The notes beneath the pieces were generated by a model that was given only the letters and a program-made list of their open reading frames with translations, was not told the origin of the DNA and did no database searches. The translations under genes were made by a program, and so were the position numbers. From positions 1 through 35,497 of the forward strand of contig JAPHTP010000030.1 in NCBI GenBank assembly GCA_026196875.1: a DNA stretch of 35,497 nt, in the 5' to 3' direction. Origin of the DNA: Kangiellaceae bacterium. Lineage in GTDB: Bacteria > Pseudomonadota > Gammaproteobacteria > Enterobacterales > Kangiellaceae. Below, one piece after another: positions 1 through 35,497 of the stretch (the first letter of the stretch is position 1; each line of letters begins with the position of its first letter).

Positions 1-993
1 ACTTGCTCCAATCGTCAATCCGGTGAGAAACATAAAAACCAAAGCAATAAATGGATGATCAAACGGAAGTGCCAGCAGCCCGACCGCGGCTAAGATTGGT
101 AATAGGTAAAATCGAATAAGCTTTTTCCCGCTATATTTATCTACTAAGCCGCCGGTAATTAACGATGCTTTTAAGTGAAAAATGGCATAAACAATAAAGC
201 TAGTAGCAAACCAGGTTTCGCTCCATTGCATATGTTTTAGCAATACACCTTGATGGATAAAAATTCCAGTGACGATAAACGCAGGCGCCATTATGGCGGG
301 AATTAACATCCAAAACCGAATGTCCTTTGCTACTTGCCCACGAGTCCAACTTGTTTTTTGAGTATCTGATTCATGAGCATCAGCTGCTTTTAATTGAGCA
401 AGTCTTTGTTTTGATTGCGACAATAAGTAATTAAAAAAGGGCCAGTACAAGATTATTACGGTTGTTCCAAATACTAACCAACTCTCTCGCCAGCCAAGTT
501 GCGAAATAAAAAGAACCGCAAGAAATGGAAGAATTGCTTCTCCCAATGGCATGCCGAATCCAACAACACCAATTGCTTTTCCCCTATTATCATTGAAGTA
601 ACGGGCCATTGACGTGAATGCAATATGAAACATTAGTCCTTGACCACAGAACCGCAACAAAAAGATCGCAACAACTAATTGCCATGCGTGTTCACTGAAA
701 AACATCAACCCACAGCCGGCCAATAATCCTAAGCTAGTAATAAAAGTAAATTTACGAAGATCAGATTTATCGAGTAAAGCACCAGCATAAAGAATTATAA
801 GTCCGCTGGTTAAGGTGGCAGATGAATACAGAAGACCATATTCACCCGCGGATAAATTGAAGTCCTGTTGAATCGATTCACCAAACCAAGCGATAAAAAA
901 GGTTTGGCCGAAATTTCCGAAAAAAGCCGTAAGCAAACCAAAGCTTAAGAAATGGTAGTTGGTCGAAGTGAATCGATAGTAGTCTTTTAACAT
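1..993 (-). CDS. MFS transporter, C-terminus cut by window edge
   Basis: An open frame runs from an ATG at 991-993 on the minus strand to base 1 without a stop, giving 331 residues of a protein that continues outside the window. The translation is rich in hydrophobic segments (about ten visible), starting MLKDYYRFTSTNYHFLSFG. After the second helix comes GALLDKSDLRKF, which resembles the MFS loop 2-3 motif. A later basic loop, GGLVDKYSGKKLIRF, is its counterpart in the second half. A hydrophilic central loop (about residues 190-220) separates two six-helix halves as in MFS proteins. The substrate cannot be named. The gene lies downstream of the dUTPase gene on the same strand with an 89-base gap. 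No good Shine-Dalgarno is visible, so the start is less certain than the family. Confidence 0.85.
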   Translation of the reverse strand, partial: MLKDYYRFTSTNYHFLSFGLLTAFFGNFGQTFFIAWFGESIQQDFNLSAGEYGLLYSSATLTSGLIILYAGALLDKSDLRKFTFITSLGLLAGCGLMFFSEHAWQLVVAIFLLRFCGQGLMFHIAFTSMARYFNDNRGKAIGVVGFGMPLGEAILPFLAVLFISQLGWRESWLVFGTTVIILYWPFFNYLLSQSKQRLAQLKAADAHESDTQKTSWTRGQVAKDIRFWMLIPAIMAPAFIVTGIFIHQGVLLKHMQWSETWFATSFIVYAIFHLKASLITGGLVDKYSGKKLIRFYLLPILAAVGLLALPFDHPFIALVFMFLTGLTIGAS

Positions 994-1082
994 AACAAGG
1001 TTTAAGCAGAAATTTTCTAAAGAGATTCAGCAATTAGTTGGAGAGTGTGATGGCCCAAACTCTGAGCTGGGCCTGCAAAAAG

Positions 1083-1709
1083 CTATTGCGGGTAACGTTC
1101 TTCCAATTCGTTGTATACCTGCTTGGCAAAATCACTAGCACTTGAATCTAATTTCGCAACAACTTCAACCAAGTGTTCATTGTCTTCTTTGCCATTCCAC
1201 TCTTTAATGTAGCTACCATCTTTGTAACCATGGTCCTGGCGGAAGAAATTAAGGACATTTTTACCTACGTAGCTGGTGAATAGTTCGTCAAACGACATGT
1301 CGATCTGTTGCATACAACCCGCAAAAATCTGAGCATTAAAGGATTTTGTTTGTAGAGTATTTAAAGCGAGATCTTCTAAAGTTGTTCTGAATTCGTTATT
1401 TGTTCTAACGTCGCTGAACTCATACTCAAGTGTTTCAGCTATTTTGTTTAAGTCATCGCTGTCACTCAAACGACAGCTTAAACCAAAGTGAAAAATGTCC
1501 ACTAGCTCTAGCTTAACCTGCTCCATCTCAGGTTGCTGGTGTTTCCACCACTTCCACCCATAATGGTCTAGCATCTCGCCACACTCAATCCAAATTGCTC
1601 GATACCACTCGAACCCTTGGTTGAGCCAGTCCTGATGGACTTTCTTATTCATTCCATCTTGCAGTTCAAGCATGGTAACTAATTGTTTTTGCTTAGTCGA
1701 AGCTGTCAT
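1083..1709 (-). CDS. dUTP diphosphatase, all-alpha dimeric type
   Basis: This is a 208-residue protein of the all-alpha NTP pyrophosphatase superfamily, dUTPase_2 branch. That branch hydrolyses dUTP (and dUDP) to dUMP, keeping uracil out of DNA and feeding thymidylate synthesis. The metal-binding signature is complete: E42xxE45 within WIECGEML and E68xxD71 within KLELVDIF. The Trp-rich stretch YGWKWWKHQ between them is typical of the family. It is unrelated to the trimeric beta-barrel Dut of E. coli, so I give no gene symbol. The ATG at 1709 gives a normal length, though the ribosome site in front of it is weak. The protein is cytoplasmic. Its 3' neighbour is the MFS gene and its 5' neighbour the PagL-like gene, 38 bases upstream on the same strand. 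Confidence 0.88.
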   Translation of the reverse strand: MTASTKQKQLVTMLELQDGMNKKVHQDWLNQGFEWYRAIWIECGEMLDHYGWKWWKHQQPEMEQVKLELVDIFHFGLSCRLSDSDDLNKIAETLEYEFSDVRTNNEFRTTLEDLALNTLQTKSFNAQIFAGCMQQIDMSFDELFTSYVGKNVLNFFRQDHGYKDGSYIKEWNGKEDNEHLVEVVAKLDSSASDFAKQVYNELEERYPQ

Positions 1710-1747
1710 TCTTTAAAGACCTGTGTAAGTTTGTTATTCAAGGCTGG

Positions 1748-2299
1748 CTAAAAACGAGCATGCCAGTCGAGGCTAATGGTATCCAATCCTTGGTTGGGAG
1801 TTTCGAGATAGCCGTTAGAGTAGTGATTATAGCGCAATGTTAGACGATGTTGTTGGCCTTTATCGAGCGGCATGCCAATACCCAAAATAGTCGCAAACTG
1901 TCCATTGGTTGAAAGTTCAATTGGAGGCAAAATTTTTGAATCGAAATAACTAATTCCAACGCCGAATTGCCAATACCAATTGCGTTCTTTGGCAGTACTT
2001 TCCCAAAAGTTAAGAACTGGTCTAAATGCGATGATGTTGATTTCCTGATCTTCACTAACTTGAGAATAATAAAATTCGTACTCAAGTTCTCCATAGCCAA
2101 ACAAGCCGTGTTCGAAGTTTGTTTCACTATTCCAAAAAAAACCAAAACTTGATTGTCCTGAACCGCTACTACTCTTGGACTGAATTAGAGAGTTGTCCAT
2201 GCCCGTACCGAAACTGATAAGCGCACCGTCGATAGCACGGATCTGGGGGCAAACAAATAATGCTATTACACTTACTAAGCAAAAATTAATTCGACTCAT
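1748..2299 (-). CDS. PagL-like lipid A 3-O-deacylase (acyloxyacyl hydrolase family)
   Basis: This is a 183-residue exported protein with an N-terminal signal sequence (about residues 1-22) and alternating aromatic beta strands ending in Phe, as in small outer-membrane barrels. The C-terminal segment RYNHYSNGYLETPNQGLDT matches the PagL catalytic region. His159 and Ser161 stand for the catalytic His-x-Ser-Asn pair. The third member, Glu 12 residues after the Ser in P. aeruginosa PagL, is Asp173 here. PagL removes the 3-O-linked acyl chain from lipid A in the outer membrane, which alters endotoxin activity and polymyxin resistance. GGGA lies four bases before the ATG and supports the start. The family call is good. 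Activity with Asp in the triad is inferred. It lies between djlA and the dUTPase gene. Confidence 0.78.
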   Translation of the reverse strand: MSRINFCLVSVIALFVCPQIRAIDGALISFGTGMDNSLIQSKSSSGSGQSSFGFFWNSETNFEHGLFGYGELEYEFYYSQVSEDQEINIIAFRPVLNFWESTAKERNWYWQFGVGISYFDSKILPPIELSTNGQFATILGIGMPLDKGQQHRLTLRYNHYSNGYLETPNQGLDTISLDWHARF

Positions 2300-2360
2300 A
2301 TTTTCCCGTATCGTAAAATTATTATTAATATGTTTCTCTAATTCTTGAGTTTATTGAGAA

Positions 2361-3179
2361 TTAAAACCCCTTTTGCTTTCTAATCATATCGTAAGCAGAT
2401 TGTATTTCTTGTGATTTTTCTGTTGCGACTTTAATCATCTCTTCGGGCATTCCTTTAGAAACAAGTTTATCTGGATGATGTTGTGCCATTTGCTTGCGAT
2501 AAGCTCGCTTAATTTCTTGTTTATTTGCGCTAGCGTCGATCCCCAACACTTTATAGGCACTTTCAATTGAAGGGCCATTGCTTTGCGTGTATTGGCCTGT
2601 GCGTCCATCTCTTCTGAAAGACTGTTGGGCGATAACCATTTCCACCAGTCTTTCTATCTGCGAGTGGGGAATCCGAAATGCCATGCCGATGCGGTAAAGA
2701 ATCTCCATTTCAGGTTGAGAAACAGTGCCGTCAGCTGTAGCCGATACAATCTGGATTTCGATAAACATTTGGATCAGACTAGGGCTTCTAGCGCAAGTTA
2801 ACTGCAATTCTTTTATGCAGTGTTCAAAGTCAAATGATGTCGATTTTCCACGGTTAAATGCGTCAATAGCTTGTTGACGTCTATCGCCTTGAATACCAAG
2901 TTTGAGCATAATTTGTTCGGCCGCGGCGATTTCATTTTGGGTGACTACGCCATCCGCTTTGGCTAAATGACCCATAACAGCGAAACTAGATTCAAAAAAG
3001 ACTCTTTGAGTCTCCTGTGGGTTGCCCTTGTTGAATATTGAGTCGCCAAATGCCGAATCAAAATTTTGACTTATTCCTTTATCAAAAGAGTGGCCTAACC
3101 AGATCCCTAATAGTAATCCCGGTATGTTGCCGATAAGAAAACCTAGGACCCCACATATGACCTTGCCTGAAATTCTCAT
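2361..3179 (-). CDS. djlA: DjlA, membrane-anchored DnaJ-like co-chaperone
   Basis: This 272-residue protein has one glycine-rich N-terminal membrane segment (about residues 5-30), a TerB-like acidic helical domain (about 55-185), and a C-terminal J domain (about 205-272) with the HPD tripeptide at 235-237. DjlA exposes its J domain to the cytoplasm and stimulates DnaK ATPase. In E. coli it affects the Rcs envelope stress response and capsule synthesis. The first helix has the GxxxG-like pattern of the dimerising DjlA transmembrane domain. The ATG lies one base after the murU stop, so translation is probably coupled within amgK-murU-djlA. DjlA sits beside lptD in many gammaproteobacteria, as here. 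Confidence 0.95.
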   Translation of the reverse strand: MRISGKVICGVLGFLIGNIPGLLLGIWLGHSFDKGISQNFDSAFGDSIFNKGNPQETQRVFFESSFAVMGHLAKADGVVTQNEIAAAEQIMLKLGIQGDRRQQAIDAFNRGKSTSFDFEHCIKELQLTCARSPSLIQMFIEIQIVSATADGTVSQPEMEILYRIGMAFRIPHSQIERLVEMVIAQQSFRRDGRTGQYTQSNGPSIESAYKVLGIDASANKQEIKRAYRKQMAQHHPDKLVSKGMPEEMIKVATEKSQEIQSAYDMIRKQKGF

Positions 3180-3180
3180 C

Positions 3181-3870
3181 CTAATTGTTATCCTGTGACT
3201 TTCTTAGTTCGTGTAAGCGCTCTGGAGTGCCAATATCTTGCCATTCACCGTAATATACTTCACCACTGACCTGGTTTTTATTTGCGGCCTCTCTTAGTAG
3301 TGGCGCCAATCCGAGTTTTTGATCTGCTAGTTGGACATTGAATAGTTTTGGGTGAATTATAGAAATACCTGCATAAGTAAACATTTTGTCGCTCTGATTA
3401 ACAATTTGATGGTTTTCCAGTCCAAAGTCGCCGCCTGGATTTTGTAGTGGGTTTTCCACTAAAACAAGATGAGCTAAATTTTCCCCTGTTTTTAATTTTT
3501 TGAGGGCGCCCCCCTCAGTCAAGGTTGAAATATCAATATCACACCAAACGTCTCCATTAATGATAATAAAAGGATCATCCCCAAGCAAAGGGAGTGCTTT
3601 GATTATTCCTCCCGCTGTTTCCAATGGTGTTTCTTCTCTTGACCAGCTAATTTCCACTCCCCATTTTTTGCCCGTTGAAAAGTAGATTTCTATTTGTTCC
3701 CCAAGGTGGCTATGATTAATCACCAGTTGATTGATACCTGCTGCAATGAACTTTTCAAGGTGATATTCCATTAGAGGTTTACCTGCAACCTCTAGCATCG
3801 GCTTTGGAGTCTTGGCTGTCAAAGGCATCATTCTCTCGCCTTTTCCTGCAGCTAGAATCATTGCTTTCAC
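3181..3870 (-). CDS. murU: MurU, N-acetylmuramate-1-phosphate uridylyltransferase
   Basis: This is a nucleotidyltransferase of the sugar-1-phosphate family. The N-terminal nucleotide-binding signature is LAAGKGERMMPLT followed by TPKPM, and the conserved NGDVWCDI carries the metal-binding Asp. In the MurU recycling route of Pseudomonas, AmgK phosphorylates MurNAc at C1 and MurU makes UDP-MurNAc, bypassing de novo synthesis and the fosfomycin target MurA. I chose the GTG at 3868-3870. It gives MKAMILAAGKGERM, the usual family N-terminus. It overlaps the amgK stop as GTGA and has GGAG eight bases upstream. A TTG six bases earlier is too close to that site. The 229-residue length is normal. Confidence 0.94.
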   Translation of the reverse strand: MKAMILAAGKGERMMPLTAKTPKPMLEVAGKPLMEYHLEKFIAAGINQLVINHSHLGEQIEIYFSTGKKWGVEISWSREETPLETAGGIIKALPLLGDDPFIIINGDVWCDIDISTLTEGGALKKLKTGENLAHLVLVENPLQNPGGDFGLENHQIVNQSDKMFTYAGISIIHPKLFNVQLADQKLGLAPLLREAANKNQVSGEVYYGEWQDIGTPERLHELRKSQDNN

Positions 3871-4865
3871 TGACAAAACTCCAAGCGAGGTTCGACTCTG
3901 GTTTGGAGGAATTCATTGAAGTCCGTAAATTCGGGGTATCGATTAGCTATTTTTTTTACGTAGCGGTAGGTTAAAGGCAGATCTTTTAGGTACCCAGGTT
4001 TAGAGTCTCGGTAATTTAGCCTGCAAAAAATCCCTAATACTTTGATATGTCTTTGCAATCCCATCCAGTCAAAAGCTCTTCTAAAATCATCAAAAGTCAG
4101 TTGGTGTATTTTCGCATCCAAAGAGCGCTGCCAAAACTTATTGCACCAATTATCTACTCGATCGTCCGGCCATTCAATATAGCAGTCGCGCAATAAAGAT
4201 ACTAAGTCATAGGTTATCGGGCCTATTACCGCGTCCTGAAAATCGATAACTGCTAAATGGTTTGAGTCGGTCAACATCAGATTTCGAGAATGAAAATCCC
4301 TATGGACAAAGGTTTGAGGTTGCTTCAAGGCGCTTTGAGCCAATAATTCAAATGTTCGTTTGAATACAGTTTTTTCTTGGTTATCAATGTTTATTGAAAG
4401 ATGGCGTTCTAAGAACCAGTCTTTAAATAAACTCAATTCAAAGTTCAGTTTTTTATTATCATAGTTTAATAAACCGCCTTCTTTCGTTACCGGGATTGAC
4501 TGCATGTTCAACAATATATCGAACGCGTGGGAGTAATAACTATCGGCGTTTTTCGCTGTCAGTTCTGCCAGCAGTAGTTTGTCTCCCAAGTCCGAGATGA
4601 TTATGTAGCCTTGTTCCAAATCTATATGTAAAAACTGAGGTACAACGAGATGGTGCGATTCGAGTAATTTCGCAATTGATGCAAAGGCCTGGTTGTTTTC
4701 ATGTTCAGGGGGGGCATCAACAGCAATAAAAGATTGGTCACTACACTCAAATCTAAAATAGCGTCGGAAACTGGCATCTCCTGAAACCGCGATTAACTGA
4801 GGAGAATCAATGTTCATTTGTTGAGCAACCCATTGGCTCAAGTTGTCTTTTCTTGGGTCGTGCAT
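3867..4865 (-). CDS. amgK: AmgK, anomeric MurNAc/GlcNAc kinase
   Basis: This 332-residue aminoglycoside phosphotransferase-fold kinase has the catalytic loop HRDFHSRNLM and the metal-binding IDFQDAVIGP (DFG equivalent) in the expected order. Near the N-terminus, SGDASFRRYFR is typical of AmgK. The enzyme phosphorylates MurNAc, and also GlcNAc, at the anomeric carbon in the cytoplasm, supplying MurNAc-1-phosphate to MurU encoded just downstream with a four-base overlap. The gene is divergent from lptD, the arrangement seen in Pseudomonas and relatives. A run of seven C on the coding strand (4708-4714) encodes Ala-Pro-Pro without breaking the frame. A candidate promoter lies 30-60 bases upstream. 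Confidence 0.95.
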   Translation of the reverse strand: MHDPRKDNLSQWVAQQMNIDSPQLIAVSGDASFRRYFRFECSDQSFIAVDAPPEHENNQAFASIAKLLESHHLVVPQFLHIDLEQGYIIISDLGDKLLLAELTAKNADSYYSHAFDILLNMQSIPVTKEGGLLNYDNKKLNFELSLFKDWFLERHLSINIDNQEKTVFKRTFELLAQSALKQPQTFVHRDFHSRNLMLTDSNHLAVIDFQDAVIGPITYDLVSLLRDCYIEWPDDRVDNWCNKFWQRSLDAKIHQLTFDDFRRAFDWMGLQRHIKVLGIFCRLNYRDSKPGYLKDLPLTYRYVKKIANRYPEFTDFNEFLQTRVEPRLEFCQ

Positions 4866-4895
4866 AAATTATCTAGTTACTTCTGACTATCAGGC

Positions 4896-4924
4896 ATAAT
4901 GCCTGCTATGGAGCCCGGACTCAA
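4896..4924 (-). promoter_or_regulatory. Candidate sigma-70 promoter for amgK-murU-djlA
   Basis: On the minus strand, TTGAGT (4919-4924) and CATTAT (4896-4901) are separated by 17 bases, about 30 bases upstream of the amgK ATG. The -10 element lies inside a small perfect inverted repeat, AGGCAT-A-ATGCCT (4892-4904), which could be an operator or chance. Pattern match only. Confidence 0.4.
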
Positions 4925-4961
4925 GTGGACCACGTGTAAAATTAAAAGCACTTTCATTTTG

Positions 4962-4991
4962 TTTACCGAATGTGTCTTTATCGCGTATCAT
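4962..4991 (+). promoter_or_regulatory. Candidate sigma-70 promoter for lptD
   Basis: TTTACC (4962-4967) and TATCAT (4986-4991) are 18 bases apart on the plus strand, about 57 bases before the inferred lptD start at 5048. No sigma-E type site is obvious. Pattern match only. Confidence 0.35.
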
Positions 4992-5047
4992 ACAGGCCAT
5001 TCCAATGCCTTGTGTGGCAAAAATAAGCAAAATTAGAGACTAGCAAG

Positions 5048-7390
5048 CTGAAGACAATATCTTATTCACCAATTTATCTGTTTTTGTTGCAATTGGGTAT
5101 TGCCGCAAGTGCGCAAGCTGATCCTCTGAACTTAAAAGAAAGTGCGCCTGTTAAGGTATCTGGTCAGATAGAGTCGACTCAAGTTCTAGAGCAGAATAAG
5201 TCTTGCCGAGTGATTAAGCCTCGCAGCTTTAATCAATTGAATGCTCAAATTCCTCAAGGAAGTCGTAAATTAAGTTTTGATGATTCTCCGGTAATCAGTG
5301 AACAACAAACCGTTTTGCAAGGGAACGTCACCCTTAAAGAAAGAGATTTTTCACTATCTGCCGAGACCATAGTTCTATCCCATCAAACTGAGCAGGTTAA
5401 GGCTAGCGGTGGAGTAAAAATAGAGTCATCGGCCAGTACATTCAGTTCAAACGATTTGATTCTAGATAGCCAAGGTAAATTTGAACTTAATTCCGCTGAG
5501 TTTGAATTGGTTAAGTCGGGAGCTCACGGTAAGGCAGGAAAAATCTCGCAGTCGAACGTCAAAGATACCCAATTACAAAATTTGACCTATACGACCTGTG
5601 AAAAAGGAAGTGAAGATTGGTACCTTCAAATGGGTGAACTTAATATCAATCATCTTTCAGGACGGGCAGAAGCCTACGGCACGAAATTAAAAGTTAATGA
5701 CATTCCGGTGTTCTATCTGCCATATTTTACCTTTCCGATTGATGATAGACGCCAGTCCGGTTTGTTGTTCCCAGCGCTTAAAAACAGCGACAAGAATGGT
5801 ATTGATTATACTCAGCCAATTTACTGGAATATTGCGCCAGCCTTTGATGCGACTTTCGCGCCTCGTTGGATTGAGAAGCGCGGCAGCCAGTTAGGTACGG
5901 AATTACGTTGGTTGACAGAAAAATCCTATTCTATCTGGGATTTCGAATACTTGGATGACGATGAGGTTGTTGCTCAACAGCTATCTGATGCTTCACTGGA
6001 TGTAGCCCATCTTGATGTAAGGCGATGGCTATCTAAATTCAAATCGGAAGCAAAATTTAATCAAAACTGGCAGTTGAGCATAGACTCAACCAGAGTGAGT
6101 GACGGTGATTATTTCCGCGATTATGGTTCCGGGCTGGAATCTTCTAACGCCACCCTGTTAAAAAATGAAACGTTACTTTCATATGCGGATAATATTTGGG
6201 ATCTCAATTTATTTGCGCGAGCTGATCAGAGCCTTATCGGGCTGTCTACCTACCGGTATTCGCCAAGTGTTACCGCAGAGGCAGACCATATGGCATATGG
6301 CCTGCGTTGGCAATTGTCAACAGAATGGACCGAATTTACCCATTCCGATGTCGGCCAAATTGAAACAACTCGCGCGCATATTCAGCCGAGTATCAGCATC
6401 CCTTTAACGAGTAGTTGGGGATTTGCGATTCCCAAAGTAAGTTGGCTATCAACCCAGTTTGAACAGGTAGACAAAGTATTAAATGCTAGTACTACCATCG
6501 AACGCGAGCTCCCCATTTATAGCTTTGATGCCGGTCTACATTTTGAGAAAACCTATAATTCCACACATCGGCAGTTGACTCACTTGGTCAGTCCAAGGTT
6601 GTTTTACAGTTATGTTCCCTATGAAAAGCAAGACAATATTCAACTATTAGACTCTTCCGAACCTCTATTTGGTTTTGGCCAGTTATGGCGCGAAAATCGA
6701 TTTACAGGCATTGACCGAGTGGGCGACACCAATCATGTCAGTGTGGCCATAGCGAATACTGTTATCGATGACCAAAGTGGTCGTCAGGTTTTTTATGCCA
6801 ATATTGGTAAGCGGGCCTATTTTGAAGACCGAAGAGTTCAACTAAATGGAGAATCTTGGCGTACCGCAGAGGCCTCACCTTGGTTGCTTGAGACTGAATT
6901 CAATATTGGAAATTCATTTAGTTTTCAATCTCTTATCGAATGGGAGCAAGAGGCGGACAAAGTAAATCAGTCTTACGCGAAACTAAAATTTGAACCCAAA
7001 GCCAATCATATTGTCAATTTAACTCATAGGTATCGCGATACCAATGGTCTGCAGGCGGATGAAACTGATTTGTCCTTCGCCTGGCCAATAAATGAAAGGT
7101 GGCGGCTAGTTGGAAGATGGTATAATGATTTGGCTCGCGAGCAAACAATCGAGTCTTTAGCCGGCATTGAATATGAATCTTGTTGTTGGGCGGTTCGAAT
7201 TGTCGCGCAGAAATATCTGAGTACCCAGTTTGACAGCTTTGGTGCTATCATCCCGTCCTCAGATGAGTATACTAGCGGGATCCAACTGCAATTTGTGTTT
7301 AAAGGACTGGGCAGTGCAGGGGGCTCGGGCTTGGGAAGAGTGCTAGAATCCAGTATTTATGGATATCGCGATCCTTTGTCATCGTTTTGA
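5048..7390 (+). CDS. lptD: LptD, outer-membrane LPS transport protein
   Basis: LptD receives LPS from the periplasmic LptA bridge and, with lipoprotein LptE, inserts it into the outer leaflet. An N-terminal OstA/LptA-like jellyroll is followed by the large barrel, including PVFYLPYFTFPIDDRRQSG. The four cysteines that form the functional disulfides in E. coli are all present: one near the mature N-terminus (5204), one in TTCEKG (5597), and an adjacent pair in ESCCWA (7181-7186). The start is unusual. The only starts that give a full signal peptide (MKTISYSPIYLF through AASAQA) are non-standard, and CTG at 5048 fits best. TTG at 5084 would leave just 12 residues before the cleavage site. An in-frame TAA at 5024 blocks anything longer. 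From CTG the protein has 780 residues. Confidence 0.93.
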   Translation: MKTISYSPIYLFLLQLGIAASAQADPLNLKESAPVKVSGQIESTQVLEQNKSCRVIKPRSFNQLNAQIPQGSRKLSFDDSPVISEQQTVLQGNVTLKERDFSLSAETIVLSHQTEQVKASGGVKIESSASTFSSNDLILDSQGKFELNSAEFELVKSGAHGKAGKISQSNVKDTQLQNLTYTTCEKGSEDWYLQMGELNINHLSGRAEAYGTKLKVNDIPVFYLPYFTFPIDDRRQSGLLFPALKNSDKNGIDYTQPIYWNIAPAFDATFAPRWIEKRGSQLGTELRWLTEKSYSIWDFEYLDDDEVVAQQLSDASLDVAHLDVRRWLSKFKSEAKFNQNWQLSIDSTRVSDGDYFRDYGSGLESSNATLLKNETLLSYADNIWDLNLFARADQSLIGLSTYRYSPSVTAEADHMAYGLRWQLSTEWTEFTHSDVGQIETTRAHIQPSISIPLTSSWGFAIPKVSWLSTQFEQVDKVLNASTTIERELPIYSFDAGLHFEKTYNSTHRQLTHLVSPRLFYSYVPYEKQDNIQLLDSSEPLFGFGQLWRENRFTGIDRVGDTNHVSVAIANTVIDDQSGRQVFYANIGKRAYFEDRRVQLNGESWRTAEASPWLLETEFNIGNSFSFQSLIEWEQEADKVNQSYAKLKFEPKANHIVNLTHRYRDTNGLQADETDLSFAWPINERWRLVGRWYNDLAREQTIESLAGIEYESCCWAVRIVAQKYLSTQFDSFGAIIPSSDEYTSGIQLQFVFKGLGSAGGSGLGRVLESSIYGYRDPLSSF

Positions 7391-7488
7391 TTAGTTGAAG
7401 CTTGTCATTGAATGAGAGTGGATTGGCTAGGCAAGAGTTGTTTTAGAATAAGGCTGTAGCAATACGGTCTGTTGCAAATGGTTAAGTA

Positions 7489-8787
7489 ATGAATAAACTG
7501 TATAAAATCTTATTAGTTTCACTTTTTATGTTCCACGCCAGTGTAGCAATAAGTGGAGATGCAAAACTGATTGATAGAGTGGTAGCCTTAGTCGACACCG
7601 ACGTGGTGTTGGGCAGTGAGTTGGTGCGAAGAACCAATTCTATTATTGAACAAATCAAACAGCGTAATCAGACAGTCCCTCCAATTGATAAACTTCGTGA
7701 CCAAGTGCTTGATCGTTTGATCGTTGAATCATTACAGATCCAAATGGCGAAACGAGTGGGCGTTAGAATTAGTGATGCTGAGCTAGATACGACAATTGCT
7801 CAAGTCAGTCAACAGAACAACCAAAGCGTAGAACAATTCAGAAAAGATGCTGTTAAAGACGGTACGCCGTGGCAACTGTTCCGCGAGGACATTCGCAGAG
7901 AAATCATGATTTCTCGAGTTAGAGGTGGTGCTGTTTCTCGTCGAATCAAAGTGAGTGATAAAGAAATCGATAATTTACTTGCGCAAATTAATCAACAAGG
8001 ATTGAGTCGTGCACAGTATTCTTTGGGACATATTTTGTTACCGCTTGCAGAAGGTTCATCTCCTGAAGACGTTAACGAGATTAGAAACCTAGCCCAGAAA
8101 CTTGTTAGCGAGTTAAGAGCTGGCGCCAACTTTGAAGAATACGCCATAACTTATTCTAAAGGGCAGAACGCACTGAGTGGAGGTGGTTTAGGTTTCCGAA
8201 GTCTTTCACAATTGCCAAGTCTTTTTGCGGGTAGCGTAAAGAATATGAAGGCAGGAGACATAACCGAGCCGCTACGAAGTGGTAGTGGGTTACACATATT
8301 AAAACTTAAAGAAGTCAAGGGCGGGTTTGAAACTCATAGTGTGATCCAAACCCACGTTCGTCACATTTTAGTCTCACCCGATGCAATTACTGATGAACAA
8401 GCTGCATTCGAGAAGATTCAGTTAATCCGTCAAAGAATACAAGACGGGGAAAAGTTTGAGGATTTAGCAATAGAATTTTCGGACGATAAAGGCAGTGGTT
8501 CTTTGGGGGGGGATTTAAAGTGGAGTGACCCCGGCACTTTTGTTCCTCCATTTACTAAGGCAATGGATGCGTTGGCTATAAACGAATTAAGTGAACCGGT
8601 GAAAACCGAATTTGGCTGGCATATTATCGAAGTGCTTGGCCGCCGCGATCAGGATCAGACAGAAGATAAGAAACGAGAAAGAGCTTATCGAATGCTACAT
8701 AATCGAAAATTTGAAGAAGAGGCTCAACTTTGGATCCAGGAGTTAAAGGATCAGGCTTATATCAAAATACTCCTAGAAGATGCCTAA
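7489..8787 (+). CDS. surA: SurA, periplasmic chaperone and peptidyl-prolyl isomerase
   Basis: This 432-residue protein has a signal peptide (about residues 1-20), a SurA N-terminal chaperone domain (about 24-170), and two parvulin-type PpiC domains. The first begins near residue 173 (SLGHILLPL) and the second near 287 (VRHILVSP, with FSDDKGSGSLGGDL). SurA escorts unfolded outer-membrane proteins, LptD among them, to the BAM complex. A run of eight G (8505-8512) encodes the conserved Leu-Gly-Gly of the second PpiC domain, and the frame is intact there. The gene is 98 bases downstream of lptD. Its end overlaps pdxA by eight bases. Confidence 0.97.
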   Translation: MNKLYKILLVSLFMFHASVAISGDAKLIDRVVALVDTDVVLGSELVRRTNSIIEQIKQRNQTVPPIDKLRDQVLDRLIVESLQIQMAKRVGVRISDAELDTTIAQVSQQNNQSVEQFRKDAVKDGTPWQLFREDIRREIMISRVRGGAVSRRIKVSDKEIDNLLAQINQQGLSRAQYSLGHILLPLAEGSSPEDVNEIRNLAQKLVSELRAGANFEEYAITYSKGQNALSGGGLGFRSLSQLPSLFAGSVKNMKAGDITEPLRSGSGLHILKLKEVKGGFETHSVIQTHVRHILVSPDAITDEQAAFEKIQLIRQRIQDGEKFEDLAIEFSDDKGSGSLGGDLKWSDPGTFVPPFTKAMDALAINELSEPVKTEFGWHIIEVLGRRDQDQTEDKKRERAYRMLHNRKFEEEAQLWIQELKDQAYIKILLEDA

Positions 8788-9784
8788 TCAAAATTTCGAA
8801 CTCCCCCGTGTTGCGATTACAATGGGGGAGCCTGCCGGCATTGGCCCCGAGCTAATTGTAAAAGCCGCACAACTTTCATTTTCTGCGCAACTAATTGTTA
8901 TCGGTGATCCCAAAGTGCTTGAACAGACAGCACAAATGCTGGGAGTTTCACTTGATTTGTCGACTATCGACTGGCAGTCCAAAATTGAGCCGCACCGTTC
9001 AGGCCATTTATGGGTTGAGCCAATTAGTTTTGCGACGAAAGTTGAAGTCGGCAAACTCAACTCTCAAAACGCACCTTGTGTATTGGACATCCTAAGACAT
9101 AGCAATCAATTGGCGATGCAAAACCAAGTACAAGCGATTGTAACTGCACCGGTCCACAAAGAGATACTTAACCAGGCTGACGATTCATTTTTTGGTCATA
9201 CTGAGTTTTTTGCTTCGCATGCCGATGCGTCCGATGTGGTGATGATGCTGGCGACTAATTCATTGCGAATTACACTTGCAACGACCCATTTGCCCCTAAG
9301 CAAGGTACCTCAGGTAATCACTAAAGAACTTTTAACTACAAAGATCTCAACTATCCTGGATAATTTGGAAAATACGCTTAGGCGACCTGTTAAACTTGCC
9401 GTTTGCGGTTTAAATCCTCATGCCGGAGAAGGTGGATTACTTGGGAAGGAAGATGATTCTGTTATAGCTCCGGTGATCAAGGAATTCCAACAACAAGGCA
9501 AACAGGTATTTGGGCCTTTTCCCGCTGACACTCTTTTTACACCGCAAAAACGTGACAAATTTGATGTATTTCTAGCTATGTATCATGACCAGGGATTACC
9601 TGTAGTTAAAGCATTTGGGTTTGGCCAATGCGCTAATATTACGCTAGGCTTACCGTACATTCGAACCTCCGTGGACCACGGTACCGCTTTGGACATTGCC
9701 GCTTCGTTTCAGGCTAACAGCGACAGTTTAGAGTATGCTATTAACTATGCAATTCAGCTTATCCAAGGAAAGCTGCCTCAATGA
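8780..9784 (+). CDS. pdxA: PdxA, 4-hydroxythreonine-4-phosphate dehydrogenase
   Basis: PdxA oxidises 4-phosphohydroxy-L-threonine with NAD(P), providing the substrate that PdxJ condenses in pyridoxal phosphate synthesis. The N-terminal signature TMGEPAGIGPELIVKA is intact. The three metal-binding histidines of the family are visible in TTHLPL, NPHAGEGG and MYHDQGLP. The active-site region GHTEFFA and the C-terminal TSVDHGTALDIA are also present. The length of 334 residues is normal. The ATG lies inside the end of surA, and the last four bases form ATGA with the rsmA start, so surA-pdxA-rsmA should be translationally coupled. Confidence 0.97.
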   Translation: MPNQNFELPRVAITMGEPAGIGPELIVKAAQLSFSAQLIVIGDPKVLEQTAQMLGVSLDLSTIDWQSKIEPHRSGHLWVEPISFATKVEVGKLNSQNAPCVLDILRHSNQLAMQNQVQAIVTAPVHKEILNQADDSFFGHTEFFASHADASDVVMMLATNSLRITLATTHLPLSKVPQVITKELLTTKISTILDNLENTLRRPVKLAVCGLNPHAGEGGLLGKEDDSVIAPVIKEFQQQGKQVFGPFPADTLFTPQKRDKFDVFLAMYHDQGLPVVKAFGFGQCANITLGLPYIRTSVDHGTALDIAASFQANSDSLEYAINYAIQLIQGKLPQ

Positions 9785-10587
9785 AGACATTCAATCCTTA
9801 TCAACATCAGGCTAAAAAGCGATTTGGCCAAAACTTTTTAACTGACATTGCGATTATTGAACGGATAGTAAAAAGTATTCGGCCGAAGCAAGGTGACAAT
9901 ATCGTTGAAATAGGACCTGGCTTAGGCGCCATTACCCGTTTGATATTGCCTGAAGTCGGAAAAATGAGTGCGATTGAGTTAGATCGTGATGTGATCCCTA
10001 AGTTAAAATTTAACTGTGATCGTCGCGGCGAGTTAAGCATCATTCAAGAAGATGCGCTTAAGATTGAGTTTGACCGGTTTGCCGCTGATGGACCCATTCG
10101 GGTCATTGGTAATCTGCCTTACAATATTTCTACACCGATCATGTTCCACTTGTTCGAGTATTTATCTGATATCAAAGATATGCACTTCATGTTGCAAAAA
10201 GAGGTTGTTGAGCGAATGGTGGCGCAGCCAGGCAGTAGAGTTTATGGTCGGTTAACCGTAATGACTCAGTTTTTTTGCGATGCACAGCGACTATTTTTGG
10301 TGCCGCCGGAGTCATTTGAGCCTGCCCCTAAAGTCGATTCAGCGATTGTGCGATTAGTTCCGAAGGTTTCACCTGAAGTGAAGGATTTTAAGCTATTCTC
10401 TCAAATGGTTACCGAGGCGTTTAACATGCGCAGAAAAACGGTTAGAAACGCGTGGAAAAAACGATTACCTATTGAAGCCTTCGATGAACTGCAAGTCAAG
10501 CCGACTTTACGCCCGGAAAATCTGACTTTGGAGAACTTTGTGGATGTGGCTAACTGGGTTTACCTAAACCCTGATAGAACAAGCTAG
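9781..10587 (+). CDS. rsmA: RsmA (KsgA), 16S rRNA dimethyladenosine transferase
   Basis: RsmA dimethylates the two adjacent adenines in the 3' terminal hairpin of 16S rRNA, a late checkpoint of 30S assembly. The 268-residue sequence shows KKRFGQNFL at the N-terminus, the SAM-binding VEIGPGLGAIT (motif I), an acidic ELDRD (motif II) and the catalytic NLPYNIS (motif IV). The start overlaps pdxA by four bases. In E. coli apaG and apaH follow rsmA. Here the next genes are two glycosyltransferases, and no apaG or apaH lies in this window. The 104 bases after the TAG stop show no clear terminator. Confidence 0.97.
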   Translation: MKTFNPYQHQAKKRFGQNFLTDIAIIERIVKSIRPKQGDNIVEIGPGLGAITRLILPEVGKMSAIELDRDVIPKLKFNCDRRGELSIIQEDALKIEFDRFAADGPIRVIGNLPYNISTPIMFHLFEYLSDIKDMHFMLQKEVVERMVAQPGSRVYGRLTVMTQFFCDAQRLFLVPPESFEPAPKVDSAIVRLVPKVSPEVKDFKLFSQMVTEAFNMRRKTVRNAWKKRLPIEAFDELQVKPTLRPENLTLENFVDVANWVYLNPDRTS

Positions 10588-10691
10588 CCTTTTGATTTCA
10601 GTAAAAAAATTTACGATATAGAACTCTCTGTTTTTGCTCTCAAATAGATCCATAAAGGGCGACGTGGTATTATCCTAACTCAACAATAAAA

Positions 10692-11603
10692 GTGCCGATT
10701 CTCTTCGAAATGCATACAACAAAAACCTATCCTGCGGCTTGGTACAACAAACTGATGATTCAGTTGTTTCGTATTTTTGTTAAGAAGTTTATGCCGCCTC
10801 GCTGGTTTTGCCGACCAATTCCAAAGCAAACCGAGAGAAGCGCAAAGGTGGGCCCGCTTAAGCTAGAGATCGTCAGTCACTGCTGGCAATATAGTAACAT
10901 GTTGGCTTATCAGCTGAGCTCGTTTGTTAACTACCCGCCTAAAGATCTCAAACTCCAAGTCACAGTTTTTTATTGTGAAGAGGATACTGAAACCAAATCT
11001 ACTTTAGAATTTTTTGAAACTTTTGAAGTCGAAAATGTGACTTGGAATTGGCAACCATTAACAAGAGAAAAACTTTTTCGTCGAGCAATCGGCCGGAATA
11101 TGGCCGCACTTGTTACAGAGGCTGATTGGGTCTGGTATACCGATTGCGATATCATTTTTCATCAAGGTTGTTTGGACTCGCTGGCATCAGCACTTCAAGG
11201 TAAACAAGGGGCGCTTTACTACCCCCGCCAAGAAAGAACAACTTCAATGCTAGCTGATTCTGATCCAATGCTAAGGAAAGGTAGAAAGCCTCAGCTAGTG
11301 GACATTCAAACTGATGAATTTAGTTTGCATTCGCGTGATAAAGCCAAGGGAGCTTTTCAAATTGTGCACGGAGATATTGCTCGCGCGATTGGTTACTGTG
11401 ACGAAATGAGAGCTTTTCAGACTGAGGTGAATCACTGGAGCAAGACATATGAGGACACTGCCTTTAGATGGCTGCTGCAAACTCGTGGCGAGCCGATTGA
11501 AGTGGATAGTGTTTGTCAAATCCGTCATATCCATAAAGGAAGGTATAAAAAAGGAACTTTGCTTTCACGGTTACGCAGTAAAATCCGACGCATGCAGGAA
11601 TAG
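10692..11603 (+). CDS. Putative GT-A fold glycosyltransferase
   Basis: This 303-residue protein looks like a GT2-type glycosyltransferase. It has a beta-strand opening LKLEIVSHCWQYSN, a metal/nucleotide-binding DxD as YTDCDIIF (Asp151 and Asp153 from the GTG), and a possible catalytic acidic pair in SKTYEDTAFRW (254-255). A conserved-looking HIHKGRYKKG sits near the C-terminus. There is no transmembrane segment. The basic, amphipathic N-terminus could bind the membrane face. The first start is GTG at 10692. ATG at 10710 would give a protein six residues shorter, and neither has a clear ribosome site. The sugar and acceptor are unknown. It is followed by a second glycosyltransferase gene on the same strand (88-base gap), suggesting the two act in one pathway. 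Confidence 0.72.
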   Translation: MPILFEMHTTKTYPAAWYNKLMIQLFRIFVKKFMPPRWFCRPIPKQTERSAKVGPLKLEIVSHCWQYSNMLAYQLSSFVNYPPKDLKLQVTVFYCEEDTETKSTLEFFETFEVENVTWNWQPLTREKLFRRAIGRNMAALVTEADWVWYTDCDIIFHQGCLDSLASALQGKQGALYYPRQERTTSMLADSDPMLRKGRKPQLVDIQTDEFSLHSRDKAKGAFQIVHGDIARAIGYCDEMRAFQTEVNHWSKTYEDTAFRWLLQTRGEPIEVDSVCQIRHIHKGRYKKGTLLSRLRSKIRRMQE

Positions 11604-11691
11604 CTGCAGGGCTCCTTAGAGCGATCTATTGGAGTTACTAAATCACAGAAGAATTTAATTTATAAAAGTCTAAGTTATAAAAGAATCAGCC

Positions 11692-13341
11692 ATGGTAAAA
11701 AAACATAAAAGAAGTGCAAAACAGAGCTTGAAATGGTGGTGGAGTACTCGAGTAGTTGGTTTATGGCGTATGAGAATTGCCGGATTTTTTCAACGTAAAC
11801 TGGCACCTCAAACCGGGCACTTTGAATTTCATCGCGATGCAGAACCTTTAGGAGAGTATGATCCGGAGGGAATTACGGTAATTTTAACCGCTTATCGAAG
11901 AGCAGAATACTTAGCCGATCAAATCAAGGCTCTTAAAGCCCAAACCGTGCCGCCAAAAGAAATTTGGGTGTGGTCAAATCGCAGTCCCGATGAGTTGGTC
12001 GATATATCGAACATGGCCGACAGAGTTGTTATTTCAAATACTAATTGGCTTTTTTGGGGACGCTTTGCGTTGGCCAATATGGCGAGGACTGGCTATGTAG
12101 CATTTTTTGATGACGACATCTTGCCGCAGCCAAAGTGGTTTGAAAATTGTTTAGCAACAATCAGGAGTGGATTTGACGGCATACTTGGCGGTTCTGGTGT
12201 GATACTGCCGAAAGAAGGTGGTTATTCCAGTAAAAATAAAGTTGGTTGGAATGGTGGTCACTTAACAACTACCGCACAAGTCGATTTGGTTGGCCATGCG
12301 TGGTTCACTAAGAAACAACATCTTAATTTTATGTGGCGTGAAGAGCCCTACACTTGGGATAACGGAGAAGATATTCATTTGAGCTACATGGCGTTGAAAC
12401 ATGGAAATGTAAAAACTTATGTTCCGCCACACCCAGAAAATGATCAGAGTCTTTGGAGTTGCCGACCCGATTTTGGCAAGATAGTCGGCCGTAAAAATGT
12501 AGCTACTTTTAAAACTGCGGGTCATAAAGATATTCGTTCAGAAATCGTTAAACATTTTGCCAAAGATGGATGGCAAGTGTTAGCCACCTTGGCGCCGGAG
12601 AAAGAGCTGGAAGTAAAAGAGTTTGGCGCAGAACTGGATAAGTTTAATGAAAAAATAAGAAATGGTGAGCCCTTTTCTTTGGTACGTTTCGGTGACGGCG
12701 AAATGCTTGTTATTAACGGTGAGGCCATAGACTTATCCAAAAAATGTAATGGTGAACATCGATACACGCCCAATGATGAAAAAGATGAGAGGTATCGAGA
12801 AATCTTGGAGCAGTCATTGTTATACCAGGATGAGCGTTATTTTGTTGGTTTACCATGCCGCTGCTGCGTCGGCGATGAGCACTGCGAGAGTTTAAGAGTT
12901 CAGTCGCGTCAAGATGAAAGGCAGTTAACTTGGGCAAATATTTTTGTGAACGCCAATTATCCCAGGTTTCTGGATGAAACAGTCGCCTGTTTTTCTAACA
13001 CGACTAATAACCTTATTTGTCACGAAAAAGCAAACGAGGAGGGATTGCCGTTCGAAGTCAACCACACATTCAGGATTGGTGGAAATGCTTGGGTAAACGA
13101 CTATGAGCGATTAAATGAGGAACTAAGCGCATACATCGAAAAAAATCAAATCTCTGGTCAGACATTCTTATTCTGCGCCGGAGTGTTGAGTAACATGTTG
13201 ATTTACCAATTGACCAAGAAACACCCTCACAATACCTATATTGATCTAGGCTCAGTGTTTGATTCAATGATGGGGCTAGGGAAAACTCGGCGTTACTTAG
13301 AAGGTAGTCGAAGGCGTTTGAAGAAGGTTTGTGTATGGTAA
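11692..13341 (+). CDS. Two-domain glycosyltransferase: GT2 (GT-A) fused to GT-D (DUF1792)
   Basis: This 549-residue protein appears to hold two catalytic domains. The N-terminal part (about residues 58-260) is a GT2-like GT-A domain, with ITVILTAYRRAEYLADQI at the start, an Asp triplet at 140-142 (FFDDDILP) and WDNGEDIHLSYMALKHG carrying the acidic pair at 226-227. The C-terminal part (about 305-545) carries hallmarks of GT-D: SLVRFGDGEML (RFGDGE at 332-337) and YFVGLPC. GT-D was defined from the streptococcal Fap1 glucosyltransferase. The first 35 residues are basic and Trp-rich, suiting peripheral membrane contact. There is no signal peptide. A 9-base direct repeat, TTATAAAAG (11660-11668 and 11675-11683), precedes the ATG. 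The product is probably a surface or protein-linked glycan, and the substrate is not predictable. Confidence 0.78.
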   Translation: MVKKHKRSAKQSLKWWWSTRVVGLWRMRIAGFFQRKLAPQTGHFEFHRDAEPLGEYDPEGITVILTAYRRAEYLADQIKALKAQTVPPKEIWVWSNRSPDELVDISNMADRVVISNTNWLFWGRFALANMARTGYVAFFDDDILPQPKWFENCLATIRSGFDGILGGSGVILPKEGGYSSKNKVGWNGGHLTTTAQVDLVGHAWFTKKQHLNFMWREEPYTWDNGEDIHLSYMALKHGNVKTYVPPHPENDQSLWSCRPDFGKIVGRKNVATFKTAGHKDIRSEIVKHFAKDGWQVLATLAPEKELEVKEFGAELDKFNEKIRNGEPFSLVRFGDGEMLVINGEAIDLSKKCNGEHRYTPNDEKDERYREILEQSLLYQDERYFVGLPCRCCVGDEHCESLRVQSRQDERQLTWANIFVNANYPRFLDETVACFSNTTNNLICHEKANEEGLPFEVNHTFRIGGNAWVNDYERLNEELSAYIEKNQISGQTFLFCAGVLSNMLIYQLTKKHPHNTYIDLGSVFDSMMGLGKTRRYLEGSRRRLKKVCVW

Positions 13342-13505
13342 CTTATTGATTTATATGGCTTAACTCCTATTCGCTTAGTGAAGAACTCAATCGCTATGCA
13401 TTTTTATCCCTGCCATCAGCTTTGTTCAGCTTAGGTTAATATTGACATTGCTATACTCCTGACTAATTACTGATTATTCGATTGCAGATGTTGTTGGGAG
13501 TAACT

Positions 13506-13937
13506 GTGAAATTACCTATATCTTTACTTGTGGTACCGATACTTATTTTTACCACTGCATGTTCATCTCGCTATAGTGTTTCATCTCATCATCATGCGCG
13601 GCATCACGGGCATGTTTCCGTCGGCGTACACAGTCATGGACGTGGGGATGGTGCAAAGGTACTAGGTGCTCTGATTGTGGGCGGATTGATAGGACATGCA
13701 CTTTCTGAAGCTAACAAAGAAGAAGAAAGAGTTCACAGACGGGTAGTTCATTCTGACAAGCAGACCGATGAAATGGTGAATGGCTACCCAATCGAGTCAA
13801 AGCAAATTCAACCTGAAAAAAACGAAGAGCAAAATCGTTACTACCAAATTGGTCAAGATGGAAACTGTTACTTGATGGAAACTAAAAAAGGAAAAGAGCA
13901 AATTGTTGCGGCGGTGCCGAAATTTTCCTGTGAATAG
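13506..13937 (+). CDS. Small His-rich putative lipoprotein with glycine-zipper segment
   Basis: I do not recognise a named family. From the GTG at 13506 the protein has 143 residues and begins with a short signal peptide ending in IFTTAC-SS, a plausible though imperfect lipobox. Next comes a histidine-rich stretch (HHHARHHGHVSVGVHSHG), then a glycine-spaced hydrophobic segment (KVLGALIVGGLIGHAL) like those of glycine-zipper proteins. A charged region and a C-terminal YYQIGQDGNCYLM follow, with a closing Cys. GTG is preferred because GGGAG lies five bases upstream. An ATG at 13488 is also possible. The His cluster could bind metal, which is inference. It is convergent with the GGDEF-EAL gene, 19 bases away. 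Confidence 0.7.
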   Translation: MKLPISLLVVPILIFTTACSSRYSVSSHHHARHHGHVSVGVHSHGRGDGAKVLGALIVGGLIGHALSEANKEEERVHRRVVHSDKQTDEMVNGYPIESKQIQPEKNEEQNRYYQIGQDGNCYLMETKKGKEQIVAAVPKFSCE

Positions 13938-13956
13938 CTTTTAAATGAGTTGTTCT

Positions 13957-16365
13957 TTAGTTGTTGGTTTTAATTAATAATTCGACTGCTTCTGATTCAG
14001 GAAGAGGTTTAGCAAGAAAGTATCCTTGGCCATGGTGGCAATCCAATTTCTTTAATGTCTCCAACTGAAAACTTGTTTCGATCCCTTCAGCCACCCAGTC
14101 GATTTCCAGTGCATCAGCTAGGGCAATAATCGTAGAGATAATTGGAAATTTTCTGTTTGATTCGTTTATTTGAGAAACGAATGAACGGTCTACTTTAATT
14201 ATGTCGAAAGGTAGTTGGTTAAGATAGCTGAGTGATGAATAGCCGGTACCAAAATCGTCCAAAGAAATTTTGATTCCTAACGCTTTAAGCCTATGAAATA
14301 GAAGTCGTGCTTTACTGATATTTTCCATTAAAACATGCTCGGTCAATTCCACCAATAAAGACCCCTCGGCCAGCTGATATTTTTCAATGACCTCTGAAAT
14401 ATCGTCGACCAATTTGGAGTCCACAAATCTCTGTGCAGAAATATTGATACTGATATAAACCGGTTCCCTGGTGACTGATTGCCACTTTTTGATTGTTTTG
14501 GCTACCTTATCTAATAGGTTCTTATCGATTACTTTTACTAAATCATATTGTTCTGCCACGCCGATAAATTCACTGGGTTGAATGATGCCTTTTTCAGGGT
14601 GATGCCAACGCATAAGTGCCTCAAACCCTAGTATTTTTCCGGAAGACAAATTAACAATTGGCTGGTAGTGAAATATGATTTGTTTTTGCTCTATGGCAAT
14701 TTCGAGCTCATGTAATAGTTGGCGAGCATACACCACCGCATGGTGCAAAGAACTTTCGTAAACTTGAATATTATTTTTACCTTGGTTTTTCGCGTGGTAC
14801 ATCGCGTGATCTGCATTTTTCATCAGATCTTGCTTTGAGTTGCAATTCTCGTCGTTAAATGCAATTCCAATACTAATTGTTGCATAAATAGAAGTGCCTT
14901 TAATTTCAATTGGAGTATGCATGACTGACAAAATGCGTTGGGCAACTTTAATCGCATAAGAAGTACTTTCCAAATCTTCTAGTAGAATCGCAAACTCATC
15001 ACCGCCAATTCTTGCCAGGGTGTCTGACTCTCGCAATTGAGCCTGCATTTTAAATGCCGTTTGCTTAAGAATTTCATCCCCAACTTGATGACCGAAGCTA
15101 TCGTTGATTTGTTTGAAGTTATCAAAGTCGATAAAAAACACTGCAAGACTTGGCTTTCGTTTTCTACTTTGCCTTGAAAAGGCGTGTTCTATGCGATCGA
15201 CAAAAAGTGACCGATTAGCTAATCCGGTAACCGGATCATGAAGCGCTTGGTGATGTAATTTTTGATCTTTTATCTTTCTTTCAATCGCAGTACTGACATG
15301 ACGGCTAAGAAAATTTAAGAACTCCAGATCCTTTTCTTCAAAATAGATATCTTTGTCGTAACTTTGAAGCGCGATCGCACCTTGAGTTGTACTACTAACT
15401 TCAAAAGGAACTGCAAGCCAACTTTGAGCAACGTCGCCTTTTCTAACCAATTGGCCAAGCTGATATCTTCGTTGCAACTCTTGGTAATCGGCAAGATATG
15501 GCTTTTGGCTCTTTATAACCCGGCTAACAAGGGAGTTCTTCATCTCATTGTTGTCAAATTCCAGATCAAATCGGCCACCGTGTTGTTCGTCATGTATGTA
15601 CGGAAACGAATAAGAGTTACTTTCTTTATCCCATAGAACAACGAAAAAACTGTGTGTCCTAACTTGTTGGGCAATTAGTTGATGGAGTTGTAAATAAAAC
15701 TCTTCTGTGGAGCGAGAGTTGTGGGTCAGCTCCGAAATTTTTAGAAAGACTTCAGATAGTTGCTTGGAGCGTTCAAGTTCATCTATAGTTTTTTCAAGGG
15801 TAATTGTATTTGATTCAAACCTTATTTTAGAGGCTAAAACAGAAGCTAGTATTTCGACGTATCTTTGATGATCTGGCGTAAAAAAATTTCGCATAGAGTG
15901 TTCTGAATCAATAACGCCAATTAACTTTCCTTGAAAGGATATTGGTACCGCCAATTCAGAATAACGCATTTGATCATCAACGATGTATTCAGGATGTTCT
16001 GAAGTGTTTGCAATTCGAATTGATTCAAGACTTTGTGCTGCTTTCCCGACTATACCTCTGCCAATTTCTAAGGTTATTGGGTTTAGAATTTCATAACGTA
16101 CTGGGTTTTTGGGGCCAAAAGCTGCAGTTTGTACAAGTTGTTCAGTGTGCTGATCTAATAAATAGATAACGCAATCTTCAAAATTCAGTGCTTTAATTGT
16201 GTGATGAGCCAGGTGCCAAATCACATCTTCGGTTTGTTCAAACTGGTTAACCTGCTCAACGAATTCAAGAAGCCCTTCAAGCGCACGATGTTTCTCAAAC
16301 AGGCTGAGCTTATCTTTTTGATTGATTGGCGGAATGGCTCGATCATCCCGCTTATTTCGTTTCAA
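13957..16365 (-). CDS. GAF-GAF-GGDEF-EAL cyclic-di-GMP signalling protein
   Basis: This 802-residue cytoplasmic protein makes and/or breaks cyclic-di-GMP. Two GAF-like sensor domains (about residues 28-185 and 200-365) precede a GGDEF domain (about 370-540) with an intact GGDEF at 454-458 and an RESD inhibitory site (445-448) five residues before it. The EAL domain (about 550-800) has EALMRW at 582-587, NIS at 641, ELTE at 673, DDFGTG at 703-708 and EGIE at 760, so both active sites look complete. A coiled segment follows each GAF. The start is TTG at 16365, because an in-frame TAG immediately precedes it. It is read towards the small lipoprotein gene and lies downstream of the rpoD terminator. 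Confidence 0.94.
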   Translation of the reverse strand: MKRNKRDDRAIPPINQKDKLSLFEKHRALEGLLEFVEQVNQFEQTEDVIWHLAHHTIKALNFEDCVIYLLDQHTEQLVQTAAFGPKNPVRYEILNPITLEIGRGIVGKAAQSLESIRIANTSEHPEYIVDDQMRYSELAVPISFQGKLIGVIDSEHSMRNFFTPDHQRYVEILASVLASKIRFESNTITLEKTIDELERSKQLSEVFLKISELTHNSRSTEEFYLQLHQLIAQQVRTHSFFVVLWDKESNSYSFPYIHDEQHGGRFDLEFDNNEMKNSLVSRVIKSQKPYLADYQELQRRYQLGQLVRKGDVAQSWLAVPFEVSSTTQGAIALQSYDKDIYFEEKDLEFLNFLSRHVSTAIERKIKDQKLHHQALHDPVTGLANRSLFVDRIEHAFSRQSRKRKPSLAVFFIDFDNFKQINDSFGHQVGDEILKQTAFKMQAQLRESDTLARIGGDEFAILLEDLESTSYAIKVAQRILSVMHTPIEIKGTSIYATISIGIAFNDENCNSKQDLMKNADHAMYHAKNQGKNNIQVYESSLHHAVVYARQLLHELEIAIEQKQIIFHYQPIVNLSSGKILGFEALMRWHHPEKGIIQPSEFIGVAEQYDLVKVIDKNLLDKVAKTIKKWQSVTREPVYISINISAQRFVDSKLVDDISEVIEKYQLAEGSLLVELTEHVLMENISKARLLFHRLKALGIKISLDDFGTGYSSLSYLNQLPFDIIKVDRSFVSQINESNRKFPIISTIIALADALEIDWVAEGIETSFQLETLKKLDCHHGQGYFLAKPLPESEAVELLIKTNN

Positions 16366-16469
16366 CTAGCCATTCCCGTTAGGCAAACGTACTTACAGTA
16401 TAGCCAAGAAGAATAGTTGGTTCTCGCTATTGCTAATACAATAAATCATAGGAATAAGATAAGACAATA

Positions 16470-16494
16470 AAAAAGGGCCTTAAAGGCCCTTTTT
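16470..16494 (-). terminator. Rho-independent terminator after rpoD
   Basis: The stem GGGCC/GGCCC (16475-16479 and 16485-16489) with a TTAAA loop is flanked by A5 on one side and T5 on the other. On the minus strand this is a classic hairpin plus U-tract, 19 bases past the rpoD stop. The symmetry could let it act on both strands, although no plus-strand gene ends here. Confidence 0.9.
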
Positions 16495-16512
16495 AGACAT
16501 TACTTATACTCG

Positions 16513-18372
16513 TTACTCGTCGAGAAAACTTCTCAAACGATCTGAGCGAGTTGGATGACGAAGTTTTCGAAGCGCTTTAGCTTCAATTTGTCGAATACGC
16601 TCACGAGTAACGTCAAATTGCTTGCCTACTTCTTCAAGTGTATGGTCGGTGTTCATATCAATACCAAATCGCATACGTAAAACTTTGGCTTCACGCGCGG
16701 TAAGTCCTGCTAAAACAGATTTCGTCGCTTCTCTTAAACTTTCTGAAGTCGCAGAATCGATAGGTGAATCTTGATTAGCGTCTTCGATAAAATCACCAAG
16801 ATGCGAATCTTCATCATCACCGATCGGTGTTTCCATCGAAATTGGCTCTTTTGCGATTTTGAGAACTTTTCGGATTTTATCTTCCGGCATATCCATCCGT
16901 TCAGCTAATTCTTCCGGCTGAGGCTCTCTGCCCATCTCTTGCAGCATCTGTCGAGAAATTCGATTTAACTTATTGATGGTTTCGATCATATGAACCGGAA
17001 TACGAATGGTTCTTGCCTGATCTGCAATTGAACGAGTAATTGCCTGACGGATCCACCAAGTTGCGTAGGTTGAAAACTTATAACCACGGCGATATTCGAA
17101 TTTGTCTACAGCCTTCATCAGGCCGATGTTTCCTTCCTGGATAAGGTCTAGAAACAGCAAGCCGCGATTGGTGTATTTTTTAGCTATCTAAATAACAAGT
17201 CGTAAGTTCGCTTCGACCATTTCTTTTTTAGCACGTCGAGCCTTAGCTTCACCAATAGACATACGTCTATTGGTTTCTTTAACTTCCGCGATGGTCAAGT
17301 TGCTATCGACTTCAACTTTAGCCATTTTGTTTTGCGCGCGAATAATATCTTCGGCTACTTCTTCTAACGCTTCGCGATAATCGGTGTCTTTCGCGAGCAT
17401 CGAGTCAATCCACTTGGTATTGGTTTCATTGCCCGGGAAGGTCTTGATAAAGTCTTTGCGCGGCATTTTGGCCGTCTCGGTAGACAAGCGCATAATCAGC
17501 CTTTCCTGAGTTCTTAGCAAGGCCATACGCGAACGCATTTTGTCTGAAAGACGATCAAATGTTTTTGGTAACAATCGGAATTGCAAGAAAGCTTCTTTCA
17601 TTCCTTCGATATGTTTGACGGCAGTCTTATGATTGCGTCCGTATTTGGCAATGGCAGCAACTGATTTTTCATAGTGCTTTCTCATTTCGCCAAACAACTG
17701 GGCAGCTAGTTCTGGATCCGGGCCTTGATTACCTTCTTCTTCTTCTGAATCGTCATCCGTTTCCAAATCAGCATCTTCATCTGCTAACTCTTCTTTAGGT
17801 ACTTCACTTCCGACATGGCTCGCCGCCATTGCAGCTTCTTCTTCAGATTCTGCAAAACCAGTTATGATATCTGTTAGACGAATTTCTTCAGCTTGATAGC
17901 GATCAAATTCATCGAGCAGCATTGAAATGGTTTCTGGATACTCTGCAATTGATGCAAGTACTTGACGAATTCCGTCTTCGATTCGTCTGGCGATTTCAAT
18001 TTCGCCTTCTCGGGTAAGTAGTTCAACTGTACCCATTTCACGCATGTACATACGTACAGGATCAGTCGTACGACCGAACTCGCTGTCAACGCTTGCCAAT
18101 GCAGCTGCTGCTTCCTCAGCAGCATCTTCGTCTGGCGCGGACGAATCAGTCATCAATAAAGCGTCAGCTTCCGGTGCGGCTTCGAAAACTTGAATACCCA
18201 TATCATTAATCATGCTAATGATATCTTCTACCTGATCCGGATCGACTATATCTGGTGGAAGATGATCGTTTACCTCAGCATAAGTTAGATAGCCTTGTTC
18301 CTTACCGCGAGTAATCAAAAGCTTCAGCTGCGACTGCTGTGAAACTGGAGATGAAGGGGAGTTATCTGTCAT
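16513..18372 (-). pseudogene. rpoD: RpoD, primary sigma-70 factor, interrupted by an in-frame TAG
   Basis: RpoD is the housekeeping sigma factor that directs RNA polymerase to -10/-35 promoters. The frame from ATG 18372 to TAA 16513 would encode 619 residues, close to the 613 of E. coli, but codon 395 (17188-17190) is TAG. Before it lie region 1.1, region 1.2 (GRTTDPVRMYMREMGTVELL), the acidic non-conserved region and the start of region 2 (KEMVEANLRLVI). After it, in the same frame, come IAKKYTNRG, regions 2.2-2.4 ([20 protein letters not shown]), region 3 and region 4 ([20 protein letters not shown]). The family has Ser at the stop position. Eleven codons on, the conserved Gln of GLQFLDL is Leu (CTG). 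There is no frameshift. Either half alone would lack essential parts, so I list it as broken, with consensus error the likeliest cause. Confidence 0.9.
17188..17190 (-). other. In-frame amber codon inside rpoD
   Basis: On the minus strand the reading is ...CTT GTT ATT TAG ATA GCT... where sigma-70 proteins have Leu-Val-Ile-Ser-Ile-Ala. One base change (TCG to TAG) would explain it. A second likely single-base change (CAG to CTG) lies at 17155-17157. Confidence 0.95.
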
Positions 18373-18453
18373 TCAACTTACCTTAAAATCAGACTTTATT
18401 AGTGCAAAAGATGAGAATCGGACTAGATCAATTCTCTGAACACGAAACCGCCA

Positions 18454-18483
18454 ATTATACACAGTCTAGACTCTGATCAGCAA
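18454..18483 (-). promoter_or_regulatory. Candidate sigma-70 promoter for rpoD
   Basis: On the minus strand a perfect TATAAT (18454-18459) lies 18 bases downstream of TTGCTG (18478-18483), about 82 bases before the rpoD ATG. The spacer contains the perfect palindrome AGTCTAGACT (18463-18472) next to CTGATCAG (18473-18480). The promoter would let rpoD be made independently of dnaG. The rest of the 241-base rpoD-dnaG gap holds a run of seven G (18560-18566) and no clear terminator. Confidence 0.55.
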
Positions 18484-18613
18484 GATTACTAATCCCTAAG
18501 TCATCATAATTACAACAATTTTGTGAATATTTGTTGGTTTAAACGCGTCATTAATAAATGGGGGGGTTATATTGATTTATCAAGGTTTAGAGAAAAATAG
18601 TAGATTTATCCGA

Positions 18614-20464
18614 TCATTTTGAGTAGATAGCTTTCTGCAATTGCTTTAGTTGATCTTTCTCCGCGCCAGTGACGGTACCATTGCGAAGCTTTTCGGTCAA
18701 TCTATCCCATTGATCTAAAAGGTAATTTTTTTCTAAGCGTTTAAATATCTCGCAAAGTTCTGAATGTACGTTTTCCGAATCCGCATGCAACTCCATATTG
18801 GCTAGTTTAATTAGGTGGGGATATTCCGGTTTTTCGCGCCAATTCTCGACCAATATTGCTGTGGTAGCCGCTTCATTGTTGGAAATAAGCTTATAAATTT
18901 CATACAACATTTGAGCACCAAGCTCTTCTATGGGTTTTAGCCAGCCTAAATCTGCCGCGGGAAGGGCATCAGGATATTGCAATAAGAGGGCAATTGCCCT
19001 TCTAAATGGCGCCTTGTTTCGCTCACTCTGCTTAGGCTTTGCTGTTGGCGGGGTCTCTACTGTTTGTTGTGGTTGATGCCCCTGAGTGTTGTATTCTGGA
19101 GGTGGGTTTTCGTTGTGATATGTCGGAGGATTTTGCCCTGATTGAGATATTTGTGATTGAGTATCAATATCACCTGGTTCCAAAGTTGATTCGAGTTGCT
19201 TTTCACTTAGTCCAGTCAGCTGGCTCAACTTCTGTTGAAAACGGGCCAATAAAATGGGTTCCTTTATTTCGGTTATAAAGGGTTTTGCCAAATGTACGAG
19301 CTTTGCCGGGCCTTCAAAAGTATTCATATCGACTTGGCTGGTTAGATATTCGAATAAATAGTCAAATAAAGTGGTCGCTTGTTGAACTTGCTCTAGAAAA
19401 GATTCAGAACCAATGTTTCGAACCATGCTGTCAGGATCTTCTCCTTCCGGCAAAAACATCAAGCGGATTTCTCTGGCTTCTTTTAGAAGTGGCAGCGCAT
19501 GATTGAGCGCACGCAGTGCGGCTGCGCGGCCTGCTTTATCACCATCGAAACAAAACACAATACTTGGGCAAATTCTAAACAGAGTTAGTAAGTGGTCACT
19601 TGTTGTGGCGGTTCCTAATGTAGCAACTGCATTGTAAATCCCATACTGGGCAAGCGCGACCACGTCCATGTACCCTTCAACAATGATAACTTGATCGATA
19701 TTACGTAACTGGCGACGCATTTCATAAATTCCATAGAGTTCTCTGCCTTTATGAAATAGGACTGTTTCCGGAGAATTTAAGTATTTAGGCTCTCCTTTAT
19801 CGATCACTCTCCCGCCAAACCCTAGCACCTGGCCTCGTCGATTGCGAATTGGAAACATAATTCGGTCGCGAAAGCGATCATAGGCACGGCCATCATCTTT
19901 CTTTATCATCATGCCTGTCTTGACCAAGTTTTCTTGTAGCGCTTTCTGGTCTTTTTCCAGGCCGAGCAGATTTTGCCAGTCGGGCGGGGCGTAGCCGATT
20001 GCGTATTGCTTAGCAATCTCTCCGCTAAGCCCTCGATTTTTTAAATACTCAATTGCTTTACGAGAATTAGGATGGTGTTTTAACTGTAGCTGATATGCCG
20101 CCGCAACTTTCTCCATCGTTTCATATAGTTCGTTGTTTTGGTTGAAATTTGAACCTAGAGATGCCTCTCTCGGGACTTCCATACCTTGCTGGCCGGCGAG
20201 CTCTTCCACTGCCGCGACAAATTCTTGCCCTTCATACTCCATAATAAAAGTCAGTGCATTACCACTCGCACCACAACCGAAGCAGTAATAAAACTGTTTA
20301 TCCGGGTTAACCGAAAATGAAGGGGTTTTCTCGTTATGGAAAGGGCAGCAAGCGCTGTAATTTCGGCCAGCTTTTTTTAATGGCACGCGACTATCAATAA
20401 TATCTACCAGATCGACTCGGGCGAGTAGTTCATTGATAAAGGATTGTGGGATTCGTCCTGCCAT
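18614..20464 (-). CDS. dnaG: DnaG, DNA primase
   Basis: DnaG synthesises RNA primers on the lagging strand at the replication fork. The 616-residue protein has the N-terminal CHC2 zinc finger (Cys40, His43, Cys61, Cys64), the RNA polymerase domain and a TOPRIM core with the catalytic VEGYMDVVAL and CFDGDKAGRAA. A low-complexity Gln/Pro/Asn-rich linker (about residues 435-485) leads to the C-terminal helicase-binding domain. The linker is the least conserved part, as in other primases. The start is ATG at 20464 (MAGRIPQSFI, typical). The gene lies between yqeY and rpoD, the macromolecular synthesis operon order with yqeY inserted. Confidence 0.97.
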   Translation of the reverse strand: MAGRIPQSFINELLARVDLVDIIDSRVPLKKAGRNYSACCPFHNEKTPSFSVNPDKQFYYCFGCGASGNALTFIMEYEGQEFVAAVEELAGQQGMEVPREASLGSNFNQNNELYETMEKVAAAYQLQLKHHPNSRKAIEYLKNRGLSGEIAKQYAIGYAPPDWQNLLGLEKDQKALQENLVKTGMMIKKDDGRAYDRFRDRIMFPIRNRRGQVLGFGGRVIDKGEPKYLNSPETVLFHKGRELYGIYEMRRQLRNIDQVIIVEGYMDVVALAQYGIYNAVATLGTATTSDHLLTLFRICPSIVFCFDGDKAGRAAALRALNHALPLLKEAREIRLMFLPEGEDPDSMVRNIGSESFLEQVQQATTLFDYLFEYLTSQVDMNTFEGPAKLVHLAKPFITEIKEPILLARFQQKLSQLTGLSEKQLESTLEPGDIDTQSQISQSGQNPPTYHNENPPPEYNTQGHQPQQTVETPPTAKPKQSERNKAPFRRAIALLLQYPDALPAADLGWLKPIEELGAQMLYEIYKLISNNEAATTAILVENWREKPEYPHLIKLANMELHADSENVHSELCEIFKRLEKNYLLDQWDRLTEKLRNGTVTGAEKDQLKQLQKAIYSK

Positions 20465-20676
20465 TAACTAAAAAATTTAACTCAACTAACTAAAAAGCTA
20501 TTTTGCCTAAGCTTGGGATGAAATGAAATGGCTAACTGAAAGAATTCTGCTAACTAATTGATTTATATGAAGGTTTGTAGTGGTTGCCAGCTAAAGTCAA
20601 AAACAAATTAGTGCTGCATTCGAGGAGTTCTCGTATCTCTCAATAGGGAAGAGCTTTAAATTGAATAAGGCAAGCC

Positions 20677-21126
20677 TTAAGAGAGCTTACCTTTTACTAA
20701 TCCGCTTAATGCCGCCATCTGATCTGCACGGCCTTGCATTTGTGGTTTGAGAATAGCCATCACTTTACCCATATCGCGCATCGATTCAGCTCCTGTTTCA
20801 CTGATTGCAGCGTCAATCATGGCTGCAATGTCATCATCGCTTAGAGCTTTAGGTAAGAATTCTTGTAGCGCTTCCATTTCGGCTTTTTCGGTTTCAACGA
20901 GATCCAAACGGCCGCCACTTTCAAACTGAGCGATTGAGTCTTTACGTTGTTTTACCATTTTATCTAGAATGTCCAATACGTCAGCATCGGTTAGCTCAAT
21001 TTTTTGATCAACTTCAACTTGCTTAACTTGAGCAAGTAACATTCGAATAGTACCTAAGCGAACTTTTTCTTTAGCTCGCATAGCTTCTTTCATACTATCT
21101 TTGATTTGTGCTAGTAATGCTGACAT
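20677..21126 (-). CDS. YqeY/GatB-like domain protein
   Basis: This is a 149-residue GatB/YqeY family protein. The fold matches the tRNA-binding tail domain of the GatB amidotransferase subunit, but here it stands alone. Family members often sit between rpsU and dnaG and their role is not settled. Visible features are the N-terminal MRAKEKVRLGTIRMLLA, KQRKDSIAQFESGGR, and the C-terminal DMGKVMAILKPQMQGRADQ. I prefer ATG at 21126 (MSALLAQIKDS). A TTG six bases earlier is possible. A TAAGGC/GCCTTA inverted repeat (20666-20679) overlaps the stop but has no U-tract. The 211 bases between it and dnaG hold nothing else I can name. Confidence 0.92.
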   Translation of the reverse strand: MSALLAQIKDSMKEAMRAKEKVRLGTIRMLLAQVKQVEVDQKIELTDADVLDILDKMVKQRKDSIAQFESGGRLDLVETEKAEMEALQEFLPKALSDDDIAAMIDAAISETGAESMRDMGKVMAILKPQMQGRADQMAALSGLVKGKLS

Positions 21127-21153
21127 ATCCAATTCCGGTTAATTCTTATTTCA

Positions 21154-21173
21154 ATTTAGTTAATCAACTAAAT
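21154..21173 (-). repeat. Perfect hairpin upstream of yqeY
   Basis: ATTTAGTT (21154-21161) and AACTAAAT (21166-21173) form an 8-base-pair stem with a 4-base loop in the yqeY leader, about 28 bases before its ATG. The same arm sequences recur in the larger element at 21230-21267, so alternative pairings are possible. Confidence 0.75.
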
Positions 21174-21208
21174 CTTATTTAATTAAATCAATACTGCCAA
21201 AACGGATA

Positions 21209-21283
21209 AAACTTCTGACCACAGGCTTTAATTTAGTTCCGCAAAAAACGGAAAACCAAACTAAATTTGTCGTTCAGAAGTTT
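21209..21283 (-). repeat. Nested inverted-repeat element between rpsU and yqeY
   Basis: Three concentric inverted repeats occupy 75 bases. The outer pair is AAACTTCTGA (21209-21218) with TCAGAAGTTT (21274-21283). The middle pair is AATTTAGTT (21230-21238) with AACTAAATT (21259-21267). The inner pair is TTCCG (21237-21241) with CGGAA (21249-21253), closing a C-A6 loop. In the minus-strand transcript this is a long, interrupted stem-loop 48 bases after the rpsU stop. It could be an attenuator, an RNA processing site or an mRNA stabiliser separating abundant rpsU mRNA from yqeY-dnaG. It has no clean terminal U-tract. Confidence 0.7.
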
Positions 21284-21330
21284 ATCTTTTACCTACTTGG
21301 CCTATTTAAAGCCAAAGTCAGGCTATAAAA

Positions 21331-21546
21331 TTAGTACAAACGCTTACGTTGTAGTTGCTCGCGAGAAGCTTTTTTCAACGAACGCTTTACCGCAGCTGCT
21401 TTTTTGCGTTTGCGAACTGATGTTGGCTTTTCGTAGTGCTCACGACGGCGTACTTCTGACAAGATGCCCGCTTTTTCGCAAGCGCGCTTAAAGCGACGAA
21501 GAGCAATATCAAATGGCTCGTTTTCTTTTAACTTAACTGCTGGCAT
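21331..21546 (-). CDS. rpsU: Ribosomal protein S21
   Basis: This 71-residue basic protein of the 30S subunit is almost identical to gammaproteobacterial S21: [20 protein letters not shown] at the start and [11 protein letters not shown] at the end. S21 helps base pairing between mRNA and 16S rRNA at initiation. Its own ribosome site is weak (GGGA about ten bases upstream of the ATG). A perfect hairpin sits in the leader at 21567-21582. The gene heads the rpsU-yqeY-dnaG-rpoD cluster and is divergent from tsaD, the common arrangement. Confidence 0.98.
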
Positions 21547-21566
21547 TTAATAGTAATCCCGGTTTG

Positions 21567-21582
21567 TGCTCATTATTGAGCA
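21567..21582 (-). repeat. Hairpin in the rpsU leader
   Basis: TGCTCA (21567-21572) and TGAGCA (21577-21582) form a six-pair stem with a 4-base loop, about 20 bases upstream of the rpsU ATG. It may influence translation or mRNA stability. A TTGACG on the minus strand (21611-21616) could be a -35, but the matching -10 is poor. Confidence 0.55.
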
Positions 21583-21786
21583 TGTTAATCTAATTTAAAG
21601 TATAAAAAATCGTCAAATACGATGAGGGCGCAGATTCTACTGCTTTTTAACGCTGAATGCAAAGCCCTATCAAATAATTTTGGCACATTTTTCAATGATC
21701 TGTATGATCCCGTCATAAAGCTGGTGTGATTCTTTTAAATCGAATCTAAATTGACTTGAGTGAATTTAGCCTAAAAGGTGGATAAA

Positions 21787-22812
21787 GTGGGTAAAATCAA
21801 GATCTTAGGTATTGAGAGTTCATGTGATGAGACAGGTATCGCAGTTTACGATGCTGAGAATGGAATTGTCGCCCATGAACTCTATTCTCAGGTTAAGCTG
21901 CATCAAGATTATGGTGGAGTCGTTCCTGAGTTAGCTTCACGAGACCATGTTCGTAAAATAATTCCATTAATAGACAGAGCTATGCGGCACGCGAATTGTC
22001 AGCCCCATGATATTTCTGCCATTGCTTATACCCAGGGACCGGGGCTAATTGGAGCTTTACTCGTTGGAGCAACAGTAGGCAAGAGCATTGCGATGGCATG
22101 GGATAAACCTGCTATTGGCGTACACCATCTTGAGGGACACCTACTGGCACCAATGCTTGAGGAAAAACATCCAGAATTTCCTTTTTTAGCGTTATTAGTT
22201 TCTGGCGGTCATACCATGCTGGTTGATGTAAAAGCACTAGGAGAGTATGAGATCATAGGAGAATCAATTGATGATGCTGCAGGTGAAGCCTTCGATAAAA
22301 CTGCAAAAATCATGGGGTTGGATTATCCTGGTGGCCCGCTTTTAGCTAAACTTGCGGAAAAAGGCGATGGTTCAGAATCTCGTTTTCCTCGTCCTATGAC
22401 TGACAGACCGGGATTAGATTTTAGTTTCAGTGGCTTAAAGACTTTTTCCGCCAATCGAGTTTACGCAGCGGGAAATGATGAACAGCAGCTAGCAAATATC
22501 GCTGAGGCTTTCCAAGATGCAGTGGTTGATACGTTAGCGATAAAATGTAAAAGAGCGCTGAAGCAGACTGGCCACAATAGATTGGTGGTAGCCGGCGGAG
22601 TCAGTGCAAATACAAACCTGCGCGCCCAATTAGCTGTATTAATGAAGAAGTTAGGTGGTGAAGTTTACTATCCATGCCATGAGTATTGCACAGACAACGG
22701 AGCGATGATCGCTTATGCCGGTTATTGTCATTATGTAAAACAGGTTAGCGATCAAAACCTTGGGGTTTCGGTACATCCGAGATGGCCTCTGTCCGAAGCC
22801 ATCCCAAATTAA
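21787..22812 (+). CDS. tsaD: TsaD, tRNA N6-threonylcarbamoyladenosine transferase subunit
   Basis: With TsaB and TsaE, TsaD transfers the threonylcarbamoyl group to A37 of ANN-decoding tRNAs. The N-terminal [16 protein letters not shown] is the ASKHA-fold signature. The metal-binding histidines are in [30 protein letters not shown] and the C-terminal [12 protein letters not shown] are all intact. I take GTG at 21787 ([12 protein letters not shown]) because AAGG lies 8-9 bases upstream of it. GTG at 21778 would add three residues but has a poorer site. The length is about 341 residues. It converges on the TraB/GumN gene with only three bases between the stops. Confidence 0.97.
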
Positions 22813-22815
22813 AAT

Positions 22816-23673
22816 TTACAACTTTTCGACTTTATAGCCTTTTCGCTTGAGTTGCTCAACAACGCCGTGCTCACCGATTAAGTGAGCCGCGCCAACTAGT
22901 ACAAATTCGATTTCCGGGGTTTTGAAGTACTTTTCCAGCAAAGGCATCCAATTGTTGTTTCTGTCGACCAGGAGAGACTGATACATTTTGGGGTAGTCTC
23001 TGCGCATGGATTGATTAGCAATCTTATCTAATCCCTGGCTGTCGCCATTTCGCCATACTTTAATCATGTCAAAGAATAGCGACTTAGTTTGATCGATATC
23101 CTTTAGCATTTTCTTATAAAAACTATCTTCGTCGCCTTCGCCTAACTCCGCTAAAAATGATAGTTGCTCGTCAGCGGTTTCCAAATATTTTAGCTGTTTG
23201 GCATCGGTGCGGGCTTTCCCTTCAAAGAATGCATCAATGCCTTGGTGGCTAACGCCCAATTTTTGCAGCTCAGCCATTAACATAGTCGACATGATTAAAC
23301 CAGGTTTGGCTTTTCGGAAAAAGTTTAATGAAAGCCCAATTGATTCTGCTTGCTTCTCCAGAGCTTTATAAGTTTCCTCTGAGACAACTGATTGAAGTGT
23401 TCTCTCATCGCTATAACTGAGAATAGACATCATTTTTTGAGCCATTGCCGGGGTGCTTAACTCAGCTATATTTGTTTCAAGGGTTACTATCTGTGAATTC
23501 TGGTAGGCCTTTTCGAATTCTTCAGGTAATGGGTAGTCACTTGGTCTTAGTACATGAATTGTGCCGCCAAGGTATACAGTTGCTTCGCCTTTGGTCGCTT
23601 TCCATACCGAGGTTTCCGCAAATACCGAAGTCGAAAGACTTGCAAATAGAATTGAGGCTAAGATTTTTTTCAT
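22816..23673 (-). CDS. TraB/GumN family protein, exported
   Basis: This 285-residue protein has a clear signal peptide (MKKILASILFASLSTSVFA, residues 1-19). The mature part begins with SVWKATKGEATVYLGGTIHVL, the GTxH motif of the TraB/GumN (ChaN/Tiki-like) family, and ends with VLVGAAHLIGEHGVVEQL, the second conserved His region. Eukaryotic Tiki relatives are metalloproteases with these elements. For bacterial GumN-like proteins the substrate is unknown, so peptidase activity is inference. It should be periplasmic, perhaps lipid-free because no lipobox is seen. It lies 80 bases downstream of plsY on the same strand. Confidence 0.87.
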   Translation of the reverse strand: MKKILASILFASLSTSVFAETSVWKATKGEATVYLGGTIHVLRPSDYPLPEEFEKAYQNSQIVTLETNIAELSTPAMAQKMMSILSYSDERTLQSVVSEETYKALEKQAESIGLSLNFFRKAKPGLIMSTMLMAELQKLGVSHQGIDAFFEGKARTDAKQLKYLETADEQLSFLAELGEGDEDSFYKKMLKDIDQTKSLFFDMIKVWRNGDSQGLDKIANQSMRRDYPKMYQSLLVDRNNNWMPLLEKYFKTPEIEFVLVGAAHLIGEHGVVEQLKRKGYKVEKL

Positions 23674-23753
23674 TGGTTGTCCTTAATTTATAAAACAGCG
23701 ACTAATTGAGTCTAAAATCGCCGTGATTTATTACAAAATAATGCAATCGTAGA

Positions 23754-24338
23754 TTAATGTCCTATTATCGGTTCTTGCCCTCGAACAATATTTTCGACAT
23801 TTTTCCTATGCCGTAATAGCACAATGGCTGATAGTGATGCCATTGGTAAAAGTAGTTCTGCGGCAAATTGAGAAGCATAAACTGGCAGCACAAATGCCGT
23901 TATCAACGAGGCAACTGAAGAACGCTTAAAAGTCCACGCCGAAATAAGCCAGCAACCCAATGCTAATAAGGCAAACTGAGGCGTGACTAAAATAACTGTG
24001 GTCATCATACTTGCCACCCCTTTACCGCCCTCAAATTTAAAGTAAACCGGGAAGCAATGTCCAAATAATGCCGCTGCACCAATCCATAAAAGTGAAGTGT
24101 GGGAATTACCTAACCAGAAGCTTAACCCAATCGGCAAGGCTGTTTTAAGAATGTCGCCTAGTAGTGTGGCGAAAGCAGCAGAGCGACCACCAATTCTAAG
24201 TACATTGGTCGCCCCAGGATTTTTGGAACCCACTATTCGCGGATCTGGTAAGGTGAATAAGCGACAAACTAACACCGCAGATGAAATAGACCCGCTTAAA
24301 TAGGCAAAGGTTAAAAGTGCGATAAATAACAAGTCCAT
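23754..24338 (-). CDS. plsY: PlsY, acyl-phosphate:glycerol-3-phosphate acyltransferase
   Basis: PlsY makes 1-acyl-glycerol-3-phosphate from acyl-phosphate in the inner membrane, the first acyl step of phospholipid synthesis. The 194-residue protein has about five membrane segments and the three family motifs: YLSGSISSAVL, GSKNPGATNVLRIGG and GHCFPVYFKFEGGKGVA. The frame stays open upstream to 24467, but those 43 extra residues are hydrophilic and unlike PlsY. ATG at 24338 (MDLLFIALLTFAYLSGS) gives the usual N-terminus. No strong ribosome site is visible. It is divergent from folB, as in many gammaproteobacteria. Confidence 0.95.
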   Translation of the reverse strand: MDLLFIALLTFAYLSGSISSAVLVCRLFTLPDPRIVGSKNPGATNVLRIGGRSAAFATLLGDILKTALPIGLSFWLGNSHTSLLWIGAAALFGHCFPVYFKFEGGKGVASMMTTVILVTPQFALLALGCWLISAWTFKRSSVASLITAFVLPVYASQFAAELLLPMASLSAIVLLRHRKNVENIVRGQEPIIGH

Positions 24339-24714
24339 TAGATTATCAGGCGGTCTATGTGTGGGCGCAGAGTATAAGCCCGATTGTAAATGATCACCTA
24401 TCCAAATAGAATTAGAGCGTGCGGATTTTTCACCAATCACCTCTGCTAATGCTCGTTTTTTACTCAAGTGAGGCTGAGGAAACGTCGTTTAGTCTCTCTA
24501 AATAAGCGACCGGTAACGAAGCTGGATGAAGAATGAGCATGGCCCGTTCGGGGGTAGCTAAAATTTAGCCAAACTGCGTTGTTCCTCATTTACTTGGGAT
24601 TACCAGACTGGGATCGTCACGCTTTGCTTGACAATATTTTAGCTTTAGCTGAGGCGACTGATGAAATATCAATGCGCTTTATTTAATTCACTAAGTAATT
24701 AATTTGGACTATTA
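24339..24714. other. Divergent plsY-folB intergenic region, no gene seen
   Basis: These 376 bases separate plsY and folB. I see no convincing coding frame. A near-palindrome, GCTAAA-A-TTTAGC (24557-24569), sits in the middle. Its GCTAAAAT (24557-24564) can also pair with ATTTTAGC (24636-24643), and another TTTAGC follows at 24644-24649. A TTGACA (24628-24633) points towards folB but lacks a good -10 at normal spacing. The region may hold both promoters or the remnant of a small dispersed repeat. Confidence 0.5.
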
Positions 24715-25071
24715 ATGGACATTGTTTTCGTTCGACAGCTGGAAGTGAACACCGTTATCGGTGTTTTTGACTGGGAAAGAGAGATTAAGCAGAAATTGGT
24801 TTTTGACCTCGAATTAGGGACAGATATTGGCAAGTCTGCTGAAACCGACGCCCTCGAAGATACTCTAGACTACAAAGCCATCTCACATGCCGTATATGAC
24901 TTTGTTGAAAAAAGTGAGTACCAACTGGTTGAAACCGTCGCTGAAAAAGTAGCTGATCTTATCTTGACCCAGTTTCCGGTTCGGTGGTTATCTCTCACTC
25001 TAAATAAGCCTGGTGCCGTTAGTGTCGCTCAGAGCGTGGGCGTAAAAATTGAACGGGGCCAAAAAGATTGA
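24715..25071 (+). CDS. folB: FolB, dihydroneopterin aldolase
   Basis: FolB converts 7,8-dihydroneopterin to 6-hydroxymethyl-7,8-dihydropterin and glycolaldehyde in folate synthesis. The 118-residue length and the sequence are standard: VFVRQLEVNTVIGVFDWERE at the start (with the pterin-binding region), the conserved DTLDYKAISHAVYDF, and QLVETVAEKVADLIL carrying the catalytic-region Glu. The stop TGA overlaps the folK TTG start by three bases within TTGA. GGA six bases before the ATG is a modest ribosome site. Confidence 0.96.
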   Translation: MDIVFVRQLEVNTVIGVFDWEREIKQKLVFDLELGTDIGKSAETDALEDTLDYKAISHAVYDFVEKSEYQLVETVAEKVADLILTQFPVRWLSLTLNKPGAVSVAQSVGVKIERGQKD

Positions 25072-25538
25072 TTGTATATCTAGGACTCGGCAGCAATATT
25101 GAGCCGATTCAAAATATCGCCAAAACCAAGCAGGCATTAACTAAAGATTTTCCCTCGGTTAAATTTTCTCGAAGTTTTGAAAGTGAAGCGGTTGGTTTTG
25201 AAGGGGATAATTTTATCAATCTGGTTGCTCGTATTGATACTGAATTATCTCTGGAAGAATTGATCCAGTATCTTAAGACTCTAGAAGATTCATTAGGAAG
25301 GGTTAGGGGCGGAGCTAAATTTTCCTCGCGACATATCGATATTGATATTCTTTTATACGGAAATCTGATTTGTAAAAAACCAATTTTATTACCGCGAGAA
25401 GAAATCACCGAGAATGCATATGTTCTTTGGCCCTTAGCTGAGCTTGCTCCTGATCTTGTCGAACCTGGGGGGCGTTTAACTTACGCTGAGTTGTGGAAAC
25501 AGTTTGAAAATAGGCAGAGTTTACGCCCGATTGACTGA
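25068..25538 (+). CDS. folK: FolK, HPPK pyrophosphokinase
   Basis: FolK transfers pyrophosphate from ATP to 6-hydroxymethyl-7,8-dihydropterin, the step after FolB. The 156-residue protein opens with IVYLGLGSNIEP and contains the HPPK signature as KFSSRHIDIDILLY, with the two Mg-binding Asp residues, followed by LPREEITENAYVLWPLAELAP. The start is TTG at 25068, overlapping the folB stop as TTGA, and it gives the normal N-terminus MIVYLGLGSN. It is convergent with the FolM-like reductase gene, 45 bases away. Confidence 0.96.
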   Translation: MIVYLGLGSNIEPIQNIAKTKQALTKDFPSVKFSRSFESEAVGFEGDNFINLVARIDTELSLEELIQYLKTLEDSLGRVRGGAKFSSRHIDIDILLYGNLICKKPILLPREEITENAYVLWPLAELAPDLVEPGGRLTYAELWKQFENRQSLRPID

Positions 25539-25583
25539 TTGGATTGATGGTTCAAGTTTCTAGATATAGAGCTTTTTACCCGA

Positions 25584-26390
25584 TTAAATATAGAGTCTTC
25601 TGCCACCATCGACTTTTATTATGCTACCGGTTGAGTAGGTGGCGTCCATTGCCAGGTAAGCAACTGTCTTAGCAATATTATTTGGTTCACCGAGGCGTTT
25701 TAATGCTGTGTTTTGAATAATTTGTGTTTTCAGCGCATCGCTCGGTAATTGAGCATCGGAGTCTTTATCAGAGCCAGTGATTTCCGGCCACAAAATGGCA
25801 CCCGGTGATACCCCGTTAACTCTTACATGAGGGGCAAACTCTATCGCTAATTGTTGAGTTGATTCTGCCAGTGCTGCTTTGGAAGCAACATAAGCTGAAT
25901 GTTCGGAGTGACCTGCTTCTGCATAAATATCGAGCATATTAATTACTGCGCCGTTAGTTTTGGCAAGGTGCGCAAAAGCACTATTACTTAGGTTGACAGC
26001 AGCTAACCAATTAACGCGATTAAACCTTAGAATATCTCGCTGGTTTAGCTCTAAGAGCGGTGTTGGATAGAAGATGGAGGCGTTATTTATTAAATAGTCG
26101 AGTCGAGCATAAATCTTAACAACCTTATCAACTAAGTCTTTCACTTGTTCCTGTTTGGATAAATCTGCCCGAATTAAATGACAGCTGTCTTTTCTTTTGG
26201 AGTTTAATCTTGTTGCTAAAGCTTCAGCGTCTTCCGCTGAGCGATTGAAATGTAAAACAAGCGAACATCCGCGTCGATGTAGTTCCTCAGAGATTGCTCT
26301 ACCTAATCTTAAGGAAGCACCGGTTACAAAGGCCACTGGTCTTGCCTTCGATTTATCGGCGTTTTGGTTATTAGAGTTTAAGCTTGGCAT
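25584..26390 (-). CDS. folM: FolM-like pteridine reductase (short-chain dehydrogenase)
   Basis: This 268-residue NADP-dependent SDR has features of pteridine reductases. The nucleotide motif is TGASLRLGRAI, with Arg where ordinary SDRs have Gly. The Ser of the catalytic triad is Asp in NMLDIYAE, as in PTR1/FolM. YVASKAAL supplies the Tyr and Lys, and NNASIFYPTPL is characteristic. FolM reduces dihydromonapterin or dihydrofolate. Its position next to folB-folK supports a folate/pterin role. The N-terminal 18 residues are hydrophilic and could be extra, with no clear alternative ATG. It is divergent from the MidA-type methyltransferase gene (55-base gap holding both promoters). Confidence 0.85.
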   Translation of the reverse strand: MPSLNSNNQNADKSKARPVAFVTGASLRLGRAISEELHRRGCSLVLHFNRSAEDAEALATRLNSKRKDSCHLIRADLSKQEQVKDLVDKVVKIYARLDYLINNASIFYPTPLLELNQRDILRFNRVNWLAAVNLSNSAFAHLAKTNGAVINMLDIYAEAGHSEHSAYVASKAALAESTQQLAIEFAPHVRVNGVSPGAILWPEITGSDKDSDAQLPSDALKTQIIQNTALKRLGEPNNIAKTVAYLAMDATYSTGSIIKVDGGRRLYI

Positions 26391-26445
26391 TGTTAAGGGT
26401 TACAATCTCAATGAAAACAAAATCTTGAGGTTGGCAGTTTAGCCT

Positions 26446-27606
26446 ATGCAGCAACAAAAAATAACGCTTTCACAACAAGCAGCGCAAATTAAGGCGGAGC
26501 TGGCCTCTAAGATCATCGGTGAGATTGACAATAATGATGGATGGCTGCCATTTTCAGAATTCATGGGCTTAGCGCTATATTCTCCTGGGTTAGGGTATTA
26601 TCAAAATTCGCTGCATAAGTTTGGTGAACATGGGGATTTTATTACCTCGCCGGAGTTGGGGTCTTTATTTACTCAGTGTTTTGCGCAAGCGTTAATTCAC
26701 CTTAAAGATGATTGTCAGAATATATTGGAAATAGGCGCTGGGAGTGGCGCTATGGCCTCTGGATTATTGAAGTCTCTGCAAAAACTTAATCAATTACCAA
26801 ACCGATATTTCATCCTTGAACCAAGTGCCAGCCTGCAGAGTCAACAAAAGGAAACCCTCACCCGAGATACACCTGAGTTACTAGAAAAAATTGTTTGGCT
26901 AGATAAACTTCCATACGGTTTTGAAGGGATAATTTTTGCCAATGAAGTGGTCGACGCTATTCCTTGTAACAGAATCAAGCTCTGTCAAGGTGGGTGGAGG
27001 CAAGTTGGCGTCAGCGTCGATGCGGAGCCTACCCAGAGCTTTTATTGGCAAGTTCGTCAAGCTCAAGAAGAAAACGAATTACCTGAGAAATTAAGAGAGC
27101 CAAATAGTTTCGAGCGAGGATATACAACGGAACTAAGACCTCAAGCTGGACCTTGGCTTGCTGCATTAGCCGAGTCTTTAAGCCGAGGGCATGTCCTTTT
27201 ATTTGATTACGGATATGGACAAGATGAGTATTATCATCCGCAAAGAAGTGACGGTACGTTACGCTGTTTTAGCCGGCATATAGCTCACAGTGATCCTTTA
27301 CAGTTAGTAGGGCTCCAGGATATCACTGCGCACGTTGACTTTTCAGAGTTAGCTAAAGCCGCGGTCAGCAATAATTTGGTCGTTGAGGGGTTTACAACTC
27401 AAGCGGGATTTTTATTGGAAAACGGACTTCTCGACCTAGCCCAGGAAACTTCAGAGCTAACCGAGAGATTTCAAACCAGCCAGCAAGTCCAAAAATTAAT
27501 TGCGCCAGGACAAATGGGCGAAATCTTTAAAGTACTTCATCTGTCCAAAAATACCAAAGTGCGTATGCCCGGGTTTAGCTTGCAAAATCATCTGGGCAAA
27601 TTGTAA
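26446..27606 (+). CDS. MidA/NDUFAF7-type SAM-dependent methyltransferase
   Basis: This 386-residue protein belongs to the COG1565 / Methyltransf_28 family. In eukaryotes its relative NDUFAF7 (MidA) dimethylates an arginine of a complex I subunit. The bacterial target is not known to me. The SAM-binding motif ILEIGAGSGAMASGLL, the post-motif FILEPSASLQSQQ, the conserved FANEVVDAIPCNRI and LLFDYGYGQDEYYHPQRSDGTL are all present and ordered as in the family. The N-terminal GLALYSPGLGYYQ with HGDFITSPELGSLF is also typical. The start is ATG at 26446, with only a weak ribosome site. Confidence 0.9.
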   Translation: MQQQKITLSQQAAQIKAELASKIIGEIDNNDGWLPFSEFMGLALYSPGLGYYQNSLHKFGEHGDFITSPELGSLFTQCFAQALIHLKDDCQNILEIGAGSGAMASGLLKSLQKLNQLPNRYFILEPSASLQSQQKETLTRDTPELLEKIVWLDKLPYGFEGIIFANEVVDAIPCNRIKLCQGGWRQVGVSVDAEPTQSFYWQVRQAQEENELPEKLREPNSFERGYTTELRPQAGPWLAALAESLSRGHVLLFDYGYGQDEYYHPQRSDGTLRCFSRHIAHSDPLQLVGLQDITAHVDFSELAKAAVSNNLVVEGFTTQAGFLLENGLLDLAQETSELTERFQTSQQVQKLIAPGQMGEIFKVLHLSKNTKVRMPGFSLQNHLGKL

Positions 27607-27770
27607 TCCTAAAGTTAATCGAGAGAACAGCAACCCCTGGTCAAATCGAATTTGGTTTAAGTCGCCTTACTTCTCGATTACAATAGCGAGTTTGAAAAAT
27701 GGACTATAGCTTGATATTCAGAGATTAGTCAGTTTGGTCTTATAGCGATAAGCTGTTGGAAATAAAATTT

Positions 27771-28034
27771 ATGCACCGTTTAAGAAACATATCACTATTT
27801 TTGTTCCTGGGATTAAATAGTCCACTGGCTTTGGCTGCAGCTGATACGGTTCCATGGTTAGCCTATCTTCTTGGCGTTATGGCAAACGCAATGGTCATTG
27901 GCGCCTGGTTAGCATTTCGAAATCCAAAAGCGGAAAGCATCACAGCGAAGTTATTGCTAACGGGGCTATATTTTTGGGTTATCACTTTTGCTGAACTTAT
28001 CGTTTTATCGGTTATCTATTACTTTACAAAATAA
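27771..28034 (+). CDS. Small membrane protein, unknown function, upstream of uppP
   Basis: I do not recognise a family. The 87-residue protein from ATG 27771 has a hydrophobic N-terminus (MHRLRNISLFLFLGLN to LALAAADT, possibly a signal peptide or first helix) and two more hydrophobic stretches, WLAYLLGVMANAMVIGAWLAF and LLLTGLYFWVITFAELIVLSV, joined by a short basic loop. TTGGA lies about ten bases before the ATG. A TTG at 27756 is a weaker alternative. It is 15 bases upstream of uppP and probably co-transcribed. The 149-base gap before it shows nothing clear. Confidence 0.72.
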   Translation: MHRLRNISLFLFLGLNSPLALAAADTVPWLAYLLGVMANAMVIGAWLAFRNPKAESITAKLLLTGLYFWVITFAELIVLSVIYYFTK

Positions 28035-28049
28035 ACAGGAAATTAATTC

Positions 28050-28853
28050 ATGGATTGGGTTCAAGCGGTATTACTCGCCATTCTTCAGGGGTTAACGGAA
28101 TTTCTCCCAATTTCAAGTTCTGCGCATCTTATTTTGCCGTCCCAGTTATTAGGCTGGGCGGAACAGGGATTAGCGTTCGACGTTGCCGTTCACGTAGGTT
28201 CTTTACTAGCTGTTTTGATCTATTTCCGTAAAGAAGTCGTGGATATGATAGTTGCATGGTTTAGCTGGGTTTTTAAAGGAGAGAAAACGCCAGATGGGAG
28301 GCTCGCTTGGGCGGTACTTTGGGGGACCATCCCGGTAGGTCTTGTAGGTATCATATTTAGCCAGTTCGAAATTGTCGATAAATATCTTCGTTCAACAGGC
28401 GTGATAGCCACGACTACAATTGTGTTCGCTCTGGTTCTTTGGTGGGCAGATTCGATGGCTCGAGAGGGTCGAGATGAACACGAACTAAAAGTGAAAGATA
28501 TCATGTTCATTGGGTGTGCTCAGGCTCTGGCATTAATTCCGGGGACTTCTCGTTCGGGGATTACTATGACCGCTGCATTGATGATGGGATTAACCCGCAC
28601 AGCTGCGGCCAGGTTTTCTTTTTTGCTTTCTATTCCTGCAATTATTTTACCGGGAGGTTTGAAATCGGTTGAATTGGCTACTAGTGGTCAGCCGGTTGAT
28701 TGGGGGTTAATAGGGTTAGGCGCCGCAGTTTCAGCAGTGAGTGCTTTAACTTGTATTCACTTCTTCTTAATCTTGTTAGATAAGGTTGGATTTAAGCCCT
28801 TTATTTATTATCGCTTAGCGTTAGGCGCAGTATTAATCTGGATAATTATATAG
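28050..28853 (+). CDS. uppP: UppP (BacA), undecaprenyl-diphosphatase
   Basis: UppP dephosphorylates undecaprenyl pyrophosphate to regenerate the lipid carrier for peptidoglycan and other glycans, and gives bacitracin resistance. The 267-residue protein has about seven to eight membrane segments and the two BacA motifs: ILQGLTEFLPISSSAH, with Gln13 and Glu17 as the family's (E/Q)xxxE pair, and PGTSRSGITMTAALMMGL, with the essential Arg. AGGAA about nine bases before the ATG supports the start. It converges on cca with eight bases between them. Confidence 0.97.
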   Translation: MDWVQAVLLAILQGLTEFLPISSSAHLILPSQLLGWAEQGLAFDVAVHVGSLLAVLIYFRKEVVDMIVAWFSWVFKGEKTPDGRLAWAVLWGTIPVGLVGIIFSQFEIVDKYLRSTGVIATTTIVFALVLWWADSMAREGRDEHELKVKDIMFIGCAQALALIPGTSRSGITMTAALMMGLTRTAAARFSFLLSIPAIILPGGLKSVELATSGQPVDWGLIGLGAAVSAVSALTCIHFFLILLDKVGFKPFIYYRLALGAVLIWIII

Positions 28854-28861
28854 GTTAGATC

Positions 28862-30085
28862 CTAAAGAATGTCAGCGAGGTGTTTAACTTTGCTGACTCT
28901 CTGTCGATGAATTTCTTCTCCTAGTTTTTTGCCTTGGTAGCCTTGAGCTAGCAACCCTTGAACATCAATATCTTTGCATGCCGAGAGAGCTTGACGCATT
29001 AATTTGGCTTGCGGATATTCCTTATCCTCAAAGCCGGTACGTCCCTTAAAGTCAGCTTCGCAAACTTGAAGAAACTGCTCAAACCTTTTTAAATTTCTAA
29101 ATGCGTCTGTTCTTTCGAGTACTTTAACGATAGTACTTGCTTTAAGCTCTTCAATTCGGTGTAGATGCAGATGGAATTCACTGGCAATTTTAGCTAGCTT
29201 TTCATACTCAGTTGGCGTTTTAAGCCTGCGACTCATCGTTTGAACCAATGGAACGCCTAACTTTTCGTGACCTTTATGACTTGGATGATGTTCTTTCGGG
29301 GTTTCTCCTTTGCCCAGGTCATGGCATAAAGCGGCGTAACGAGTCACTGTGTCATCGGTGATGAGTGCAGCTTGTTCTAAAACCATCATAGTATGAACAC
29401 CTGTATCAATTTCCGGGTGCCATTTTTCCGGGTTTGGGATCCCCCAAAGGGCCCCTATTTCCGGAAACCAATCACTCAATCCACCGCATCCTCTTAAGGT
29501 TTCAAAAAAAACTTGCGGGGATCTTTCTCCGAGAGCTCTGGATGTCTCCTTCCAAATTCTCTCAGCTGCGAGAGACGTTAATTCGCCTGACTCACAAATC
29601 TTGCGCATCAGGCGCATTGTCTCTTCTGCAATGGTAAAACCGAGATGGTGATAGCGTGCGGCGAATCGCGCTACTCTGAGTACCCTCAAGGGATCTTCTT
29701 CGAAAGCGGGTGAAACATGGCGGAGTATTTTGTTTTTTATGTCTTTGTGACCACAGTAAGGATCGAAAATCTGGCCATCCTGTGACATGGCAATCGCATT
29801 AATAGTCAAATCTCGGCGCTGTAGATCTTGTTCTAAGGTAACGTCCGAGTCGGCATAAACTTCAAATCCGTAATAGCCTTTGCCCGACTTGCGTTCAGTT
29901 CGAGCAAGTGCATATTCGTCTTGAGTTTCCGGATGGAGAAAAACAGGAAAATCCTTACCGACTTGCTTAAAGCCTTTTTCGAGCATTTCTTGGGGAGAAG
30001 CACCCACTACAACCCAATCATATTCTACAACTGGGTAATCGAGTAATTTGTCGCGTACTGCGCCGCCCACGAGGAATATCTGCAT
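28862..30085 (-). CDS. cca: Cca, CCA-adding tRNA nucleotidyltransferase with HD domain
   Basis: Cca adds or repairs the 3' CCA of tRNAs. The E. coli-type bacterial enzyme also has phosphatase and phosphodiesterase activities from its HD domain. The N-terminal GGAVRD (residues 7-12), RRDLTINAIA and EDPLRVLRVARFAAR form the class II nucleotidyltransferase core. CHDLGKGETPKEHHPSHKGHE is the HD domain. The catalytic pair that is Asp21-x-Asp23 in E. coli reads Glu21-Tyr-Asp23 here (VVEYDWVVVG), a conservative change that I believe occurs in related bacteria but could not check. The length of 407 residues is normal. The DUF4870 gene lies 17 bases upstream on the same strand. Confidence 0.96.
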   Translation of the reverse strand: MQIFLVGGAVRDKLLDYPVVEYDWVVVGASPQEMLEKGFKQVGKDFPVFLHPETQDEYALARTERKSGKGYYGFEVYADSDVTLEQDLQRRDLTINAIAMSQDGQIFDPYCGHKDIKNKILRHVSPAFEEDPLRVLRVARFAARYHHLGFTIAEETMRLMRKICESGELTSLAAERIWKETSRALGERSPQVFFETLRGCGGLSDWFPEIGALWGIPNPEKWHPEIDTGVHTMMVLEQAALITDDTVTRYAALCHDLGKGETPKEHHPSHKGHEKLGVPLVQTMSRRLKTPTEYEKLAKIASEFHLHLHRIEELKASTIVKVLERTDAFRNLKRFEQFLQVCEADFKGRTGFEDKEYPQAKLMRQALSACKDIDVQGLLAQGYQGKKLGEEIHRQRVSKVKHLADIL

Positions 30086-30102
30086 AAATAGCCGCTACAG
30101 AC

Positions 30103-30462
30103 CTATTGAATAAAACGAATACTAAATGGATAGCGATAGAATACACCGTCGTTGGCCTTAATACCCGCAATTATTATTACGATGATTTCGAAAATGGCTA
30201 GTCCAAATAATAGAGGAATGCCAACAACGACAAAAACGAGTACAAATGCGATAAAAAATGCGATCAGCATAGTTAACTGAAAGTTGAGCGCTTCCTTACC
30301 ATGATAATCGACATATTCAGATTCATGTCTCTTCATTTGCCATATAATCAGAGGTCCTAAGACGCTTCCCAGTAATGGAAAAACAAAGCCGGCAAAAGCC
30401 GCAAAATGGCAAAACATCGCCATCGACTTTTCTTTGTGGGTTGGACTATAGTTGTCGTTCAT
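30103..30462 (-). CDS. DUF4870 (Tic20-like) membrane protein
   Basis: This 119-residue protein has the DUF4870 layout: a first helix FCHFAAFAGFVFPLLGSVLGPLIIW, the conserved polar WQMKRHESEYVDYHGKEALNFQLT, then two hydrophobic helices and a C-terminal GIKANDGVFYRYPFSIRFI. The family resembles the Tic20 fold, and its function in bacteria is not established. The ATG at 30462 is followed by a hydrophilic dozen residues. It is upstream of cca on the same strand and divergent from gspA. Confidence 0.9.
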   Translation of the reverse strand: MNDNYSPTHKEKSMAMFCHFAAFAGFVFPLLGSVLGPLIIWQMKRHESEYVDYHGKEALNFQLTMLIAFFIAFVLVFVVVGIPLLFGLAIFEIIVIIIAGIKANDGVFYRYPFSIRFIQ

Positions 30463-30614
30463 CTTGTATCCCCTTTGCGGATCGTGCAGAATGAAGGCGG
30501 CTCATTGCTATATTAGCAAAACAGTTAAGTCTTTGTGCAGCTTTGCCATCCTAACCTATCTTCGAAATTAACCCAAATCATACAATTGCTACGCTTAATA
30601 CTGGTATGTGTGGA

Positions 30615-30659
30615 TTAATTCCTAGTGAATTAACGCTCGATATCGATTAATATTCGAGC
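30615..30659. repeat. Two tandem inverted repeats in the DUF4870-gspA intergenic region
   Basis: TTAATTC (30615-30621) pairs with GAATTAA (30627-30633). Immediately after, GCTCGATAT (30635-30643) pairs with ATATTCGAGC (30650-30659) apart from one bulged T. Neither is followed by a U-tract on either strand, so they are better read as possible operator or RNA structures than as terminators. They lie roughly midway in the 274-base divergent gap. Confidence 0.55.
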
Positions 30660-30736
30660 AAATAAAGATGATTCTAGGTTATTTGTAGAATTAGACTAGA
30701 TTTTTACAGTTGTACTAATTGATAAATTTGTAATGT

Positions 30737-32392
30737 ATGTATCTTGAACACTTTTCGTTAAAAGAGAGACCTTTCTCAATTTCGCCGGATCCACGATTTC
30801 TTTTTATGAGTAATCGTTACCGGGAAGCACTGTCGCATTTAATTTATGGTGTAAAAGAGGGTGGTGGATTTGTTCTATTAACTGGAGAAGTGGGCACCGG
30901 AAAAACGACTATTTGCCGCTGTTTATTGCAGCAACTTCCAGAGAATACGCGATTGGCCTTCGTGCTTAACCCAAAACTTAACAGTCTTGAACTGTTAGCG
31001 ACTATATGTGATGAGCTCGGGGTTATGTATCCAGAAAACTGCCAAAGTTTAAAAATACTGACCGACAAACTTACCGAGCATTTGGTTGAATCTTATAAAC
31101 AGAACCTAACCGTTGTGGTCATGATCGACGAAGCCCAAAACTTGGAGACAGAGGTCCTAGAGCAAATACGTTTGTTAACTAATCTGGAAACTCATCAAAA
31201 GAAATTGCTACAAATTATTTTGGTCGGCCAGCCTGAGTTACAAGAAAAATTGGCACAACGAGAACTTCGACAGCTGGCGCAGCGAATTACTGCTCGTTAT
31301 CACCTGAGACCGCTCAATTTAAAAGAAACAATTGCTTATATTCTTCATCGAACCCGCATCGCTGGCACTCGCAAGCCGCTCTTTTCAAGACAATCAATAG
31401 AATACTTGCATAAAAAAACGCAAGGGATCCCTCGTCTTATCAATACAATCTGTGATCGCGCTTTAGCTGGAGCGGCTTCACGACATAAGAAACATGTCGA
31501 AAAGTCAATAATGGCTGAAGCGGTCAAAGAAATCATGGGGGACTTTTCTTCGCAAGATACGGCAGAAATAATTGCTCCAAACTGGTTCAAGCCAGCTGCG
31601 ATTGTTTTTAGCGCGCTGGTGTTACTGGCGAGCGCATACTGGTTAGGTGGTAAAAATGTTCCTAGTTCTACAGCGAGTCAGGCGCCAATTCAAAGTTCAA
31701 ATGTGATTGGTGAACCAATCTCTCAAGATTCTCAACAAGCAGTTGAATTACAAGATGAAGTATCTCAAGGTCAATCATTAGTTGAAAGATTGGTGGGCAA
31801 TCAACCATGGGATCATAACGGGAAAATTGCATTCAAAAATTTATTTAAGTTATGGCAACTTGAGTATTCCCCTTTAACCCAGGGAGAGCCTTGCTCATTT
31901 GCGGCTAACTACGGCTTGAATTGTAATTCAAGCCGCGGCAATTGGCAGCAACTTCGAGAGTTCAATCGTCCGGTAGTATTGAAATTTTCTGCCGGACTGC
32001 AAGGAGAGTTTTGGGGAATGTTAAAATCTCTGCAAGGAACTAAAGCTTCAATCATGATTGGAGATAAAGTTCGAGACTTTGGTTTGGGCGAACTTTCGAC
32101 CATATGGACTGGCCAATATATTTTGTTGTGGCAAGCGCCTGAAGGTTATCAAGGAGATATAAAATTCGGTGATAGCGGCGATGCAGTGTATTGGCTATCT
32201 CAAAGTTTGAATTGGCTTAATCAAAATGAAAACAACCCTCAAGATGTATTTGACCAGAGCTTAAAAAGCGCGTTAATGGACTTTCAAAGTCAAAGGGACA
32301 TAGAAGCTGATGGGATTGCTGGAATGCAAACCATTTTAAAAATGAATGCAGAAACAATTGTTGGCATTCCACTACTTACCCAATTCAATTAA
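30737..32392 (+). CDS. gspA: GspA/ExeA-like AAA ATPase with peptidoglycan-binding domain
   Basis: This 551-residue inner-membrane protein resembles ExeA/GspA, which with GspB helps the type II secretion secretin pass and assemble through peptidoglycan. The N-terminal AAA ATPase starts MYLEHFSLKERPFSISPDPRF, with Walker A GEVGTGKTT (50-58) and Walker B VVMIDEAQ (127-134). A single transmembrane helix follows (about 286-304). The periplasmic part has a C39-like segment (CSFAANYGLNC...) and a C-terminal PG_binding_1 domain with GDSGDAVYWLSQSL and EADGIAGMQTI. It is followed after 35 bases by gspB. No other type II secretion genes lie in this window. Confidence 0.93.
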   Translation: MYLEHFSLKERPFSISPDPRFLFMSNRYREALSHLIYGVKEGGGFVLLTGEVGTGKTTICRCLLQQLPENTRLAFVLNPKLNSLELLATICDELGVMYPENCQSLKILTDKLTEHLVESYKQNLTVVVMIDEAQNLETEVLEQIRLLTNLETHQKKLLQIILVGQPELQEKLAQRELRQLAQRITARYHLRPLNLKETIAYILHRTRIAGTRKPLFSRQSIEYLHKKTQGIPRLINTICDRALAGAASRHKKHVEKSIMAEAVKEIMGDFSSQDTAEIIAPNWFKPAAIVFSALVLLASAYWLGGKNVPSSTASQAPIQSSNVIGEPISQDSQQAVELQDEVSQGQSLVERLVGNQPWDHNGKIAFKNLFKLWQLEYSPLTQGEPCSFAANYGLNCNSSRGNWQQLREFNRPVVLKFSAGLQGEFWGMLKSLQGTKASIMIGDKVRDFGLGELSTIWTGQYILLWQAPEGYQGDIKFGDSGDAVYWLSQSLNWLNQNENNPQDVFDQSLKSALMDFQSQRDIEADGIAGMQTILKMNAETIVGIPLLTQFN

Positions 32393-32427
32393 CTATTCAA
32401 AAGTATTAGAGTTTAATAAGAAAGTTT

Positions 32428-33222
32428 ATGTCAATTTTACTTGAGTCTCTTAGCCAAAAAGAAGAAACCGCATCACCAGACAAAAAAGATGATGTGCCGG
32501 GGCTCCATTCGACGCATTTTGATGATGAAATGCTGGATGATGAGTGGCTACTTCGGAAGTTAAAAATGTGGCGCCTTGTCTCAATTGCCAGTGTTATATT
32601 ACTGACGGTGAGTTGGATTTATTTTATTTTTAATTGGTCAACTAGTGAACAGATTGTCAGTGACAATATAACTGAGAGCAATATCCGGCAACAAAAACAA
32701 GCTACTCCAGAAAATAAACCTTTAACAAAGGAGATCGCGTCAACCGAAAATGGAGCCGCTCAAAAGACTGAAGTTGAAAAAGAGAGTGTTCGTCCGAATA
32801 ACTTGACGTCGCAGGAAACTGAAGTTGTTCCCGGTGCAATCGATAAAAGGGAAGTTTATCAACCGAAAAAAAGGGAAGCCAAATTACATAGCCAGCCGCA
32901 GCATCAAAGTCAGACGCGGAAGGATAAACCTTCAGGCACTGTTTCTGTTAGCGCTGAAAACATCACTAATTTAGCAAATAACCAACGAGCAACATTTCTT
33001 TTAGAAGAATTACCTTCTAGCATTCAACAAGATTTTCCAGAATTGACTCTTGGTTCGTATGTCATAGCTGATGAAAAAGACAAGAGCTTTATTATTCTTA
33101 ATAGCAGTTTCTATAAAGTGAACCAAGTCATAGCGCCTGAAATGGTTTTAAGGGATATTACTCAGCAACATATTCTTGTAGAATTTAGATCATATTTAGT
33201 GAAAATCCCTCACTCTGGATAA
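32428..33222 (+). CDS. gspB: GspB-like general secretion pathway protein B
   Basis: This 264-residue protein has a short cytoplasmic start, one transmembrane helix (LVSIASVILLTVSWIYFIFN, about residues 51-70), a long hydrophilic and Lys/Gln/Glu-rich periplasmic linker, and a conserved C-terminal domain. That domain opens with LLEELPSSIQQDFPELTLGS and contains FIILNSSFYKVNQV and GspB-like VLRDITQQHILVEF. GspB (ExeB/PulB relatives) partners GspA in secretin assembly. Its position directly after gspA and three bases before mrcB supports co-transcription and a shared envelope role. Confidence 0.9.
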   Translation: MSILLESLSQKEETASPDKKDDVPGLHSTHFDDEMLDDEWLLRKLKMWRLVSIASVILLTVSWIYFIFNWSTSEQIVSDNITESNIRQQKQATPENKPLTKEIASTENGAAQKTEVEKESVRPNNLTSQETEVVPGAIDKREVYQPKKREAKLHSQPQHQSQTRKDKPSGTVSVSAENITNLANNQRATFLLEELPSSIQQDFPELTLGSYVIADEKDKSFIILNSSFYKVNQVIAPEMVLRDITQQHILVEFRSYLVKIPHSG

Positions 33223-33225
33223 TTT

Positions 33226-35463
33226 ATGACCTTGACTATTTTTTGGCAAAAAGCCAAAAAAATATTCTTTCGCTTATTCTTAATAGGATTTGCCTTTTTA
33301 ACATTTCTAACAATTTATCTAGACTCACTTGTTAGAGACGAATTCAAAGAAAACGCCTGGAGCATTCCCGCAAAAGTCTACGCGCGCCCTCTGTCTTTTT
33401 CTTTAGGTCGAACGCTCAGTTTAAATGACCTTTTGAGTGAGCTAGAGCTGCTAGGCTACCGGCAAAAAATAAAAGCGACTTCGCAAGGTGAATTCGAACG
33501 TTACCAAAACACAATTGTAATATTTACCCGCCACTTTAAATTTTGGGACGGAGCACAGCCATCTCAAGTCCTGGAAGTGACTATTGAGAATAATAGGGTT
33601 GCTGAGTTAAAAGATTTTGAAACAGGTAAAAGTGTCAATTTTTTACGCCTTGATCCCGTATCGCTCGGAAACATCCAGGCTGGCAATAAAGAAGACCGAC
33701 TGCTGGTCACGCTTAAAGATCTACCTAGCTATTTTGTCCCCGCATTACTTAATACAGAAGATCGAAATTTTTATAATCATTGGGGAATATCTTTAAAAGG
33801 GATCGCCAGAGCTGCTTGGCACAATTTTTCGCAAGGTGAAGTGCGCCAAGGTGGTAGTACATTAACTCAGCAGTTGATGAAAAACCACTTTCTAACGAAT
33901 GAAAGAAGTTTGTGGAGAAAACTAAGAGAAGCCATCATGGCTGTTTTAACAGAATACCACTATGACAAGGACCGCATTTTAGAATCATACATTAATGAAG
34001 TGTACCTGGGGCAAAGTCATCAGTCGGCAATTCATGGATTTGCCAGGGCAAGCCAATTTTATTTTGATAAGCCACTTGAAAAAATCAATTTGAGCCAGGT
34101 GGCCTTACTGGTTGGTATGGTAAAGGGGCCGTCATTATATAATCCCAGACGTAATCCGAACAAAGCAAAACAGCGACGAGATTTGGTGCTAAAGCAAATG
34201 TTAAATGAAGGGCTGATCGCTGATGAAGATTATAGTGATGCAGTTGGGCGAAGTTTACAAGTAGTCGCGAAAGCGAAAAGAAAGACCAGCAAAGTGCCCG
34301 CATTTATGGGGTTCATTAAAAGAGAGCTAGCAACCCAGTATTCACTGGCGCAGCTGCGTGACGAAGGGCTGAAACTTTTTACCAGCTTAGATCCTTTAGT
34401 CCAGCGAAAAGCCGAAAAAGCTTTAGCCGTTCGTTTGAGAAAAATTGAGGCGAATCGTGAAGAAAGTCAAAAAGGGTTACAAGGCGCCGTTATTGTCAGC
34501 GACATAAAAAGCGGCGATATTCTCGCTATGGTAGGAGACCGTCAACCAAACTATATTGGGTTTAATCGCGCAATAGATGCCTACCGACAAACGGGCTCAG
34601 TAATTAAACCTTTCGTTTATTTAACCGCACTAGAAGAAGCTCAGCAATATAATATGTTGACGCTTGTTGAAGATACAGGTTTTTCATTAGAAGGATCCGA
34701 CGGCAGTATTTGGCAACCTAAAAATTATGATGAAGAAGAACATGGCGAAGTAACTTTAAGCGATGGCTTGGTAAATTCTTTCAATTTAGCAACTGCGAGG
34801 TTAGCGCTATCTGTTGGGGTTGAAAATGTTGCCCAAACAATCAAAGAAGCAGGTTTTAAAAGGGAGCTGCCGGCATTTCCTTCAATAGCACTTGGAGCTA
34901 AAGAAATGTCGCCACTAGAGGTATTGAGACTGTATCAGACTCTGGCTAACGGTGGAGTTGGGGTGGAATCTCAAGGACTAATCGCTGTTCAAGATCAATC
35001 AGGTGATTTATTACAACGCTACCCTAGAAGTGCGGAGTCCAGGTTAGAACCGGAAAGCACATTCCTGACAAAGTATTTACTCACAGAGGTGGTAAAGAGA
35101 GGTACTGCCAAACAATTGAACTCAGTTTTTAGTAACAAAACCTACGCCGGAAAAACTGGTACTACAAACGACTTGAGAGATAGTTGGTTTACCGGCTTTG
35201 GTGATAGTCGAATTGCAGTTGTATGGCTTGGAAGAGATGACAATAAGCCCACCCAGTTGACCGGAGCGAGCGGCGCATTGCAAGTATGGAGAGACTTATT
35301 TAGCCAATTAAATGAACCTTCATTGCAACTTGCGGCGCCGGATGGGGTCAAATGGGCGTTTAAGTCCGGTGGTTTATTTTCAAGTTTCGGCAGCTGTAAA
35401 AATAAACAGTTGATGCCTTTTTATGCTGAATCGATTCCTGATAATGTGACTGTCTGTGAATAG
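33226..35463 (+). CDS. mrcB: MrcB (PBP1b), bifunctional class A penicillin-binding protein
   Basis: PBP1b polymerises lipid II and cross-links the glycan strands. The 745-residue protein has a short cytoplasmic tail, one transmembrane helix (about 13-30), a UB2H-like domain (about 60-150), the transglycosylase domain with EDRNFYNHWG (catalytic Glu178) and GGSTLTQQLMKN, and the transpeptidase domain with SVIK (458-461), SFN (518-520) and KTGT (643-646). All catalytic motifs are intact. The ATG follows the gspB stop by three bases. It ends 34 bases before the window edge with a TAG. Confidence 0.97.
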   Translation: MTLTIFWQKAKKIFFRLFLIGFAFLTFLTIYLDSLVRDEFKENAWSIPAKVYARPLSFSLGRTLSLNDLLSELELLGYRQKIKATSQGEFERYQNTIVIFTRHFKFWDGAQPSQVLEVTIENNRVAELKDFETGKSVNFLRLDPVSLGNIQAGNKEDRLLVTLKDLPSYFVPALLNTEDRNFYNHWGISLKGIARAAWHNFSQGEVRQGGSTLTQQLMKNHFLTNERSLWRKLREAIMAVLTEYHYDKDRILESYINEVYLGQSHQSAIHGFARASQFYFDKPLEKINLSQVALLVGMVKGPSLYNPRRNPNKAKQRRDLVLKQMLNEGLIADEDYSDAVGRSLQVVAKAKRKTSKVPAFMGFIKRELATQYSLAQLRDEGLKLFTSLDPLVQRKAEKALAVRLRKIEANREESQKGLQGAVIVSDIKSGDILAMVGDRQPNYIGFNRAIDAYRQTGSVIKPFVYLTALEEAQQYNMLTLVEDTGFSLEGSDGSIWQPKNYDEEEHGEVTLSDGLVNSFNLATARLALSVGVENVAQTIKEAGFKRELPAFPSIALGAKEMSPLEVLRLYQTLANGGVGVESQGLIAVQDQSGDLLQRYPRSAESRLEPESTFLTKYLLTEVVKRGTAKQLNSVFSNKTYAGKTGTTNDLRDSWFTGFGDSRIAVVWLGRDDNKPTQLTGASGALQVWRDLFSQLNEPSLQLAAPDGVKWAFKSGGLFSSFGSCKNKQLMPFYAESIPDNVTVCE

Positions 35464-35497
35464 GAGCGAGAAAAAGTCGTCGAATTTTTAGCATAAT

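Follow-up and report, generated by a model that had tools for sequence, protein, structure and literature searches.

The gene for the primary sigma factor, rpoD, of the Kangiellaceae bacterium studied here is interrupted in the assembled sequence by a single in-frame TAG, and the most probable reading, to which we give a probability of about 0.86, is that this stop and a neighbouring CTG are sequence errors in the consensus and that the organism itself carries an ordinary rpoD. On this reading, bases of the TAG and the CTG were called wrongly in one short stretch of the consensus, and a full-length primary sigma factor would most likely be made from the gene as it exists in the cell. We infer the error from the established role of RpoD: with the present copy as its only rpoD, a cell could not make the primary sigma factor. 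A consensus error is the best reading since only one rpoD was found, TAG acts as an ordinary stop in the genome, and nothing able to read through it was detected. The window, by which we mean the whole stretch of DNA analysed, is a complete contig of 35,497 bases (C52) from an assembly that totals 6,276,235 bases over 188 contigs, with a stated completeness of 100% and a contamination of 2.19.

The rpoD frame lies on the minus strand at 16513..18372, running from an ATG at 18372 to a TAA ending at 16513 and comprising 619 codons including the TAG, plus the stop. The TAG, at 17188..17190 (codon 395), is its sole interruption. When the gene is read across this stop it resembles any other RpoD, scoring 401 bits with the family model TIGR02393 against a cut-off of 354, and it differs from that family in the one TAG that interrupts it; the closest named RpoDs among the matches listed are gammaproteobacterial. 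The second unusual codon, CTG for Leu at 17155..17157 (codon 406), comes 11 codons past the TAG, a distance of 33 bases when measured between the middle positions, 17189 and 17156. In a comparison with PDB entries, this Leu aligns to residue 400 of the 613-residue E. coli RpoD chains.

The stop divides the gene into two open pieces, both on the minus strand. By Pfam, the upstream piece (17191..18372) runs through sigma regions 1.1 and 1.2 and the non-essential region into the very start of region 2, and the downstream piece (16513..17160, its earliest possible start being a TTG at 17160) holds the remainder of region 2 together with regions 3 and 4. One and the same RpoD model covers both, from positions 22 to 406 in the upstream piece and from 419 to 631 in the downstream one, and the downstream piece enters the Pfam region 2 model at position 23 of 71. 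The cut is therefore inside region 2 and not between functional regions.

On the minus strand, rpoD is the last of four genes in the order rpsU, a YqeY-like gene, dnaG and rpoD. The gene for DNA primase, dnaG (18614..20464), is intact and adjoins rpoD on its upstream side, in keeping with an ordinary rpoD locus spoiled by a consensus error. Beyond it lie a 151-aa open frame (20677..21132) without an NCBIfam match, which is putatively YqeY-like, and a 71-aa frame (21331..21546), presumably rpsU (S21), named from its sequence; both are on the minus strand.

An earlier note on this DNA had drawn attention to the TAG in an otherwise open rpoD, to Ser as the residue expected in its place, and to the CTG where the family has Gln. 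All three observations hold. The minus-strand frame reads as described from 18372 to 16513, and among 115 other RpoDs aligned with that of the window, the TAG column carries Ser in 114 and Ala in one, with a stop in none of the 115, while the column of codon 406 carries Gln in all 115. In this alignment, 250 columns are conserved at 97% or more, and the RpoD of the window departs at two of them, codons 395 and 406 only. The rest of the gene is thus under normal constraint, with no further departure in the 250 columns, as would be expected of a sound gene with a faulty patch in its consensus. When the 116 RpoDs, window included, are scored in this way, 57 show no departure, 25 show one, 17 show two, and 17 show more. 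Two departures are therefore an ordinary count, and it is their kind, a stop and a Gln-to-Leu change at a column without exception, that is unusual.

The interruption also appears to be confined to this assembly. When genomes of the order were searched with a pattern that places a TRR codon here, one of 394 matched, namely this genome, although the pattern requires the usual flanking residues and genomes with other flanks would be missed. Uniqueness of this sort favours a consensus error, and in this respect the site resembles known breaks caused by sequencing or assembly: a singleton in an otherwise constrained gene of one assembly, absent in relatives.

Two further arguments of the earlier note fared less well. 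It had taken the closeness of the two changes as a sign of error, but paired departures no more than 11 residues apart occur in nine of the 12 most departing RpoDs listed (the window is not among the 12), and because natural RpoDs also show such pairs, the clustering is weak evidence for error and tells somewhat against leaning on it. The lean of that note towards a local consensus error nonetheless stands as the best reading, since tests lent no support to its other three options, with its clustering argument weaker than stated. It had also described both changes as single-base differences from TCG and CAG. This is an assumption, true only if those were the earlier codons. Five RpoDs of the same genus have TCT, TCG, TCT, TCA and TCT as their Ser codons, and each of them has CAA for the Gln (five of six genomes of the genus; the sixth, 82% complete, gave no RpoD match over the cut-off). 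Since the relatives mostly use other codons, with Ser not TCG in four of five and Gln never CAG, two base changes may not suffice, a point that counts against a consensus error.

The quality of the assembly as a whole also bears on this reading, and here no other errors were visible. A scan of 1,022,205 bases of the same genome, window included, ranked 2617 stops by a codon-pair coding score on both sides; this score replaced an earlier version based on codon usage, which had missed the rpoD site. The rpoD TAG ranked 41st of the 2617, and 18 sites at that rank or above, rpoD being one of them, had both pieces of at least 100 codons. When the other 17 same-frame stops were searched piece by piece against Pfam, 13 had different genes on the two sides, three had a match on one side (one of these below the curated cut-off) and one had a match on neither. 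The 13 include two succinyl-CoA ligase subunits, which share a domain but have a copy each. No other split family was seen among these 17 stops, 13 of them resolved on both sides, in about 1.02 Mb; the control covers high-ranked sites with pieces of at least 100 codons, and sites with shorter pieces were searched in part. Likewise, rpoB and gyrA of the same assembly are free of stops and agree with every column that is invariant in the other sequences compared, 24 for rpoB and 27 for gyrA. This comparison drew on 25 of the 27 rpoB loci and 28 of the 30 gyrA loci, omitting the final two entries for each gene. The power of this second control is modest, as zero departures are found in ten of the 25 rpoB and 14 of the 28 gyrA sequences, this genome's included. 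An otherwise clean assembly speaks to some extent against an error in rpoD. A generally poor assembly is not supported, rpoB and gyrA being clean, and the controls suggest a fault that is rare and local, as opposed to poor quality throughout.

The local sequence offered no cause for the changes. Templating of the TAG base from nearby DNA is not favoured, as 75% of gene positions gain as much or more from local pairing. The changed base of codon 406 falls in the top 9% for this gain, which was not counted as evidence. Exact word matches nearby reach six and seven bases at the two sites, which is within background, and the fold of the single-stranded DNA at the site is ordinary (z 0.17). Inside rpoD, at 17251-17274, there is also a perfect 10-base hairpin, with no counterpart in the 58 relatives, of 115 tried, in which the protein motif was read. 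Perfect stems of 10 bases number 117 in 1.02 Mb of this genome, common enough to be due to chance, and the hairpin was dropped as a cause.

Whether a TAG could be read at all was approached through the tRNA genes. An Rfam tRNA search, in which 150 of 426 first-look candidates were scored, gave at least 51 places, and ARAGORN, run over sequence containing all 51, called 48 of them. The three uncalled places are a piece at a contig end on C72, whose loop reads CAT by eye, a place of 57 bases at C78:3567, and C26:33861, which ARAGORN called Met with relaxed settings; no CUA anticodon could be made out in any of the three. Nor does a CUA anticodon occur among the ARAGORN calls or the 46 distinct tRNA sequences collected. 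A pattern combining a CUA loop with a T-loop occurs at 65 places in the genome, compared with 130 for a backward control, and ARAGORN found no CUA tRNA at any of the 65, while a pattern built alike, but with the anticodon of each tRNA in place of CUA, recovers 43 of the 46 known tRNAs. A stricter CUA pattern with a CCA end had no match in the genome. A tRNA could still be hidden, because tRNA genes stand at contig ends (C131 and C72) and because the Rfam search missed at least one tRNA called by ARAGORN, a Leu tRNA at C26:33235-33309.

Two features of the tRNA complement deserve mention in their own right. At C26:31831-35642 of this genome, 13 tRNA genes form an array on one strand, several of them with low tRNA scores. 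The array had seemed a likely location for a suppressor, but CUA is absent from its called anticodons. The genes beside it, named from their sequences, presumably encode RtcA, RtcB, a slipin-like protein, an HNH protein and a nucleotidyltransferase, and the array and its neighbours look like a cluster of the RNA-repair type with a tRNA set of its own. On C131, two 3′ halves of tRNA-Phe lie 13 kb apart (64483-64511 and 77750-77778), one of them at a contig end; it was to these halves that tRNA-Phe, at first missing, was traced by pattern. They probably mark an element integrated in tRNA-Phe, the repeat of which breaks the assembly.

Several other explanations were weighed against a consensus error. 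The copy seen here could be a real decayed or variant one, derived from a strain mixture or a duplication, with the working rpoD absent from the assembly or merged into this sequence. The 188 contigs, the contamination of 2.19 and the placement of some genes at contig breaks leave room for such a loss, but the stated completeness of 100, the position beside dnaG and the lack of decay outside the two codons make it unlikely. Moreover, of 41 genomes examined, 38 yield a single match above the RpoD cut-off. The earlier note's suggestion of another rpoD elsewhere likewise found no backing in the assembly. An RpoD profile search of the genome gave five places, of which only that on C52 exceeds the curated threshold (401 bits against 354); the next, a 342-aa frame on C31 with 274 bits, scores as expected for RpoS, which is our own reading of that gene. 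A 301-base DNA query from the rpoD region found itself and two weak partial matches in the assembly, with E values of 0.135 and 0.88. Alternatively, the TAG could be real and an amber-suppressor tRNA could insert an amino acid, giving a full-length sigma factor. The tRNA genes cut at contig ends allow for this, as does an E. coli line equipped with an engineered amber tRNA: a surviving clone of that line had lptD, which is essential, interrupted by an in-frame TAG (PMC5818497), showing that an essential gene can carry a TAG if a suppressor is present. The present case is like that clone in having an in-frame TAG in an essential gene. It differs from suppressed amber mutants in that no suppressor tRNA was found and release factor 1 is intact (prfA, 557 bits), and the option of a CUA tRNA, also raised by the earlier note, was not borne out by Rfam, ARAGORN or the two CUA-loop patterns. 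In addition, TAG ends 111 of 384 open frames of at least 300 codons (a mechanical count in sampled stretches of the same genome), and strong suppression would extend these. Suppression is accordingly rated very unlikely, and the same slim chance attaches to its specific form, in which the only primary sigma factor is made by amber read-through with the suppressor tRNA located in an assembly gap.

Two remaining proposals also take the TAG at face value. In one of them, again an option of the earlier note, two separate pieces would act jointly as sigma, the second being started at the TTG at 17160 or an ATG at 17118. Split sigma pairs exist in other systems, and a purine-rich AGGAAGGA lies upstream of an in-frame ATG, but this stretch codes for conserved residues and would be expected there anyway. 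The cut inside region 2, instead of between regions, and the lack of a match to the stop pattern in the 393 other genomes of the order also speak against it, so that reinitiation gains no support and must be considered highly improbable. The other proposal, that TAG is reassigned in this organism, has the rpoD TAG as the one observation in its favour and is close to refuted. The intact prfA and the lack of a detected CUA tRNA tell against it, and TAG is an ordinary working stop in this genome. For example, it ends ten of the 29 open reading frames taken as genes in the window, and it parts unrelated neighbours such as DUF2170 and PspA, aconitase and isocitrate dehydrogenase, signal peptidase II and FKBP, and Rho and UbiD.

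A consensus error, by comparison, has published precedent. On resequencing of Vibrio fischeri ES114, errors accounted for 75 of 82 suspect loci (PMC2330054), and a survey of frame breaks regards sequencing error as the expected origin of one class of singletons (PMC3711429). Those sets consist mostly of frame breaks, whereas the rpoD described here has substitutions only. No natural case of an amber codon in rpoD was found in the literature searched.

As an error, the TAG matters only to annotators of this assembly, who would be led to record rpoD as a pseudogene or as two genes. A real TAG would provide an example, rare in nature, of an essential regulator with a single gene copy whose synthesis passes through a stop codon, and if a suppressor did lie in an assembly gap, housekeeping transcription in this bacterium would be under read-through control.
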